Part shown: one piece after another, positions 1 to 64,000 of the stretch
Layout: every line of letters starts with the position of its first letter
Numbering within the stretch: position 1 is the stretch's first letter
Assembly (NCBI RefSeq): GCF_002197845.1
Contig: NZ_NIDE01000017.1
Span: 1,224,712 to 1,288,711, forward strand
Direction of reading: 5' to 3'
Origin: Fimbriiglobus ruber
GTDB taxonomy: Bacteria; Planctomycetota; Planctomycetia; Gemmatales; Gemmataceae
DNA length: 64,000 nt
Notes under the pieces: generated by a model
Seen by the model: the letters and a program-made list of their open reading frames with translations, nothing else
What the model was told of the DNA's origin: nothing
The model's database searches: none
Made by a program: the position numbers and the translations under genes

Positions 1-1072
1 CGAGCGTCGTCTGGACGCCGTTCACTACCTTGACGATCTGGACGTTCAACCCGCGGGCGATCTGGACCGCGTAGTAAGTCGGCGTGGCCGTGTTGAGGTT
101 CGCCCCGCGGGCCATCACGGCCGCCGGAATGAGGGTGGTCGTGAGAACGGACGCGGACACCTGAACATCCGCCGGTTGGGAAGTCGCGTACCACGCGCGG
201 GCGGCCGTGACCGACGTCCCGGCCGCGACGAGCGCGTTCGGTCCACTCGGGGCCGTCGCGGGCGGGGCCGGTGGGGCCGCGACGAACCCGGCCGTCCCGT
301 CGTTCGTCCACCCGGCCCACCCGGTCGGGAGGCTCCCCGTCTTGGTCGTGTCGAACGACTCCTGGATGACCTGGGTCGGCGGGGCGGTCACGGCGAAGCT
401 GTCGAAGAACTCCATCCCCTGTCCGCCCGCCCCCCGGGCGATGCCGACCGACCCGTTGGCCGTGGTGGACACGACGTTGGCCTGGAGCGCGTTGGCGGCG
501 GCCGTTTGCCATTGCCCCTGGGCGTTCAGGTAGGCCCCCGTGTCGCCCCGTTGGATTTGAACGGTAGCCGTCCCGCCGGTCGGTTGCAGGGTGACGGTGA
601 CCCACGGGCCGAACACTTCGGTCGGGACGGAGAGCGACGCGAGTGTGGTCGCGACCCCGTTCTGGACCTGAACCAGTGTGACCTTCTGGGTGCCGGAGTA
701 GACGTAGGCCGCGAGGTAGCTCGGGCTGCTCGTGGTCAGGTTCTGACCGCGTGTGAGTACGCCCGCCGGCGCGGGCCCGTCCGACTTGACCGCGACCGAT
801 ACGCCGGCATCCGCGGGCTCGGTGGTGGGCGCCCAGGTGTATTCATTCGTGGCGGTCGTCCCGAGCGCGGCGATCGAGGTCGTCCCCGACGCCGCGGCGA
901 GGTTGGTCGTCATGAACCCGCCGGCCGAGTTGCTGCTCCAACTTTGCCACCCCGTCGGTGTGTATGGCGGGGTGGTGGTATCGAACGATTGACTGAGCAA
1001 GAGCGTGGCGGGCGTTTCGCGGCATTCTAATTCATCAACGCGGGGTCGGAACCGGTGCGCGAATGGGCGCAT
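1..1072 (-). CDS. Secreted repeat protein, C-terminus beyond the window
   Basis: The frame is open from an ATG at 1070-1072 down to base 1, so at least 357 residues are present and the 3' end lies outside the window. The N-terminus is basic and ends in ECRETPATLLL. Leaders of this kind are common on large exported planctomycete proteins. After it come two tandem modules beginning QSFDTT and ESFDTT, whose first codons lie 630 bases apart, giving a 210-residue period. Each module starts with a Gly/Ser/Trp-rich strand and continues with beta-rich Thr/Val segments, which suggests a LamG/concanavalin-like fold. No enzyme motif is visible. The likely role is an extracellular adhesive or structural protein; that is inference. 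An AGGAG lies 11 bases before the ATG, a rather long spacing. Confidence 0.75.
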   Translation of the reverse strand, partial: MRPFAHRFRPRVDELECRETPATLLLSQSFDTTTPPYTPTGWQSWSSNSAGGFMTTNLAAASGTTSIAALGTTATNEYTWAPTTEPADAGVSVAVKSDGPAPAGVLTRGQNLTTSSPSYLAAYVYSGTQKVTLVQVQNGVATTLASLSVPTEVFGPWVTVTLQPTGGTATVQIQRGDTGAYLNAQGQWQTAAANALQANVVSTTANGSVGIARGAGGQGMEFFDSFAVTAPPTQVIQESFDTTKTGSLPTGWAGWTNDGTAGFVAAPPAPPATAPSGPNALVAAGTSVTAARAWYATSQPADVQVSASVLTTTLIPAAVMARGANLNTATPTYYAVQIARGLNVQIVKVVNGVQTTL

Positions 1073-1504
1073 AGGGCGGTGTGCTCCTACTCTAGGTGTC
1101 GATCATACCGGTCGCGCGGGTCGGAGAAACCGCGTGCGGCCGGGGCGGGTGAGCGCGCGGCGCAAGTCCGAATACCCGTCGCGTTTGCTTCCGTGAAACA
1201 CGTTTCGATCGGTCGCGCGCGGCGGGGGTCCGGTGTTCGGTTAGGATTCGGCCGCGGGTCCGGGCGAAAGAGATGAAATGCACCGGGCCGCGGGGGAATC
1301 GCCCCCCGCGGCCCGGTAGTATGCCGACGAGTCGACGGACAGTCACATCGCGACGAATCGCCGCGACGGGATTAATACCCTCGAACCGGCACGATCCTCC
1401 CTTCCGATCGGATCGCAAGTCGCCGGGTTTGTTGGTTGTGACGACCGCGCGGGGACCGTTGTCGTCGTGCGGCGTCGCCACCGAGGGTTATTCTTCGACC
1501 GAAA
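1073..1504. other. Intergenic region, no convincing gene
   Basis: Lies downstream of the sedolisin gene and upstream of the repeat protein, both on the minus strand. Short open frames occur but none has recognisable protein character. The only structure I see is the hairpin at 1282-1317. Confidence 0.5.
1282..1317 (-). terminator. Perfect 15-bp GC-rich hairpin
   Basis: Arms 1282-1296 and 1303-1317 are perfect complements around a 6-base loop. It lies 188 bases past the sedolisin stop codon. No T-run follows on either strand, so it may be a rho-assisted terminator or an RNA-stabilising stem rather than a classical intrinsic terminator. Confidence 0.5.
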
Positions 1505-2743
1505 TCAGTCGTTGATTGCGTCCACCAGAACGCCACTCTTGTATACCAGCTTGCCGCTAAACCCCACGACCGGGGTGCCGTTCACGCCGCCATTACCGCC
1601 CGGTCCGGTGCCGGTACCGTTGCCGGTGCCGGTCCCATTGCCCGAACCCGAGCTTCGGTTAAAGAGGGCCGCCAGTGCTTTCCCCTTTGGCACGCCCAAG
1701 CCGGTACACAAGTCGATCCCGGGCCCGGCCCGGTATTGCCCGTTGTCGCCGGTGGTAATGTCGGTGAAGGCGGCCGGGTTCGCGTACAACTTGTCCGTGA
1801 TAAACCCGAGCCGCCGGCCGAACGTGGCGAATAGCCCCGCCAGGAACGGGGCCACGAAACTGGTTCCACCGACGCCGCCCCAACTGCCTCCGATGAAGAT
1901 ATTCACACCCGTCTCCGGGGCCGCGTCGGCCGACACGTCGGGACTCGTCCGGCCGGTGGCCTGAGGGGCTCCGATGGCCCACGGCTGCTGCGGGAACACC
2001 ACCGAAATCCCGCCACCGGTGTCGGACCAGGCCGATTCCGGGGGCGAATCATTCGGGTATTTGGCCGTCCCGCCGCAGGAGATAATTTCGGGCACGCACG
2101 ACGGGCCGAACATGTTCGCCCCGGGCGCCGGCGCTTCGACCGCCCCCATGATCCCTTGCGACCCCCAGTCGCCGGACGCCGCGAACACGATCATCTTGGA
2201 ATTCTTGACGGCGGTCTGGATGTCGGTCAGTTCCCCGGAGCCGAAATCGGTTTCCCGCGCGGCCCAAGAGATACTGAACGTGTCACACCCGTCGGCGTCG
2301 GCCTGCTTGATCGCGGCCGTAAAATCCCCGGAGAAATAGACGCGAATCTCCTTCAACGGGGCGTTGGCCTCGGCCGCGGCGGCGATCGCCGCCTCGATGT
2401 CCAGGACGACTTCCGTGTCGGCGTCAGACCCGGGGGAGTTCGTTAGGTCCATCGGCACGTCGGTCAGCTTGGGCATCGCGTAACCGTAATGCTGGCAGAA
2501 TGCTTTAATGTCAGCGGGATCGTAACCCCCGCCCATTTCGATGATCCCGACCGTGCCCCCGGCCGAACCCGATGTGGGCCAATCGTACGCCTTGCACAAC
2601 GCCCCCATGTCCCAGGTGTTTGAATCCGCCGGGGACGGGTGAAAGAGGGGCCGGCCGTGCGTCTTGGCGGGCCGCCGGAAGCAAGGGCGGCAAACCGTCT
2701 TACCGAGTGTGCGCCGCACGTACTGCGTCATAACATTCGCCAT
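1505..2743 (-). CDS. Sedolisin (S53 serine-carboxyl peptidase), propeptide absent
   Basis: The 412-residue product carries the sedolisin catalytic set. Glu111 and Asp115 are spaced as in kumamolisin (EVVLD). Asp192 is the oxyanion residue in ASGDWGS, and Ser295 is the nucleophile in GGTSFVAP. A C-terminal DITTGDNG...GPG segment fits the family calcium site. Family members normally start with a propeptide of about 180 residues. Here only about 45 residues precede the catalytic domain, and I see no such domain in the 730 bases upstream. The tail after residue 363 is a Gly/Thr/Asn repeat linker followed by a short beta segment. There is no obvious signal peptide. Likely an acid-active endopeptidase; how it folds and where it acts are open. 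Confidence 0.88.
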   Translation of the reverse strand: MANVMTQYVRRTLGKTVCRPCFRRPAKTHGRPLFHPSPADSNTWDMGALCKAYDWPTSGSAGGTVGIIEMGGGYDPADIKAFCQHYGYAMPKLTDVPMDLTNSPGSDADTEVVLDIEAAIAAAAEANAPLKEIRVYFSGDFTAAIKQADADGCDTFSISWAARETDFGSGELTDIQTAVKNSKMIVFAASGDWGSQGIMGAVEAPAPGANMFGPSCVPEIISCGGTAKYPNDSPPESAWSDTGGGISVVFPQQPWAIGAPQATGRTSPDVSADAAPETGVNIFIGGSWGGVGGTSFVAPFLAGLFATFGRRLGFITDKLYANPAAFTDITTGDNGQYRAGPGIDLCTGLGVPKGKALAALFNRSSGSGNGTGTGNGTGTGPGGNGGVNGTPVVGFSGKLVYKSGVLVDAIND

Positions 2744-3476
2744 AACGACTCCTGGATAAAGGTCCGGGTTGACACGCCAGTCTCACCACCCTCGCGGGTT
2801 CGTCGGCACGCAGCCGACATTTCCCAAGGGGTCGTCCGAACCGGGACAGACGCGCACGGGCCGACAGGTCCGGCGACTCTCGTCGCGGACTGTGAGCGGC
2901 GGTGGCAGGTCTGCCCGGTGCTGCCTGCTTCAAACGTCACTCAAACGGCAACGGCGCGCCTGAATGACCCGACATGTGCGATTACGACTAACTCGCGTAC
3001 GACATGCTTGCGGTCCTTTCGTTTCACATCTTCGCTTCGTCTGCGTGTGCGCTTCGTCTGTCAGATCAATCGCGAGTCCTGTCAGTTTTTGTCAATTTTT
3101 TTCCGATTCTGTTCGTCGGGGATGTAGAGCCTGTTCTCGGGCACCAATTGGCGCGCTCCGGACAAGTTCAAAATCCGCTACTATTACGGACATTTCGTCG
3201 GAAAACCGGAGGCGATTCCCCGTTCCATGTGTGCGCTGCCAGCTCGTCCTTTTGCCGGTGCCCTGGTCCGAAGCCGAACGCTGCTTCGAGATGGGTCAGT
3301 CGATATGGTGGCGGGGGAGACTGTGCCCGTATTGAGGTGAACGGTGGACGCGCCGCCGTACGCGCGGCGCGAGTGGCATATCAAAGTGGCCCTACGTTCA
3401 CGACACGTACAGGGCGGCGAACACCCATCTATTTGGCCGGGGGACCATCCGGAATCGCGTCACACGCCGACATTTG
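2744..3476. other. Long intergenic region, no gene seen
   Basis: About 730 bases between the sedolisin start and the pyruvate kinase stop. All six frames give only short, compositionally odd translations. A T-rich stretch around 3085-3110 is the only deviation from the GC-rich background. I looked here for the missing sedolisin propeptide on the minus strand and did not find it. Confidence 0.5.
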
Positions 3477-4922
3477 TCACGGCTCCAAAGAGGCGCCGTC
3501 TTCCCCGACCCGCACGACCCGGACGGTCGGCAGCCGCGGCTCGCCCTCGATCGGGTGCCCGGCGAGGACGACGACCCGGTCGCCGGCCTTCACCGCGCCG
3601 GCGATAAAGGCGTCGCGGACGGCCGTGACCATCCGCCGGTCGCCCGGCTCGAGCGGCGCCATCCGGACCGGTTGGATTCCCCACATGACCGACATCTTCC
3701 GCATCACCCCGGGGTTCGGCGCCGGGGCCACGATGAGTGCCGCGGGCCGATACCGGGCGAGAAGGAGCGGCGTCCGGCCGCTGATGGTCGGGGTGACGAT
3801 GGCGGTCGCGCCGACCTCCTGGGCCATATGGCAGGCGGCCAGGGCCATCGAGTCCTCGATCGTCTCCCGGGGTTGGAGGGCGGTCGTCGTCAGGAAGCCG
3901 TTGCCGACTTTTTCGAGTCGCTTCTCGGCCTCCTCGGCGATCCTGGCCATGCACGCCACGGCCTCGACCGGGTATTGCCCGACGGCCGTTTCCCCGGACA
4001 GCATCACGGCGTCCGTCCCGTCGCAGATCGCATTCGCCACGTCGCTCACCTCGGCCCGGGTCGGCCGCGGGTTCTTTTGCATGCTGTCGAGCATTTCGGT
4101 CGCGGTGATGACCGGCTTGCCGGCGGCCCGGGCCTCGGCGATGAGCTGTTTCTGAACGGTCGGCACCTGTTCGAGCGGCATTTCCACGCCGAGGTCGCCG
4201 CGGGCGACCATGATCGCGTCGAACGCGCCGATGATCCCGGCGGCGAGCCTCACCGCCTCCGGCCGTTCCAGTTTCGCGATCACCGGCACCTTGGGCATCC
4301 CGACGGCCGCCGCGGCGTCGCGGAGGAAGTCGGCGGCGGCCGGGCCGCGGACGAACGACAGCGCGAGCCAGTCGACCCCGGCCTTGGCGGCGACCGCGAG
4401 GGCGGCCCGGTCGCGGTCGGTAACCGCGGGAATGGAGAGCGGGCTGTCCGGGAGGTTGAGTCCTTTGTTCGGGAGCAGTTCGCCGCCGATCACGACTTCG
4501 GCCTTGAGCTTTCCGCCACTCGTGCCAAGGGCTTTCAACCGCAGGCGGCCGTCGTCCAGGAGCATCCTGTCGCCCGGCCGGAGGTCGGAGAGAACCTCGG
4601 GCTCGGTGATGGCGATGTCCGCCTCGCCGACGGGGCAGCCGAGCAGCGGGAACAGGATCGTCTCGCCGGCCGTCAGAGTTCGCGCGACCGGGATTTTCAC
4701 GCGGAGTTTCGGGCCGGGGAGGTCGGCCAGGATCGCGACGGCCCGGCCGAGGCGGTCGGCCGTCTCCCGCAGGCGGGCGATGCGGCCGAGGTGTTCGGCT
4801 TCGGACCCGTGCGAGAAATTGATCCGGGCGACGTCGAGGCCGGCGGTGATGACCCCGGCGAGGGCCGCCGGGTGATCGGTCGCCGGCCCGAGGGTGGCGA
4901 CGATCTTGGTTCTCCGGGACAT
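3477..4922 (-). CDS. pyk: Pyruvate kinase
   Basis: Catalyses phosphoenolpyruvate + ADP to pyruvate + ATP, the last step of glycolysis, in the cytoplasm. The 481-residue length is typical of bacterial enzymes. Visible motifs: the N-terminal TKIVATLGPA and RINFSHG segments, a B domain at about residues 70-160, catalytic Lys217 in VIAKLERPEAV, the metal-binding MVARGDLGVEMP with Asp243, and ATEMLDSM near 275-281. The C-terminal domain, where effectors bind in many homologues, spans roughly 345-481. The ATG at 4920-4922 begins MSRRTKIVATLG, the usual pyruvate kinase start. It is transcribed divergently from the small membrane protein at 5022, with about 100 bases between them that must hold both promoters. 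Confidence 0.97.
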   Translation of the reverse strand: MSRRTKIVATLGPATDHPAALAGVITAGLDVARINFSHGSEAEHLGRIARLRETADRLGRAVAILADLPGPKLRVKIPVARTLTAGETILFPLLGCPVGEADIAITEPEVLSDLRPGDRMLLDDGRLRLKALGTSGGKLKAEVVIGGELLPNKGLNLPDSPLSIPAVTDRDRAALAVAAKAGVDWLALSFVRGPAAADFLRDAAAAVGMPKVPVIAKLERPEAVRLAAGIIGAFDAIMVARGDLGVEMPLEQVPTVQKQLIAEARAAGKPVITATEMLDSMQKNPRPTRAEVSDVANAICDGTDAVMLSGETAVGQYPVEAVACMARIAEEAEKRLEKVGNGFLTTTALQPRETIEDSMALAACHMAQEVGATAIVTPTISGRTPLLLARYRPAALIVAPAPNPGVMRKMSVMWGIQPVRMAPLEPGDRRMVTAVRDAFIAGAVKAGDRVVVLAGHPIEGEPRLPTVRVVRVGEDGASLEP

Positions 4923-5021
4923 GCGGCGAATTCCTATAGGGTAGACCGGGGCTCGCGCCGCCGATCACGGAAGGTGCCACTCGGCCCGCGGAGAGGTGCG
5001 GCCCACGGAGTGATTTACGGC

Positions 5022-5624
5022 ATGCGGCGGGTTCTTCAATCGCACGCGATCGGGATCGGATGTGCGGTCCTGTACTGGATGATCGCCGTCGCGATCGCCG
5101 CGCGCGAGGCAGCCGCCGACGTGCCTTTTGGTCCCACACACCCGGCGGTGCGCACGACGGCCCTGTTCGCCGCGGCGGCGTGGGGAATGGTGGCGGCCGT
5201 GATGTTACTGTCGAGCCCGCGGGGTTGGGATTCCGGCGACCGCCGCTTTCTCCAGATGGCATGGCTGCTGGCGTGGTCGCTGTTCGCGATTCACGTCGCG
5301 GCCGCGTTCCACTTCGCGCACGGCTGGTCGCACGCCGTAGCGGTCGCCCACGTCGAGAAGGAATCGGGTGCGGGCGAAGGGATCTTCGTGAGTTACCTGT
5401 TCACGCTGGTCTGGGGCGCGGACGCCCTCTGGCTGGCTGCGCGGCCGGAAAGTTACGTCCGCCGCCCGCGCTGGGTCGCGTGGACTGTCCACGGCCTCTT
5501 GGCGTTTGTGACGTTCAACGCCACGGTGGTGTACGGCGCCGGGCTGGCGCGGTGGGGTGGGGCGGTGGGGTTCGCGGTGCTGGCGTATTGTTTTGTTCAG
5601 GCACGGAACGGAGAGAGTCGGTGA
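5022..5624 (+). CDS. Small polytopic membrane protein, unknown function
   Basis: A 200-residue protein starting at ATG 5022 (MRRVLQSH). An open frame extends much further upstream, but that part is antisense to pyruvate kinase and reads as GC-rich shadow. Hydrophobic segments at about 10-29, 48-67, 79-100, 125-145, 153-172 and 175-192 suggest five or six membrane spans. The third span and the loop after it are rich in histidine (IHVAAAFHFAHGWSHAVAVAH), which could bind heme or metal, but I know of no family assignment. It converges on surE, with 38 bases between the stop codons. Confidence 0.7.
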   Translation: MRRVLQSHAIGIGCAVLYWMIAVAIAAREAAADVPFGPTHPAVRTTALFAAAAWGMVAAVMLLSSPRGWDSGDRRFLQMAWLLAWSLFAIHVAAAFHFAHGWSHAVAVAHVEKESGAGEGIFVSYLFTLVWGADALWLAARPESYVRRPRWVAWTVHGLLAFVTFNATVVYGAGLARWGGAVGFAVLAYCFVQARNGESR

Positions 5625-5662
5625 CGTCCGCTACCCTCCAACCCACTGCTGAATGGGCCAGG

Positions 5663-6442
5663 TCACTCCCGGATCTTCCACTCCCATCCGGCCATTGCTT
5701 CGAGCTTCCTCTTGTCCGTGAGGTCGAACTGGAGCGGCGTGACCGTGATGTACTGGTCGGCCAGCGCGGTCACGTCGGTATCGGGGTGCGGTTCGGGGCA
5801 GAGGAACTCGGGGCTCGTCCAGAAGTATGTGCGGCCGCGCGGGTTCACCCGGCGGTCGAACTTCTCATAGAACGTGGTGACGTTCTGCGGGACGACGCGG
5901 ACGCCCTTGATCGGGCCGTTTTCGAGGACCGGGATGTTGACGTTGAACAAACTCCCGGCCGGCGGGTCGTGGGCGAGGATCTGGTCGATGACCTGCCGGG
6001 CGTACCGGGCGGCCTTCGGGAAGTCGTAAATCTTCTTGTCGTATTCGAGCGACACCGCGATCGCCGTGAAATGGTAAAAGGCACCCTCGATGGCGGCCGC
6101 CACGGTGCCGGAATACAGGACGTTGATGCCCGCGTTCGACCCGGCGTTCATCCCGCTAATGACCACGTCCGGCCGTTCCGGGAGCAATTCGAGCAGGCCG
6201 AGCTTCACGCAGTCCGCCGGCCGACCCTCGACGGCCCAGCCGAGGAAGGTCTTGTCGGCCCCGGTCCCGTCGTACACCTCACTGACGAGCAGCGGGTTCA
6301 GGAGCGTGACCGAGTGGCCGGTGGCGCTCTGCTCGGTCGCCGGGGCGACGACGGTGACTTCGCCGAGGGGGAGGAGTTCGTTCCGAAGTGCCCGCAGACC
6401 GGGGGCGTACACGCCGTCGTCGTTCGTCAACATGATGCGCAT
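5663..6442 (-). CDS. surE: 5'/3'-nucleotidase SurE
   Basis: A 259-residue metal-dependent phosphatase that dephosphorylates nucleoside monophosphates; family members act in stationary-phase survival and nucleotide salvage. The N-terminus MRIMLTNDDGVYAPGL carries the metal-binding Asp8-Asp9 pair. Ser39 (EQSATGHSVT) and Asn99 (ISGMNAGSNAG) complete the SurE metal site. Length and motif order match the family. It lies 30 bases downstream of the methyltransferase pair on the same strand and may be co-transcribed with it. Confidence 0.95.
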   Translation of the reverse strand: MRIMLTNDDGVYAPGLRALRNELLPLGEVTVVAPATEQSATGHSVTLLNPLLVSEVYDGTGADKTFLGWAVEGRPADCVKLGLLELLPERPDVVISGMNAGSNAGINVLYSGTVAAAIEGAFYHFTAIAVSLEYDKKIYDFPKAARYARQVIDQILAHDPPAGSLFNVNIPVLENGPIKGVRVVPQNVTTFYEKFDRRVNPRGRTYFWTSPEFLCPEPHPDTDVTALADQYITVTPLQFDLTDKRKLEAMAGWEWKIRE

Positions 6443-6472
6443 CGGAGAGGTCTCGAAAACTCGCAGGGCGGC

Positions 6473-7618
6473 TTATTCTTTTCGCCGGAACCGGAACATC
6501 AGCCGCTCGGCCTGCGGGTTCCAGGGCCAGACCCCGACCACGACGGCCGATAATCCCAACATATCGGCGGTGCGGAGGAAGTGTTCGCGGTTGACGATCA
6601 TTTCCCCGCGGTTCCCGGCTCCCCGCTCGACCAGCGGGGAGACGATCACGTCCGCGAGGATTTGGCCGGTCGGGGCCAGGAGCCGCTTGGCCTCGGCGAG
6701 GAGCAGGGCGGACTCGTCGATGAACGTGTGGGTGAAGACGCTGAAGAAGATGGCGAGGTCGAACGCCCCGTCTTCGGGGCCGAACGGAACGCGGGTCATC
6801 TCCCCACGGCGGAACACGAAGTCGCGACGGCGGAACGTCTCGTGGCAGAAGGCGATGGCCTCTTCCCCGATGTCCGTCCCGTAATAAGTCCCGCGGTCGG
6901 ACAGGTAGTTCTGGAGCGCGTCGGCCATCTGACCGGTGCCGCAGCCGATGTCGAGAACCCGGCTGTCCGGCGTCAGCCCGTTGGCCACCAACATCCCGAG
7001 CCGCTCCCGGCTCGACTTCTCGTACTGCTCCTTCGTCTGGTACGCGCCGACCACCCACCAGTGGTTCTGGGCCAGGTTCGCGTTCCGGTAAACTTCGTGG
7101 TAATCGATGTCGGTGGCCCGCCGGCCCTGGACGGGGACGGCCACCCGTAACGGCTGGGACTGTGGAACGCAGGTCGAAAAGTGCGGCCCACCGAGACTTT
7201 GCGCGAGGTCGAGGACGAGGGTAAAGTCGCCAACGAACGCCGGTGTCGGGATCGCGATATCGAACGTTTTCGGCTCGCCGGGGAAGACCGGGCTCGGGAG
7301 AGGGACCGCGTGTTCGTTCCCGAACGGCTGCCCCGTGTACGTGAGCCAGCGGGCGACCACCTGGACCGGGTGCGAACCGGCGGACGCCCAGGCGGTCCCG
7401 CCGAGGTTTTCGAACCGGATTCGCCAGTGGTGGGACCGCCCGGCTTCCAGCGCGATTGGCGGATCGACGGCGGTCAGGGTGGCCCGGCAGTCGTCGACTA
7501 CCAGGGAGGTATCGTGGCGCGGCGCCAGGACCGCCCGCTTGGCCCCGCGGACCAGCCGCCAGACGGCGGTTTGCTTCAGCCCCGCGAACATCGATCGGGC
7601 TCCCACGGCGGCGATCAT
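6473..7618 (-). CDS. SAM-dependent methyltransferase with N-terminal Ig-like domain (copy 2)
   Basis: A 381-residue protein. I place the start at the ATG at 7616-7618, because it overlaps the upstream stop as ATGA and implies translational coupling; the frame stays open for 22 more codons upstream. Residues about 60-170 form a beta-sandwich-like domain with the pattern N-L-G...W...PV...W...LP.PV.PGE. The C-terminal half is a class I methyltransferase: motif I VLDIGCGTGQMA, then YYGTDIGEEAI and the FDLAIFFSVFTH core. It is clearly paralogous to the next gene upstream, so the pair is a tandem duplication. The substrate is unknown; a surface glycan or lipid is possible given this domain pairing. 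Confidence 0.85.
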   Translation of the reverse strand: MIAAVGARSMFAGLKQTAVWRLVRGAKRAVLAPRHDTSLVVDDCRATLTAVDPPIALEAGRSHHWRIRFENLGGTAWASAGSHPVQVVARWLTYTGQPFGNEHAVPLPSPVFPGEPKTFDIAIPTPAFVGDFTLVLDLAQSLGGPHFSTCVPQSQPLRVAVPVQGRRATDIDYHEVYRNANLAQNHWWVVGAYQTKEQYEKSSRERLGMLVANGLTPDSRVLDIGCGTGQMADALQNYLSDRGTYYGTDIGEEAIAFCHETFRRRDFVFRRGEMTRVPFGPEDGAFDLAIFFSVFTHTFIDESALLLAEAKRLLAPTGQILADVIVSPLVERGAGNRGEMIVNREHFLRTADMLGLSAVVVGVWPWNPQAERLMFRFRRKE

Positions 7619-8745
7619 CCGGCGGCCCCCGCATCGCGGGTGAACGAGTAAACTTCTCGGCGGCCGTACTTCTGCCAGGGCCAACTTTCTTTCACTTCGG
7701 CCCGCAGCCCGGCCAGCGCGACCAACTTGAGGAAGTGGTCCCGGTTCAGTTCCATCGCCCCGCGGTTGCCGGCGGCCCGCTCGACCATCGGCGACGTGAA
7801 CACGTCGCCGATGACGACCCCGCCTGGCGCGAGCAACCGCTTCGCCTCAGCGAGTAAGAGTACGGTTTCATCCGGGAAAGTGTGCGTAAACACGCTGAAA
7901 AAGGTGACGAAGTCGAACTCCATCCCGGCGATCGGCAGGCTCGTCATTTCGTTCTTGGCGAATCGGAAGTTCGGCCGCTTGAATTGCTGCAGGCAATACG
8001 CGATGGCTTCCGGCCCAATGTCGGTGCCGTAATAGCACCCGCGGTCGGTCAGGAACGTCTCCAGCGGCACGGCCAGTTGCCCGGTCCCGCAGCCGACGTC
8101 GAGGACGCGGCCGTCCGGGGTCAACCCGGCCCGCCGGAGCATGTCCAGCTTCGCCTGCCCGAGGCGGTCAAATTCTTCCTTGGTCGACGGCCCGACGACG
8201 GTCCAGTAGTCGCGGGTGAGGTCGGCGGTCGCGTAAGCCTTGTGGTAGTCGATGTCGTCCGCGTCCCGGCCGGTGACCTGGGCCTCGACGAGCGCGGGCC
8301 GCGACCCGTGGGTGGCGAACGCGGCCCCGCCGTCCTGGGTGAGATCCGCCTCAATCAAGTAGTGGCCGAGGAAATCCGGGGCGGTCACGGTCGCCGGGAC
8401 GACGACCGACTGTCCGGGGTAAACGGGGGCTGGGAGGCGAAAGCGGGCCGGCGGGACATCGACCGCGTCTTTCCGTGGTGTGAGCCAGCGGAGCGTCAGG
8501 TGTACCGGGTTCCGCCCGTTCGAACTCCAGATCGTGTGCCCGAGGTTTCGCACGCGAACGGGGCAAGGGACCGTTGTTCGCTGCTGGACCAGGATGACGG
8601 GCGAGACGGGTTCCACGACGGCCTGACAGTCGGCCGGAGTCAAAATTGTATCGAGTGGCGCACGTTCCCACGCGCGCACGTGGTCCCGGACCTTGCGGGC
8701 GAGGGGGCGCAGCGGGGTCGGCACAAGTGAGGCCAATCGGGCCAT
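7615..8745 (-). CDS. SAM-dependent methyltransferase with N-terminal Ig-like domain (copy 1)
   Basis: A 376-residue protein from ATG 8743-8745 (MARLASLVPTPLRPLARKV). An earlier in-frame start would add 30 residues of low-complexity Arg/Gly sequence, which I reject. The architecture matches its neighbour: an Ig-like/beta-sandwich segment at about residues 50-165, a linker with DIDYHKAY, and a Rossmann methyltransferase with VLDVGCGTGQLA, YYGTDIGPEAI and FDFVTFFSVFTH. It lacks the catalytic signature of cyclopropane-fatty-acid synthases. The two copies are similar throughout but well diverged, so the duplication is not recent. Its stop overlaps the start of the second copy. Confidence 0.85.
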   Translation of the reverse strand: MARLASLVPTPLRPLARKVRDHVRAWERAPLDTILTPADCQAVVEPVSPVILVQQRTTVPCPVRVRNLGHTIWSSNGRNPVHLTLRWLTPRKDAVDVPPARFRLPAPVYPGQSVVVPATVTAPDFLGHYLIEADLTQDGGAAFATHGSRPALVEAQVTGRDADDIDYHKAYATADLTRDYWTVVGPSTKEEFDRLGQAKLDMLRRAGLTPDGRVLDVGCGTGQLAVPLETFLTDRGCYYGTDIGPEAIAYCLQQFKRPNFRFAKNEMTSLPIAGMEFDFVTFFSVFTHTFPDETVLLLAEAKRLLAPGGVVIGDVFTSPMVERAAGNRGAMELNRDHFLKLVALAGLRAEVKESWPWQKYGRREVYSFTRDAGAAG

Positions 8746-8944
8746 GATGGTTCGTCCTCGGCGGCCGGGGGCGGCCCCGGTCCGTGCGGATGGTACCCAC
8801 CTGGGAAAACTGGTCAAGGTCAATGGTCGGGGCAAGCTGAATAGCCATTTTACAAATCGCGGGCCGGGTCAAGTCAACTTTCTGCCCGGACGGACGTTGT
8901 GGCAAGCGGAGGGACTCCCGCGGACCCGGTGCCCGAGTACACGG

Positions 8945-9868
8945 TTATCTGGTCGTCAGAGTTCCGTTGCCGGTCGCGAGTTCTTGGTCGACCTGTTCCA
9001 ACCGGTGAAAAAGTCCCTGGGCGTTCGAGATTTGGATCGCCAGGCCGGGGCGGGCGTTCGCTTCCAGGAGCAACGGCCCGCGGGTGCGGTCGAGAACGAT
9101 GTCCACACCGATGTAGCCCATCTGGACCACCCGGCTCACCCGGCATGACATTTCCAAAATCTCCGGCCAGTACGGGACGCGGAAGCCGATCACGCTCGCG
9201 CCGGTGTCCGGATGCCGCTCGGCCCGGCGGTCGCGAAGGACGGCGTGGTGCGTCGTCCCAGTGGCCAGATCGACACCGGCGCCGATCGCCCCTTGGTGTA
9301 GGTTCGCTCGTCCGCCGGACGCCTTGGTCGGCAGCCGGAGCATCGCCATGACCGGCCGCTCCCGATAGACGATGACGCGGATGTCGGCCGTGCCCTGGTA
9401 GCTGATGGACCCGAGCGCGTCGTCCGGCACGACCCGTTGCTGAATCAGCACCTCGTCTTCGCTCCCCCCGAGCGAGAAGAGGCCCGAAATGATGCCCGAC
9501 ATGTGCTGCCGCAGCGCTTCGACTGTGATCGTGGTGCCGTTGTGCCGGCGGAAGTCGGCCCCGTCTTTGCCGGTGATGACGAGGACGCCCCGCCCGGCCG
9601 CCCCGCGGTTGGGCTTCACCACGAAATCGTCGCGGTCGGCCAACAACCGGGGGAGCGATCGCAGGGAATGGTGGCTGAGCAGGGCGGCGTACAGGTCCGG
9701 CGTCGGGACGCCGATCGACCGACACAGCTCATGCATCTGCCGCTTGTTGTCGACCAGCGGGAAGCGCGAGCGCGGGTTCAGATCGAGGATGCACCCGGTA
9801 TTGCGGGCGTTCATCCCGAGTACCCCGGCCGTTCGCAATCCCTTCCACCGGGTCCACCAGGACATCAT
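8945..9868 (-). CDS. Alpha-L-glutamate ligase-like ATP-grasp protein
   Basis: A 307-residue ATP-grasp enzyme of the RimK-related type. Visible are the ATP-binding segment FVVKPNRGAAGRGVLVI (about 83-99), a DIRVIVY strand, and the metal-binding C-terminal motif LLLEANARPGL. Members of this family are predicted to add glutamate or another amino acid to a protein or small-molecule carboxylate. The start ATG overlaps the stop of the upstream transglutaminase-like gene as ATGA, so the two are translationally coupled. In other bacteria the same pair is usually accompanied by a RimK-linked aspartic/zinc-type protease; I do not see that gene here. Confidence 0.85.
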   Translation of the reverse strand: MMSWWTRWKGLRTAGVLGMNARNTGCILDLNPRSRFPLVDNKRQMHELCRSIGVPTPDLYAALLSHHSLRSLPRLLADRDDFVVKPNRGAAGRGVLVITGKDGADFRRHNGTTITVEALRQHMSGIISGLFSLGGSEDEVLIQQRVVPDDALGSISYQGTADIRVIVYRERPVMAMLRLPTKASGGRANLHQGAIGAGVDLATGTTHHAVLRDRRAERHPDTGASVIGFRVPYWPEILEMSCRVSRVVQMGYIGVDIVLDRTRGPLLLEANARPGLAIQISNAQGLFHRLEQVDQELATGNGTLTTR

Positions 9869-11565
9869 GGTTGACCCTCACCAGACGCGGGCGGGGCGAC
9901 AGCGGGGGATGGCGGAGGTTCCGGGCTCGTTACCGCGGGTGGAGCCTCGTTTTGAAATTCGATGATGTCCTGGAAGCGATAGAGTTCGGTGACCCGATAC
10001 CCGGTGTACCTCCCGAGCAGTAGGCAGACGGCGACGATGGCCGCGAGCGTTTCCGGGAACGTGAACAGCCACCACCCGACCGCGTCCGGGCTCACCGCGA
10101 GGGCGACGATCGTGGCCACGACCACCGTGCCGAGCAGCGTGCGGAAGGACGCCCGGGTACCGTCCTCGGCCTCGACCGTCCAGAACCGTTCGACCATGTG
10201 CGTGAGGATGACGAGCGGGAACAAGGCGAGGTAATGCGTGACGCCCATCCCGGCCCGGCTTGCGACGATCAGGACTGTCATCAGAAACGCCACGATCATC
10301 GTCAGCAGGATCGCGGTGCGGGGAATCAAGAGCAGGTTGAAGCGGTCGAGTACCCGCCGCAACAGCCACCCGACCAGGACCGTGGCCACGAAAATGCCGA
10401 GCCCCCACGGCAGCGCTTTCGTGTTGCGGAAGATCAGGCCGAGCAGCGCCGGCGAGAAGATGCCGTAAGTCGGCACACCGACGACGACACGAAGAAACGA
10501 GATAATGACGCCGGCCACCGGGAGCAGGAGCAGGAACCGGATGAGCTGCTGTTCGGACGGCGGGAGTCCGCCGAACGAAACGACCCGCCAGAACGCCAGG
10601 ATGCGGGATTCGTCGGCCGGGGGCGTGTCCGAGAGCGGGCGAGCCATGACGCCGACCGTCGGGCGGCCGGGGCCGCGAATGATCGGCTCGTCGTCGAGGC
10701 GGACGACGAGGTAATTTTCCGGCCAGTCGTGGGTTCCGAAGTGTTCATAGGTTACATCGGCCGGCACCCACCGGCCGCCCGGCGAGTCGGCCGCCCGGAC
10801 CCACGCCTCGGCCCAGTGATGGAATGCCGGGGGCGAATCGGGATTCAGAACGATGCCGGTGATTACCCGGGCCGGAATGCCCCGGTTCCGGCAGAGGGCG
10901 ACCAGTAGGCGGCTCCGGGCGGCCGCGTCCCCGGCTCCTGCTTTCAAACAATCCAGTGCCGTCGCCGTCCCGTCCGACCCTTCGAACCCCATCGCGACGA
11001 CGTGGTCGTAAAACGCCCGGATCTGGTCGGCCACTGCTGTCGTGTCGCCGGTCAACTCGCGGGCAAGGTCGGCGACCTGCCGGCTGTCGCTTTCGATTCG
11101 GGCCGTCGACTGGCGCGTCCCGTCGGCATCCGGGGTCGCGTCGAGTTCCAGGGTCCGCTGCTTCATGCCCGTGAACGGGCGGCGAATGCCGAGTACGCAC
11201 CGGAACGTGTACGTCAGCTTGTAGCCCTTGTCCGCGGCACCGCCCGGACGGCGCTTCCAGGGCACGTCCTGCGTCGGGTGTCCGCGGGCCGCGACTCCCC
11301 GTCCTTCCCGGTGGACGAGTTCGTTGCTCTTCATCGTCTCGTCAAAGATGTGCTGGTGGCGAAAGTCGGGCGGGGTCGAGACGACCAACCCGCCGTGCTT
11401 GTCGTCCGGGAGTTGGCCGGTCGCGGTGAGTGTGACTTCCCAACTCGACTGCCCCGGCGGTGCGGTGGCGCGCGTCCCCCCGGTCTGCCAGCGGGCGACC
11501 CCGATGGCGACCGCCACGAGCAGCAATCCGAGCGCCGTGAGAACCGTCAGCCGCGTTCGCGACAT
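9865..11565 (-). CDS. 'Inactive' transglutaminase domain fused to 7 TM helices
   Basis: A 566-residue membrane protein. Residues about 8-25 form a signal anchor. The periplasmic part (about 30-330) holds a transglutaminase-like core: the segment GAGDAAARSRLLVALCRNRG aligns with the usual G-x-C nucleophile region but lacks the cysteine, while the His of HHWAEAWV is kept. That is the hallmark of the 'inactive transglutaminase fused to 7 TM' family. The C-terminal half has about seven hydrophobic helices (from LIRFLLLLPVAGVIISFL onward). Its coupling to an ATP-grasp ligase suggests one function, perhaps a peptide-tagging or sensing system; that is inference from gene order. Confidence 0.88.
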   Translation of the reverse strand: MSRTRLTVLTALGLLLVAVAIGVARWQTGGTRATAPPGQSSWEVTLTATGQLPDDKHGGLVVSTPPDFRHQHIFDETMKSNELVHREGRGVAARGHPTQDVPWKRRPGGAADKGYKLTYTFRCVLGIRRPFTGMKQRTLELDATPDADGTRQSTARIESDSRQVADLARELTGDTTAVADQIRAFYDHVVAMGFEGSDGTATALDCLKAGAGDAAARSRLLVALCRNRGIPARVITGIVLNPDSPPAFHHWAEAWVRAADSPGGRWVPADVTYEHFGTHDWPENYLVVRLDDEPIIRGPGRPTVGVMARPLSDTPPADESRILAFWRVVSFGGLPPSEQQLIRFLLLLPVAGVIISFLRVVVGVPTYGIFSPALLGLIFRNTKALPWGLGIFVATVLVGWLLRRVLDRFNLLLIPRTAILLTMIVAFLMTVLIVASRAGMGVTHYLALFPLVILTHMVERFWTVEAEDGTRASFRTLLGTVVVATIVALAVSPDAVGWWLFTFPETLAAIVAVCLLLGRYTGYRVTELYRFQDIIEFQNEAPPAVTSPEPPPSPAVAPPASGEGQP

Positions 11566-12087
11566 GAAGCCGTCTCTTCCATCTGGTCAGGTCGAACTGC
11601 CCCCCCCGGCGGATTGTTATAGGTAACGAGGCGGGACCGAAGTGCGTCAGCTCCTTCGGTCGTCAGTTTCCATGAAAATTCACATGCGATCCAGGCTAAT
11701 GACTATTTGCGAGCGGCTTTCGCCACTGACAGCTAACTAACGCGGATGCTGGCGCGGACTGATCGCTCTATTGAAGTTAGCCACGTGTAGGGAAGCAAGG
11801 CTCGGAGCCGGAGGCATTTTTTGCGCTTTTTGCGCCTGTCAGCGTCTTTTGAGGAAAAATACGCGAGCCTGGACGTGATTCTGGTACTGTCCAGCTGGCT
11901 CGTTGACTTGGGTTGGGCCCAGCTCGTCCACGACCAGAAATTGCATGAATAATCGGGTTTTGAGACGGGAAAACGGCTGCAAGCTCGTCCTTTCCATCGA
12001 GTTGAAACGTCAATCCGGCCTTGCCTTCCGGCCGGCCATGTGAGAATCCTTTAAGATAGAATCTCCTTTGCGGTATCTACCTCAATC
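11566..12087. other. Divergent intergenic region with a T-rich repeat-like segment
   Basis: About 520 bases between the divergent transglutaminase-like and RND adaptor genes, presumably holding both promoters. At about 11813-11839 lies a segment with the core CATTTTTTGCGCTTTTTGCG. It resembles the CATTTTTTGCATTTATTGCG core of the duplicated unit at 58348 and 58575. I see no convincing gene; one 78-codon open frame on the minus strand has no protein-like features. Confidence 0.4.
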
Positions 12088-13470
12088 ATGCACAACTCCA
12101 TTTCAAAGACACCGCCTGCGCACTCCCCAGAAGCCCTCGTCGATGCCGCGACTGACACGGCCGTCGATCCGGGTGTTCCACTCTGGACATCATCGGGTGG
12201 GTGGTCCAAAAAGCCCATCATTTGGATCGCCATCGGAGCGGTAGTGGTTCTCGGTTCGGCGGCTGCGATCTTCTTCGGATCGCCGTTGATCAAGACGGGG
12301 CTATCGGAATCGGCGAAACACGACGCGAGTGGGAAGAAGGAAAAGCCGGCCGCGCCGGTCAAAAAGCTTGATGTCAAAGTCGATGTCAGCACGCCGGTGG
12401 AACGGGATGTGATCGACACCCTGGATTTCGCCGCCCGGATGACCGCCGTGAATTACGTGGAAGTACGGGCGCACGTTTGGGGTTACCTGGATAAGGTGAA
12501 CTTCAAGGAAGGGTCTATCGTCAAGAAGGGGGATGTCCTCTTCGAACTCGACGCCCGGACCTATGAGAATCAATTCAAACAGGCCAAGGCAATGGTGGCA
12601 CAAGCCGAAGCCAGGTTGAGGTTCGATGAAGAAGAACTGAGTCGGATGCAGCGCACCGTGAGTTCGATATCGAAGTCCGAGTTGGACAAAGCTATTTCCA
12701 CGCGGGATCTCGACCAGGCCAACCTCGAGCAAGCGAAGGAATCGGTGAAGCAATATCAATTGAGCCTCGAATACTCCAAAATCACCTCCCCCATCAGCGG
12801 ACGCATCAGCCGGTACAACGTGACGACCGGCAATCTGGTGCAATCGGGGGACCAGAGCGGCGGCACGCTTCTGACCACGATCGTTTCGGTCGACCCGATC
12901 CACGCCTACTTCGATGTCGATGAAGGGGCGGTTCTACGAAATCTGAACCTGGTCCGCGACGGAAAGGCGAAGCCGTTTCGCGAATTGGGTACGAAGGTGA
13001 AGTTGAGGCTGGACGACAACGGCACGTTCACCCGCGAAGGGACGACCGACTTCGTGGACAACCAGATCAACCCGAAGACCGGCACGCTGCGAATGCGGGC
13101 GTCCTTTGACAACAAGGATGAAGCACTCGCCCCCGGGATGTTCGCCACCATTACGTTGCCGATGGGCAATAAGCACAAGGCTCTCATGGTCCGCGAAAGC
13201 GCCCTCGACAGCGATCAGGGGCAGCGGGTGCTGTGCGTTCTCACCGACAAGAACATCGTGGACCGCCGACGGGTCGTGGTCGGCGAGAAGCACGAAGGGT
13301 TGGTGGAGATCGTCTCGGGCTTGCGTCCCGGCGAGAAAGTGATTGTGAAGGGAGTCCAGCTGGCGCAGGGAGGGTTGCAAGTGGACGACGACATGCAGCA
13401 CTCCGTCGCAATGTCAGAGGACGCCCCGGCCCAGGACAAGACGGGGCAGAAAGCAGCGAAAGCGGACTGA
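12088..13470 (+). CDS. RND efflux periplasmic adaptor (membrane fusion protein)
   Basis: A 460-residue HlyD/AcrA-type adaptor that would link an inner-membrane RND pump to an outer-membrane channel. The N-terminal tail is unusually long, with a TM anchor at about 43-65 (KKPIIWIAIGAVVVLGSAAA) in place of the lipoprotein signal of AcrA. The lipoyl half-motif AHVWGYLDKVNFKEGSIVKK is near 125-145. A coiled-coil hairpin follows (about 160-225), then the returning lipoyl half (SPISGRISRYNVTTGNLV), a beta-barrel domain and a membrane-proximal domain. The C-terminus is a charged low-complexity tail. The pump gene lies 139 bases downstream on the same strand. No outer-membrane factor is in the window, so a channel encoded elsewhere is expected. 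Confidence 0.93.
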   Translation: MHNSISKTPPAHSPEALVDAATDTAVDPGVPLWTSSGGWSKKPIIWIAIGAVVVLGSAAAIFFGSPLIKTGLSESAKHDASGKKEKPAAPVKKLDVKVDVSTPVERDVIDTLDFAARMTAVNYVEVRAHVWGYLDKVNFKEGSIVKKGDVLFELDARTYENQFKQAKAMVAQAEARLRFDEEELSRMQRTVSSISKSELDKAISTRDLDQANLEQAKESVKQYQLSLEYSKITSPISGRISRYNVTTGNLVQSGDQSGGTLLTTIVSVDPIHAYFDVDEGAVLRNLNLVRDGKAKPFRELGTKVKLRLDDNGTFTREGTTDFVDNQINPKTGTLRMRASFDNKDEALAPGMFATITLPMGNKHKALMVRESALDSDQGQRVLCVLTDKNIVDRRRVVVGEKHEGLVEIVSGLRPGEKVIVKGVQLAQGGLQVDDDMQHSVAMSEDAPAQDKTGQKAAKAD

Positions 13471-13609
13471 GCACTTTGACGATCTCGGGTGCAACGTAAG
13501 CTCTGCACTCTCAAAGACGAAAATCAAGAAGCGGAAGGCGGCAGCGCCACCTTCCCCGCCCCGCCGTTTGTGACAATTAACCGCGATCACCACGAGACGA
13601 GACCTGGAC

Positions 13610-16600
13610 ATGCTGGCGCGTTTCTTCATTGACCGCCCCGTTTTGGCGTGGGTGATTTCGCTAGTCATTGTCATGATCGGAATGATCTGCTCGGCGCTAC
13701 TGCCGATCGCCCAGTATCCGCAAGTCACCCCACCCACCGTCCGCGTGACCGCCACCTACGCCGGGGCCAACGCCCAGGTCGTCGCCGACACCGTCGCCGC
13801 GCCGATCGAGCAGCAGGTCGTCGGGGTCGAGAACATGCTCTACATGAACTCGGCGAGCAACAACGACGGCACCTACACGCTCGACGTCACGTTCGACCTC
13901 GGCACCGACATCAACATGGCCCAGGTACTGCTGCAGAACCGCGTGGCCATCGCCCAACCGGTGTTGCCCGACGTGGTCAAGGCGGTCGGCGTGGTCGTGC
14001 GGAAGCGCTCCCCCGACATGCTCCTGATCGTCAACCTCTACTCGGACCTGGACCCGTCGACCGGCAAGCCCTACTACGACAACCTCTACCTGAGCAACTA
14101 CGCCACCATCAAGCTCCAGGACCGCCTGGCACGCGTGGACGGGGTCGGCGATGTCTTCTCCTTCGGCGGCCAGGACTACTCCCTGCGGGTCTGGCTCGAC
14201 CCGGACAAAATGCAGTCGCGCAGTCTCACGGCGGGCGACATCATCAAAGTGCTGCAGGAGCAGAACGTCCAGGTCGCCGCGGGGCAGGTCGGCCAGCCGC
14301 CGATCACGAAGGGGAACCGCCTGGACTTCCAATATTCCATGAGTACGAAGGGCCGGCTCGTCGAACCGAAGGACTTTGATCAAATCGTTGTGAAGACGAC
14401 TACCGACGGGGCGGTGACCTACCTCAAGGACGTGGCCCGGACGGAACTGGGTGCCAAGAATATGGACCAGTCCCTCACGCTCGATGGCCGGCCCTCGGTG
14501 GGCATCGCGATCTTCCAGTTGCCGGGGTCGAATGCGTTGGATGTCGCCGACCGCATCCGGATTCTCATGCACGAGGAAGAGAAGAAATTCCCCGACGGGC
14601 TGAAATTCGGCATCGTCTACGACTCCACGCCGTTCGTGCGCGAGTCGATCAGTGAAGTCTTCAACACCCTCCGCGACGCCGTGATTCTCGTTGCTCTGGT
14701 GGTGCTCCTCTTCCTGCAGGACTGGCGTTCGCTGCTCCTGCCGGTCATCGACATCGGCGTATCCCTCATCGGGACTTTTGCGGTCATGAAGATCATGGGC
14801 TTTTCACTGAACAACCTGACGTTGTTCGGACTGGTCCTGGCGATCGGGATCGTTGTGGACGACGCCATCGTGGTGCTAGAAAACATCGAGCGGTGGCTGG
14901 AGAAAGGTCTGCCGGTGCGCGAGGCGACCATTCATGCCATGAGCGAAATCACCGGCCCGATCATCGCCATCACACTGGTACTCAGTTCGGTGCTGTTGCC
15001 GAGCGCCTTCCTCGGCGGGATCACCGGCCAGTTCTTCCGCCAGTTCGCACTGACGATCTCGGCGTCGATGCTCATCTCGGCCATCAACGCCATGACGATG
15101 ACTCCGGCGCGGGCCACGTCGATTTTCGCCAACCGCAAACACGGCCACGGCCACGGCGACGACGGCAAAGAAGCGCTGCCGTGGTGGAGTTTCGGTCTGT
15201 TAGGCGGGGTCGTCAGCATTTGGCTCCTCAAGCCGTTCCTCGGTCACTATTTCGGCCTCACCGTCGGGGAGCCCGAGGAAGCGGGGGAAGTGGTGCCCGG
15301 GGGCATCGCTACGACGCTCCTGGGGTGGGCGGGCAACATCATTCTCTTCCTCCCCGGCGCGGCGGCGGGGGGCGTCGTCGGTAAGCTGGTGATCAAGCCG
15401 GTGAACTGGTTCCTGGGCAGGTTCTTCCGCGGCTTCAACTGGATTTTCGACTACACCACGAAGGTTTACGGCAAGACCGTGGCGTGGTGCCTCCGCCTCA
15501 GTGTGATCACACTGATCGTCTACGGCGGTCTGATCGGCTTGACCGGCTACGGTTTCACCCTCATCCCTCAGGGGTTCATCCCCAACCAGGACAAGGGTCG
15601 GCTCATCCTCATGGTGTCGCTCCCCGATTCGGCGTCACTGGAACGGACGAAGGAGGTTTGCAAGAAGATCGATGCCATCTCCCTGGAAACGCCCGGCGTC
15701 GCCCACATCATCAGCGGGGCGGGGCGGTCGTTCGTCCTCAACGCCATGAGTTCCAACCTCGCCTCCGGGTTCTTACCCCTGAAACCGTTCCACGAGCGCA
15801 ACGGACCTGGGCTGAGCGCCGACGAGATTGCGGTCAAGTTGCGGAAGCGCTTCCGGGAAGAAATTCCCGAAGCCAGGATCAACGTATTCGGCGTGCCGGC
15901 GGTGGACGGCCTCGGTAGTGCCGGGGGGTTCAAGTTGATGGTGCAGGGGTCCGGCGACGTCGATTACGGGGCACTGCAGGACCAGGCGGACCAACTCGCC
16001 ACCCGCGGAAATCGGATGGCCCACCCGGGGGTCGAAGCCGTCCCCGACCCCAACAATTCCGGCAAATACATCGGCGACGCGCCGGCCGTCGTCGGCGCGC
16101 TGAACAGCTTCCGCGCGAAAATGCCGCAACTCTACGTGAACGTGAACCGGGTGAAGGCGAAGGCGATGGGCGTGCAACTCACCGACGTGTTCGACGCGCT
16201 GCAGGCGAACATGGGGAGTTATTACGTCAACGACATCAACCGCTTCGGGCGCACGTGGCAGGTGAACGTCCAGGCCGATTCGAAATACCGCATGACCGCC
16301 GACGACGTCCGGCAGCTCCGCATCCGCAACGACCAGGGGGACATGGTTCCCCTGGGGGCGGTAGCCGACGTGGAGGAACGGCCGGGGCCGCTCCAGATCG
16401 TGCGATACAACATGTTCCCCGCCGCGACGATCAACGGAGCCCTCGCGTCCGGTGCCAGCACCGGGGAGATTCAGGCGATCATGGAGAAAGAAGCCGAAGG
16501 GATGCCGCGCAGCCTCTACACGATCGACTGGTCCGAATTGAGCTACTTGCAGAAACTCTCCGGCAACGTCCGCGAATTCCGCGACCTGCAAAACAACCCC

Positions 16601-17125
16601 TTCAGTGCGTTCGTCCTCGGAACTCTCCTGGTCTTCTTCGTACTGGCGGGGTTGTACGAAAGCTGGTCGCTGCCGATGGCGGTGATCCTGATCGTGCCGA
16701 TGGTGCTCTTGAGCGCCTTGACGGGTGTGATCATTGCGAAGATGGACCTGAACATCTTCGTACAGGTCGGCTTCGTCGTTCTGGCCGGGTTGGCCGCGAA
16801 GAACGCGATCCTGATCGTTGAATTCGCGCGGGACAGACAGTTGCAGGGCGTGTCGGCGTTCGACGCCGCGGTCGAAGCCGCCGTGGCCCGGTTGCGGCCG
16901 ATTCTCATGACCTCGTTCGCGTTCATCCTCGGCGTGTTCCCGCTCGTGATCTCGCACGGGGCGGGGGCGGAGATGCGGCGAACGCTGGGGACGGCCGTCT
17001 TCTCCGGCATGATCGGCGTGACGTTCTTCGGAATCTTCCTGACGCCGGTGTTCTTTTATGTGATCCGTCGACGCTTCAAACCGACCCCCGCGGAGAAGAT
17101 GGCCGCGGGTCATTCGGGCCATTGA
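13610..17125 (+). CDS. RND multidrug efflux pump, AcrB-like (HAE1)
   Basis: A 1171-residue inner-membrane proton-driven transporter. The N-terminus MLARFFIDRPVLAWVISLVI is classic HAE1. TM4 holds the proton-relay Asp pair in GIVVDDAIVVLEN. The two periplasmic porter regions and 12 membrane spans can be followed. The protein is about 120 residues longer than AcrB because of an insertion at about 505-615 between the two halves. The insertion begins with a His-rich stretch HGHGHGDD and contains extra hydrophobic segments (WWSFGLLGGVVSIWLL and NIILFLPGAAAGGVVG). Its purpose is unknown; metal binding by the His run is possible. Transcribed with the adaptor upstream. Confidence 0.95.
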   Translation: MLARFFIDRPVLAWVISLVIVMIGMICSALLPIAQYPQVTPPTVRVTATYAGANAQVVADTVAAPIEQQVVGVENMLYMNSASNNDGTYTLDVTFDLGTDINMAQVLLQNRVAIAQPVLPDVVKAVGVVVRKRSPDMLLIVNLYSDLDPSTGKPYYDNLYLSNYATIKLQDRLARVDGVGDVFSFGGQDYSLRVWLDPDKMQSRSLTAGDIIKVLQEQNVQVAAGQVGQPPITKGNRLDFQYSMSTKGRLVEPKDFDQIVVKTTTDGAVTYLKDVARTELGAKNMDQSLTLDGRPSVGIAIFQLPGSNALDVADRIRILMHEEEKKFPDGLKFGIVYDSTPFVRESISEVFNTLRDAVILVALVVLLFLQDWRSLLLPVIDIGVSLIGTFAVMKIMGFSLNNLTLFGLVLAIGIVVDDAIVVLENIERWLEKGLPVREATIHAMSEITGPIIAITLVLSSVLLPSAFLGGITGQFFRQFALTISASMLISAINAMTMTPARATSIFANRKHGHGHGDDGKEALPWWSFGLLGGVVSIWLLKPFLGHYFGLTVGEPEEAGEVVPGGIATTLLGWAGNIILFLPGAAAGGVVGKLVIKPVNWFLGRFFRGFNWIFDYTTKVYGKTVAWCLRLSVITLIVYGGLIGLTGYGFTLIPQGFIPNQDKGRLILMVSLPDSASLERTKEVCKKIDAISLETPGVAHIISGAGRSFVLNAMSSNLASGFLPLKPFHERNGPGLSADEIAVKLRKRFREEIPEARINVFGVPAVDGLGSAGGFKLMVQGSGDVDYGALQDQADQLATRGNRMAHPGVEAVPDPNNSGKYIGDAPAVVGALNSFRAKMPQLYVNVNRVKAKAMGVQLTDVFDALQANMGSYYVNDINRFGRTWQVNVQADSKYRMTADDVRQLRIRNDQGDMVPLGAVADVEERPGPLQIVRYNMFPAATINGALASGASTGEIQAIMEKEAEGMPRSLYTIDWSELSYLQKLSGNVREFRDLQNNPFSAFVLGTLLVFFVLAGLYESWSLPMAVILIVPMVLLSALTGVIIAKMDLNIFVQVGFVVLAGLAAKNAILIVEFARDRQLQGVSAFDAAVEAAVARLRPILMTSFAFILGVFPLVISHGAGAEMRRTLGTAVFSGMIGVTFFGIFLTPVFFYVIRRRFKPTPAEKMAAGHSGH

Positions 17126-17262
17126 TGGCCATCGTTGGACGCTCGCAACCACCACGAACCTACCGCCCGAGTTCCTGAGCAGGCGGCCGCAGAATGCGGT
17201 CGATTCGCTCGCGAGGCAGCGATTGAGAGTACACCGCACGCAATTCCTACGTCCGCATTGCC

Positions 17263-17745
17263 TCACTCGGACGGATAATCCCGTCGAGGGCACAACGGTC
17301 CGAACGACACCCACTCTGTCTCGGGGCTCAGGTTCCCGCCGACCATGAAGTCGGCAACGACCCGCTCGCTTGCCGTTTGAGGCAGGAAGCACGCCGCCAG
17401 GAAGAACGCCTCCTCTCCATGCGACATATTGGATACCCATTCGCTCCGATCACCGGCTGGGTCAATGGCCACCAGCCACCCGCCGGATACCCGACCGATG
17501 TAGTCGTTGAACTCGAAGTAAAACCCCCGATCCCGATGGCGGAGAACCAGCAACTGACTTAACTGTTTACCGCTTGGGAACGGCCGGGGTTCCGGATGAT
17601 CGTACCACGTCAGCTCGAGCAGGGGGTCGGCCCAGCCCCACGCCGAATATTCTTCCCGCATATAAGCGATTACCGCCTCGACGGCTGGGTCTGGTTCCCA
17701 CTCCGGGGACATTCCCAGGCCGCGGCACCAGAGTGTTTGTGCCAT
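17263..17745 (-). CDS. Hypothetical protein
   Basis: About 160 residues from the ATG at 17743-17745 (MAQTLWCRGLGMSPEW), with an AAGG eight bases before it; the open frame continues 30 codons further upstream. The product is acidic and aromatic-rich, with no signal peptide and no membrane span. Segments such as LLELTWYDHPEP, GFYFEFNDYIGRVSGGWLVAID and HGEEAFFLAACFL look like a real globular alpha/beta protein, perhaps of the SMI1/SUKH-like size class, but I cannot assign a family. It converges on the RND pump and has no obvious operon partner. Confidence 0.55.
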   Translation of the reverse strand: MAQTLWCRGLGMSPEWEPDPAVEAVIAYMREEYSAWGWADPLLELTWYDHPEPRPFPSGKQLSQLLVLRHRDRGFYFEFNDYIGRVSGGWLVAIDPAGDRSEWVSNMSHGEEAFFLAACFLPQTASERVVADFMVGGNLSPETEWVSFGPLCPRRDYPSE

Positions 17746-18168
17746 CCACCACACCTTGAGTTGGGGACCGGGGCATTGTGCGGGCAGACCGCCCCGAGCG
17801 CTGGGTGCTTCAAAGACTGTCGGGCGACTATACACTGGACACTGGGCGGGTCGCCGACGGCTCTCTGCTCCAGTACGTCGAGTCTACCTCAGCGGAGGTG
17901 CTATACGAAGTGAACGCCCGCCGGTGAACTCATCAAACAACGACGCCTGGCGACTTCGTCAACTCCGTGATGAAAGACTCAACAAGATGGCAGGTATTAT
18001 ACCTTGCCGTATTTTCCTTGCCCGACCGGTTTATAGGATTTGCTTTGGTACGGACGAGATTGTCCGGCATCCCAGTCTTAGGCCTCAAGCTCAAGATCGG
18101 GTTCTTTCGTCGATCTTGAATTTGCGTTTCGGAGAGTCCCAACCCCCCCCTGTTTCGAGGTGAGATTC
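17746..18168. other. Intergenic region, no gene seen
   Basis: About 420 bases between the divergent hypothetical gene and the rhodanese gene. No supported gene, repeat or RNA structure was found. GC content falls somewhat around 17960-18080, and an AT-rich patch near 17985-18050 could hold the rhodanese promoter. Confidence 0.4.
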
Positions 18169-18573
18169 ATGCGTCACGCCATCGTTATGACCGCCGTCGC
18201 CTTCACGTTCGTCGTCGGGACGAATGCCATCCGGGCCGAAGAAGAGACCTTCCCGAATATCACGCACGCCGAATTGACGAAGGCCATCAGCGAAAAGAAG
18301 GTCACCCTTCTCGACGCGAACGGGAACGACTCGTACAAGGGCGGCCACATCCCGACCGCGATCAACTTCGACGCGGTTGAGAAAGATCTCGCCTCGAAAC
18401 TCCCGGCCGACAAGTCGACGCTGATCGTGGCCTACTGCGGCAACGAGAAATGTACCGCCTACCGCGCCGCCGCCGCCGCCGCGAAGAAACTGGGCTACAC
18501 CAACGTCAAGCACTACTCCAAGGGCATTGCCGGTTGGAAGGCCTCGGGCGAAAAGGTCGAGACCGAAAAGTAA
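18169..18573 (+). CDS. Exported single-domain rhodanese-like protein
   Basis: A 134-residue protein with a cleavable-looking signal peptide (MRHAIVMTAVAFTFVVGTNAIRAEE). The ATG at 18169 has GAGGTGA just upstream, so I prefer it to an in-frame GTG nine bases earlier. The mature part is one rhodanese domain: LLDANGNDSYKGGHIPTAIN is the CH2A-type substrate strand, and VAYCGNEKCTAYRAA the active loop with Cys90. KHYSKGIAGWKASG is the usual C-terminal helix. Rhodaneses transfer sulfane sulfur or bind it; a periplasmic single-domain form suggests sulfur carriage or redox sensing. A strong hairpin follows at 18621. Confidence 0.9.
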   Translation: MRHAIVMTAVAFTFVVGTNAIRAEEETFPNITHAELTKAISEKKVTLLDANGNDSYKGGHIPTAINFDAVEKDLASKLPADKSTLIVAYCGNEKCTAYRAAAAAAKKLGYTNVKHYSKGIAGWKASGEKVETEK

Positions 18574-18620
18574 CCCGAAGCGGATCGATTTCGTGTCAAA
18601 CTGAGCTAAGCAGGCACGAC

Positions 18621-18655
18621 AACCGGGCGACCGATACCCTATCGGTCGCCCGGTT
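18621..18655 (+). terminator. Perfect 16-bp hairpin after the rhodanese gene
   Basis: Arms 18621-18636 and 18640-18655 are perfectly complementary around a 3-base loop and are followed by CCATTTT. It sits 48 bases past the rhodanese stop and before the next gene, as expected for an intrinsic terminator. Confidence 0.8.
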
Positions 18656-18728
18656 CCATTTTGCGAGTCCAATCCCCTGCCCATTCGGAGCGGGTGGGGA
18701 ACGGCGAACGAATCCGAGGTTAGAAGAC

Positions 18729-20003
18729 ATGCACACGGCGACGAAACCTCTGGCGGCTCATTGTGCTGCCGCGCTCGCATCCGTGTTGCTAAGCGTCTTC
18801 AGCATTGGGGCTCGCGCCGGTGAGCCGATCGGGGTTAGCAATCCGATCCACGGGTACAACGCACCTCCGTCGCGGGACCGGCTCGCGAAGCTGATGGGAG
18901 ATGTTGAGGCGGGCCGGGTGACCCTGGACACAACTGACGAGCTGGCCCTGCTGCGGAGTGTACTGCGGTCTCTCGACGTGCCGACTTCTTCGCAGATGCT
19001 TGTGAACTCGGCGACGAGTTTCCAGAAGACGATCATTTCTCCCAGGCGACCTCGATCCCTTTACTTCAACGACGACACGTATGTCGGGTTCGTGCCGGGC
19101 GGGCAGATCGAGGTGATCGCGATCGACCCCGAGCGCGGGGGGATGTTTTACATCTTCAACCGGTTGGAACGGGGCAAAACTCCGCGAATTCGTCGGAGCG
19201 AGAGCTGCCTGACCTGCCACGCGACCGCGCAGATGAACGGGGTTCCGCAGTTGGTGGTTGAGTCGGTGGTGCCGGGGATCACGGGAGGCGGGGAGGTGGC
19301 TTTCCGCCGCGATCTGAGCGGGCACGCCGTGCCGCTCGACGATCGCTTCGGCGGCTGGCTGGTAACAGGAGCGCCCCAAAGTCTCAAGCACCGGGGAAAC
19401 ATCCTTATCGAGTGGACCAAAGGGAAGGCCGTGGAGAGGGTGATCCAACCCGGCGAACTATACAACCCGGCACGTTACCCTCTGCCCACCAGCGACATCC
19501 TGCCGCATCTTCTCCAGGAGCATCAGGTCGGGTTCATCAACCGGGCCGTTGCCGCGAGTTATCGCACGCGCGTCCTGCTCCACGAGAACGGGGGCAAGGC
19601 CGAGCCCGTCACTGCCGAGCTGGAGAAGTTGGCACGCGAGTTAGTCCGCTACCTGCTATTCGCGGACGAAGTTCCACTCCCCAAGGGGGGCGTGGCGGGG
19701 TCGAAAGAATTCAAGGCCGACTTCCTGGCCAAGCGACGGATCGCGTCTAACGGCCACTCGCTGCGCGACCTGGACCTGGAAACGCGATTGATGCGGTTCC
19801 GGTGCTCGTACATGATCGAGTCACCGGCATTCGCGGGACTCCCCGGACCGCTCCGTCGCCAGGTGGACCGCGAACTGGCCCTCGCCCTCGCCCCCGATCC
19901 CGTGCGTAAGGACTACGCCTATCTCCCAGCCGAGGAGAAGCGCATGATCCGGGAGATCCTGGAGAATACGCTGACCTTCCCGCTTAAAGTGCCCACCGAG
20001 TGA
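18729..20003 (+). CDS. Exported protein with single CxxCH heme motif
   Basis: A 424-residue protein from ATG 18729 with a signal peptide (hydrophobic to about residue 30). One heme c attachment motif, Cys160-Leu-Thr-Cys163-His164, lies in ESCLTCHATAQMNGVP. Before it are a beta-rich region (SLYFNDDTYVGFVPGG) and the strand GGMFYIFNRLERG. After it come GGWLVTGAPQSLKHRGN and a helical C-terminal third. This layout resembles the uncharacterised cytochrome-like proteins often seen in planctomycetes and related phyla. The likely role is periplasmic electron transfer or heme-dependent chemistry, not assigned. It follows the rhodanese gene but is separated from it by a strong hairpin, so they are probably separate transcripts. 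Confidence 0.75.
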   Translation: MHTATKPLAAHCAAALASVLLSVFSIGARAGEPIGVSNPIHGYNAPPSRDRLAKLMGDVEAGRVTLDTTDELALLRSVLRSLDVPTSSQMLVNSATSFQKTIISPRRPRSLYFNDDTYVGFVPGGQIEVIAIDPERGGMFYIFNRLERGKTPRIRRSESCLTCHATAQMNGVPQLVVESVVPGITGGGEVAFRRDLSGHAVPLDDRFGGWLVTGAPQSLKHRGNILIEWTKGKAVERVIQPGELYNPARYPLPTSDILPHLLQEHQVGFINRAVAASYRTRVLLHENGGKAEPVTAELEKLARELVRYLLFADEVPLPKGGVAGSKEFKADFLAKRRIASNGHSLRDLDLETRLMRFRCSYMIESPAFAGLPGPLRRQVDRELALALAPDPVRKDYAYLPAEEKRMIREILENTLTFPLKVPTE

Positions 20004-20254
20004 CAACGACTAATCTGTACGTGCCTCGATCTCGCCATCTGCCCGGGTCGCGCCACTCACGAATTGACCGGTCGAATACAGAATGTATCTGTCCCGCCCG
20101 TCTTTCGTCACCGTAGGCCCGCCAGACAGATCCCCCTTGACCAGCCGGCGTTACGCACGTAACTCGATAGCTGGTGAGGTGTCGCGTGTAAACGTCGGGG
20201 TGGGTGCGGAAGGAACCGCCGCGCCGGTTCCGCGTTCCGGCCGGAGGGTACGCC

Positions 20255-21655
20255 GTGCCGCAATCAATCTTTTTCGATTTCAACCTGCCGAACTCGGCCA
20301 CGTGGTTTTACTTCGCGCTGTTCCTCGCGATCGCTCTGTTCTTCCAGTTCACTCGATTCTTCTCACTCCGAAACTGGGACTTGCTCGGACTGTTTCTGTT
20401 CGTCCCGGGCTTTCTGCTCATTCAAGAATCCCACCAACTGTCGACCACGCAACCGGCCGTCGGGCAGGGGTCGGTCGCGACGAATACCGGGGACGCACCC
20501 AAGCCGGAAGTCGGTGATGGGCGGGCCGAGCGCGAGCGTCTTATCGGGTATGGGTGGCTCCTCGGGGCGTCGCTCTTCTGGTTCGTTCGCTGCCTGATCG
20601 ACTTGGCTACCATCCGACGCCCCCTGATTACCCCGAATCTCACAACCCCCGCACTCTTCTTGTTCGGGGCCGCGCTGTTCGTGTGCCTCTCGGCTGTCGC
20701 GTTCAGCCGGCCGAGCAATCCCTGGGACGACACGGTCGGCAAGCGACCGGCCGTCCTGGCCAGCGTCCAGGCCGGGGCGGCCCACATGGTCGCGCAAACG
20801 CAACCGGCGGGACCGGCCGCCTGGTCGGACGCCATGTTCTGGGTCGAGCGGACGTTCGCGATGGTCTGCCACGCGGCCGTGGTGACGGCGCTGGTGTTGA
20901 TCGGCGCCAAGCAGTTCAACGACACCCCGACCGGCGTAGCCGCGGGGATCATTTACTTACTGATCCCCTATACGGCATTCCACGTCGGGCAGGTCCACCA
21001 CGTCTGGCCGGCCGCGCTGGTGGTCTGGTCGGTGTACACGTTCCGCCGCCCGCTGCTCGCCGGGTCGCTGATGGGGGTCGCCATCGGGACCACGTTCTTC
21101 CCGGTGTTGCTGCTCCCGGTGTGGCTCCAGTTCTATCGCGGCCGCGGCACCGGACGCTTCCTACTTGGGCTGAGCGTGACGTCGGTCGTCGGATTGGCCG
21201 CGACGCTGCTTCTCGTTAAGACGACCGGCCAGTTCCCGGACGGCGTGTGGCGGACGCTGAACCTGTCCGACTGGCAGCCGTGGAAGGTGCCGACGGCCGA
21301 GAGCATTTGGACCGGGGCGAACTGGGCGTACCGGCTGCCGGTGTTCATCGTGTACGCCGGGTTTGTGATCACGAGCTTCCTCTGGCCGCCCGTCCGCAAC
21401 CTCGGTCAGTTGGTGGCCGTGTCGGCGGCCGTGCAGATCGGCGTGCAGTTCTGGTTCGCGGACCGGGGCGGGTTGTACGTCCTGTGGTACGCCCCGCTGC
21501 TGGTACTGGTGGTGCTGCGGCCGAACCTCGCGGACTTGCAGCCGCCTCTCCCGCGGCCGTGGCCTCGGTTCGTAGTCCGTGTCGGCCGTTGGCTGTTGAA
21601 CAGAATCCCCACCGGCGGTATTACCCGGCGGGTGCCGGTGATGGCGATCCGCTGA
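20255..21655 (+). CDS. Polytopic membrane protein, GT-C/GT87-like
   Basis: A 466-residue integral membrane protein. The start chosen is GTG 20255, preceded by GGAGG at 20243-20247; the frame stays open 17 codons further upstream. About ten hydrophobic helices are visible. The region TGVAAGIIYLLIPYTAFHVG with a following short-loop helix resembles lipid-linked-sugar glycosyltransferases of the GT-C (GT87/DUF2029) type, in which the membrane helices surround an active site on an extracellular loop. No catalytic Asp motif is clear enough to prove it. Its stop lies 30 bases before the tyrosine phosphatase start, so the two form a probable operon. Confidence 0.65.
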   Translation: MPQSIFFDFNLPNSATWFYFALFLAIALFFQFTRFFSLRNWDLLGLFLFVPGFLLIQESHQLSTTQPAVGQGSVATNTGDAPKPEVGDGRAERERLIGYGWLLGASLFWFVRCLIDLATIRRPLITPNLTTPALFLFGAALFVCLSAVAFSRPSNPWDDTVGKRPAVLASVQAGAAHMVAQTQPAGPAAWSDAMFWVERTFAMVCHAAVVTALVLIGAKQFNDTPTGVAAGIIYLLIPYTAFHVGQVHHVWPAALVVWSVYTFRRPLLAGSLMGVAIGTTFFPVLLLPVWLQFYRGRGTGRFLLGLSVTSVVGLAATLLLVKTTGQFPDGVWRTLNLSDWQPWKVPTAESIWTGANWAYRLPVFIVYAGFVITSFLWPPVRNLGQLVAVSAAVQIGVQFWFADRGGLYVLWYAPLLVLVVLRPNLADLQPPLPRPWPRFVVRVGRWLLNRIPTGGITRRVPVMAIR

Positions 21656-21685
21656 CGTGAAGAAACGAGACTTCGAGGGACGGGG

Positions 21686-22306
21686 ATGAGACCGACGGTT
21701 GCCGCGTTCTTTGGGGGAATCATCGCCCTGGCGATCGTCGCCCTGCCGTTCTGGTACAAAGCCCGCGCGTCCGTGACGTACCGGAATTTCCGCGTCGTCG
21801 ACCGCGACCAGTTGTACCGCAGCGGGCAGATGACGCCGGAAGGGTTCGACCGGGTGGTCAGCGAATACGGGATTCGGACGGTCATTTCGCTGCGTGAGAC
21901 GAAGGACGAGGGTGGGACGCACCAGGACTCGTCCGAAGACGAATATTGCCGCACCCACGGCATGACGTTCTACCGCTTCAAGCTGGCCGACTGGACGGAA
22001 ATCGACGGCCGTATTCCCGGGAACGACAACATTGAGGAGTTTCTGAAAATCCTGGCGAAGCCGGAAACCCAAAAGCCGATTCTCATCCACTGCTTCGCCG
22101 GCATCCACCGGACGGGCCCGCACTGTGCGGTCTACCGGATGGAGTACGACGGCTGGTCGAACGCGGACGCGATCGAGGAAATGAAGTCGATGGGCACGGT
22201 GCGGACGACGTTCGCGGACAACCTCATCACGTACCTGACCAACTACAAGCCCCGCCGGATACAAGCCGCCGAAGCAGTCATTGGCGGGTCGGTCGCGAAT
22301 CGGTAA
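21686..22306 (+). CDS. Membrane-anchored tyrosine/dual-specificity phosphatase
   Basis: A 206-residue protein with an N-terminal membrane anchor (about 7-23) followed by a phosphatase domain facing away from the cytoplasm. The CX5R active site is Cys136-F-A-G-I-H-Arg142 in ILIHCFAGIHRTGPH. Asp102 in KLADWTE is the likely general acid. NFRVVDRDQLYRSGQMTPEGF is typical of the bacterial DSP/Siw14-like group, which act on phosphotyrosine, inositol polyphosphates or similar substrates. GGGGATGAG gives a good ribosome site. It follows the GT-C-like gene directly. Confidence 0.88.
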   Translation: MRPTVAAFFGGIIALAIVALPFWYKARASVTYRNFRVVDRDQLYRSGQMTPEGFDRVVSEYGIRTVISLRETKDEGGTHQDSSEDEYCRTHGMTFYRFKLADWTEIDGRIPGNDNIEEFLKILAKPETQKPILIHCFAGIHRTGPHCAVYRMEYDGWSNADAIEEMKSMGTVRTTFADNLITYLTNYKPRRIQAAEAVIGGSVANR

Positions 22307-22349
22307 ATTACAAAACGAACCCAATCGCACGCGGCGTGTGTTTGGACAA

Positions 22350-22433
22350 GCGAGGGTGGCGGAATTGGCAGACGCAACAGATTTAGGTTCTGTCGGGAGT
22401 AATCCCGTGGGGGTTCAAGTCCCCCCCTTCGCA
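22350..22433 (+). tRNA. tRNA-Leu (anticodon TAG)
   Basis: An 84-base cloverleaf. Acceptor stem GCGAGGG pairs with CCTTCGC with one G-T pair. The anticodon stem ACAGA/TCTGT encloses loop TTTAGGT with anticodon TAG at 22384-22386. The long variable arm CGGGAGTAATCCCG is typical of class II tRNA-Leu. The T-arm is GGGGG-TTCAAGT-CCCCC and the discriminator base is A. CCA is not encoded. Confidence 0.96.
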
Positions 22434-22452
22434 CTCTGAAATACCAACGAGT

Positions 22453-22475
22453 AACCCCCGAAATAATCGGGGGTT
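22453..22475 (+). terminator. Hairpin 20 bases after tRNA-Leu
   Basis: AACCCCCGA and TCGGGGGTT form a perfect 9-bp stem around a 5-base loop, followed by GTTATTA. It lies right after the tRNA and probably ends its transcript. Confidence 0.7.
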
Positions 22476-22562
22476 GTTATTACAACGAGCCACATGGTCG
22501 CCATCTGACAAGGATTATGAATCCTTATGCCGGTGATAGCGATATCGACAAATTAGGTAAAT

Positions 22563-22832
22563 TCACATCCAATCCGACTGCGGGTACCGTTTCAGAGCGG
22601 AACGAAGGGTTCTTGCATCTAAAGAAGAATGTTCTCCCATCTTTTCGAGAGCCCGAATCGCCTCTTCACATTCGTTTTGAGTAACCCCATCGCTGCCAGC
22701 TCTGAGACATAAAGCGACTTCCCTCGCTTCTGCCTCGGCGCGTGTAGAGAAAGGTCCAACTGTGGACCACGGAGGGTTGGGAATGGAATACGTACCGTCC
22801 TGATTCTTATGTATCTGAAGCCTTGTCTTCAC
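22563..22832 (-). CDS. Small hypothetical protein
   Basis: An 89-residue protein starting with GTG at 22830-22832; a GGGGG lies eight bases upstream. The translation begins (M)KTRLQIHKNQDGTYSIPN, reads like a short beta-hairpin and continues with a charged helical part (RAEAEAREVALCLRAG). GC content and codon use are clearly lower than in the flanking genes. It sits just beyond the tRNA-Leu gene, in reverse orientation. No family is recognised. It could be a remnant of tRNA-associated foreign DNA. Confidence 0.45.
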   Translation of the reverse strand: MKTRLQIHKNQDGTYSIPNPPWSTVGPFSTRAEAEAREVALCLRAGSDGVTQNECEEAIRALEKMGEHSSLDARTLRSALKRYPQSDWM

Positions 22833-23155
22833 GTACTATACCCCCAGTCACAAAGTGAAAAAACTGAGCAAACTCCTGGCGGGTTAGCTCTATTTTAGGC
22901 TATGTGTACGATTTTGGGAATCGATAAAAGGCGATGCCCAAGCAGACGTGTTGCAAGATGTGACGGCGTGTCGCCAATAACGCTGTAGTAGCGATAGTCC
23001 TCTCCCCGCCGCATCGAAGAATTTCAAAAAACTTTGACCTGTTTTTCTCCCGGCGGCCATTAATGCTCGCGAAGCCGAAAACAGAGGTTAGTGGTCTAAC
23101 CGTCTGAACCGGCGGGCTTGGCCGGGCGCTTTTGGCTCATTGACGAGGTCGCACC
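22833..23155. other. Lower-GC intergenic region
   Basis: About 320 bases between the small hypothetical gene and the sigma-factor gene. It has lower GC than the rest of the window. No gene or repeat is supported; the sigma-factor promoter must be in its right part. Confidence 0.4.
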
Positions 23156-25045
23156 ATGTCGGTCGAGCAGCCAGACACGACAGGGAGCACGGCGACTTAC
23201 GATGATTTGTCGGACCGGGAACTATTGCGGCGGTTCGACTTCGGCCACGACGAGGCGGCGTTCGCGGCGGTGCTCAAGCGGCACGGCCCGATGGTGCTGC
23301 GCGTTTGCCAGCGGGTTCTGGACCGTCGGGAGGACGCCGAAGACGCGTTCCAGGCGACGTTCCTCGTGCTGGCGCGAAAAGTCGGCAGCGTTTCCTGGCG
23401 AGAATCGATCGGAACGTGGCTGCACGAGGCGGCCCACCGGCTGTCGCGCGAGTTTCGTCGGAACCTGTTGCGTCGGCAGAACCGCGACCGCAAAGTCCCG
23501 GCCCGCACGGGTGGTGACGCACTGGCCGAAGTGACGGGCCGCGAGTTACTCGCCATCCTTGATGAAGAGATGACGAACCTGCCGGACGAGTACCGGGCGC
23601 CGCTGCTTCTGTGCCACCTGGAAGAAATGGGGCAGGAAGAAGCGGCCCGCCACCTCGGTTGCTCAGTCAGCACACTGAAACGGCGGCTCCAGCAGGCCCG
23701 CGAACTCCTCCAAGCCCGCCTCACGCGCCGCGGATTGATACTGTCGGTGGCGGCCCTCGCCGCATTGCTGGCGACCGGGACCGCGACGGCCAGTGTGCCC
23801 GTCGCCCTGGCAACGAACACGACCCGGGCCGCGACGATGTCGGCGTCGGGCGTGCCGCCGGCGGCCGGGTTGGTGTCGCCCGGGGCCGCGTCGCTCGCCC
23901 GCGATTCCTTGCCGGTGGTCGTGTCGGCCAAGCTCAAACTGGTGATCGGCTTGCTCGCCGTCGGCGGACTGGCCGTGGCCGGCGTATCGTATCGCGGGTT
24001 GCCGGTCGGCGGCGGATGGCCGGTGCGAGTGGCGGCCGAGACGCCGGGGCCATCGGACCCGACCGTTTCCGCGACGGTGGAAACGAATCTCGGCACGGCC
24101 GGCGAGAACATTCGTCAGTTCGGGTTCGACGGCAACCCCGCGACGGCGTTCGTGTCCGCCAGAAATCCCCGGCCGGGCGACTACTACACGCTGGTCTTTG
24201 ACCACCCGGTCGACGTGAAATCGGTCGGCGTGCAGACGGGCGACCCGGACGGCGGGCGGGCGTTGACCGCCGGGAACCTGGAAGGTTCGTCGGACGGCAC
24301 CCGCTTCGACCTCCTCGCGGGGTTCAAAGATGGAACGGCTAAAGCGGACGCGGGCGGGCGGAAACTGACGGCCGTTCGCGTCCGCATGACTGTCGGGCAA
24401 GCTCACCCGCTCGTGATCCGCGAGATCGCGATCGATTCCGACCCAGTGGTGGCCGTGTATCGCCACCCCGTCGAATTCGTCGTGGACGCCCGCGAAGCCC
24501 GGGATATGGCGGATTGGGCCGAGCGGGCCGCCCGGATCTGTGAGCGGGAATACGCGATGATTTGCGAGGAACTGTCGAGCGACGGGTTCAAGCCACCGAC
24601 CCGCGTCACCCTCGTGCTCCGCTGGGATGCAGCTTCTCTGGTCGCCGCGACGGACGATCAAGTGATCGCGTCGGCCGGATATTTCCACGCGAACCCGCAC
24701 GAAATCGGGGCGTTAATCCACGCGACTTCCTACGTCGTACAGGCGTACCGCGGCGGCGGCAGCCCGACTTGGCTGGTGCATGGAATCGCCGACTACATCC
24801 GCTTCTTCAAGTTCGAGCCCGGAGCGCTGGCCGCCCCGGACCCGGAAACGGCCCGGTACGACGGCAACTCGCGCGAGACGGCCGCATTCCTGGCGTACCT
24901 GGTCGCCAGACACGACAAGCAGATTGTCCGGCACTTGAATGCGGCCCTCCGCGAGGGGCGCTACACGGACGACGTGTGGGTGACGTACACCGGGAAGTCG
25001 CTTCGCGAGTTGGGCGAAGAGTGGCACCACTCGCTCCACCGCTGA
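23156..25045 (+). CDS. ECF sigma factor fused to TM segments and a degenerate metallopeptidase-like domain
   Basis: A 629-residue fusion. Residues 1-190 are an ECF sigma factor: region 2 about 34-105 (RREDAEDAFQATFLVLAR) and region 4 about 135-185 (LPDEYRAPLLLCHLEEMGQ, then a helix-turn-helix). Hydrophobic segments at 194-210 and 258-278 follow. Residues about 300-430 look like a discoidin/F5-8-type beta-sandwich. Residues 437-629 resemble the basic-secretory-protein peptidase family. In that family a Gly-x-x-x-HExxH helix binds zinc; here the helix reads ALIHATSY (521-526), so Glu and the second His are missing, and the usual Glu after WLV is His542. The enzyme is probably dead and may serve as a sensor. 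If the membrane topology is right, the sigma part could be tethered and released by proteolysis. Confidence 0.88.
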   Translation: MSVEQPDTTGSTATYDDLSDRELLRRFDFGHDEAAFAAVLKRHGPMVLRVCQRVLDRREDAEDAFQATFLVLARKVGSVSWRESIGTWLHEAAHRLSREFRRNLLRRQNRDRKVPARTGGDALAEVTGRELLAILDEEMTNLPDEYRAPLLLCHLEEMGQEEAARHLGCSVSTLKRRLQQARELLQARLTRRGLILSVAALAALLATGTATASVPVALATNTTRAATMSASGVPPAAGLVSPGAASLARDSLPVVVSAKLKLVIGLLAVGGLAVAGVSYRGLPVGGGWPVRVAAETPGPSDPTVSATVETNLGTAGENIRQFGFDGNPATAFVSARNPRPGDYYTLVFDHPVDVKSVGVQTGDPDGGRALTAGNLEGSSDGTRFDLLAGFKDGTAKADAGGRKLTAVRVRMTVGQAHPLVIREIAIDSDPVVAVYRHPVEFVVDAREARDMADWAERAARICEREYAMICEELSSDGFKPPTRVTLVLRWDAASLVAATDDQVIASAGYFHANPHEIGALIHATSYVVQAYRGGGSPTWLVHGIADYIRFFKFEPGALAAPDPETARYDGNSRETAAFLAYLVARHDKQIVRHLNAALREGRYTDDVWVTYTGKSLRELGEEWHHSLHR

Positions 25046-25274
25046 CGGTGGCGAGCGAGAAGACATCGGGAATCAGGAAGGTCTCCGAGAGACGTAACAA
25101 AATACACACCGGCCGTAAGGTCGGGATGAATCCTCTCGCTTTTTAACCGGCAACCACGACCGGGGTGCTTCGGCTTCCCGGCTGGTTTTTTCATGGGTGA
25201 CGAGCCCGTTCTCTCGATTTTTGCGGGATTCTAACCGTTGCCGGCCCCGTCCTAACCGCGTGGAGATGCCCGTG

Positions 25275-26318
25275 ATGCCCGTGCCTCGTTTGACGACCCG
25301 CCGGTCGGCGTTCACGCTGATCGAGTTGCTGGTCGTGATCGCCATTATCGCGATCCTGATCGGTCTCTTGTTACCTGCCGTCCAGAAAGTCCGGGAGGCG
25401 GCCGCCCGCGCCAAGTGTTCAAACAACCTCAAGCAGATCGGGATCGCCCTCCACAACTACAACGTCACGTTCGAGCGGTTCCCGACCGGCCGGCCGGTGT
25501 TCCCGAGTAGCCTGAGCCCGAGCCTGGGTGGGGCGGAAATGCCCGTATTCCTGGAGTTCCAGCCGACCGACCAGTCCGCGATCGCGCCGGAAGCGATCGG
25601 CGGGTGGATGGTCCGCATCCTCCCGTACATCGAACAGGCGGCCGCCCAGAACTTGGCCGCCGGCAAGTCGACGGCCGTCACCATCGACGCCGGCTACACC
25701 GCGATGGCGACCACGACCATCTCGACCTACATCTGCCCGTCGGCCATCGCCCCGACGGCGGGGACCGCGCCCCCGTCGCCGTGGGTCGCGAGCAGCTACG
25801 CGGGGGTGACCGGCAACAACGAGAACACCGACCCGACGACCGGCCCGATCGGGATGAACGCCACGAACGGGATGTTCCCGGTCAAGACGCCGTACGGCCC
25901 GGACCCGAGCGTCCGCCCGACGGTCCTGGTCGCGAGTATCTCGGACGGGTTGAGCAACACGGTCGCGGTGGGCGAGCGGCACGTGAGCATCATGGGCATG
26001 ACCTGGGTCGGCTCCGACTACCACACCCTGTTGGCTCTGCCGAACCAGAACTCGTTCGGCGGCGTCGGCCCGTCCAACGGGACGCCCGGCGCGTTCACCT
26101 TTACATTCACGGCCTGCCCGTCGTCGTTACCGGGCCGGTACGACCCGTTCACGGTGACCAACCAGTGCAGCCAGGATCGTTACAACAGCCCGCACCTTGG
26201 CGGCGGCAACTGGTTACTGGCCGACGGCAGCGTCCGGTCGTTCGCCTTCACGGCGGGCGCGACTATCCTGCCGGCGATGGTCAGCATCAACGGCGGGGAA
26301 GTCGCCAGCCCCGATTGA
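25275..26318 (+). CDS. DUF1559 prepilin-like protein (copy 1)
   Basis: A 347-residue protein of the large planctomycete DUF1559 family. The type IV prepilin-like N-terminus is [20 protein letters not shown], with the glutamate of the FTLIE motif five residues into the hydrophobic helix. [21 protein letters not shown] and the C-terminal H-x-G-G...LADGSVRSF are further family hallmarks. I chose ATG 25275 because GGAG lies nine bases upstream; another ATG nine bases earlier has no room for a ribosome site. Expected to be processed by a prepilin peptidase and placed in the envelope; the molecular role of the family is not established. A lipoprotein gene follows after 34 bases. Confidence 0.93.
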
Positions 26319-26352
26319 CCGACCGGTCGCCTATCCGTCGCGAGGATCTTTC

Positions 26353-26814
26353 ATGATGTGGTCGCGTATCCCGGCCCGGTCGGTGAGGCTCCTGGTGGTC
26401 GTCGCACTCGTCGTCCCCGTGGTCGGGTGCGGGAAGCCGCACGGCGACGTGGCCGGCCGAGTCACCTACCGCGGCCGGCCCGTCGTGTACGGCACGGTCA
26501 ACGCCATCGGGTCGGACCAGATGACGTATTACGGGACGATTCAAACGGACGGGACGTTTACCATCCGGAACGTCCCGGTCGGCCCGCTCCGGCTCGGCAT
26601 CTACAGCCCCGACCCTTACTACGAGTTGCCGGTCCCGCCGGCGGTCAAGGTGCGGCTAGAAGAGGCGCGGCGGGCAGCCGGGGCGGATAACATGCCGAAG
26701 CCACCGAAGGGGCAGTGGTTCAAAATCCCCCCGAAATACACGGACCCGATGTCGTCGACACTAACCGGAGTGGTGACCGCTCCGCTGGCGAATATCGATT
26801 GTAACTTGGATTGA
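26353..26814 (+). CDS. Small lipoprotein with carboxypeptidase-regulatory-like fold
   Basis: A 153-residue protein. GAGGA lies six bases before ATG 26353. The signal peptide ends in the lipobox VVGC with Cys26 as the lipid-modified residue. The rest begins DVAGRVTYRGRPVVYGTVNAIG and continues with FTIRNVPVGPLRLGIYSPDP. That is the transthyretin-like pattern of many planctomycete lipoproteins found beside DUF1559 genes. The two genes form a small operon. The function of the pairing is unknown. Confidence 0.85.
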   Translation: MMWSRIPARSVRLLVVVALVVPVVGCGKPHGDVAGRVTYRGRPVVYGTVNAIGSDQMTYYGTIQTDGTFTIRNVPVGPLRLGIYSPDPYYELPVPPAVKVRLEEARRAAGADNMPKPPKGQWFKIPPKYTDPMSSTLTGVVTAPLANIDCNLD

Positions 26815-26876
26815 GCTTAGGCTGCCGCCGGCGGTGAATCACGTCGATACTGGCGAGAAGAGTAGGATGAGAGTTC

Positions 26877-27148
26877 GGCTCATGAGGCGGCAGAGGTGCG
26901 AGGCGTAGCCATCCCGCCGCAATCGCCCCCCGCACCGGCGCTCGGCGCGGGTCTCCGACCCCGCCGTTCGGCCGACCGCAGGTCTCCCGTCCCACGGCGC
27001 GTGCCCATTCGGTTGGTGTCCCGGGCGGCGTGGGTCGGGCGGGGAGACCTGCGGTCGGGCCGAGCGGCGGGTCGGAGACCCGCGCCGAGCGCGGGAGTGA
27101 ACATTCCGCCGAAATGGCACGCCTCGCACCTCTGCCGCCTCATGAGCC
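26877..27148. mobile_element. Inverted-repeat element, copy 1 (272 bp)
   Basis: Ends in perfect 30-bp terminal inverted repeats, 26877-26906 and 27119-27148, beginning GGCTCATGAGGCGGCAGAGG. Inside are inward-facing copies of a GC-rich unit (core GGAGACCTGCGGTCGG): one inverted at about 26938-26990 and one direct at about 27039-27092. It encodes no credible protein. Related copies lie at 48329-48694 and 58402-58538. The immediate flanks here (GAGAGTTC and GTACAGTTT) show only a weak match, so a target duplication is not proven for this copy. Best reading: a non-autonomous, MITE-like transposable element. Confidence 0.82.
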
Positions 27149-27164
27149 GTACAGTTTTGCTGCG

Positions 27165-27375
27165 AAGTTGCAGTTGCAAATTTTCAAATAACAATCAGTT
27201 CTATATAGTATAATTATTAATTTTATATAACTAAAATTATGTATTTAATATAATTATTCTTACTGCTTTATTTATGCATGGATTTTCTCAGGATTTTTCA
27301 CGACTAGACATCTTGGAAACTATTAGTATCTTTGTGCGAGTATCGCTCACGGAGTTTATTTCTCCTGAGGTATGA
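27165..27375. other. AT-rich region upstream of the GAP1/GTPase cluster
   Basis: About 200 bases of strongly AT-rich DNA (for example TATAATTATTAATTTTATAT near 27207-27226) in a GC-rich background. It lies between the inverted-repeat element and the first gene of the 27379 cluster. It probably contains the cluster promoter, but no single -35/-10 pair stands out. TGAGG at 27366-27370 is the ribosome site for the GTG at 27379. Confidence 0.6.
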
Positions 27376-27378
27376 TGC

Positions 27379-28002
27379 GTGGCGCCCGCGCTCATTTTTG
27401 ATGCCCACGGCTTCCCTTACGTCCGGCTCCGCGGCCCCACGGCCGTCGGCCTGTTGCCCGTCTTAAAGGCCCAGTTCGAGATCGCGTACGGGGCGCCGGG
27501 CGGGACCGAGGTACTCGATTACCCCGCGTGCCTGCGAGCCAACCCGCGGGGGAGTTGGCGCCGCCCGGCGGCGGGGACGGGCCCGTTGTACCTCACGGGG
27601 GTACTCGCGGCCGAAGCCCGGGCGGCCGGCCAACGGTTCGGGCCGGGGAGCCGGCTCGCGACCGCCGAAGAGTGGCAGGAAGCCGACGCATTACTCGACC
27701 GGCCGCTCGACCCCGCGACGCTGGCCAAACTCCTCGCCGCCGACCGGCTGCACCCCGCGGCCGCGGCGGTCATCGGCCGGACGCGGGCCGCGACCTGGCG
27801 CGAGATCGGCGAAGGGCTATTAGAATGGGTCCAGGCGCCGGCCGTACTGGGCCTGTACGGCCGGCCGCGACCCGAGTACCGACTCAACCTGCTCCTCAAC
27901 CCGCGAATCCACCCGCCGGTCGTCCCGCGCGGTGCCGAGCGGCACCCGGCCTACGGGCTCCGGCTCGCGATCCCGCACACCAAGGAAAGGCGGTCCGCGT
28001 GA
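27379..28002 (+). CDS. First gene of the GAP1/GTPase cluster, possible FGE-like remnant
   Basis: A 207-residue protein that starts with GTG 27379 after TGAGG. It has no signal peptide or membrane span. The segment GSRLATAEEWQEADALL resembles RLPTEAEWEYAA of formylglycine-generating-enzyme/SUMF1 domains, and the C-terminal AYGLRLAIPHT resembles their GFRLA end. The rest is unlike SUMF1 and too short for the full fold, so it may be a divergent or reduced member, or the likeness may be chance. Its stop overlaps the next start as GTGA. Translational coupling to the GAP1-like gene shows it belongs to the same system. Confidence 0.6.
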   Translation: MAPALIFDAHGFPYVRLRGPTAVGLLPVLKAQFEIAYGAPGGTEVLDYPACLRANPRGSWRRPAAGTGPLYLTGVLAAEARAAGQRFGPGSRLATAEEWQEADALLDRPLDPATLAKLLAADRLHPAAAAVIGRTRAATWREIGEGLLEWVQAPAVLGLYGRPRPEYRLNLLLNPRIHPPVVPRGAERHPAYGLRLAIPHTKERRSA

Positions 28003-30215
28003 GCCAGCCGACGATCCGGGCGGCGCAGTTGGTCTTCACCAACGTCGAGGCGGGCGATTCGAAGGCGGGCCAGCGTGGCTTCCAGGTTTGGCAAGCCTCG
28101 AAGGAACTGGCCGACGTCAAGCGCGACATCACCCGCCGCGTCGACGACTACCGCCTGCCGGCCGGCGTGGCCCCCGCCGACCAGCACGTCTACGCCCGCG
28201 ACTGCTATTTCCCCTTGGCCGACAAAAAGTTGTTCGCCGTGGCGCGGACGGTGCCGCTGCCGGAAAAAGACAAGTTCGGCCGCGGCGGCCGCTTCTTCGC
28301 GCACGTCCTGGTCGTGGAGGCCGAGGATTTTAAAAACCTGCACTTCGACCCGTTCCAATTGTTGGACGCCGCCGCGTTTCTCGGCCACCCCGACGAGTTG
28401 AAAAAGAAGTACGAGGCGGAATGGAAGACGGGTGAAATCCCGGGCGTGGACATCACGATCCGGCCGGACCCGCGCGATCAGGCGGGGCTGCCGGGGCAGG
28501 CCCGCGAACTCCTCGTCGGGCACTGCGACCGGGAGCCGGACAAGTTGAAGACGGTCGTCGTCGTCGGGAAGCCGGCGGACGTGGCGGCCGAGCTGCGGAA
28601 GATTTTTCGCGCCCTCCCGCCGCAGCTGCGGCGGACCGCGGCGTTCGACACACTATCCGTCGGGTCGTCACTGACGCAGGTGCCGTGTACGTTCGCCGGG
28701 TGCCCGACGGCCGACGCGCTGAAGATGTGGGCGTTCCGCCGGTTCGTCCGCTTCGACACGGCCACCCAAACGCTCACCCCGGCGGCGGACCCGGCCCCGC
28801 GGTCTTTGCTCGCCGCCCTAACCGCCACGGAAGTGTGGGACGTGGCCAGCAGCAGCGAGCGGTCCGCGGCGTGGGACGCAGCCGGGGCGATTCACCGCGC
28901 CGCGACTTCGCCGGACGCTTTGAAAACGGGCGCGAGTGCGGCCGCAGCCGCCGGCCCGGTCGCCCTCTCCTTGCTACAAGCGTGTACGGAATTCCCGGCC
29001 ACCTTGAAAAACTTGTCGACCTCGTGGGAGAAACTTCACCCCGCGGCCGTCATCGGCTTCCCCGGCGTCGGCCCGGCCCTGCAAAAATATCTAAAAGTCG
29101 GCTTGTCGGAGCAACTGCGGCGGTTGGGCAGCGAACCCCCGCGGGAGATCGTGGCCGAACAGATTTTTAATGGGCTCCTTAGCGCTTCGCTTGCGGACCC
29201 GGACAGAGACGTGTTAACCCAAATCCGATCGTGGCACGATGAAAAGCCGGTGAACCGTCGGCTGGGGCTACTTTTGTTGAGTCTTCTGGACCGCGTGAAC
29301 ATCGAGCTGACGACGGTAGTCAACAACATAAACGATCCCGACAGTGCGTGGCTAAAACAATACCTCTCCGAAACCCTGAAGTGCGACGGCCGGGCCGTTC
29401 CGGCGATGAGCGATAAGCTGGCGGCCCGGGGTGAGATCCGGCCCGAGGATTTGGCCGAAGCGGAACTTCTCTGCGACGTGTCCGACGACCCGGCTGCCGA
29501 CCTCCTCAGATTCCAAATCGCGTTCCATCGTGGTAGATCAGCGGTGGAGCGGCATTTCGCGGCGCACGCGCCACCGAGCGCGGACGATTTACTTAAACTC
29601 ATTCGTCCGAGAATTGTCGAAGGGTGGACTTTTGTCGAAAATCAGCTGTTCCTTGGTTTTTACGTCTACCCGAGTTCTGAGGCCGAGTATGTCGTGATCC
29701 GAGAAATCATGAAAGGGTTGAGTAGGCTAAATAGACCGCTCGTCAAACACTTTCTCCGCGAAATGGTGCCCGAGGTCCGGCCCGTAATCGGGGAAGCGCC
29801 CTTGCGCGAGGCGATCATTCAGTCGGCGCCCGTCACAGACATTGTGAAGCGAATTCTTGATGCGAAATCGTCGCCTCTTTCCGAGAGTAAAACCCTCAGC
29901 ATCAGAAATCGCGTCGAGAACCTGTCCGCCCAACACACTGAAGAACTACTTGCCTGGCTGCGGAGTAAAATGATTCCCGGCGATTGCTTCAAGCAATTCC
30001 CGGCCCCCCCCTTCGACGCGTTCCGCGTCGGGTGGGAGTTCCGGTGGATGACCCAAACGGACGCATCCAGTCAAATACCGAAGCTGGTGGAGATCGTTCT
30101 GGGACTGATCGCCCGGCGCGTGGACGTCGGCGAGATCACCGAACCCATTCCGCCTATGACAGATCGGGATCGGTTCATGTGGTTGCTGAGGCAATTTCCC
30201 GGCAAAGCGAACTAA
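27999..30215 (+). CDS. GTPase-associated protein 1 (GAP1)-like protein
   Basis: A 738-residue cytoplasmic protein. Start: GTG 27999 overlapping the previous TGA; the frame is open far upstream but that part is antisense-like shadow. The N-terminal 150 residues fit the GAP1 N-terminal domain pattern: AAQLVFTNVEAGDSKAGQRG, then QVWQASKEL, then GRGGRFFAHVLVVE and the LLDAAAF helix. The remainder is helical, with a middle segment around 185-260 (KTVVVVGKPADVAAELRKI) and a long alpha-helical C-terminal region. GAP1 proteins are described as partners of GTPases in predicted NTP-dependent conflict systems. The next gene here is indeed a GTPase. Domain assignment is from memory of the family pattern and should be tested by HMM. 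Confidence 0.75.
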   Translation: MSQPTIRAAQLVFTNVEAGDSKAGQRGFQVWQASKELADVKRDITRRVDDYRLPAGVAPADQHVYARDCYFPLADKKLFAVARTVPLPEKDKFGRGGRFFAHVLVVEAEDFKNLHFDPFQLLDAAAFLGHPDELKKKYEAEWKTGEIPGVDITIRPDPRDQAGLPGQARELLVGHCDREPDKLKTVVVVGKPADVAAELRKIFRALPPQLRRTAAFDTLSVGSSLTQVPCTFAGCPTADALKMWAFRRFVRFDTATQTLTPAADPAPRSLLAALTATEVWDVASSSERSAAWDAAGAIHRAATSPDALKTGASAAAAAGPVALSLLQACTEFPATLKNLSTSWEKLHPAAVIGFPGVGPALQKYLKVGLSEQLRRLGSEPPREIVAEQIFNGLLSASLADPDRDVLTQIRSWHDEKPVNRRLGLLLLSLLDRVNIELTTVVNNINDPDSAWLKQYLSETLKCDGRAVPAMSDKLAARGEIRPEDLAEAELLCDVSDDPAADLLRFQIAFHRGRSAVERHFAAHAPPSADDLLKLIRPRIVEGWTFVENQLFLGFYVYPSSEAEYVVIREIMKGLSRLNRPLVKHFLREMVPEVRPVIGEAPLREAIIQSAPVTDIVKRILDAKSSPLSESKTLSIRNRVENLSAQHTEELLAWLRSKMIPGDCFKQFPAPPFDAFRVGWEFRWMTQTDASSQIPKLVEIVLGLIARRVDVGEITEPIPPMTDRDRFMWLLRQFPGKAN

Positions 30216-30245
30216 CTTTCGTCCGACTTGTGAGTGATTCGCATT

Positions 30246-32375
30246 ATGCTCTGCCCGTACTGCCAGCGACAGGTCGGCGCGTTCGCGAAGGTTCCGGCCG
30301 GCGCGACCTTGCGGTGCCCGCTGGCCGACTGCCCGGGGCAGGACTTCGACGTGCCCAACCTTTACACCCGCGATTACGACCGCCACCCGCCCGTCGCCAT
30401 GAGCATCCTCGGGCCGACCGGGCACGGCAAGACTATGTTCATCGAGGCGCTGCTCACCCACCTGGAGCGGCACGTCAACTGGCCCGGGTTCAGCACGCAG
30501 TGGATGGACGAGGTCGGCATGCGCGAGATCCGCGAGCGGCTCCGCACCCTCCGCCAGCAGGGCCAGGTCGCGGACGCCACGCAGCGCGTCTTCCCGCGGC
30601 CCAAAATCCTCCGCCTGCGGAACGTCCCCCGCCTCGGCGGCCGGCAGTTGCTGATGTACGACACCAGCGGCGAGAGCTTTTCCACGTCCGAAAACATGCT
30701 CGAGAGTGGCCGGTACGTCCGCAACAGTCCGGCGATCTTGTGGCTGGTCAGCGTGACCGAATTCGAGTACCCCGAGCAACTCGCCGACCTGACGACCACC
30801 TACGCCCACGCCATGGAACTCATGGGGGCTGACCCGCGCGAGCAGGGGATGGTCCTCGTCCTCACCAAGGGGGACCTGCTGCTCGAACCCGATGCCGGCG
30901 CGGCGGCGGGCCTGCCGCCGCTCCCCCCGGCGGCCCGCGAGTTCCTGGAGAACGACGACCTCAACCCCGCGGGGGACGCCTGGGGCCGGCTCGAGGCCGT
31001 CCACGTCGCCCTCGACGGGTGGCTGCAAAAGACGCCGTTGCGGAACACGATCAACCTCCTCAAAGAACAGTTCCGCACGCTCAAGTTGACCATCGTCTCG
31101 GCCCAGGGCCGGCCGGCGATCGACCAGGCCCTGACCATGGACCTGATGCCGCGGGGGGTTCTCGCGCCCCTCCTCTGGCTGTGCCGCGTCGGCCACCCGG
31201 GGGCCTGGGTCGAGACCAAATTCGGAAACGTGTTTCACTTCGACCTCCCGTCGGCCCTGGCGGCCGCCCCGCCGGACGCGACCGTCCGCCTCGAACCGGG
31301 CACGGCGACCTTGACCGAACCTCTCATCTTTTCCAGGCCGGTCACGCTCGTCGGGGCCGGGCCGGCGTCCAGCCGGGTGGTGAGCAGCGCCGAGAAGTTC
31401 GGGTTCGGCTTCCGCAGCCCGTTCGTCAAGGTGAGCGACCTGTCACTCGCGCACGTCGGCACCGCCCCGGGCGACGTCGTGCGCGTGGTCGGGGGAACGG
31501 CCGAGTTGACGAACGTCGAGATCCGGGGGGCCGTCGCCGGCCAACCGGCCGCCTTCGGCGACGGGGTTCTCGTCCTGGGAACCTCGAAGGTCCGGCTCAC
31601 GAATTGCCACCTGCGCGAGAACGCCGCCCGGGGGCTGAGTGTCCGCGACGCCCAGGCGAGCGCCCACCTGATCAGGTGTACCGTGACCCGCAACGGGGAC
31701 GCCGGCCTCCTGGTGTTACAAGGGGACTGTCGCGTCGAGGCGGGGACCGTCAGCGAGAACGCCAAGTACGGGGTCGAACTCCGGACCAACGGCTCGCTCG
31801 CCCTCGAAAACACCGTTCTCGCGAACAACGGCAAGGCCGGCGTCCGGGTCGCCCCGGGCGCGGCCGGGACGGTCCGCCTGAACGAGGTGACGGCCGAGGG
31901 GCACGCCGAGCGCGGCGTGGACGTGCAAGGGACCGTCGTGCTGACGGCCGCCGGCCTGATCTGCCGCGGGAACAAAGCCGCCGGCGTCAACTTCAAGGAA
32001 GAGTCGCGGGGGACGATTTCGGGCGGCCTGTTGACCGGAAACACCTACGGGATTATTGCCGCGGGGAAGTCCCGCTGCGAGGTCCACTCGGCGACCGTGT
32101 CCGGGAACACGGACTCGGGCATCCTCTTCGCGGAACAGGCGACGGGGGTCTGCGTCAACAGCGTTCTCGCCGGGAACGGGAACGGCGGCCTCCGGATCTT
32201 CGGAACGGCCGCCGTCGCGCACCGCGGCAACACGTTCGACCGCAACGCCGGCGGCGAGATCATCCAGGGGCAGGGCGCGACACTCACCATCGCCCCCGAC
32301 CCCGACCAACCGATTCCACTCGACCTCGAATCCGGCCCGGGCGCCAAACGCAAGAAGCGCGGGTGGTTCGGTTGA
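30246..32375 (+). CDS. Zinc-ribbon GTPase fused to a right-handed beta-helix
   Basis: A 709-residue protein from ATG 30246; an in-frame GTG 12 bases earlier is an alternative. An N-terminal zinc ribbon uses Cys3, Cys6, Cys24 and Cys29. The GTPase domain (about 48-330) has P-loop GPTGHGKT (56-63), switch II/Walker B LLMYDTSGE with Asp139, and the base-specificity motif LTKGD (206-210). This fits the double-GTPase-like family linked to GAP1. From about residue 331 to 690 the chain is a parallel beta-helix: repeated short strands with N, G and A turns such as GLSVRDAQASAHLIRCTVTR and GVELRTNGSLALENTVLANN. It ends in KRKKRGWFG. A nucleotide-dependent switch joined to a carbohydrate-binding-type beta-helix is unusual for a cytosolic protein. 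Confidence 0.85.
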   Translation: MLCPYCQRQVGAFAKVPAGATLRCPLADCPGQDFDVPNLYTRDYDRHPPVAMSILGPTGHGKTMFIEALLTHLERHVNWPGFSTQWMDEVGMREIRERLRTLRQQGQVADATQRVFPRPKILRLRNVPRLGGRQLLMYDTSGESFSTSENMLESGRYVRNSPAILWLVSVTEFEYPEQLADLTTTYAHAMELMGADPREQGMVLVLTKGDLLLEPDAGAAAGLPPLPPAAREFLENDDLNPAGDAWGRLEAVHVALDGWLQKTPLRNTINLLKEQFRTLKLTIVSAQGRPAIDQALTMDLMPRGVLAPLLWLCRVGHPGAWVETKFGNVFHFDLPSALAAAPPDATVRLEPGTATLTEPLIFSRPVTLVGAGPASSRVVSSAEKFGFGFRSPFVKVSDLSLAHVGTAPGDVVRVVGGTAELTNVEIRGAVAGQPAAFGDGVLVLGTSKVRLTNCHLRENAARGLSVRDAQASAHLIRCTVTRNGDAGLLVLQGDCRVEAGTVSENAKYGVELRTNGSLALENTVLANNGKAGVRVAPGAAGTVRLNEVTAEGHAERGVDVQGTVVLTAAGLICRGNKAAGVNFKEESRGTISGGLLTGNTYGIIAAGKSRCEVHSATVSGNTDSGILFAEQATGVCVNSVLAGNGNGGLRIFGTAAVAHRGNTFDRNAGGEIIQGQGATLTIAPDPDQPIPLDLESGPGAKRKKRGWFG

Positions 32376-32473
32376 CGCGCCGGTCGTCCGGTCGGGGGCG
32401 GCCGCTTGTCGCCCGCGCCGGCTTTGACACAATGAGTCGAAAGTCACCACCCACTGGCATCGGAGCGTTCGTC

Positions 32474-33955
32474 ATGCCCGCCGACCCCGACGAAGACCGC
32501 TTGCCGTATTCGCCGCCGCGGCCCGCGCGCCCGGCCGGGGGGCAGGCCGCGGGCGTCCCCGTGGAGCCCCCCGGCGGCCTCGCCTGGGGCAGCGTCGGCT
32601 TCCTGCACGAGGCCGCCGAGTTGGCCGCGCAACCGGGGACGCGCGGCGTCGTGCGGTACGTCAACGCCGACGTGCGGTACGCCGCCCCGCCGCTGCCCGG
32701 CGGGTGGCGGGCGGCGCCCGGGCAACCGGGCCGGTACGAGATGCCGTGGCCCGGCGATCCGGGCCGGGCCCGGACGCTCTACCACCTCCGAACCGACATC
32801 GAGCGGGACGCCGCCGCCGGGACGCTGCGGTCGGGCGCGAGCCCGCGGCTCACCGAGCTGGACGCGGTCGCCGGCGGGTTGCTCGACGCCGCCGACCGGC
32901 TCCACGCCGCCGGCTGGACGTTGGGCCTCTTTCAACCGGACAACGTACTCTGGAACCCGCACGTCGCCGGCCACGACGCCCAGCTCGTCGACCTCGGCTT
33001 TACCTGGACGGGGAGCGTCGGCCCGCCGCCCTGGGACGCCAGCCCGGGTCGCCCGGCCTGGTTGACCCCACGGGCCGGCTGGCTCTCCGGCGTGCCCGCC
33101 GTGCGGCGGCAGTTCGCCGACCCGGCCGCCGCCTACTTCGACCCGGTCCCGCCGGTCGAGGACGTCCGGACTCTGGCCCGGCTCTTCGCGTGGCTCTTAA
33201 CCGGACAGCCGCGGGCGGACGTGACCGCCCCGAGTCGGTCGAACGCCCCGGCCCTGTGGAAGCTCCTGGCCGCCGCCGCCAGCGGTCGGGTGCCCACCGC
33301 GGACGCCTTCCGCCAGAAACTGGCCGCGGAACCACTGAGCGCGCACTTCACCGACCCGATCGTACTGGCGCCGCCCGTCCGGCCGCCGGCCCCCACCGGC
33401 TCGGTGGTCAAGATTCTCGCCGGGTTGCTGTTCGTCGCGGCCCTGGGCGTCGGCGGGGCGCTGTACGCCTTTTGGCCGCGCCCCGCGGTGACGGCCGGGG
33501 GGCCGCCCGCCACGACTCCCACCGCCACCGGGGAGACCCCGGAACCAACGCCGCCGCCCGCCCGGCCGCCCGCGAGCCCAGAGACTCTGAAACAAGCCAT
33601 GGACGAGTTACAGGCGGCCCTGGCCGCGAAGGATTTGCCGGCCGCCGACGCGAAACTCAAGGCGCTCTACGCGCTCGACCCACTTTCGGCGGCCGACGCG
33701 GCGGCGCGGCAGGCCAAGCGCGGCGAATTCGTGAACCTGTGCGTCGCCGAGTACAAGGCGATCCTGACCCTCGCGGGCCAGCCCGCCCAGAAGGTCGAGG
33801 CCGCCCGGCGGGCCAAGGCCCTGGAAGACGTGTTGAAATCCCTGTCGGCCGCCCACCCCCTACCGCCGTCCGCGGCGGACGCCCTTGAAAAGGAGACGCA
33901 ATGCCTCGACTTCGCCTCGCGGTTGGCGCGACAATTGGGTTCGCCACCCTCCTGA
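32474..33955 (+). CDS. Transmembrane pseudokinase
   Basis: A 493-residue protein starting at ATG 32474 (GGAG eight bases before); an ATG 42 bases earlier is possible. Residues about 40-290 follow a protein-kinase C-lobe plan. The catalytic-loop equivalent is LGLFQPDNVLW near 150-160, lacking the HRD Asp. The metal loop is QLVDLGF near 170, where DFG is DLG. No glycine-rich loop or catalytic Lys is clear, so it is probably a pseudokinase that binds rather than phosphorylates. A TM helix lies at about 310-335 (VVKILAGLLFVAALGVGGAL). A Pro/Thr-rich linker and a helical C-terminal domain follow, presumably outside the membrane. Its end overlaps the next gene by 55 bases. Confidence 0.72.
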   Translation: MPADPDEDRLPYSPPRPARPAGGQAAGVPVEPPGGLAWGSVGFLHEAAELAAQPGTRGVVRYVNADVRYAAPPLPGGWRAAPGQPGRYEMPWPGDPGRARTLYHLRTDIERDAAAGTLRSGASPRLTELDAVAGGLLDAADRLHAAGWTLGLFQPDNVLWNPHVAGHDAQLVDLGFTWTGSVGPPPWDASPGRPAWLTPRAGWLSGVPAVRRQFADPAAAYFDPVPPVEDVRTLARLFAWLLTGQPRADVTAPSRSNAPALWKLLAAAASGRVPTADAFRQKLAAEPLSAHFTDPIVLAPPVRPPAPTGSVVKILAGLLFVAALGVGGALYAFWPRPAVTAGGPPATTPTATGETPEPTPPPARPPASPETLKQAMDELQAALAAKDLPAADAKLKALYALDPLSAADAAARQAKRGEFVNLCVAEYKAILTLAGQPAQKVEAARRAKALEDVLKSLSAAHPLPPSAADALEKETQCLDFASRLARQLGSPPS

Positions 33956-35229
33956 TGATCGTGTCCGTCGCCCCCTCCCAGGCGCCGAAGGCCAAGGACG
34001 CCGACGGGCCGAAGGACGGGGCCGAACCCAAGCCCAAGGTCAAGGCGGCGGCCCCCGCCCCCGCGGTTCCCCTGGGTGGGGCCGCCGAAGGGCCGCCGAG
34101 TACGACGTTGTACCTGTTCCTGGCAACCGGCGCGGACGAACGGGAGGACGAAATTGTCATCGCCCTGAGCAACGCCCTCAAGGCGTCCGAGGCGAAATTC
34201 GTCGGCGAATTGAAACTCAAGGCGATCTCGCCCGGGTTCTACCAGGAGCTCCGCAGTCTCGTCGACCAGGTCGCCCCGGCGGCGGAGGCCGACGGCCTCG
34301 GCGTCCGCCGGCTCCCGTCCCGCGGCAACGACTACGAACTGACCATCGAGCCGACGCAGGTGATGAAAAAACTCACCGTCACCTACAAGGCGGCCGGCAA
34401 GAAGGAGTACGTCCCGGCCGGCCCCGGCGAGAAGGACGCCCCGCTCGTGCTGATCGTCCCGGGCCGGTACGCGTTCAGCCCGCAGGCCAACGACCTGCCG
34501 CTCGAGTACGCCGCCGACGTGGCCGAGATCGGCAAAAAGGACGAGTCGAAGTCCGGCCAGTGGCCGGCCACCGACAAGCATTACGTCGTCACCCTGCCGA
34601 AGTTTGTGGGCAACCGCGAGCAGCTGTTCGAGAAGCTGAAAGACAACAAAGTGGTCGCCAACGCGTTCAACGTGAAGCGGTCGGACGACCTGCTGTTCGC
34701 TTTCGCCTCGCTGAACTCGACGGCCGACGACGGCGAGGGAGACACGTTCGGCGCCGACTTCGTCGTGGTCTCGGCCGAAAACCTCAAGAACAGCAACGTC
34801 CGGCGCGTCTGGGTCTACTACCCGTTGGATGAGGCCGCGCTGAAAGAAGCGGTCGCCAAATTCCGCGACCCCAAGCTGAACTCCCAGACCCTCTGCCAGG
34901 AGATCCGCAAGGAGGCCGTCCCGTTCGACCAGGCGGCCGCCGTCAAGGCCGACGACCCGCCCCGGTGGTACGAGTTGCAGCTGCCCCGGGACAACCCGGG
35001 CGGCCGCTTCGCGCGAAAGATTATGGTCGACAACCTCTTTGAAATGGCCGGAAAATACAAGACCCTGGGCCGGCTGATCGTGTGGGAGTTCGACAACGGC
35101 CTGACCCCCCCGAGCGCGATCAGCACGAACCACCCCAAGCCGGAAGTGGGCAAGGTCTGGGCCCTCGACCGGGAAGACAAGGACTGGGGCATCAAGGTCA
35201 AGAAGGCGACCGAGCGGAACAAGAAGTAA
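33901..35229 (+). CDS. Exported protein of the GTPase cluster, unknown function
   Basis: A 442-residue protein with a signal peptide (residues about 8-28, GATIGFATLLMIVSVA), then a Lys/Ala/Pro-rich linker to about 65. GGAG lies just upstream of its ATG, inside the end of the previous gene. The mature part is mixed alpha/beta: STTLYLFLATGADEREDEIV, LVLIVPGRYAFSPQANDLPL, ADFVVVSAENLKNSNVRRVW and LGRLIVWEFDNGLTPPSAIS. It has no enzyme motif, metal cluster or repeat that I recognise. The tight overlap with the pseudokinase gene suggests the two products act together, one side of the membrane each; that is inference. Confidence 0.65.
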   Translation: MPRLRLAVGATIGFATLLMIVSVAPSQAPKAKDADGPKDGAEPKPKVKAAAPAPAVPLGGAAEGPPSTTLYLFLATGADEREDEIVIALSNALKASEAKFVGELKLKAISPGFYQELRSLVDQVAPAAEADGLGVRRLPSRGNDYELTIEPTQVMKKLTVTYKAAGKKEYVPAGPGEKDAPLVLIVPGRYAFSPQANDLPLEYAADVAEIGKKDESKSGQWPATDKHYVVTLPKFVGNREQLFEKLKDNKVVANAFNVKRSDDLLFAFASLNSTADDGEGDTFGADFVVVSAENLKNSNVRRVWVYYPLDEAALKEAVAKFRDPKLNSQTLCQEIRKEAVPFDQAAAVKADDPPRWYELQLPRDNPGGRFARKIMVDNLFEMAGKYKTLGRLIVWEFDNGLTPPSAISTNHPKPEVGKVWALDREDKDWGIKVKKATERNKK

Positions 35230-35253
35230 GCCAGCGGCCCAACGAGAACGGTG

Positions 35254-37212
35254 ATGCCGAAGGACCCCGACGACCTGCGGGCGGGCGACTGCCCGCTCCT
35301 CGCGAAACACTCCGCCGACGCGGGCGGCCCCGTCGCCGCCTACAACGGCATCGCGGCCGACCTGCGGGCCCTCCGCGCGGACCCGGAACTCGCCCGGCTG
35401 GCCGACCACCCCGAGTTCCAGAAGGCCGTCGCCGCGCCCCTGGAGCGGGTCCGCCGGGATCTGACCCGGGCCCGGTACTGCGTCGGCTTCATCGGCCTGT
35501 CGCAGGCTGGCAAGTCGACGACCGTCAACAACCTGTTGGGGTCGGAGGTCTGCAAGTCGGGCACCGGGAAAGCGACGTCCAGCCAGCCGGCCCGGATGTT
35601 CCGGGCGGCCGCCGACGGCCTCGACGTCGCGTACCTGACCGCGGCCAACTTCGAGGCACGGCGGCTGGAGCTTTGTAAGGAGATCGGGCTGCCGAGCCCC
35701 GGGGCGGACGACGACCTGTTCGCCCAACTCAAGGACGACGCCGTCTTCGCCGACGTGCAGGACAAGCCGCGGCTCAAGAAGGACCGGGAGTTCCTCGGCG
35801 TCTTCCTGCGGTCCCGGCGGGCGTGCGGGGCGGACTACCTCCGGGCGGACGGCCGCGTCGACAGCGGCCTCCCGTTCGCCGACCGCCTCAAGTACACCAC
35901 CCACGCCGAGGGCGCGCCGGAGAACCAAACGCTGCTGATCAAGGAGGCCCGGTTCCACCTGGCCCTGCCCGCGCTCCCGGACGACCTGGAGATCTGCGAC
36001 CTGCCCGGGCTGGGTAGCGAGCGGACGGTGGACGACCTGGTCACGTTCGAATACCTCCCCGACCTGAACGGGGGGCTGCTGTTCGTGAACGCGTCGATGA
36101 ACATGAAGGACATCAGCCTGACGAACGCGTTCAACCGCTTCCGCCGGGCGTTCGACGGGAACATCTCGTCCCGCGCCTGGGTCGTGTTCACGAAGGTGGA
36201 CGGCCTGTCGGACAACTACTTTCGTCCGGGCAAGGAGAACATTTTCACGGTCGTCCGGGAGGTCCTGGAAGAACACCAGATTCCCCTGTCGCAGGTCTGT
36301 TTCGTTTCCAACGAGCTTTACAAGGAGTTGTCGACGGAGCCGCCGGCGGGCCGCCGCGCGTGGGCGGCCCGGCGGCTCAAGCAACCCGCCGACCGCCCCG
36401 TCCCCGAGACGTGCCCGCCCGAGCTGCGGGCCGCCTGGGAGGCGCTGGTGGAAGACGGCGGCATCTCCCGGCTCCGGGCGCTCGTCACGACCGACGTGGC
36501 CCGGTCGCTGGCCGCCGAGATCCGCGCCGCCGTCGAGCGCGACCTGGCGAAGATCCGCCGCGACCTCGACCACCGGAAGGCTACCGAGAAGGCGCGGCTC
36601 GCGGGCGGCGGACAGTTGCACGAGAAGGTCGGCACCTGCCGGGCGGTCGTGATGAGCCTGGAACAGGCCCTGACCGACGAGCCGGGCAGCTTCGGCATGA
36701 CCCAGCGGGCCGAGGAGTTGCGGGGCCGCCTCCGGCAGCTCCTCGACAACCCCGAGACGCGGAAGGTCATCACCGGCCTCGCCCCGGTGAAACTCCCGAA
36801 CGAGTTCCGCATCCACGCCCGCCTGCTCTCGCACACCTTCCAGACCGAGGTCGGGCTGAAGGTCGTCGACCCGACCTACGAGGAGGTCGGCCGCATGCTC
36901 GAACCGCTGCCGCGGGTGCCGGTCGGCGGGGCGGCCGCCTGCGGCGCCGCCTGGCAGGCGCTCCGCGACGAGGACGCGGCCCCGGCCGCCTGGGCCGGCC
37001 GCCTCCCCGGGTTCGGCAGCGACGAATTCGCCGAGTGGCTCCGGCACGCGGCCGAGAACGGCGACGCCCTCACCGGCACGGTCTACCTCGACATCATGTT
37101 CGACAAGATCAACGCGGCGGTCCTCGCGACGATGCACGCGATCCGCGACCGCCTGCGGGCGCGGCTCGGCGAGGTGGCCGCCGAACTCGAACTGTTGACC
37201 GCGGCTCCCTAG
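35254..37212 (+). CDS. Dynamin-like large GTPase
   Basis: A 652-residue protein; ATG 35254 is preceded by an in-frame GTG at 35251. GTPase motifs are complete: G1 GLSQAGKS (81-88), a candidate G2 Thr in GKATSSQ (about 108), G3 DLPG (249-252) and G4 TKVD (313-316). After the GTPase come long charged helices (for example residues 420-480, SLAAEIRAAVERDLAKIRRD) and helical segments to the end, like the stalk of bacterial dynamins. No membrane span is present. It may also relate to the SrfC virulence-factor family, which is a GTPase encoded next to SrfB. The next gene, 37 bases on, is an Hsp70-like ATPase, which supports that comparison. Expected to bind GTP and remodel or tether membranes or partners. 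Confidence 0.83.
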   Translation: MPKDPDDLRAGDCPLLAKHSADAGGPVAAYNGIAADLRALRADPELARLADHPEFQKAVAAPLERVRRDLTRARYCVGFIGLSQAGKSTTVNNLLGSEVCKSGTGKATSSQPARMFRAAADGLDVAYLTAANFEARRLELCKEIGLPSPGADDDLFAQLKDDAVFADVQDKPRLKKDREFLGVFLRSRRACGADYLRADGRVDSGLPFADRLKYTTHAEGAPENQTLLIKEARFHLALPALPDDLEICDLPGLGSERTVDDLVTFEYLPDLNGGLLFVNASMNMKDISLTNAFNRFRRAFDGNISSRAWVVFTKVDGLSDNYFRPGKENIFTVVREVLEEHQIPLSQVCFVSNELYKELSTEPPAGRRAWAARRLKQPADRPVPETCPPELRAAWEALVEDGGISRLRALVTTDVARSLAAEIRAAVERDLAKIRRDLDHRKATEKARLAGGGQLHEKVGTCRAVVMSLEQALTDEPGSFGMTQRAEELRGRLRQLLDNPETRKVITGLAPVKLPNEFRIHARLLSHTFQTEVGLKVVDPTYEEVGRMLEPLPRVPVGGAAACGAAWQALRDEDAAPAAWAGRLPGFGSDEFAEWLRHAAENGDALTGTVYLDIMFDKINAAVLATMHAIRDRLRARLGEVAAELELLTAAP

Positions 37213-37249
37213 CCCAGCCAGCCGTCCTGACCGCGAGGAACCCAGACCG

Positions 37250-39919
37250 ATGCCCCTGACCCTGACGCTGGACGACGTGTACCTGCGGGCCGGCCGCGTC
37301 GCCAAAGCCTTTAACGTCGCGGGCCAGTTCCGCCCGGCCCGCCCGCTCGACCGGCTCGCCGAGTTCGGGGTCCTTGTCCACTGGCCGCGGGCGCACGACT
37401 GGCTGAGCCTGACGGCCCGCCTGCTCCCCGGCCCGGGCGGTCCACCGGCCGGGACGCCGTTCGCCGCCGACCCGGCCGGCCTCGACGCCGTCTGCGCCAA
37501 GCACGCGGTCGCGCGGGACCAGCTCGCCCCGCCGCTGTTTCTGAAACAGAACCTGTACCTGGTCGCCAGCCTCCCGGCGGCCAACCAGATCGAGCTGACG
37601 GCGGCCGTCGACACCGACGCGGCCGGCTTCCGGGCGTTCGCCGCGGCCCACCGCGACCCGGCCGCCGGGCACGTCGTGGTGCCGATCGAGCTGCGGTATT
37701 TCGACGGCAAGCAGTTCAAGCAGTACGTCGACCAGCCGTCCCGCCTCGACCTGGCGTGCAAGCCGTGCCGCCCGCTGCCCCGCTTCGTCGGGGTCGTGGC
37801 GATCGACCTCGGCAACACCGTCTCGTCGGTCGCGGCGCTGGCCGAGTCGGCCCGCGTCTCGGAGTCGGCCGCCGTCTCGCTCGTCCCCCTCGACCGCGGC
37901 GGGGCCGACCCCCGCCTCCTCGTGTCGGCCGTCCGCCTGGACGAAGTCCGCCCGCCCGCGGAGGCCGCCGGGGCCGCCGCCCGCCGGCTCCCCGACCTCC
38001 TGGCCGACGACCCGCGGGCGACGCTCCGGTACGCGGCCGGCCGGGCCGCGGTCGCGGGCGGGGGCGGGCCGGCCGAGAGCGTCGTCACGGGCGTCAAACA
38101 ACTCCTGTCGGTCCCGGAGACCTCCTCCGGCGACCCGGCGGCCGCCGCCCCCTGCTTCGCGCTGAACGTCCCGCTCGCCGCGGCCGACGGCGGGCCGCCG
38201 CAGCCCGAGCAGCTGGACGTGGCGAATCACTTTCCCGGGGAGCTGCTCTTCGCCCACATGTTCGCCTGCTTCCGGGCCGAGGCCCGGGCGTGGCCGGGCG
38301 ACGTGGCCCTGACGTACCCGACGACGTACACCCGCGGCGAGTTAAAGCAGCTCGTCTCGGCGGCCGCCCGCGGGTGGCTCCGCACGATGCTCCAGCCCCA
38401 GGCCCTCGACCGCGAACCGTCGCCGACGGACGACGCCGACCTCGACCTCCTCGTCGCCCAGGTTCGGGGGTGGTTGAACGACCCCGGCCGCCGGACCGCC
38501 GACTGCCCGCTGGTCCGCCTCGCCGTCGACGAGGCGACCGCGGCGGCGTTCTTCCACGTCCACCGCCGCGTCTTCGAACAACCCGGCGCCCTGACCCGCT
38601 TCCGCTACCTCCAACCGGACGGGTCGTACGCGCTGGTCGTCGACTGCGGGGGCGGCACGACCGACATCGTCCTCGCGCGGGCGTACGCGCCCGGCGCGGG
38701 TGCCCCCGGCGGGCTCGCCCGCAACCTCCGGCTCGACGTCCTCGCCCGCACCGGCCTGCGCGGGTTCGGCGGCGACAACATGACCCGGGAGGTCTGCCGG
38801 CTGGCCAAGGCGAAAATGACCGTGCTGCTCGCCAAACTCCTCCAACCGGCGACGGCCGCCGGAATCACCCCGCCGCCGGCCGCCGGCCCGGCCGACCCGC
38901 CCGCCGCGACGCAGGTCGTCCGCAAGTTCCTCGAAAAAACGGCCGCCCTCCGCCCGGTCGGCCCCGCGGACGAGTACGTCCCGACCCGCTTCGACCCGAA
39001 AGACCTGTCCGCCGACTCGCTGGCCCGCCGGGCTGCCGCCCGCTCGCTCTGGGCGCTCGGCGAGGAACTGAAGCGCAAACTGGTCGACGGCAAGCCCGTC
39101 AAATTCAACCAGCTCTCGGCCGAGCATTTACGGAAGGAGACCTCGGCCTTGATCCGCCTCGTCCTGGAGGGCAAGCCTCCGGCCGTCCAGGCCCAGTTCG
39201 CCCAACAGCTCGGCGAGGTCGCCGTCGCCCCCTGGGAGGCGGACGCCCTGGTCCGCGGGCCGATCGAGTCCGTCGTGGCGAAGTGCAACACGCTGATCGC
39301 CGAGAAACTCCGGCCCGACGACACCGGCACCCGCCCCGAGGTCGATTGGGTCGTCCTCTCCGGTAACGGCGCGCGGTACCCGCTGGTGCAGCGGTTGCTC
39401 CGCGAGCGGCTGCACGTCGCCTTCCTGGATTTTCCCGGGAGCGAACGCCTCACGTTCGACCCGGACAACCTCAAGCACGCGGTCGCCAAGGGGGCGGCGA
39501 TGGCGCGGATGGTCAGCCGGGTGGCCCGCACGGCGGCCGTCCAGTACGAGTCGAACCTGAGCGAGCGGCTGCCGTTCGACGTGGGCGTACACGAGCTGCA
39601 CGTCGCCGGCACGCGGCGGATCTTCCGCGAGTTCACCCCGTACTCCGATCTGTTGACACAGACGATGGAGTTGCGGATGGAAAAGGCCCCGGACGGTACG
39701 CCCCAGACGCTGATGCTGGATCGCCGCTTCCCCGGTGACGAGCGCTGGTCGCAGTTCGCCGCGTACCACTTCGCCCACGGGTCGGCCGGGGACGTGCAAA
39801 TCCGGTACGACGACGCGCTCAGCCGGTTCGTGGTCACGGCGGACGGGGAAGATTCCGCGTACGCCGACCCGACCGACCCGCTGACCCACGTCTCGCCACA
39901 GAACGTCGGAGACGTGTAA
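37250..39919 (+). CDS. Hsp70/actin-fold ATPase with long N-terminal extension (SrfB-like?)
   Basis: An 889-residue protein with GAGGA upstream of ATG 37250. A 180-residue N-terminal domain of unknown fold precedes an actin/Hsp70-type ATPase. Visible ATPase parts are phosphate-1 VAIDLGNTVSS with Asp186, a YPTTYTRGELKQL segment matching the Hsp70 VPAYF helix, RLAVDEATAAAFF, phosphate-2 VVDCGGGTTDIVLA with Asp465, GGDNMTREV, and an adenosine motif VVLSGNGARYPLVQ near 700. No Hsp70 substrate-binding domain follows; the C-terminus has a beta-rich 150-residue tail. Gene order beside a dynamin-like GTPase matches SrfB/SrfC. The match to SrfB is from layout and architecture only. Confidence 0.8.
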   Translation: MPLTLTLDDVYLRAGRVAKAFNVAGQFRPARPLDRLAEFGVLVHWPRAHDWLSLTARLLPGPGGPPAGTPFAADPAGLDAVCAKHAVARDQLAPPLFLKQNLYLVASLPAANQIELTAAVDTDAAGFRAFAAAHRDPAAGHVVVPIELRYFDGKQFKQYVDQPSRLDLACKPCRPLPRFVGVVAIDLGNTVSSVAALAESARVSESAAVSLVPLDRGGADPRLLVSAVRLDEVRPPAEAAGAAARRLPDLLADDPRATLRYAAGRAAVAGGGGPAESVVTGVKQLLSVPETSSGDPAAAAPCFALNVPLAAADGGPPQPEQLDVANHFPGELLFAHMFACFRAEARAWPGDVALTYPTTYTRGELKQLVSAAARGWLRTMLQPQALDREPSPTDDADLDLLVAQVRGWLNDPGRRTADCPLVRLAVDEATAAAFFHVHRRVFEQPGALTRFRYLQPDGSYALVVDCGGGTTDIVLARAYAPGAGAPGGLARNLRLDVLARTGLRGFGGDNMTREVCRLAKAKMTVLLAKLLQPATAAGITPPPAAGPADPPAATQVVRKFLEKTAALRPVGPADEYVPTRFDPKDLSADSLARRAAARSLWALGEELKRKLVDGKPVKFNQLSAEHLRKETSALIRLVLEGKPPAVQAQFAQQLGEVAVAPWEADALVRGPIESVVAKCNTLIAEKLRPDDTGTRPEVDWVVLSGNGARYPLVQRLLRERLHVAFLDFPGSERLTFDPDNLKHAVAKGAAMARMVSRVARTAAVQYESNLSERLPFDVGVHELHVAGTRRIFREFTPYSDLLTQTMELRMEKAPDGTPQTLMLDRRFPGDERWSQFAAYHFAHGSAGDVQIRYDDALSRFVVTADGEDSAYADPTDPLTHVSPQNVGDV

Positions 39920-39921
39920 CC

Positions 39922-41580
39922 GTGTCCGCGCCCGCCTGGTCGCCGGAACTCTCGGCCGCTTGGACCCGGTACGCCGCCGCGCTGGCCCGCCTGCCCGGGG
40001 GGGCCGCCGACGCGGACCACTTGCGGCGGGAGGTGCTGCCCGCCCCCGGCGATGCCTGGCAGACCGCCCGGGCCGTCGCCGCGTGGGCGCGCTTCCGGCC
40101 CCACGCGCTGCTCGCCCGCCGGGTCCGCCCGGAGCGGCGCGGGCTACTCGCGCGCCGGTTGCTAGACCGGGGCCGCGGTCCCGGCGACGAGTGGGACGTT
40201 TGCGACCCCGTCTTAATGGCCCGCCTGGACCACCTGGCCGCCCTCGCGGCGGAGGTCGACGCGGTCCTCGCCACGGCGGCCGGGCGGTTCCCCGGCGTCC
40301 GCCTGGGCCGGCTCGGCGAATCTGTTGACCCTTGGCCCCATACCCTCTCGCAAACCTCCCAGCCGGCGCCCGACGACTGGCCCGGACTCCGGAACCTTTT
40401 TTTGGCCGCGCTCGAAGGGGCACTGCCCGCGGCCCGCGGCGCGGTGGCGGCCCGACTGCTCGCCGGCGCGGACTGCGCGACATTCTTGCGGACCGAAGGG
40501 GCGACGCCCGAAGCGCGCTTTTGTTACCGCGCTCTTCTGGACTGCGAGCCGGGCTTGCTGCCGCGGCTCGACCCGAAGACGTTGGAGATCGCGGCCGTGC
40601 CGGCGGGCGCCGAAACCCTCGCCGTGGCGTCGGACAGGCCCGCCGGCACGGTCCTCGGCGTCGAACGGTTCGCCGCGCCCCCGGACCGCCCGGTGTTGCG
40701 GGTCAGCAGTGGGGCACAGTGGACCGGCGATGCCGATGGGTCGGTGATGAGTCCGGGGAGTGACCCCGAGTCGGTCGTCGCGGCCGCCGTCCGCGAACTG
40801 TGGGCGCTGTCCGACGCGCCGGTCTGGCGCGCAAGCCTGGCGCCTTTCGCCGACAGCCTTGGGGCCGGTCTGGTACCCGACCCGGGCCAACTCTGCACAC
40901 TCTTCGACGTCGCTGCCGCCGCGGACGCGCACGTCCCGGCGGACGCGGTCGGCCCGGTGCTGGCGCGACTGGCCGCGGCGTGCGGGGCGACGCTTCTGGA
41001 CGCGGTGGGGTACGACCCCACCGCCGACGAGGTGGTCACGGGCGTCCGGGCGGTGCCGGTGTTCCGCAACGCCGAACCGGCCGGGGCGGTCGTCCGCGTC
41101 CGGTCGTTCGGGCTGGTAGCAGGCGGGCAGATCGTTCGGCCGGCCGAGGTGGCCGTCAGCGCCGGCCCGCGGCCGCCGGGGTTCGCGGAAATGGAAGACC
41201 TGGTCGCCCGGGCGCCGGACCCGGTTCGCGGCGAGACTCAAGGGGCACTCGCGGCGCTGCGGCCGGCCGGACTCCGGGGCTACCTGGAGCCGGCGGCCGT
41301 CGACCTGTTTCAACTCTTCTGGGGCCGCGCCCGCCTACCCTGGGCTGCGACCGACGCGCCCGCGGCCGCGGCGTTTGCCGCCGCCCTGGCGAACCTTCTC
41401 GACGAACGCTTCGGCATCAAAACGTTCGAGCCGCGCAACTTCTTCGACCACCCCGACGGGTGGGTGACGGTCCCGCCGGGGGCCCGCGTTTCGAGCGGCC
41501 GGGTGATCGAACTTCAGATGCCGGGGCTCGTGGATTCGGCCGGCGGGCTGCGGCTGCCGGCCCTGGCGACCGCCGAGTGA
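39922..41580 (+). CDS. Unknown protein, last gene of the plus-strand arm
   Basis: A 552-residue Ala/Leu/Arg-rich protein beginning at GTG 39922, two bases after the Hsp70-like stop, so it is in the same transcript. The first 200 residues are helical (LSAAWTRYAAALARL, WQTARAVAAWARFRPHALLA). The second half is mixed: GYDPTADEVVTGVRAVPVFR, VVRVRSFGLVAGGQIVRP and NLLDERFGIKTFEPRNFFDH. No signal peptide, membrane span, nucleotide-binding loop or metal motif was found. Position after GTPase and Hsp70-like genes suggests a partner subunit, perhaps the SrfA slot, but the sequence itself gives no assignment. It ends seven bases before the convergent HEAT gene stop. Confidence 0.65.
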   Translation: MSAPAWSPELSAAWTRYAAALARLPGGAADADHLRREVLPAPGDAWQTARAVAAWARFRPHALLARRVRPERRGLLARRLLDRGRGPGDEWDVCDPVLMARLDHLAALAAEVDAVLATAAGRFPGVRLGRLGESVDPWPHTLSQTSQPAPDDWPGLRNLFLAALEGALPAARGAVAARLLAGADCATFLRTEGATPEARFCYRALLDCEPGLLPRLDPKTLEIAAVPAGAETLAVASDRPAGTVLGVERFAAPPDRPVLRVSSGAQWTGDADGSVMSPGSDPESVVAAAVRELWALSDAPVWRASLAPFADSLGAGLVPDPGQLCTLFDVAAAADAHVPADAVGPVLARLAAACGATLLDAVGYDPTADEVVTGVRAVPVFRNAEPAGAVVRVRSFGLVAGGQIVRPAEVAVSAGPRPPGFAEMEDLVARAPDPVRGETQGALAALRPAGLRGYLEPAAVDLFQLFWGRARLPWAATDAPAAAAFAAALANLLDERFGIKTFEPRNFFDHPDGWVTVPPGARVSSGRVIELQMPGLVDSAGGLRLPALATAE

Positions 41581-41587
41581 GGCGGCG

Positions 41588-44446
41588 TCACCGGCCTTTG
41601 GTTAGCACTTTGAGGGCGGCTTCCGCGGCCCGCTTTACGTCCCCGTCGGGGTCGGTGACCGCGACCGCGCTCAGCGCGTCCTGGGCGGTCCGCCACTGAT
41701 CGCGCGCCAGCGGGTCCGACGAGTTCAGCGCGGCCGTTTTGCCCAGGAGAGTGGCGGCCGCGGCGCGGGCGGAGGGTTGGGTGGCCTTCAGCCCGTCGAC
41801 CAGCGGCCCGTTCGCCTGCCGCGGCCGGGCGAGCAGGAGGGCCGTGGCGGCCGCGCCGTAGTCCTTGTGCGTGAGCAGGGCGACCAGGTCGGCGAACGAC
41901 TTCGCGGGGACGTCGCGGTGCATCCCCATCAGCCGCGCCACCTCGCCGGCCGGCACGTCGGTCGGGGTTCCGCCGGTCGCCGCGGCCGCCAACAACTCGA
42001 ACCACGTTTCGCCCGCGGGCGCCAGACCGGCGAGGAGTTCGAACACGCCCGCGCGGAACTTGCGGGCGGCGTCCGGGGTGTCCCACTCGCGGCGGGCGAG
42101 GTAACTCGTCGCGAGTTCCGGCTCGGCCACCTTCGGCACCCGCTTCAACGTCACCAGCGCCGCCGCGGCCGCCTCGCGAACGGATTGCACGTCGTCTCGC
42201 GCCGCCCGGGCGAGTGCGATGTAGAAGTCCGGTTCCAGGTACGGCTGCCGGCCGAGCGCCTCGGCGGCGGCCGCCCGGAGGGCTGCGTCGGGGCCGGTGA
42301 GGATCGCGAGAAATTCTTTCGGGAACCGCCGCGGGGCCTCGAGGTCGGTCAACAGGAGTTCGCCGGCCGCGGCCCGGATCGGGCCGCTCCCCGTGGTCGC
42401 CAGGCGGCCGGCCCCGGCCCGCTCGTCGGGCGTCAGCGGGAGGGCCCAGTCCGCGGCGCTACCGAGGCGGGCCAGGAGCGCGGCGGCCGTGGCCTGCTCG
42501 GCGGCCGTGCCGGACGTGCGCAGCGGCTCCAGGTACGCGATGAGCGCGTAGCGGCCGGCCTCGCCGTACCGCTTGCGGAAGAGGCCGAGCACGACCGACA
42601 ACTCGTCGTCGCCCAGGGCCAGTAGCGGCTTGCCGAACTCGGCGAAGTACAACCTCACGGTCGGCTCGGGCGTCAGCCGCACCGAGACCATCCGGGCCGT
42701 CTCGCCGACGAACGACCGCACTTCGGCGACCGGGCCGTCCGCGCGCCCGCCGTCGCCTCCCAACTTCTCCAGCGCGAAGCGGAGGGCAGTCGCCCGGCCG
42801 GCGTCGTCCGGTTTACTTTCGCCGGCCCTGGCGGACCGCAGCGCAACAAGGTAGTCGAACCGCTGGTGCGCCGGCCACGGCCCGGGGGCCGGCACGGGTT
42901 GGACGACGGAGAAGTCCTGCCGCAAATAGGTGACGTCCGCGCGGGCGAAGAATTGCGCGCCGCCGGAGTACCCCGCCGGCCCGGCGGCGAGCGGCCGGGT
43001 GGGATCGGGCACGGCGCCGCGGACGAAGTCGCCGGCCGCGAACGACGGGGCGTGGCACAGCAGACAGTTCCGCGCGTGGTTGGTCCGGACCATTTCCCGG
43101 CGGACGGCGTGGGCGGTCCCCCCTGCGTTGACCGATAGCAGCTCGGCCGACACTTGCGTCAGGTTCGCCGCGACGACCGCCGCCGCCGGGCGAAGGTTGA
43201 GGGCCACGAGGGCTTCGATCACGTGTTCGACGGCCGGCACCCACGGGTAGTCGAGCAGCGCGGCCAGCCGGACGGTCACGTCGGCCGGGTCGCGGTCGGC
43301 CAGCGCGTCGACCGCGGCGGCGCGGTTGTCGAAATCGGTGTCGAACACGGCGGCCGCCACCAGCGCGTCGAGGGCGGCCGGCCCCGGGGTGCGGCGGTAC
43401 GCCTCGCACGCCGTGCCCCGGACGGCTGCCACCTCGCCGGGGAGCATTTGCCGCAGGCAGGGGACCGCCGCGGGCACCGTCCACTCGCTCGCCCCTTCCG
43501 GGTCGCCGAGCAGGAGCGCCCTGACCTTCGCGGGGTCCGGGCGCGGGTCGTCCGCGGCATAGCATCTCCCCAGGCCGTGGCGGAACGACTGCGAAAGGCC
43601 GCCGAGGGTGACGGCCGCGTCCCGGTTGAGGACGGTCGCGGGCCCGACGCGGAAGGGCAACTCGGCCAGGTCGGCCCGGACCTTGGACAGCACGATCGGG
43701 CCGGCATAAATCCCGCCCCGGGCGGCGGCCGCGGCCGCGGTCTTGACCAACCCGACCGTCGTATTCGGGGCCGCCGCCGTGTCGAGGCCGACTTCGCGGA
43801 CCTTGAGCAGTTCGGCCTCCAGTTCGGCCGTCGTCCGGAGATCGAGCCGCGAGATGAGCTTTCGCTGCTGCGGGCGTTTCGGCGGTACTGGCGGCGGCAC
43901 GGTTTCGGGGGCGGGGTCTGGTCGCGGCGGGGCGACGGCGGGCGGGGCCGGGGGCACCACTGACGGCGTCGGCGCGGGGGTCAGAGCAGCCGCCTGCGGG
44001 GGCGGTTCGCGGCCTGGAGCGGTCGCCTCTGGGGGGACGCCGGTCTTCCCAGGCGGGACCACCGGGGCGGCAGGGGCGACCGGTGTGATTGGAGAAACGA
44101 CTGCCGTTCGCGGCCCGGTTTCGCCTTCGAGACCGGCCGGGCGAACGGCGACGTCGCGGCCCGAATCGCCCGCCACGGGCGGAGCAGACCTGTCGGCCCC
44201 GGGCGCCCAGACCACGACGAGCAGGCCGACGCCGGAACACAACGCGAGTACCACGACCAGAACCGCCGCGAAGAGCGCGAACCTACGCTTTCGGGGATCC
44301 GGCGTGTCGGCGGTCCGGAAGGCGACCCCGGCGGCCGGCACGGAGACCAGCCGGTAGGAAATGGGGCACACGACCTCGCGACCGAGGTCGTCCGGAGTAA
44401 TCGGGATCATCGTCCCGCAGCATTCGCACCGAATCGCCCCGGTCAT
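41588..44446 (-). CDS. Zinc-ribbon/TM/HEAT-repeat protein with CxxCH motif
   Basis: A 952-residue protein from ATG 44444-44446, with GAGGG seven bases upstream; an earlier ATG would add 13 residues. Residues 1-30 hold a zinc-ribbon-like set (Cys7, Cys9, Cys10, Cys27). A TM helix spans about 55-80. A Pro/Ala-rich linker reaches residue 220. HEAT/armadillo-like helical repeats then run to the C-terminus (e.g. LRAAAAEALGRQPYLEPDFY and REAAAAALVTLKRVPKVAEP). In the middle is a heme c-type motif Cys461-Leu-Leu-Cys464-His465 in NCLLCHAPSFA. The CxxCH suits an extracytoplasmic location if heme is really attached. Likely a scaffold; substrate unknown. Confidence 0.75.
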   Translation of the reverse strand: MTGAIRCECCGTMIPITPDDLGREVVCPISYRLVSVPAAGVAFRTADTPDPRKRRFALFAAVLVVVLALCSGVGLLVVVWAPGADRSAPPVAGDSGRDVAVRPAGLEGETGPRTAVVSPITPVAPAAPVVPPGKTGVPPEATAPGREPPPQAAALTPAPTPSVVPPAPPAVAPPRPDPAPETVPPPVPPKRPQQRKLISRLDLRTTAELEAELLKVREVGLDTAAAPNTTVGLVKTAAAAAARGGIYAGPIVLSKVRADLAELPFRVGPATVLNRDAAVTLGGLSQSFRHGLGRCYAADDPRPDPAKVRALLLGDPEGASEWTVPAAVPCLRQMLPGEVAAVRGTACEAYRRTPGPAALDALVAAAVFDTDFDNRAAAVDALADRDPADVTVRLAALLDYPWVPAVEHVIEALVALNLRPAAAVVAANLTQVSAELLSVNAGGTAHAVRREMVRTNHARNCLLCHAPSFAAGDFVRGAVPDPTRPLAAGPAGYSGGAQFFARADVTYLRQDFSVVQPVPAPGPWPAHQRFDYLVALRSARAGESKPDDAGRATALRFALEKLGGDGGRADGPVAEVRSFVGETARMVSVRLTPEPTVRLYFAEFGKPLLALGDDELSVVLGLFRKRYGEAGRYALIAYLEPLRTSGTAAEQATAAALLARLGSAADWALPLTPDERAGAGRLATTGSGPIRAAAGELLLTDLEAPRRFPKEFLAILTGPDAALRAAAAEALGRQPYLEPDFYIALARAARDDVQSVREAAAAALVTLKRVPKVAEPELATSYLARREWDTPDAARKFRAGVFELLAGLAPAGETWFELLAAAATGGTPTDVPAGEVARLMGMHRDVPAKSFADLVALLTHKDYGAAATALLLARPRQANGPLVDGLKATQPSARAAAATLLGKTAALNSSDPLARDQWRTAQDALSAVAVTDPDGDVKRAAEAALKVLTKGR

Positions 44447-44475
44447 GACGTCGCCCTCTAGAGAGGTTTCAGCCG

Positions 44476-45492
44476 TCAGGTCCACAAAACGTTCCCGCCG
44501 TCAGCGTCCCGCTGAAACAATCCCGCCGGCCGTTCGATGCTCCCGTCCGCGCGGCGGCACTCCGCACCACCCGCCCCGAGGCGGATCGCGTCGCCGTCCG
44601 CGGTAACGAGCCGGCCCCGCCCGGCACGCACGGCCACGCGCCCGCCCGCCCCCCGGCGGACGCTCCAGAGCCCGTCGCGCGGGAGCGACGGGAACAGCGT
44701 CCCGTCGCCGGCCCCGCACCTCGCCACCCCCGGCGCGTGGGACGCGTGGCAGAGGCCGCACGCCCACCCCATCCCGCGGCCCCACAGATTGAGAATCGTC
44801 TCGGCGGCGACCGGCACGGGCGCGAATTCCGCGGCCGCGGGGCGGGCGGTCGCCGTCACGCGGCAGGGCTGCGTCAGGCCGCTGCGGCGGACCAGGCTCG
44901 CGGCCGGGGCCGCGCCGTCCGGGTGGTGGAACTCGACCCGCGCGACGGCCGGCAGTTCGGAACCGGCGGGCCAACTCAGGCGGTCCCAGTCGGCTTCCGC
45001 CGCGGCAGGCGTCCAGTCCGAGAACACGCCGTTCGACCCCTGGATCATAAGCGAGACCGGCGCGTCGTCGAGAAATTCCAGGTGGGCGTCGAGCTCCACC
45101 GGCCCGAACCCGCGGTAGACCTTCAGGTACGGTGCCCAGTCGGGCGTTTCGTAATCCGCCCAATCGAGAACCTGGGTGTCGGAATTCAACACGACGACGC
45201 TCGGGCGCGGGGCGGCCCGGGCGGCCCACGGCCCCAACACCGCCCCGCGGCCCAACTCCGCGGCCAGCCGGTCCGGGTCCGCGGCCAGCCGCAACACGTC
45301 GGCGATCGGGCGGGCGACGGTGTCACCCAGGAAGACGACGTCCGGGTGGGCCGGCGGCGGGCGTTCGGCGAACGCCTCCAGGATGCTCAGCATCGGGCCG
45401 GCCCACAACGGGGCGGCCGCGGGCGTGGCGTCGCAGATCAGCGTGCTTTTCCTCGCCGGCGCGTCGGGACAGCGGACCTCGAACCACCCCAT
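44476..45492 (-). CDS. Unknown protein with CGLCH motif
   Basis: A 338-residue protein; the ATG at 45490-45492 has GGAG five bases upstream. There is no signal peptide or TM helix. The N-terminal half has an alpha/beta look: VVFLGDTVARPIADVLRLAA and RPSVVVLNSDTQVLDWADYE, followed by LEFLDDAPVSLMIQGSNGVF. Near residues 245-260 lies Cys245-Gly-Leu-Cys248-His249 followed by ARCG; this may be a metal ribbon rather than a heme site, since nothing suggests export. The C-terminal 60 residues look like short beta repeats (GRVAVRAGRGRLVTADGDAI). It lies 29 bases upstream of the HEAT/CxxCH gene in the same operon. No family recognised. Confidence 0.6.
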   Translation of the reverse strand: MGWFEVRCPDAPARKSTLICDATPAAAPLWAGPMLSILEAFAERPPPAHPDVVFLGDTVARPIADVLRLAADPDRLAAELGRGAVLGPWAARAAPRPSVVVLNSDTQVLDWADYETPDWAPYLKVYRGFGPVELDAHLEFLDDAPVSLMIQGSNGVFSDWTPAAAEADWDRLSWPAGSELPAVARVEFHHPDGAAPAASLVRRSGLTQPCRVTATARPAAAEFAPVPVAAETILNLWGRGMGWACGLCHASHAPGVARCGAGDGTLFPSLPRDGLWSVRRGAGGRVAVRAGRGRLVTADGDAIRLGAGGAECRRADGSIERPAGLFQRDADGGNVLWT

Positions 45493-45525
45493 ACCCACTC
45501 CATCGCCGCGGCGGCTACCATGTTC

Positions 45526-47841
45526 TTATTTCTTAAGTCTTTTTCGAAACTCTAACAGGGATGTGGCGGCCGCGGCCCGAAGCTTTGGATCGGTACCGCG
45601 GAGTTCCAAAAACTCCAATTGTTTGAGTACTTTCGTTCGGACATCCGCGGCCGGTTTTCCGTTTCCCCGGTCGCCGCCGGAGAGGGTTGCCGGGTCAATC
45701 GCCCCCAGGACTTCGACCGCCCAGACTCGTAACTCTACCGCGTGACTTTCTCCGGTCGTGGTATTTTTACGCTCGCTCCAGAGCAAGGGTAAGTCGACAA
45801 ATCGGTCCCCGCCCAGTCGTCCGGCAGCGGCTAACACCGTCGGCCGCAGCCCGGGTTGATCTTTGGCCAGCAGTAGGGCGCGATCGGCGATCACCCGCGC
45901 GGCCTGGTCGCGGAGGGGGCCGTCGGCGGCGAGCGACACAACGCCTTCATATAGCCGACAGGCCGGCTCCAGCTTGGCCTTGGCGGCCCGCGCGGCCGTG
46001 ACCTCGATCGCCAGGCCGGCGAACGGACGAAGGAGACGAGTGGCCGCGGCCCGTGCCTCCGGGTCGAAACCACTTCCTCCATCATCCAGGTCGAAAGCCA
46101 GACCGGCAAGCGTGTCGGCGATCGCGCGGTCGCGGCCGGCGTCCGCCCCGCCGGGGCGGCGGTCGATCAGACGACCGCTAGTTTCCAGGGCTTTTAGCAG
46201 TAACGCAGGCGCATCAGGGCGACGGGACTGGGCTTCAACGATAGCCCAGACCTCGGGCCAGACCTCGGGGACGACTTTCTCGGCAGCCCCCGAGGCTGTC
46301 GCCAAGGCGCTCAGTAGAAGTACCTTCTCCGGGGCTCCCACGCTCGAAGACGCGAGCAATTTCCGAGCGCATACCACGTCGTCCGGCGAATTCACGGGCA
46401 ACGCGCAGAGCAAGCCTTCGGCCGCCCCCCGCACGGCCGCGTCGGGGTCCCCCGCGGCTACGACCCTCAGCCGATCGGCAGCCAGCGCGAGCGGGGCCGC
46501 GGCCGCGATTCGGCTGAGGATGCGGCGGCGCGCCTCGGGCCGCGACTCGATTGGTGGTGCGGCATCGGAACCGAGGAGGTCGAACAGGACGGGGCCGGTG
46601 TCTCCCGCCCCCACGCAGCCGCGAACGGCCGCGTCGGAGTCGAGGATCACGTCGACGGCGCAGGCCCGCAGTTCGGCGGGTTCGTTGGCGGACAGCAGGG
46701 GCCGGAACGCGCGGAGAAGGACCGGCGTCTCGCCCGGGTCGTCTTTCAAGATTCGGGCGGCGGCAATCCGGGCTTCGGGAGTCTTGTACCGGCGGTCGTA
46801 ATTGACGGCGACCATCCGGACCACCAATAGCTCCCTCTGCTCGGGCGTCAGCTTGTCGCGCGACATCGCATTTCGCGCGATCTCACGGACCGCGGGTGCC
46901 GCGTCGTCGAGGCGTTCCGCCAGCCACACGAACGCCCCGGGGCGGGCATCCGGCTGGCAACCCGCGAGTGCGGTCGCGACAGCTAATCGCAGATCGGTAG
47001 TGTCTGGCGATTGGTCTCTACCAAGTTTACCTAACTGGTCGATGGCGGACGCCGGGGCGGGTACGCGACCGTACCCCTGAGCCGCATACAACCGGGCCTG
47101 TGGTCTCGCGCCCACGAGCGCGACTCTTAATCGCGCGTCGGTCGGAGGGGTGTCGGCATCCCACTGGCGCAAGACGCCGACCGCGGCGTCCCGGACGGCC
47201 GACGACTCGTCGTTCAGTTGGGCGGCAACCTGGGTCAGCAGCGCTTCACTCGGTCGGGGGCCGCGCTTGTTACGGGCCGCGAGCGACGATAACGCCCGAA
47301 CCTTTGCAGGCGCGTCGCCGGTTTGGAGGGTTTTCGACGGATCGCTTAACTCGTCCACAACCTCCACCGGTTGGGGGACCACCTCCCCATCCGCCGCCGG
47401 GTTTCGGGCGGACGCAGGTTCCGGTGGTGATTGGGTTCGCTGCAAGACCCATAAGTAAAAGAGGCCGGCCGCACCCAAAACACCGAGTGCGAACGTTCCC
47501 GCAACAACGACGGCGAACGTGGACGAGCCCTTTGCGCGACCAGTCGGGGACGATATTAAGGGCGTCGGCTCGATCGGCTTAGCGACCGGGAGCAGGACGG
47601 GCGGTCGTGTCGCCGTCACGGGCACGGCTACGGGGCCGCCCACCAGATCGACATTAGCAAAATCTTCCGCCCCACGTTCCGTGTCGTCGGATCCGACCTC
47701 GGGACTACGCGGCCCGGGCCGATTCGCCGGGAAGTCCGTCGGCGGCACGGACCGGGACGGACCGCACTCGCAGCAGGGTCCGACCGTCTCGCCGGTGGTA
47801 GGTGTTCGCAATAATCCGCAGATCGCGCAGTAATTTTTCAC
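45526..47841 (-). CDS. Zinc-ribbon/TM/HEAT-repeat protein, first gene of the minus-strand arm
   Basis: A 771-residue protein starting with GTG at 47839-47841 after a good GAGGAG. The N-terminus (M)KNYCAICG...CCECG is a zinc ribbon (Cys5, Cys8, Cys23-26). A TM helix lies at about 107-131 (STFAVVVAGTFALGVLGAAG). The rest is a solenoid of HEAT-type helices (AVRDAAVGVLRQWDAD, DLRLAVATALAGCQPDARPG, AVREIARNAMSRDKLTPEQR). The plan is the same as in the protein at 41588, though without CxxCH, so the two are distant paralogues. The zinc ribbon would be cytoplasmic and the solenoid outside, or the reverse. Confidence 0.75.
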   Translation of the reverse strand: MKNYCAICGLLRTPTTGETVGPCCECGPSRSVPPTDFPANRPGPRSPEVGSDDTERGAEDFANVDLVGGPVAVPVTATRPPVLLPVAKPIEPTPLISSPTGRAKGSSTFAVVVAGTFALGVLGAAGLFYLWVLQRTQSPPEPASARNPAADGEVVPQPVEVVDELSDPSKTLQTGDAPAKVRALSSLAARNKRGPRPSEALLTQVAAQLNDESSAVRDAAVGVLRQWDADTPPTDARLRVALVGARPQARLYAAQGYGRVPAPASAIDQLGKLGRDQSPDTTDLRLAVATALAGCQPDARPGAFVWLAERLDDAAPAVREIARNAMSRDKLTPEQRELLVVRMVAVNYDRRYKTPEARIAAARILKDDPGETPVLLRAFRPLLSANEPAELRACAVDVILDSDAAVRGCVGAGDTGPVLFDLLGSDAAPPIESRPEARRRILSRIAAAAPLALAADRLRVVAAGDPDAAVRGAAEGLLCALPVNSPDDVVCARKLLASSSVGAPEKVLLLSALATASGAAEKVVPEVWPEVWAIVEAQSRRPDAPALLLKALETSGRLIDRRPGGADAGRDRAIADTLAGLAFDLDDGGSGFDPEARAAATRLLRPFAGLAIEVTAARAAKAKLEPACRLYEGVVSLAADGPLRDQAARVIADRALLLAKDQPGLRPTVLAAAGRLGGDRFVDLPLLWSERKNTTTGESHAVELRVWAVEVLGAIDPATLSGGDRGNGKPAADVRTKVLKQLEFLELRGTDPKLRAAAATSLLEFRKRLKK

Positions 47842-48328
47842 TGCTCAATCTCCTCGCACCGATTAACCGTAAGAATGAGTTAGTGGTTTTATACGGGTAG
47901 AAACTGACCTTCGTCAAGATAAACAAAATTATCTCAGACTAAAAAATATTCATATCGTGTACTAAATACCGTATGTTTTATTGTTTATCATTATTACATG
48001 TCGCCGAAAAACGGCTCGGTAGGTTCGGCATAATTTTAAGGTTTATTTTTAATCTATCTTTAGCCTGTCGTGCGACTCGGGGGGGGCGGGGGCACGGCCG
48101 AGTGGGCCGGCGTGCTGCTTTCAGCCGCGCTAGAGATAGCGAGCCCCGCGTCGGGCGGTATGAGAACTCAGCCCCGGAAATTTCTACTGCTCTGCCTCCC
48201 GCCGATTTTTCAAGGTCGGCACCATGCTTGCTGTGTCTGACCGTCTCAGAATGACGCCGGAAGAGTCCGAGATCCATTTTGTGTATTTAATATTTCAATC
48301 TGCACCGACTATACAGATAGATATTATT
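47842..48328. other. AT-rich region upstream of the minus-strand arm
   Basis: About 490 bases with no supported gene. The part 47875-48060 is strongly AT-rich (e.g. AAAAAATATTCATATCG near 47941-47957). It borders the right end of the cluster much as 27165-27375 borders the left end. It likely holds the promoter of the gene at 45526. Confidence 0.5.
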
Positions 48329-48694
48329 GGCTCATGAGGCGGCAGGCCGTAACCATCCCGCGCAAGAGCCTCCCGCACCGGCGCTCGGCGCGGGACTCCG
48401 ACCCCGCCGTTCGGCCCGACCGCAAGTCTCCGTCCTACGGCACGTGCCCCTCCGGTCTATGTCTTGTGTGGCGAGCGCGGAGGAGACCTGCGGTCGGCCG
48501 AACGGCGGGGTCGGAGACCCGCACCGAGCGCGGAGGAGACCTGCGGTCGGCCGAACGGCGGGGTCGGAGACCCGCACCGAGCGCGGAGGAGACCTGCGGT
48601 CGGCCGAACGGCGGGGTCGGAGACCCGCGCCGAGTGCGGGCGGCGAACATTCCGCCGAAATGGCACTCCTCGCGCCTCTGCCGCCTCATGAGCC
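48329..48694. mobile_element. Inverted-repeat element, copy 2 (366 bp), with 9-bp target duplication
   Basis: Ends with the same terminal inverted repeat as copy 1 (GGCTCATGAGGCGGCAG on the left and its complement on the right, with some mismatches further in). It is flanked by the perfect 9-bp direct repeat GATATTATT at 48320-48328 and 48695-48703. Inside, one inverted unit (about 48378-48434) faces a block of three direct 53-bp units whose GACCTGCGG cores begin at 48485, 48538 and 48591. The extra units explain why this copy is longer. No coding capacity. Confidence 0.88.
48485..48643. repeat. Three tandem 53-bp units inside element copy 2
   Basis: Starts of the GACCTGCGGTCGGCCGAACG core at 48485, 48538 and 48591 give an exact 53-base period. 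The units are almost identical and differ mainly near the last boundary. Copy 1 of the element has only one such unit in this orientation, so this is an internal expansion. Confidence 0.9.
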
Positions 48695-49036
48695 GATATT
48701 ATTTTATTGGCATGTAAAATCGTAATATCAATTCGCGGCAGTCAATATTCGGCATATTTATTAGAGAAATATTGTTACAAATAGCACCTTTTCATGATTG
48801 TGGTTGTGCCGATTCATTTGTCGGCCGACCGGCCGGCGACGCGAAAGAAGATTTCCGTAAAACTCGGCACAGACGGCCCTATTTCCTGGGTAAATTTTCT
48901 CCGGTCGGGCTCGAGGTATGTTGCCCCTCCCTTCCAACGACCGACGACAATAAGTGTCGACAAAAGTCAACAAAAATTGGCAATGAAAAATAAATATCTG
49001 TCGCTTATGCTTATCCAACTTGTATTGCATAAGATC

Positions 49037-50734
49037 ATGACTTATCCGGTATTGCCAAAGCCACCGGCGCGTCTCACGCCCCGGGTCGTTGCGGTCACTT
49101 GTTTCCTGTTGACGGGCGTGTGCCTGTGGTACGCGGTCACGTTCGGAGCTAACTGCCCGTTCGGCGACGAGTGGGATATTTCTGCCGGGATGACCACCCC
49201 GAAACTCATTTGGATCATTGTTACCGGCCACCACAACGAACACCGATACCCCCTCGGGCAATTGGTGTGGTACGGGTTGACGGCTGCCGCCGGGTACGAC
49301 TTCCGGGCCGGGGGGATCGCGAACGTGGGGCTGGTGGCCGCGCTCGCTTACGGCCTTGCCCGGTTGGCCGCTCGTGTTGGTGGCGGCCCGCATCCGGCCG
49401 ACGTGCTGTTCCCCGCGCTGCTGTTGAACTTCGGGCACGCCGAGAAGTGGCTGATGGGCTACCAGCTCACCATGACCGTGCCGTTCGTCGCCCTCGGGGG
49501 CATTTTGGCCGCGGCGGCGACCTGTCGGCCGGGGGCGGAAACCCGCTCCGGGTGCATCACCGGCGGGTCGTTGCTGATCGGGATGACCGGCGGGGCTTAC
49601 GGCCTGTCGATGGTACCGCCGGCCGCCACCTGGCTCGTATACCTGGCGTGGCGAGTCTGGCGGCGGGACCGAACCCCGGGACGGGCCGCGGGCCTGTTGG
49701 TCCCCCCCGCGTTGGCGATCGGGTACACGGCATTTTGCGTGGCCACCCGATCGTCGGGCGGTCCGGCCCAGCCCCCGTTCGATCCCGAGCGGGCCGCGCT
49801 CGCGTGGCTCCAGGGGTTCGGCCTGACGCTCGGGAGTTGGATCGGCATACTCTATGCGCCGTACTCCGGGCTGTTGGTTCTGGGCATCGATGCGGTCGCC
49901 GTCGGCCGCTTACTCTGGGTCGCGGCGGCGAGTCGCGACGAACGACCGGCGGCGGCCGGGATACTGGCAGTGTGGTCCACGATGGTGATTGCGGCCGCGG
50001 GGGTGGCGGTCTTCCGGGGCGGCTTTGCCGACCGGAACGGCCTACCGATGGCGCTCCACGGCTGCGCCGCCGTCATCGCACTCCGTCGGTTTCCGCTGCC
50101 CGTCAGGGGCGGGCGACTGATCGCCGCGTGTGCCGGGGTCGGTCTGGCGGCCGCGGTGGTGGTGGGTAACTGGAAGCCGGGGATGGACTACGGCATTATC
50201 CATCGCTTCCAGTACGACGTTTTGAAAGACGATGTCGTGGCCGGAATGCCGGCCGAGTTCTTGGCGGAAAAACACGCCGAACATCTCGTCTCGTTCCCCG
50301 CTGACCCTGCGCTTCGGGCTCGTTTGGCGGCCCGTATGGATGATCTCCGTCGTGCCGAGATCGGGTGGTTCCGATCCACGCCCGCGAACCCCAGGACGAC
50401 CGATGTGCCGGCTCCACCGTTTGTTCCGGTGACGTTTGAAGGGCCGGACCGAATATCGGCGCCGGTCCCCGGTCCGGGGCGGTTCGCATACGGCGCCCGG
50501 GTGAGGCTCGAACCGGGCGGCGAAACGGCATGGGTCCAAATTGTCATGGAATGGCCGGCCAACGGCGAGACGCCGGCCGGAAAGGCGAGCGTTTTTATCC
50601 ATCTCGAACCGAAAGAGCAGACGACCGTTTTCTGGGTAAACGCTCGACCGGAAAAGGTGACGTTCCGGGGCGTGAGCCCGATGGCTGCGGTCAAGGTAAC
50701 GGGCATCACCTGGATGGTGCCGACCGGCGATTGA
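49037..50734 (+). CDS. Polytopic membrane protein of unknown function
   Basis: A 565-residue protein if started at ATG 49037 (MTYPVLPKPPARLTPRVVAV). The frame is open to 48794, but that part is AT-rich with unlike codon use; ATG 48983 is another choice. No clear ribosome site decides it. About ten hydrophobic helices run to residue 390. The first loop carries FGDEWDI...HHNEHRYPLGQL, a pattern seen in planctomycete membrane proteins thought to resemble GT-C glycosyltransferases. The C-terminal 170 residues are soluble and beta-rich (RISAPVPGPGRFAYGARVRL). Substrate unknown. Confidence 0.7.
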   Translation: MTYPVLPKPPARLTPRVVAVTCFLLTGVCLWYAVTFGANCPFGDEWDISAGMTTPKLIWIIVTGHHNEHRYPLGQLVWYGLTAAAGYDFRAGGIANVGLVAALAYGLARLAARVGGGPHPADVLFPALLLNFGHAEKWLMGYQLTMTVPFVALGGILAAAATCRPGAETRSGCITGGSLLIGMTGGAYGLSMVPPAATWLVYLAWRVWRRDRTPGRAAGLLVPPALAIGYTAFCVATRSSGGPAQPPFDPERAALAWLQGFGLTLGSWIGILYAPYSGLLVLGIDAVAVGRLLWVAAASRDERPAAAGILAVWSTMVIAAAGVAVFRGGFADRNGLPMALHGCAAVIALRRFPLPVRGGRLIAACAGVGLAAAVVVGNWKPGMDYGIIHRFQYDVLKDDVVAGMPAEFLAEKHAEHLVSFPADPALRARLAARMDDLRRAEIGWFRSTPANPRTTDVPAPPFVPVTFEGPDRISAPVPGPGRFAYGARVRLEPGGETAWVQIVMEWPANGETPAGKASVFIHLEPKEQTTVFWVNARPEKVTFRGVSPMAAVKVTGITWMVPTGD

Positions 50735-50771
50735 TGTGACTTGCGTGAGACGAGGACAGTAAGGTAAGTCA

Positions 50772-50816
50772 GCGGGGGACGGTGATGGGACCAGTTGGCC
50801 CATCACCGTCCCCCGC
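50772..50816. terminator. Perfect 18-bp hairpin between convergent genes
   Basis: Arms 50772-50789 and 50799-50816 are perfect complements around a 9-base loop. It lies 38 bases past the plus-strand stop and 24 bases past the minus-strand stop, so it can serve both genes. No clear T-run on either side. Confidence 0.8.
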
Positions 50817-50839
50817 GACTTTGCAGCCTATCCCCCTCC

Positions 50840-53800
50840 TTACTTCGCCTCGATCATGATGCTCTCCGAGTGGCTGTTGAATTCGGGGGCGTACAAGCAC
50901 TGGATGTTCGCCAGGCCGGTCGGGTATTTGCCGCGGTGCTGGACGCGGAGGGCGTACTCGAACACGTACGTCCCCTTCGGCAGGTAGTCCATGAAGAAGT
51001 GCGAGGCCGTGTCCTTCGTCGCCTCGTAGTAGCCGAGGCCGTCCTGGTACTTGTAGCGAGATAGCACGTTCACCGGCTCGGTGCCGCTGCCGCGGTGGTC
51101 CTTGAGGTGAACGTACTCCATGTCCCGGTCGGTCCGCAAGACGATGCGGACCACCAGTTCGTCGCCCACGGCGACCGGGCCGGTGACTGCTTCCAACACC
51201 GGCCCGGTCTTGGTGAACACACGCTTGAACAGCTTCTTCTCCAGCTTCAACGGCGTGCCCGTGTGCGGCGTGACCTTGCTCACGTCCTCCAGGTATTGCC
51301 AGTGGGCCGCGCCCCACGAGACGCCTGCGTCAGCCTTTGTCACCTTGATCGTGCCGAACTCGGGCTTCACCTCGCTGCGGACGAACTTCTGCTCGTAATA
51401 GCCGGTCCCGGCCTCGACCGCCTCGGGCTTGATGTGTTCGGCGCCCAGGGTCACGTCCACCAGTTCGTCCGAGGCGAGCAGGTTGTCGCCGCGGAGAAGC
51501 AGGGCGTAAGCCGCGTCGGCCGTCGCCTTGGTCGTCTTCCAGTTCTGGGTCTGTTTCTGCTTGAGCAGCCAGACCTTACACTCTTCAACGGCCTTGGCGT
51601 CGTTGGCCACCTCGTCGAGCGCCTCGATCATCACCGCTTGCGTCTCGATCGGGGCGTGATACCACCACCACGAATACTCCGTGTCCCGCCAGAACATGCC
51701 CATTTCTTCGTTCGTGACCGACCGCTCCTTGATCGAGGCCAGGATGCCGGCGGGCGTCTCCTTGTCGCCGAACCGCTTGAGCGCGAGGGCGAGGTGGGCC
51801 TGCCCCTGGCGGTTGGCGAGTTGCAGCCAGTGCTTCTTCGCCTGCCCCTGCCAGTAGGTCACCGCCTCCTGGTGTTCCTTCGCCACCGGCTTGTCCTGGA
51901 GGAAGAAGCTGCGGCCGTAGAGGTAGAGGGCGATCGTCGTGGACAGGTGGTTGTCGTCCTTGTTCTTGCTGTGGGCGAGGATGTCGCGGTAGATCTTGTC
52001 CGCCCAGGCGTCGAGCCGCGTGAGCGACTTGACGGCCGGGGCCACGTCGAGTTTCACGCCGAGGTGCCGTAGGCGGCCGAAGCCGGTGGTGATGTAGAGC
52101 GTGATGTAGTCGTTCGCCGGGCCGCCGGGGAACCAGGGCCAGGCGCCGTCGCCGTGCTGCATCTCGGCCAGCTTGCGGAGTTGCCGTGCCGTCTCCTCGT
52201 TCAGCCGGTTGTCGTCGAACAGGATGCCGACGTTCCGCCGGGCTTCGGACTCCTTCAACGCGGCCCGGACCCACGGCGTCTCCGCCAGGATGACGGACTT
52301 CACGTCCTGGTTCTTCTCCAGCGGGCTGTCCAGCGCCGGCGTGTTCTTCCACTGGTCGAAGACCTTGCGGATCTTCGGGTTGCTCTGGGCGACGCTCCGG
52401 GCCAGGGCGTTCGCGTAGAGCCGGTTGAACACCTGCTCGCTGCACTCCAGTTGCGATTCCATCAGGTACGGCAGCGCCATGACCGCGTACCACGCCGGGT
52501 TCGAGGTCATCTGCACCGTCAGGCTCTGCGTCTTGAGCGTGTCGGACTTGGCCGACTCGCGGAGCTTGGCGAAGTCGAACGTCTTGGTCGTCTTCCCGCG
52601 GATCGGCAGCGGCAGCGATTCGGTCACGAGAATCCGCTTCGAGAGGACCGGCAGCGCTCCTTCTTCGCCGTCGCTGAACCGGTCGGTCGCGCCGACGGCC
52701 TTGTACGTGACCGGCCCCATGCCGTCCGGGACGGTCAGCTTCCAGGAAAAGCTCTTCGATTCCTTGGACGCGATCTCAAACGGTTGGTCGGCCGTCTCCG
52801 TGTTGCCGATGTCGATGTCGACCGGTTTGCCGGTCCGCGCGTCGGCGAAGGTGAGCCGGACTTTCCCGGTCGCCCGGCCGGATGCCTGGTTGCTCACCTT
52901 GACGGAGAACTCCAGGAGGTCGCCTTCGCGGAGGAACCGCGGTGGGTTGGGCTGGACCATGAGGTCTTTCGCCGTCACCGTTTCGCCACCGAGGAAGCCA
53001 CTCCGGAGTTCGCGGTCGTGGGCGAAGCCGAGGAACTTCCACTTGGTCAGCGCCTCGGGCATCGTGAATTCCATCCGTACTTCGCCCGCCTGGTCCGAAA
53101 CCAGGTGCGGGAAGAAGAACGCGGTCTCCTGGAGGTTCACGCGGGCGGACACCTTCGAGAGGTCCGGCCCCTGATCGGCCCCGCCCCCGGGCGGTACGCT
53201 GGCTTCGGCCCGCTTGTCCCCGCCGTCGTCCCCCTTGCGTCGGGCTCCGTTCTGAGCTTCGACGCCGTCGCGTTCAAAACCGAGAGCCGCTTTCTCTCCG
53301 AGGGCGCGATTCTGCCGCAACTGCTCGCCCCCGCCCATGCCACCCGGCGCAGCCGCGGCCATCGGCACCGCACCGCCGCCGAAGCCCCCGCGGCCCCGGA
53401 ATTCGTACCAGTGCAGGTTTACCGTCACGTCCGCGGGGAACGCCCGGTGCGTACCCGGGGCGATCTGTTTGAACGGCAGCACCCAACTCCCCGTGAGGTC
53501 GTTGAAATATTTGGCTGCATTTTCAAACTGAGCGTTCCGGTTCGAGTGGTCCTGGCGGAACACGTTGAACTTGTGCAGCCAGTCGTGCGGCAGGTAAGCG
53601 TCGAGCGATTCGTCGTACAGGGCGGCGACCATCTCGGCGACCGCCTTCTTGGCGTCCGGCCCGGTGACGACGGCCGTCCACTTTTCCTTCTGGCCCGGTT
53701 CGAGCTTGGAGACGAACCGCTCCCATTTCACCTTTAAGTCTTTGTTGGTCCAGGGCACGTCGACGTGCCGGGAGTCGAGGTACGCGCGGTTCTCGCGGAC

Positions 53801-56800
53801 GAACGTGGAGCGGACGGTGAACCCGCCCCGCATCGCCTCCGTGACCGCTTGCTTGACGGTGGCTTGAGTCGACCCGGCTTCGGTCCAGAACGCCTGCACG
53901 ATCTTGTTCCGGTGTTCGATCTCGATGAACGCCCGGCCGGTGTCGTACCCGGTTCCCCAGAGGGCCGAGAACTCCTGGCCCGGTTCGAGCGACCACTTCG
54001 GAGCGGCGAACAGGTGCGGGATCTTGAGCGCGAGGGCGCGGGCGGCCGGGTCAACGACCGTGAACTGGTGCTTGCCCGTGACCGGCTTGCCGAACTCGTC
54101 CTGCGTTTCCAGTTTCGCGCGGTACGCCCCAGCTGGCAATTTGGTCGTCAACTCGACCTTGCCGCTCGCGTCCGTGGTGAATGGCAACGTGGCGACGACT
54201 TCACCCTCGTCCCAGTTCATCGGGTTACCCGGGTCGGGCGTCGGCGCGGGCACCACGGCGGGGGCCGCCCCGACGCCCCGACGGGGGCGCGGCGGGATGC
54301 GGCCGCCGAGTAGTTCGGGCCGTTGGACCTTCGCGGGTGCCTTGAGCGCGTACACCTTCACGGTGCCCTTGGCCGCCTTGCCCTCGCCGTCGAGGGTCTG
54401 GGTGGTGACGGTCAATTTCATGTCCTTGTCGGCCGTCAGCCATTCCTCGGTCGACAGGCTCGCTTGCAGGGCGGCGTACCCGACGCGGACGCCGCGGGAC
54501 GCGGACCGCGTTTCGCCCGTGGTGTCGGTCACGTCGGCCGACACGGTGAAGGTGAACGTCGGCTCGTCCTTGACGGCCGCGGTCCGGTCGGGGGCGGCCG
54601 GGAAGGTGACGGTGAAGCTGCCGTCCGCCTCGGTCACGGCTGTTCCGTGAGCGATTTCCTGGGCTGAGTTGAAGCGCGGCGGCATCCGCCACGAGTAGAA
54701 CCCGTACCACCACATGGGGAATTGCACCTGGCGGACGACGTGGTATCGCACCTTCGCGCCGCCGATGGCCGCCCCGGTGTACCCGATCGCCTTGCCGGTG
54801 ATCTTCACTTCGGCCCCGAGCTTGGCAGGTTCTTTAGGGGCTTCGAGGTCAACCTTGAACTTGGGCCGCTTGTACTCCTCGACGTTGATGAACGCATTCC
54901 CGGGTACGTCCTGGTCGACCTGGATCATGAATCGCCCGGTGAGCCGGTCGCGGGGGGCCGTGAAGCTGCCGCTGAAGGAGCCGTAATCGTTCGACTTGGT
55001 TTCCAGCTTGAAGACTTCCTGGCCGTTGGGGTCGCGGAAGTGGACGGTGACGCTCTTATTCTTGATCGTCTCGTAACCGTCTTTCTGCTGGTCGACATGG
55101 AGGCAGATGCCCTTAAACTGAACCATCTGGCCCGGGCGGTAGAGCGAACGGTCGGTGAAAAGGACGGTGTGTCCGTAGGGCTTCGGAGTGCGATCGTACT
55201 GGTTGACGTAGTAATCGTTCATGGCCGCCAGTTCCTGCCCTTCGAACGAGGCGAGCAGGAGTACCCCGCGGTTGGCGGCGCCGGCCACGACGAACTGGCC
55301 GTTCTTGTCCGTCTCGACGGTCGGGCCGGCGTTGAGGTGGCCCTGGTTGTCTCGCGTCCAGGTGCGCACCTTCGCGCCAACAACGGGTTCGCCCGAGTTG
55401 CCCTTGAGAACGAACCCGTCGAGCGACGGGTTGCCCCAGTCGTTGCGGGTCACCAGGGCGAGGTCCGAGACCCAGACGTCGGTCGCGCTGATGGGGTTGT
55501 CCGCTTCCAGGAACTTGGGGTCCGGGCTGGCGAAGAGGAAGTAGAAGCCCGGCTTGAGGTCTTTCGGCGCGGGGACGTCGTGCGTCCGTTCCAGGTAGTC
55601 CGGCGTGGCCGGCAGGTCGGTCGAGAATTCGAGGTCGGGCTTCTTGGCCAGGAACGCCCGCCGGTCTTCCGGCGACAGCGCCTCGGGTCGCCGGTACTGG
55701 CCGCCGAGCCGCGCGGCCCAGTCAGCCTTATAGACACGGAAATGGACGCCGGTGATGTTCCGGTACTGGACGCGGATGACGGGGAGCGGGTCGGTCCAGA
55801 CGCGCTCGGTGTGGATCTGGACCGCCTTGGCCTCGATTTGCAGGATCAGGTTGAACGCCTGCTTGCCGCCGAGGCTGTCGGGGTAGGCGTTGACCGCCTG
55901 CTGCGCGATCTTCCGGGCTTCGACCCGGTCGCCTTCGCCGTCCACGATCTGGGCGAGTCGGAAGCGGGCGAGGGCGGAGAGTTCGTGCTTCGCGTTGTCG
56001 TCCGCGAATCGCAGGAGGGCGGCCTTGTACCGGGCGGACTTTTCTTCGCCGATCACGTGCGCGTTGGCGAACTGGAGACGGAACAGGTCGGCATCAAGCA
56101 GCGCGGTTTTGTCAGTGTCGTTGGCGTGGAACGTGAGGAGGTTCTGGAACAGCTTGAACGCTTTCAGGAGCCGCGAACTGGCGTCTGTCGTTTGAGGTGC
56201 CCACTTCAGGAACTCGTCGCGGTTGCCGAGAGCGGGGCTGCTGGCGTCGACTTCAAACGTATCCTCGGCTTTCGCACCGGCCTGTTCGGGTGAGGCGTAG
56301 AAGTTCAACGCCTCGAACGCGATGAAATCGAAGAGGGTGGGCCGGTACGTATCCGGGAGCGTGCCCTTGGTGAGTAGCGCGTCGTAGGTGCCGATCGGGG
56401 TGGCTTTCAGTTCTTTTTCTGCGCTCAGGGCTTTCGTGAACTGGGCGTCGATCTCGCCGAACAGCCGGGGTAAGTCCCAGGTGGTGAAGTCTTCGCCGGG
56501 CGGGGCGGACGTCGCCGTCCGCTGCATGAACCGCCAGCGGTTCTGTTGGAAATAGTGCCAGTACCAGTGCGCGAGGATGGTGTCCAGAACGGGCACGATC
56601 TCTTTCGGCGCCTTCGCGATCTCGGCCTTCATCCGGGTAATGCGCTCTTCGGGTTTATTCCCCTGGATGTTTCCTTCGAGAGCGATTTTCTTGGCCAGGG
56701 CCTTGATCGCTTCGGGGTAAGCTTTGTCGGTGAGGGCGGAAGCGATGATCGGCTCCAGTTCTTTAATGGCGGTTTGCGGGAGTCCTTTTTTCTCGGCCTC

Positions 56801-56929
56801 TTCCACCTTTTTCCACTGCTCCGGGCGGGGTGGGGCAGCCTCCGCGTATCGGGAAACGACCGCAAGCATGGCGGCGAGGAGACTAGCAAATGCCACGGCG
56901 ACGACCGCCGGGCGACGAGCAAATGACAT
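50840..56929 (-). CDS. Alpha-2-macroglobulin-like protein with thioester
   Basis: A 2029-residue exported protein. Start: ATG 56927-56929 with AGGG seven bases upstream and a signal peptide (AVVAVAFASLLAAMLAVVSR); 85 more open codons upstream are rejected. MG-type beta domains occupy the N-terminal half, with LYRPGQMVQFKGICLHVDQ marking the MG2/A2M-N region near 670-780. A Gly/Met and then charged low-complexity stretch at about 1185-1260 lies where a bait region would be expected. The A2M core begins ALTKWKFLGFAHD. The thioester motif is Cys1496-Ser-Glu-Gln1499, followed by the alpha-alpha toroid (RRNVGILFDDNRLNEETARQ) and a receptor-like C-terminal domain. Bacterial A2Ms trap proteases in the envelope. 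No PBP1C partner gene lies beside it. Confidence 0.92.
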   Translation of the reverse strand: MSFARRPAVVAVAFASLLAAMLAVVSRYAEAAPPRPEQWKKVEEAEKKGLPQTAIKELEPIIASALTDKAYPEAIKALAKKIALEGNIQGNKPEERITRMKAEIAKAPKEIVPVLDTILAHWYWHYFQQNRWRFMQRTATSAPPGEDFTTWDLPRLFGEIDAQFTKALSAEKELKATPIGTYDALLTKGTLPDTYRPTLFDFIAFEALNFYASPEQAGAKAEDTFEVDASSPALGNRDEFLKWAPQTTDASSRLLKAFKLFQNLLTFHANDTDKTALLDADLFRLQFANAHVIGEEKSARYKAALLRFADDNAKHELSALARFRLAQIVDGEGDRVEARKIAQQAVNAYPDSLGGKQAFNLILQIEAKAVQIHTERVWTDPLPVIRVQYRNITGVHFRVYKADWAARLGGQYRRPEALSPEDRRAFLAKKPDLEFSTDLPATPDYLERTHDVPAPKDLKPGFYFLFASPDPKFLEADNPISATDVWVSDLALVTRNDWGNPSLDGFVLKGNSGEPVVGAKVRTWTRDNQGHLNAGPTVETDKNGQFVVAGAANRGVLLLASFEGQELAAMNDYYVNQYDRTPKPYGHTVLFTDRSLYRPGQMVQFKGICLHVDQQKDGYETIKNKSVTVHFRDPNGQEVFKLETKSNDYGSFSGSFTAPRDRLTGRFMIQVDQDVPGNAFINVEEYKRPKFKVDLEAPKEPAKLGAEVKITGKAIGYTGAAIGGAKVRYHVVRQVQFPMWWYGFYSWRMPPRFNSAQEIAHGTAVTEADGSFTVTFPAAPDRTAAVKDEPTFTFTVSADVTDTTGETRSASRGVRVGYAALQASLSTEEWLTADKDMKLTVTTQTLDGEGKAAKGTVKVYALKAPAKVQRPELLGGRIPPRPRRGVGAAPAVVPAPTPDPGNPMNWDEGEVVATLPFTTDASGKVELTTKLPAGAYRAKLETQDEFGKPVTGKHQFTVVDPAARALALKIPHLFAAPKWSLEPGQEFSALWGTGYDTGRAFIEIEHRNKIVQAFWTEAGSTQATVKQAVTEAMRGGFTVRSTFVRENRAYLDSRHVDVPWTNKDLKVKWERFVSKLEPGQKEKWTAVVTGPDAKKAVAEMVAALYDESLDAYLPHDWLHKFNVFRQDHSNRNAQFENAAKYFNDLTGSWVLPFKQIAPGTHRAFPADVTVNLHWYEFRGRGGFGGGAVPMAAAAPGGMGGGEQLRQNRALGEKAALGFERDGVEAQNGARRKGDDGGDKRAEASVPPGGGADQGPDLSKVSARVNLQETAFFFPHLVSDQAGEVRMEFTMPEALTKWKFLGFAHDRELRSGFLGGETVTAKDLMVQPNPPRFLREGDLLEFSVKVSNQASGRATGKVRLTFADARTGKPVDIDIGNTETADQPFEIASKESKSFSWKLTVPDGMGPVTYKAVGATDRFSDGEEGALPVLSKRILVTESLPLPIRGKTTKTFDFAKLRESAKSDTLKTQSLTVQMTSNPAWYAVMALPYLMESQLECSEQVFNRLYANALARSVAQSNPKIRKVFDQWKNTPALDSPLEKNQDVKSVILAETPWVRAALKESEARRNVGILFDDNRLNEETARQLRKLAEMQHGDGAWPWFPGGPANDYITLYITTGFGRLRHLGVKLDVAPAVKSLTRLDAWADKIYRDILAHSKNKDDNHLSTTIALYLYGRSFFLQDKPVAKEHQEAVTYWQGQAKKHWLQLANRQGQAHLALALKRFGDKETPAGILASIKERSVTNEEMGMFWRDTEYSWWWYHAPIETQAVMIEALDEVANDAKAVEECKVWLLKQKQTQNWKTTKATADAAYALLLRGDNLLASDELVDVTLGAEHIKPEAVEAGTGYYEQKFVRSEVKPEFGTIKVTKADAGVSWGAAHWQYLEDVSKVTPHTGTPLKLEKKLFKRVFTKTGPVLEAVTGPVAVGDELVVRIVLRTDRDMEYVHLKDHRGSGTEPVNVLSRYKYQDGLGYYEATKDTASHFFMDYLPKGTYVFEYALRVQHRGKYPTGLANIQCLYAPEFNSHSESIMIEAK

Positions 56930-57210
56930 GGCACAACCCTTGTTCACGCGGGAAAGGCGCGGGCTACCAACACTAGACGAGACACCCGCGGGACGCGATT
57001 CGGTCGTTACACCGAAGTTACAGAATACCCACGCCCGAGTCGCAGACGGAAGAAAGAAATGAGAACGGAGGAAACCTGGCACGATTGTTCCGAAAACCCG
57101 CAACACAGGTGGGATGGAGCGGGAACAGACGGGTGGGTATGATTTTAGATACTTGGCTTTCTCCCCGAGGAGCGGTTTCCGCACCTCGAACGCTTATCAG
57201 GAGGCGCTCG

Positions 57211-58182
57211 ATGACCGTCGGAATACGGTTTCTGATTGGTGTCTGTGCTGCGGCCCTCGCATCCACGGCCCCGGCTCAACCCCCCGCCCCAACCGCTTCA
57301 CCCGCCCCGAAGTCACTCCCCACGCTCGTTGACCTGGATAAAGCGGCCCTCGACATCCTCAAGGATATTCACGACCGCGGCGCGAAATTTTACAACGACG
57401 GCGACTCTCCCGGCTGTTACCGGCTCTACCAGGGGGCGCTCATCACGGTCCGCCCGTTCATCGCCCACCGGCCGCTGATTCAAAAATTCATCGAGGATGG
57501 CCTTAACGAGGTGGCTACCTCCGACAGTCCCAAAGCCCAGGCGTTCCGGCTGCACGAAATTATCGAACAGGCCCGAGGCGAGTTGAAGAGCGAAATCAAG
57601 AAAGCCCAGGCACCCAAGACCGAACCGGCTCCGAAAGAGATCCTCAAGGACAAGCCCAAAGAAGCACCCAAGGACAAGCCAAAGACCACGCCCAAGGAAG
57701 AGTTACCGGACGAAATCGTCAAGGATAAACCGAAACCGGCACCAACTACTGATGTCAAACCTCTGCCGAACGTGACGCTCGCCACGGACAAGCCGAAAGA
57801 CCCGGCCCCGCCTGTCCCGGTACCCGACAAGCCCAAGGACGTAACGCCGGTCGTGCCGCCAAAGGACGCGCCCAAAGAAGCTCCGAAGGACGTGGCGGGC
57901 GGCCAACTGAGCGGCACCGTGTCCTACCAGGGAAAGCCACTGTCGGGAGCCGACGTGACGGTCGTCACGACGGATCAGAAAGAGCCCCGCGTCTTCACCG
58001 CCAAGACGGGGGATGACGGGAAGTATCAGTTCGCGAAACCGCTTCCGGCCGCGAAGTACGTCGTTTTCATCACCCCGGCCGATGCCAAGGCGATTCCCGA
58101 ACGGTTCCAGTCGGCCGGCACGTCCGGGTTGGTGCTGACAGTCACGGGCGGCCCGTCGACGCTCGATATCGACCTGAAATAA
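57211..58182 (+). CDS. Exported Lys/Pro-rich protein with regulatory-like domain
   Basis: A 323-residue protein. ATG 57211 has AGGAGG six bases upstream and begins a signal peptide (MTVGIRFLIGVCAAALAS). Residues about 40-140 are a helical domain of the size found near other planctomycete envelope genes (KAALDILKDIHDRGAKFYND). Residues 145-240 are a low-complexity linker built on repeats such as KDKPKEAPKDKPK, likely extended. Residues 240-323 are a carboxypeptidase-regulatory-like (transthyretin) fold: GGQLSGTVSYQGKPLSGADV, then DDGKYQFAKPLPAAKYVVF. It is divergent from the macroglobulin gene and shares its 280-base intergenic region. A clear terminator follows. Confidence 0.8.
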   Translation: MTVGIRFLIGVCAAALASTAPAQPPAPTASPAPKSLPTLVDLDKAALDILKDIHDRGAKFYNDGDSPGCYRLYQGALITVRPFIAHRPLIQKFIEDGLNEVATSDSPKAQAFRLHEIIEQARGELKSEIKKAQAPKTEPAPKEILKDKPKEAPKDKPKTTPKEELPDEIVKDKPKPAPTTDVKPLPNVTLATDKPKDPAPPVPVPDKPKDVTPVVPPKDAPKEAPKDVAGGQLSGTVSYQGKPLSGADVTVVTTDQKEPRVFTAKTGDDGKYQFAKPLPAAKYVVFITPADAKAIPERFQSAGTSGLVLTVTGGPSTLDIDLK

Positions 58183-58205
58183 GTTCGGCCGGACCAGCGA
58201 CGAGT

Positions 58206-58231
58206 GAACGACCGGCAGGCGCCGGTCGTTC
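58206..58231 (+). terminator. Intrinsic terminator after the Lys/Pro-rich protein
   Basis: GAACGACCGGC and GCCGGTCGTTC form a perfect 11-bp stem around AGGC, followed by TTGTTT. It begins 24 bases after the stop codon at 58182. Confidence 0.85.
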
Positions 58232-58347
58232 TTGTTTATCCCCATTAAATTCATCCCGCGGCAGTGTCAGGCGTTCGGCAGTTGATAGTTGACCCACTCC
58301 AACCAGGCTGTAGAACTCGTCGTGGTACGGCCTTACCACGAGGCAGT

Positions 58348-58650
58348 CGAGCCGTGGCGCCTGGGACATTTTTTGCATTTATTGCGCTGAAACCCCTGTG
58401 TGGCTCATGAGACGGCAGAGGTGCTTCGGCCGGACCGCAGGTCTCCCGTCTCGACGCCCGCCGCCCGCGCCGAGCGCCGGTGCGGGGGCGATTGCAGCGG
58501 GTTGTTTACGCCCTTCCACCTCTGCCGCCTCATGAGCCACCCCTGTTTTGGGACGGGCGCGTTTCCGCGACTGCCGAGCTGTGGCGTCCTGGGACATTTT
58601 TTGCATTTATTGCGCTGAAACCCCCAGTTTTAGGACCGGCGGGTCGCCGC
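58348..58650. repeat. Duplicated unit of about 80 bp, first copy split by element copy 3
   Basis: Two near-identical blocks of about 50 bases, 58348-58396 and 58575-58624, share the core GGGACATTTTTTGCATTTAT and end in TGCGCTGAAACCCC. Sequence after each block is also related (CTGTTTTGGGACGGGCG after the element and CAGTTTTAGGACCGGCG after the second block). The original structure was thus a tandem duplication, later interrupted at its first copy by the inverted-repeat element. The second copy shows the empty site. A similar T-rich core lies near 11813. No gene is supported between 58183 and 58736. Confidence 0.82.
58402..58538. mobile_element. Inverted-repeat element, copy 3 (137 bp)
   Basis: The shortest copy. 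The ends are GGCTCATGAGACGGCAGAGG on the left and its near-complement CCACCTCTGCCGCCTCATGA on the right. Flanks are ACCCCTGTGT (58392-58401) and ACCCCTGTTT (58539-58548), matching at 9 of 10 bases, which indicates a target duplication of about 9-10 bp. The interior keeps part of the same GC-rich unit (CCGCAGGTCTCC). Confidence 0.85.
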
Positions 58651-58736
58651 AGCTATCGAAGCGTAGCCGCACTGAAAACCCGGTCGTAATTTCGATTGAC
58701 GGGACCAATTAACGGAGTTCGTCCGCCCGATGGCGG

Positions 58737-59066
58737 CTATCGATACTCGTCTCGGATCGGGTAGAACACGTCGAGCGCCTGGGCGGGATTCGCGTCGGCG
58801 ACGACACGGTGGCGCACACCGCCGGGGATGAAGTAGAAGTCGCCGGGGCCGAGGGTTTTCACTTCTTCCCCGATGTAAAACGTCGCCTGCCCGGCGACCA
58901 TCATCCCGGCTTGCTCGTTCGCGTGCTGGTGCCAGTCGACGACGCCCTGAGCCGGGATGTCCACCAGCGAGAGCTGTAGGTGATCGCCCGCGTAAGTGCG
59001 GATGTGCGTCGCGCCGAAGATGGTGTGGTGCCCGCACTCGCCCGGGACAGGGAAAAAGCGGCTCAT
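58737..59066 (-). CDS. Small cupin-domain protein
   Basis: A 109-residue single-domain cupin starting at ATG 59064-59066 (MSRFFPVPGE); GAGG lies nine bases upstream. An earlier start adds 29 residues that look non-coding. The metal ligands of the cupin fold are present: His46, His48 and Glu51 in WHQHANEQ, and His86 in FIPGGVRHRV. Such small cupins bind iron, manganese or zinc and often act as isomerases, dioxygenases or regulators of sugar metabolism; the reaction is not predictable. It stands alone, between the repeats and the IS5 element. Confidence 0.85.
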   Translation of the reverse strand: MSRFFPVPGECGHHTIFGATHIRTYAGDHLQLSLVDIPAQGVVDWHQHANEQAGMMVAGQATFYIGEEVKTLGPGDFYFIPGGVRHRVVADANPAQALDVFYPIRDEYR

Positions 59067-59254
59067 CGTGTGGAACCTCGGGGAGAAACCGTCGGGCGTC
59101 GCGAGCGCCGCGTCGGCGCCGGTCTCACCAGACTCTCTCACCGTATCCCGCACTCTTCGTCCTGCCAGCTACTTCGCGAACACTGGCATGTGATCGACGG
59201 TGGCGCCGCCGAAAGCGACTCGAATTGTCGGGGGTGTCAATCTAAATTCATTAA

Positions 59255-60185
59255 GAAACCATCTCAAAATAGGCGTCAACCTAACCCATTGAGGCGCAAG
59301 AGTCTACGATACCAGATCAAGGAACACGCTAACTGGACTAAGCCCAAATAATTCTTTCCGTTTTTTGCATAACGGACCAAGATGGCTCGGCAACGATTCA
59401 GCCAACTCAGGGTACGCTCAACCACCCAACGACGCGGCTTGCCATCCGGGTGCTTGACCGTGACCGTTGTCTTCTCCTCGCCGATTCGGCGGATGTGAGG
59501 GGTGTATTGGGCCTCACTCGCCGCAGACTGGCCGGACGGATTATCGTACGCTTTATCCAAACACAGATGTTGCTCGTGTTCTTTGGGATCCGGCCGCTCG
59601 ATGACGATCGCCTCGATCGTCGCCTTCAATAACTTCGCATCGTGTCGATTCGCCCCGTCAATGACCACCCCCAGTGGTCCACCCTGTTCGTCCACCACGA
59701 TGCTCCGCTTCGTCCCGTTTTTCCCTCGATCCGTTGGGTTTTTGCCGATGTGGTCGCCGCCGTGACGGGCCTTCCCCATGCACCCGTCAGCGCTCTGCCA
59801 GTCCCAATGGACTTGCCCCAGATCATCACATGTCTGGACCAGATCCGCCCAGATCTTTTCCATCACACCCAAGCGACACCAGCGTTGATACCAACGGTGA
59901 ACCGTGCTGTCGTCACCCAGCACCTTGGGCAACGCATTCCATTGGCACCCGGTCCGCATCTGGTAGATGATCCCGTTCAGGCACCTACGCCAATCCGCGT
60001 GATGCCGACCACGGGGGTCTCGCCGAGGCCAGGCCGCCGCAAGGATCGGTTCGATCCTCGCCCATAAATCATCGGATACCTCCCAGATCGTCGGAAGGAT
60101 CGATTCTCTGTCCGCTGTCATACACTCGCCCCGCGATTTCCCGTAACCTCCTGCCCTGGTACATTATACTTTCTGAGATGGTTTC
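59255..60185 (-). mobile_element. Complete IS5-family insertion sequence, 931 bp
   Basis: Bounded by terminal inverted repeats GAAACCATCTCARAA at 59255-59269 and, inverted, 60171-60185, with one mismatch. A TAA direct repeat lies at 59252-59254 and 60186-60188, matching the 3-bp duplications of the IS1031 subgroup. One intact transposase gene fills it, so the element may be active. Confidence 0.88.
59276..60121 (-). CDS. IS5-family transposase (IS1031-like)
   Basis: A 281-residue transposase in a single frame, without frameshift. The N-terminal part WEVSDDLWARIEPILAAAW...CQWNALP...HRWYQRW is the IS5 DNA-binding domain. The DDE set is Asp112 (SADGCMGK), Asp155 (VVIDGANRHD) and Glu235 (WVVERTLSWLNRC). 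The segment KNPTDRGKNGTKRSIVVDE is typical of the IS1031 group. It catalyses cut-and-paste movement of the surrounding element at TNA targets. No truncation is visible. Confidence 0.95.
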   Translation of the reverse strand: MTADRESILPTIWEVSDDLWARIEPILAAAWPRRDPRGRHHADWRRCLNGIIYQMRTGCQWNALPKVLGDDSTVHRWYQRWCRLGVMEKIWADLVQTCDDLGQVHWDWQSADGCMGKARHGGDHIGKNPTDRGKNGTKRSIVVDEQGGPLGVVIDGANRHDAKLLKATIEAIVIERPDPKEHEQHLCLDKAYDNPSGQSAASEAQYTPHIRRIGEEKTTVTVKHPDGKPRRWVVERTLSWLNRCRAILVRYAKNGKNYLGLVQLACSLIWYRRLLRLNGLG

Positions 60186-60269
60186 TAAAGAATTTCAGTT
60201 GTGCCGCACGGTCGACAGGCATTCTTGCGGGTCTGGCCCCGTATTAGGAGCAAACGGAACTATCGGCTT

Positions 60270-60322
60270 CCAGGAAACGCGACCGGCCCCCGGGAAACTC
60301 GGGGGCCGGTCGCGTTTCCTGG
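60270..60322 (-). terminator. Perfect 23-bp hairpin after the second DUF1559 gene
   Basis: Arms 60270-60292 and 60300-60322 are perfectly complementary around a 7-base loop. It starts 55 bases past the DUF1559 stop on the minus strand. There is no T-run, so termination may depend on other factors. Confidence 0.75.
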
Positions 60323-60376
60323 AGGCGTTCCGGCGTCAGCTTTTGGGAACCAACGCCGTCCCACCGAACATTCCCC

Positions 60377-61363
60377 TTACGGCAGCGCCAGCGTTTCGGC
60401 CCCTTGCGAGGTTCCGGCGGCGCGCCAGGTCGGCAGGTCGATGCTGTTGGCCACGAAGCGCACGCTGCCGTCGCAGAGCGCCACGTTCACGCCGCCGGTG
60501 TGCCGCGAGCGGGCGACGAGTTGCCGGGGGAGCGTGCTGGAACTCGTCGTGGTGCAAGGGTAAATGGCGGTGTTGTTGGTACCGCAGCCACCGCCAGCGA
60601 CCACGTCGGTGGAACTGCTGCTGTTCGGCAGTTGGTACGTGGTGAAGCCCGCCGAACCACCCCACCAGAGGTAACCTCGGATGTCGTCCCCCTGGGTCGG
60701 CGCTTGCAGGATTTCGGCCACGGCGATCGTGTTACTGGTGCCGTCGGTAATGCTGGCGATGGTGTACTGTTTGCCGGTTTGAGTGTAGCTGGCGTCGTTG
60801 TTGTTGGTTTCGTTGGAGGGGTCGCCGTAGAAGCCGAAAGGCGCGCCGCCAAAGTTGACGCAACTGCCGGTACCGGTGGTGGTGCCGCCTGTGCACCCGT
60901 AGGGGATATTTTGTTGATACAGACTCGTGTTGCCTGCGTTGAGGGCATAGTTGTGCAAGGTACCGGTGCCGCCGTTCCAAGTGGTGGGGATGTCGCTGGG
61001 ACAGGTCAACGTCTTGATACGGGTAGAGATGACGGTGGCGCTGGAAGCGTAGCTGGCTACCGCATAATACGGTTGGGCGAGGGTGTAAAGAGCCGATTGT
61101 TCGATATACGGCATGATCGGAACGATCCAGGTGCCGTAACAACAGCCCCCCTGTTGGCTGACGCCGGGGAGGAACTTTTGGTAGGCACTTTCGTAGTTCA
61201 TGTTAGCCAGAGAAATTTGCTTCAGGTTATTCGTACAGGTGCTACGGGCGGCGGCTTCGCGGACCTTTTGTACAGCCGGCAGAAGCAACCCGATCAGGAT
61301 GGCGATGATGGCAATGACCACGAGCAGTTCGATCAGTGTGAACGCACTTCGACGGGAACGCAT
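60377..61363 (-). CDS. DUF1559 prepilin-like protein (copy 2)
   Basis: A 328-residue DUF1559 protein. GAGGTG lies seven bases before ATG 61361-61363. The N-terminal [20 protein letters not shown] is the prepilin-type cleavage and membrane helix. It continues with [20 protein letters not shown], then a Thr/Ser/Gly-rich central region, and ends with [20 protein letters not shown], the family's H-x-G-G and DGSVRF motifs. It shares the N-terminal 40 residues with the copy at 25275 but differs in the centre. On the minus strand it follows a lipoprotein gene, the reverse of the order in the other pair. Confidence 0.93.
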
Positions 61364-61473
61364 CGGACACCTCGGGCAGAAAAAGGAATATGATGGAGAG
61401 GAAGAGAGTGGGCGGAATTTATCCCGAACTCATTGGTTACAAGCGGGGAACGCTTACGACTCAGAGGATCGAA

Positions 61474-61923
61474 TCACTTAATCTCGAAATCGAATTTGTT
61501 CATCCCCTCTGGCTTCACTTCGACCTGCTGCTTTGACTTGGCGCCCCATTCCGGGGGAATAACGGGCTTCTTTGCTTCGGTCTTACTGCTGCCTGGGAGG
61601 TTATTGCCACTCGGGGTGAGTGGGAGGTTCGGATCGAGCGGCTTGTTTTGCTCTTCTTTGGTCGAGACGCGCACCAAGTACATCCCCGGCTGGAGACCGT
61701 TCGCGGAACTGATCGAGAAATTACCACCGACTAGAACCACCGCGGCGGAGGTGTTTTGCTTCTCCATCGGCTCAAATTGGACCACTCCTTCCGAAAGCGG
61801 AACACCCTTGAGTGATACGCTTCCGATTACGGAGACCCTGCCGGCGGTCTTGTTGTTACTGGAACACCCGACGAGCAGCGGTATGCAGAGAAAAAAGACA
61901 CCGACGAAACAACGGCGCGGCAT
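61474..61923 (-). CDS. Small lipoprotein paired with DUF1559
   Basis: A 149-residue protein from ATG 61921-61923 (MPRRCFVGVFFLCIPLLVGC), whose lipobox LVGC puts the lipid on Cys20. The earlier in-frame start would break the signal peptide. The mature part SVIGSVSLKGVPLSEGVVQF is the transthyretin-like pattern shared with the lipoprotein at 26353, followed by a Pro/Lys-rich C-terminus. It lies 110 bases upstream of the DUF1559 gene on the same strand, so the pair is probably co-expressed. Confidence 0.85.
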   Translation of the reverse strand: MPRRCFVGVFFLCIPLLVGCSSNNKTAGRVSVIGSVSLKGVPLSEGVVQFEPMEKQNTSAAVVLVGGNFSISSANGLQPGMYLVRVSTKEEQNKPLDPNLPLTPSGNNLPGSSKTEAKKPVIPPEWGAKSKQQVEVKPEGMNKFDFEIK

Positions 61924-62897
61924 AGGACTCTCAGAGAACGAGTCGGCGGGGTGGGATGTGGAGAGGCGGAGAGGTAGGCAAAACATAACATACGGTATGG
62001 AATATGAGAAAACAAGGAGAAGAGAAATCCATTCTTAACCTGGATTCGTTCATACAAACCACGCCGAACTGCTTCAGTTATCACGACACGAAGAAGCAGG
62101 AACTCCGTGAACAATGCCAGCCGGGTCCTCAGCAGCCATCCTCGGTCGAACCTCAACCACGTTCGGGTCGAACCGCTCTTACTCCAGAGGGCGCTGCCAG
62201 CACTCGACGGAGGCGTCCCGCCGGACGACCATTTGGCCGGGCAGGATCGCACGTTTTGTAGCGTTTTCGCGTGGACCCCAGTTACATCCCGCATTCAAAC
62301 TGGGCGTGTCGGGTTTGAGCGGCGACGGCGGCCGGTTCGACGCGATTTAGGCAGCCGGCGCCAAATGATCTACCAGTCCTCGCACCCCACCTGCGGCGTA
62401 ACGAGGTCATTTATGCCGGCGCGTTGGTAGACTAATTTCTTCTGGCTGCCTTAGCTGTAATCTGTATGTATTAGCTGTAATCTGTATGTATTAGACGACG
62501 TGTCGGTCGGACGCGCGGTGTACAATCTGGACATCGTACTCGAACTGATGGGTCCGTGCCAGGGGTAACGGGTTCTGTCAGCAAGGCGTCGACGAGGGTC
62601 CGGAGTTGTTCCCCAGACGCGGCACACGGGTCGTCGAGGGGTCGGTCCGGGCGGGCGTATCGGCGTCGGAGGGGGCCGCATACGTGGCCAGTAGGAGGGT
62701 CCTGGGGATCGAAAGGGGCATACGGCGTTCCTTCGCTCGATGAGTAATAAGTAAACCCATCGAGGGTCGGGGTGCCGTCCTATTTCATGCACAACCGGGG
62801 GTGGGCGAGGGGCAGAAAAAGAATCGCGGTTTGTATCCCCCAGCCCGAGGCCCCAAAAGCCCGGCGTTTCACGGCGATCTCGCACGAGTCATTCAGG
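61924..62897. other. Long intergenic region with one 20-bp tandem repeat
   Basis: About 970 bases between the lipoprotein start and the polyketide synthase stop. Open frames here are short and not protein-like. The only structure I found is the tandem repeat at 62451-62490. Confidence 0.45.
62451..62490. repeat. Two tandem 20-bp units
   Basis: TTAGCTGTAATCTGTATGTA occurs at 62451-62470 and again at 62471-62490, followed by a further TTAG. It could be a binding site pair or slippage product; nothing in the context decides. Confidence 0.85.
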
Positions 62898-64000
62898 CTA
62901 TCTCCACAAAACGGCTTCCGCTACCAACCCGGGACCGAAGCCCAGTGCCACGCACGGCCGCGCGGCCCGCGCGGCGCGGAGCCGTTCGAGAATGAACAAA
63001 ACCGTCGGCGACGACATGTTCCCGCACTCGGCGTACACCGCCCGCGACGGCACCAGCGCGGCGGACGGGAGGCCGAGCCCGTCTTCCACCGCCCCGAGGA
63101 TCTTCGGTCCGCCCGGGTGAACAGCCCAACTCCCAATCTGGGACAGCGTTAGCCCGTGCCCGTCGAGCCATCTCTCTATCCACGGCCGCAGGTGGCGGGC
63201 GATCAACACCGGGATCTTGCGAGAAAGCAGCATCTCGAAGCCCTGATCGCCCACGACCCAGGCCATCGCGTCAGCCGAGTCCGGGATGAGACACGACCCG
63301 GTGGCCGCGATCCGCCAGGGAGACTCCACCTGGTCCGCCCGACCGCCGACGACGGCCGCGGCTCCGTCGGCGAAGAGGGCGTTCGCCACAACCTTGTCCG
63401 GCTCGGCCCCGTAGTGGTAGTGGAGGCTGCACAACTCGACGGCACACAACAGAATCCGGGCGGCCGGGTCGGCGGTCGCGAAGGCGTTCGCGACGCGGAG
63501 CCCGTTGATCGCCCCGTGGCAACCCATGAAGCCCACGTGGGTCCGCTCGACCGTCGCCCGCAGACCAAGCTCCCGGATGAGCGCGAAGTCGACCCCCGGG
63601 GATACGAAGCCCGTACACGAGACCGTGACGAGGTGGGTGATCGCGCCGGGGCTGACGCCCGATTCGCCGACCGCGATCTTCGCGGCGCGGACGGCCAGAG
63701 CCGGCGCCTCGGCCGCGTACGCCCGCATCCGCGTGCCGGTCGTCGGACCGAGACCGGGCGTTGATTCCGTAGGAAGAAAGGCCGACTGGGACTCGCGGGT
63801 GGTGTTGAGCAAATCGTCGACGAGCCGGCGGCCGAGAACTTGATGGCGGGTCTTGATGCCGGAGTGCGAATACACGGCCGGGAGCCACGTCGCGGCGGCC
63901 AGGGCCGGACCACCCAGAGCGCGGGCGCAGCCGAGCGCCTCGTCCTGGCGAAGTTGGCCGGGCGGAAGGGCGGTTCCGATGCCGAGCAGGGCAAAGCTCA
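62898..64000 (-). CDS. Type III polyketide synthase, first base outside the window
   Basis: A chalcone-synthase-like enzyme of 367 residues if the codon ?TG, whose first base would be 64001, is the start (then SFALLGIGTALPPGQL). The catalytic triad is complete: Cys161 in GFMGCHGAIN, His295 in WAVHPGGPK and Asn328 in AECGNMSSPT, at the spacing of plant chalcone synthase (164/303/336). It condenses malonyl-CoA units onto a starter CoA ester. In bacteria the products are pyrones, resorcinols or tetrahydroxynaphthalene; alkylresorcinol/alkylpyrone synthesis would be a reasonable guess. Neighbouring tailoring enzymes, if any, lie beyond the right edge. Confidence 0.93.
   Translation of the reverse strand, partial: SFALLGIGTALPPGQLRQDEALGCARALGGPALAAATWLPAVYSHSGIKTRHQVLGRRLVDDLLNTTRESQSAFLPTESTPGLGPTTGTRMRAYAAEAPALAVRAAKIAVGESGVSPGAITHLVTVSCTGFVSPGVDFALIRELGLRATVERTHVGFMGCHGAINGLRVANAFATADPAARILLCAVELCSLHYHYGAEPDKVVANALFADGAAAVVGGRADQVESPWRIAATGSCLIPDSADAMAWVVGDQGFEMLLSRKIPVLIARHLRPWIERWLDGHGLTLSQIGSWAVHPGGPKILGAVEDGLGLPSAALVPSRAVYAECGNMSSPTVLFILERLRAARAARPCVALGFGPGLVAEAVLWR

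Follow-up and report, generated by a model that had tools for sequence, protein, structure and literature searches.

The window, a stretch of 64,000 nucleotides of Fimbriiglobus ruber DNA (GCF_002197845.1, contig NZ_NIDE01000017.1, positions 1,224,712-1,288,711, forward strand), carries a single reading frame in which an ECF sigma factor, a membrane helix, a discoidin-like domain and a domain resembling basic-secretory-protein (BSP) peptidases are joined, as an earlier note on this DNA had proposed (Table 1). The general ECF model TIGR02937 matches the protein with a score of 74.3 against a cut-off of 42.9. Two small genes follow and a putative promoter precedes, and the proposed sensor, tether, sigma factor, promoter and output all lie inside 3.8 kb. 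The same layout is found in 10 further genomes, one of which (G026) has frame breaks in the gene, and the fusion is therefore not a product of chance.

Table 1. Features of the fusion gene and its cassette (positions in the window; aa, residues of the fusion protein)
Feature	Position	Strand	Basis
Putative dedicated promoter TGACC-N14-YGRCCAT	23035..23060	+	Ends 95 nt before start codon
Fusion of ECF sigma factor, neck, TM, CBM32-like domain and dead BSP domain	23156..25045	+	Uninterrupted ORF, ATG start, 629 aa
Sigma-70 region 2	23276..23464 (aa 41-103)	+	Pfam PF04542 Sigma70_r2, 36.4 bits vs cut-off 24
Sigma-70 region 4	23555..23710 (aa 134-185)	+	PF08281 Sigma70_r4_2, 48.5 bits vs cut-off 25.7
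Helical neck	23741..23905 (aa 196-250)	+	AlphaFold2 helices at 198-207 and 216-230, a third beginning at 242
Single predicted membrane helix	23909..23989 (about aa 252-278)	+	Hydropathy peak, N-side Lys/Arg bias
CBM32/discoidin-like domain	24062..24445 (about aa 303-430)	+	Predicted-fold match
BSP (PF04450) pseudo-metallopeptidase domain	24461..25036 (about aa 436-627)	+	Pfam (479-622) and predicted fold
Former HExxH, now HATSY	24719..24733 (aa 522-526)	+	Sequence
Former third zinc ligand Glu, now His542	24779..24781	+	Sequence
DUF1559 pseudopilin, second cassette gene	25275..26318	+	Prepilin signal, H-X9-DG; likely ATG start (chosen); ORF opens with GTG at 25197
Small lipoprotein-like protein, third cassette gene	26353..26814	+	Chosen start; Cys after hydrophobic stretch

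The discoidin-like domain stays below the Pfam threshold (F5/8 type C, 19.1 bits, cut-off 28.2) and is backed by matches of its predicted fold: residues 304-430 superpose on the lectin domain of GnT-IV (7xtm) with a Z score of 17.3 and an rmsd of 1.8 Å over 123 residues, and CBM32 modules match the same domain at Z scores of 14-15. The BSP profile (PF04450, Peptidase of plants and bacteria) matches residues 479-622 with 54.8 bits (cut-off 23.8, E = 1.4e-14), and residues 439-627 are predicted to adopt a gluzincin-like fold, matching LTA4 hydrolase (5ni4) with a Z score of 13.6 and an rmsd of 3.5 Å over 184 residues. The fusion shares sequence family and gluzincin-like fold with the BSP peptidases, but these keep their catalytic Glu and zinc ligands, whereas the domain joined to the sigma factor has lost both.

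We confirmed the described loss of the HExxH motif and of the downstream Glu, which now read HATSY and His542. In a comparison of 132 BSP sequences, L078 among them, the catalytic site was kept in none of the 11 sigma-fused copies and in all 121 unfused copies (at most 119 distinct sequences, since L063/L092 and L064/L112 are identical pairs), so that no sigma-fused homologue with an intact HExxH was found in this set. The loss is shared by 11 genomes, and its confinement to one strain was rejected. E523, H526 and E542 are each invariant in the 47 non-fused relatives with at least 40% identity (the core of 47 out of 65 rows used for column counts, with L078, which has a frame break in the BSP region, left out), while the catalytic Glu is replaced by Ala in 10 of the fused copies and by Ser in the other. 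The genome also encodes a living BSP copy of 373 aa (C17:189657-190778) that is 53% identical to the dead domain, keeps the catalytic site and has a start that looks secreted by eye. It is conceivable that the BSP half still catalyses a reaction, through a metal site that has been rearranged or through a different catalytic residue, and a two-His site could be imagined in some copies, given that 9 of 11 retain His522 and 5 of 11 have His at position 542. However, positions 522, 523, 526 and 542 show seven different residue combinations among the 11 fused copies, a conserved metal site was rejected because a ligand set common to all 11 is absent, and Tyr572 is also gone from every one of them, which makes continued catalysis very improbable. 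The fused copies have instead acquired conserved residues of their own, Asn513 in all 11 and Ala507, Gly508, Ser525 and Pro561 in 10 of 11.

The fused BSP copies form one group in a tree of 69 rows at 33% identity or more (L078 left out), with a support of 100/100. In the same genome pairs, dN/dS was 0.16-0.18 for the dead BSP domain and 0.03-0.05 for the living copies; the G026 orthologue (L086) was excluded from this comparison and from full-length alignments. A decaying fusion without function would be consistent with the roughly fourfold higher dN/dS of the dead domain and with the frame breaks in G026, but a ratio of 0.16-0.18 is far below 1, the frame is open in 10 of the 11 fused genes, and both gene order and upstream motif are kept. 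We rejected a pseudogene on the dN/dS values and consider decay hardly credible; judged from these substitution rates, the dead domain is under purifying selection. Sigma-BSP fusions beyond the 11 were found neither among the 397 genomes drawn from the class nor among 102 genomes of the order. The sigma domain was absent from the open frames of more than 600 residues among the BSP rows (L048, L051, L057, L077, L079 and L102-L104), and in 55 further rows with shorter frames the comparison covered the BSP site alone, so that a frame-broken fusion like that of G026 could escape this count. A degenerate peptidase as a sigma factor extension, which had been called unusual, is thus indeed rare within the genomes searched, with 11 fusion genomes only. 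No description of a sigma-BSP fusion was seen in titles or the beginnings of abstracts in the open-licence part of PMC, among the matches listed, a scope that leaves subscription papers outside.

The fusion is one of about 40 sigma paralogues in the genome, and its topology was compared in an alignment of 51 sigma proteins, consisting of 10 fusions and 41 paralogues. The paralogues are a selection from 70 matches, mostly those extending past the sigma domains, and number 40-41, since L127 and L146 share their sigma region and are possibly one duplicated locus. The earlier note had allowed for one or two membrane helices; one robust helix (stretch 244-290) stood, and a second (stretch 188-222) is disfavoured. 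A 19-residue window with a mean Kyte-Doolittle value of at least 1.6 was found in stretch 244-290 in 49 of the 51 proteins, so that by hydropathy alone a membrane segment follows region 4 in these 49. Model confidence for the helix proper (252-275) is low, with block pLDDT values of 59-40. Its N-terminal flank is richer in Lys and Arg in 38 proteins, the C-terminal flank in 4, with equal numbers in 9, and behind it many paralogues have linkers that by eye are rich in Pro and Ala.

If stretch 188-222 also spanned the membrane, the C-terminus would be back inside, and the CBM32-like and BSP halves might regulate the sigma factor from the cytoplasm by conformation or protein contact, in the manner of the soluble regulatory tails that the relevant part of PMC8999054 describes for ECF41 and ECF42. 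The stretch does reach a hydropathy of 1.95 in the window protein and 1.64-2.22 across the 10 aligned fusions, and it follows Arg residues. Against this, it reaches 1.6 in only 24 of the 51 proteins, compared to 49 for stretch 244-290, and AlphaFold2 models it inside a folded neck with a 10-residue helix at 198-207. The neck, in which the possible first membrane helix falls, is common to the sigma paralogues, and residues 201-250 have block pLDDT values of 71-97 in two models. The secreted-looking start of the living paralogue also argues against a cytoplasmic C-terminal half, as do the HlyD adaptors on two sigma paralogues and the secretin short domains on two, and we regard two membrane passes as unlikely. 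Five indirect lines, namely the single robust helix, the Lys/Arg excess on its N-terminal flank, the secreted-looking living relative, the envelope-type domains of the paralogues and the Pro/Ala-rich linkers, agree and point to an extracytoplasmic C-terminal half.

Residues 196-250, the predicted helical neck, gave no Pfam match to an anti-sigma domain, zinc-finger or other, at E of 1 or less; Pfam left the neck unmatched, and a structure comparison yielded nothing clear for the neck alone, but the rows of the structure alignment do not span it, so that this has no bearing on whether its fold is new. In the AlphaFold2 model of sigma domain and neck (pTM 0.82), the arrangement of regions 2 and 4 is 7-8 Å rmsd from that in the sigma/anti-sigma complexes 4cxf, 5wur and 5wuq and 22-28 Å from that in several ECF initiation complexes for which the alignment covers both regions. 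This is weak evidence, since the model was made without partners and other anti-sigma complexes fit it worse (5uxx, 9.2 Å; 1or7, 8z6g and 6in7, 11-12 Å; 6dxo, 13.9 Å). A neighbouring anti-sigma gene was likewise looked for with Pfam among genes 18450, 20204, 21686, 22563 and 27379, and gave a tyrosine-phosphatase-type match for 21686 alone.

In all 11 genomes the fusion is followed by one DUF1559 pseudopilin gene and one small lipoprotein-like gene. The pseudopilin of the window matches PF07596 and PF07963 and scores above the cut-offs of TIGR02532 and TIGR04294, and its orthologues in the other 10 genomes, which adjoin the fusion, are 61-72% identical. The lipoprotein-like protein matches PF13620 weakly (24.7 bits, below the cut-off of 32.3); in a set of 95 genomes, an orthologue at E < 1e-48 was present in the 11 with the fusion and in none of the other 84. 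A candidate twelfth cassette in G092 was rejected, as it consists of just an 81-residue lipoprotein fragment with sigma and DUF1559 genes absent. Only this downstream pair recurs: the upstream genes 18735, 20204, 21686 and 22563 were unmatched in the 0.6-3.3 kb upstream of the orthologues, and gene 27379 was unmatched in the short DNA available downstream of them. Co-transcription in the window is uncertain because the 229 nt between fusion and second gene contain two terminator-like hairpins; the region has 5 such sites, with 3.0 ± 1.6 expected, and strong folds occur in the gaps of several orthologues as well.

The motif TGACC-N14/15-YGRCCAT is present 41-125 nt before the start codon of 11 of 11 fused genes. 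In its strict form it has a single perfect match in the 12.4-Mb genome of F. ruber, located at the fusion gene, and across the 16 genomes searched it was found at fusions alone. The putative promoter is also the sole match within the window when up to 2 mismatches are allowed. At the same tolerance the whole genome gave 51 matches, compared to 52 for a reversed control, which is chance and gives no sign of a wider regulon. When a single mismatch is tolerated, 30 matches occur in 15 other genomes, versus 15 for the reversed motif. The 8 perfect ones among the 30 are all located at fusions, one more, in G017, is the site of the fusion there, and living BSP genes have none. The motif was derived from the very genes that it precedes, and a different regulator or sigma factor could be what recognises it. 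What is new here is the conserved two-gene cassette together with a motif that occurs once in strict form in its own genome.

The reading that we favour, with modest confidence, is a membrane-tethered ECF sigma factor that uses its own C-terminal half as a sensor and regulates itself. The sigma half would be cytoplasmic, with regions 2 and 4 held by the neck in a closed arrangement, and the ectodomain would be periplasmic. There the ectodomain would bind a ligand without cutting it, most likely a glycan or glycopeptide and perhaps the target of the living BSP paralogue, and binding would alter the tether or trigger its cleavage, allowing the sigma factor to reach RNA polymerase. Once free, it would transcribe its own cassette from the TGACC-N14/15-YGRCCAT promoter and raise its own level along with the pseudopilin and the lipoprotein, which would be the output. 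We infer the topology, ligand and release of the fusion in this scheme, and likewise its sensing role, which would make a separate anti-sigma factor unnecessary. A site-2-type protease family, Peptidase_M50, is present in the genome, which says little since it was found in 14 of 14 control genomes. The ectodomain might instead be an anchor or scaffold that receives no signal and either keeps a constitutively active sigma factor in place at the membrane or wall or secures the pseudopilin or lipoprotein. The envelope-type partner genes that adjoin the fusion in 11 of 11 genomes would fit this, as would the report, in the part of PMC8567305 that treats them, that Triton- or SDS-soluble fractions of Tuwongella contained some of its ECF sigma factors. 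We nevertheless find an anchor quite improbable, as the dedicated, apparently autoregulatory motif and the new conserved residues, near the lost site in sequence, suggest more than anchoring.

Tethering of a sigma factor has precedents in ECF52/SCO4117 and IutY, described in the sections of PMC8999054 on these groups, and is not new in itself. SCO4117 of Streptomyces coelicolor likewise combines sigma factor, membrane segment, proline-rich stretch and carbohydrate-binding ectodomain in one chain, but that source assigns its group a zinc-finger anti-sigma domain, which Pfam does not detect in the fusion, and a dead enzyme like that of the fusion is not mentioned in that account of it. IutY (ECF243, Pseudomonas putida) unites a sigma factor with its membrane inhibitor in a single chain and, according to the same source, is set free by Prc and RseP; it belongs to xenosiderophore cell-surface signalling, and the account makes no mention of an enzyme-derived ectodomain. 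The SigI/RsgI systems of cellulolytic clostridia are similar in being usually autoregulated and having extracytoplasmic sensory modules, going by the portion of PMC6056542 that covers them, and according to titles among its references, carbohydrate-binding modules and glycoside hydrolases act as biosensors. They are, however, two proteins that serve enzyme genes, whereas the fusion is one protein with one detectable site. That planctomycete sigma factors with C-terminal extensions are known is borne out by the ECFs with WD40 tails reported in passages of PMC8567305 and PMC8999054. ECF57, as presented there, is likewise a planctomycete ECF sigma factor with a long C-terminal extension, which consists of WD40 propellers and not of a CBM32-like domain and a dead metallopeptidase. 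Of the two cysteines that PMC8999054, in its section on ECF57, places in regions 2 and 4, C51 occurs in 43 of the 51 sigma proteins (8/10 fusions and 35/41 paralogues) and C153 in 50 (10/10 and 40/41). How ECF sigma factors that lack an apparent anti-sigma factor are controlled is called an open question in reviews, in the passages on the subject. The fusion offers an unusually tractable case, with a compact locus, a living counterpart of the putative sensor and a predicted target list of one site, and if our reading is true, it exemplifies a dead enzyme given a second role, as the receptor part of a sigma factor.

The survey of the paralogues suggests that making sigma factor tails out of envelope components may be a general practice in this genome. 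Some tails are propellers, and other paralogues built to this plan have HlyD/CusB adaptor, secretin short domain, OEP, DUF1559, CarboxypepD_reg and thioredoxin-like modules, from families that usually act in the envelope. Very tentatively, and with more doubt than conviction, Gemmata-type bacteria could have an entire class of single-protein signalling devices, each an ECF sigma factor joined across the membrane to an envelope component taken from elsewhere (pump adaptor, secretin piece, pseudopilin, propeller or peptidase). In the present case that component would be a silenced version of a peptidase that lives on as a secreted enzyme, and it would bind the substrate of that living enzyme but leave it intact; the sigma factor would act on a single promoter, that of its own cassette. 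The sigma-peptidase fusions of this genome are not all dead, as one such paralogue, with a weak likeness to Peptidase_MA, retains HExxH.

Tethered sigma factors have been reported before, and the membrane tether of the fusion is therefore of a known kind. Earlier papers report the recovery of Tuwongella ECF sigma factors in fractions soluble in Triton or SDS (PMC8567305), describe RsgI anti-sigma factors that carry extracytoplasmic sensory modules and are usually autoregulated (PMC6056542), and record a stress response of DUF1559 genes in Rhodopirellula (PMC2754498). As far as the open-licence literature shows, what is new here is the dead metallopeptidase tail, the fixed partner genes, and the single putative promoter site.

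The fusion protein passed the curated Pfam cut-offs for Sigma-70 region 2, region 4, and BSP (PF04450), while its F5/8 type C match stayed below the cut-off (19.1 versus 28.2 bits). AlphaFold2 modelling of the full fusion from a 58-sequence alignment of the window and locus proteins gave a mean pLDDT of 89.1 and a pTM of 0.59, with block means of 89-98 for residues ≥301. In this model, residues 304-430 are structurally similar to a GnT-IV lectin domain (123 residues superposed at 1.8 Å rmsd, Z 17.3) and, at Z 14-15, to CBM32 modules. Residues 439-627 resemble the catalytic domains of two enzymes, LTA4 hydrolase and a cold-adapted aminopeptidase (183-184 residues at 3.3-3.5 Å rmsd, Z 13.6). Since one domain is lectin-like and the other has kept the BSP fold, the predicted ligand is a glycan or glycopeptide.

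We read the BSP site in 132 sequences including that of the window (11 sigma-fused and 121 unfused), drawn from a family search (95 genomes), a genome-contig search, and a class search (397 genomes). HExxH and the downstream Glu were present in all 121 unfused sequences, and the set was complete in none of the fused copies. Position 523, that of the catalytic Glu, is Ala in 10 fused copies and Ser in 1; position 526 is Tyr (4), Leu (4), Phe (2), or His (1), and position 542 is His (5), Gln (4), Asn (1), or Asp (1). Tyr572, a putative catalytic residue, is invariant in 47 living relatives (at least 40% identity) and is replaced in the fused copies by Ser (10) or Pro (1). Conserved residues peculiar to the fused copies are Asn513 (11/11) and Ala507, Gly508, Ser525, and Pro561 (10/11 each). 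In three genomes where a dead copy coexists with a living one, the dN/dS of the BSP domain was 0.16-0.18 for the dead and 0.03-0.05 for the living copies, indicating that catalytic constraint is relaxed while constraint as such is retained; the sigma region gave 0.06-0.08 in the same dead pairs.

A tree built from 69 C-terminal sequences places the 11 fused copies in one group (support 100/100), which in turn lies within a weakly supported (95/68) set of 28 rows from the window's own bacterial family, and this would fit a single origin of the fusion. A living copy that is not fused (L002/L081; 53% identical) persists in the window's genome; it has HETVH and WLVEG and an N-terminal start resembling a signal peptide, and its neighbourhood between sigma genes is a possible setting for a fusion. 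Elsewhere, at L077, the same discoidin-BSP module is attached to another type of signalling protein (see the table).

Wherever the fusion occurs (11 of 11 genomes), it is directly followed on the same strand by genes for a DUF1559 pseudopilin and a small lipoprotein-like protein, which in the other 10 genomes are 61-72% and 59-67% identical, respectively, to those of the window. Among 95 family genomes, the lipoprotein-like protein matched at E < 1e-48 in exactly the 11 fusion genomes. Any match at E ≤ 1e-8 was found in 36 of the 95; the next best was a lone fragment of 81 residues in G092 (2.8e-24), which no sigma gene adjoins, and the rest were weaker relatives (E 7e-21 or worse). None of the four genes upstream of the window's fusion that were compared (20204, 21686, 22563 and 18735), the phosphatase-type gene 21686 among them, recurred in the 0.6-3.3 kb upstream of the orthologues, and the cassette neighbours were absent from the 5-6 kb examined around the living copies of genomes G008-G011 and G026. 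In nine orthologues, 38-113 nt separate the sigma stop from the likely pseudopilin start; the corresponding gap in the window is 229 nt. Terminator-like sites were not clearly enriched in the 4.2-kb region (5 observed versus 3.0 ± 1.6 in shuffles). Strong folding was also seen in several orthologue gaps between the two genes.

All 11 fusion genes are preceded by the motif TGACC-N14 or N15-YGRCCAT, which is located 41-125 nt ahead of the start codon (assumed for L088 and L090); its middle is T-rich and its lead A-rich. Beyond the motif, 2 of 117 anchored columns reached 9/11 identity, and the chance of the 12-base pattern in a shuffled 400-mer was 0.00005-0.00035. The strict form, TGACCN3TTTN8YGRCCAT, has one match in the window's genome, at the sigma fusion, and eight perfect matches in 15 other genomes, all eight at the fusion; the remaining two fusion genomes have one mismatch (G017) or one additional spacer base (G010), and the 5 fusion-less genomes have no match. 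The motif was derived from these upstream sites, so that its presence there is by construction and the informative part is its absence elsewhere. We infer that it may be the promoter of this sigma factor.

About 40 sigma paralogues of the window's genome (G000, 12.36 Mb; L122-L160 and L081) share the sigma-neck-TM plan and have very diverse tails, several of them with no Pfam match. Apart from the propellers, the tail families listed in the table usually act outside the cytoplasm. L146 and L127 are two loci with the same sigma region, one close to a contig start, and HExxH is retained at residue 432 of this paralogue.

Coordinates of features and tail types of the sigma paralogues
Feature	Location	Strand	Basis or remark
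Sigma fusion, open ORF, 629 aa	window 23156-25045	+	ATG start
Tyrosine/dual-specificity phosphatase-type protein	window 21686-22306	+	hydrophobic N-terminus; two genes upstream of fusion
Two terminator-like hairpins	window 25122-25185		between sigma fusion and DUF1559 gene
Sigma-BSP orthologue with frame changes	L086:3283-5181 (G026)	+	sequencing error or broken gene
Living BSP paralogue between two same-strand sigma genes	L081:7770-13348 (G000 C17:187769-193347)	-	sigma genes with propeller-like tails
Protein kinase domain with discoidin-BSP module	L077:2989-5760 (G051)	-	intact HEAVH
Amidohydrolase, discoidin, and intact BSP matches	L048:1495-3996 (G046)	-	one open frame
Sigma paralogue, weak Peptidase_MA match	L146:666-3284	-	21.9 bits versus cut-off 32.4
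Second locus with that sigma region	L127:320-2017	+	
HlyD/CusB adaptor tails	L123, L140		Pfam
Secretin short domain tails	L149, L150		Pfam
Outer membrane efflux (OEP) match next to propeller match	L158		Pfam
DUF1559 tails	L131, L141, L153, L159, L160		Pfam
CarboxypepD_reg with thioredoxin-like domains	L147, L155		Pfam; L155 CarboxypepD_reg below cut-off
Propeller tails (PD40)	14/42		Pfam

Two hydrophobic stretches occur in the linker of the fusion; if the chain crossed the membrane an even number of times, its C-terminus would lie inside. In an alignment of 51 sigma proteins, 10 of them fusions and 41 paralogues from the window's genome, a Kyte-Doolittle threshold of 1.6 was reached by stretch 244-290 in 49 and by stretch 188-222 in 24, the former being the stronger in 46. 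Lys and Arg around stretch 244-290 were richer on the N-flank in 38 proteins, on the C-flank in 4, and equal in 9. Stretch 188-222 sits within a compact helical neck (residues 196-250) in both AlphaFold2 models; the membrane helix itself was modelled with low confidence. We consider it probable that the C-terminus lies outside the cytoplasm.

A model of the sigma region plus neck (residues 1-261, 34 sequences) reached a pTM of 0.82. Its arrangement of regions 2 and 4 lies 7.0-8.3 Å rmsd (~150 residues) from the anti-sigma-bound sigma factors 4cxf, 5wur, and 5wuq and 22-28 Å from several ECF initiation complexes whose alignment covered both regions; further anti-sigma complexes fitted less well (9-14 Å) or over one region only. 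The modelled arrangement is compatible with a closed, self-inhibited sigma factor and hints weakly at one.

The simplest account of the fusion is a one-protein signalling device. The ectodomain, made up of the CBM32-like and dead BSP domains, would bind a ligand, the tether would relay the signal or be cut, and the sigma factor, thus released or turned active, would transcribe the cassette. Peptidase_M50 genes are present in the window's genome and likewise in 14 of 14 control genomes.
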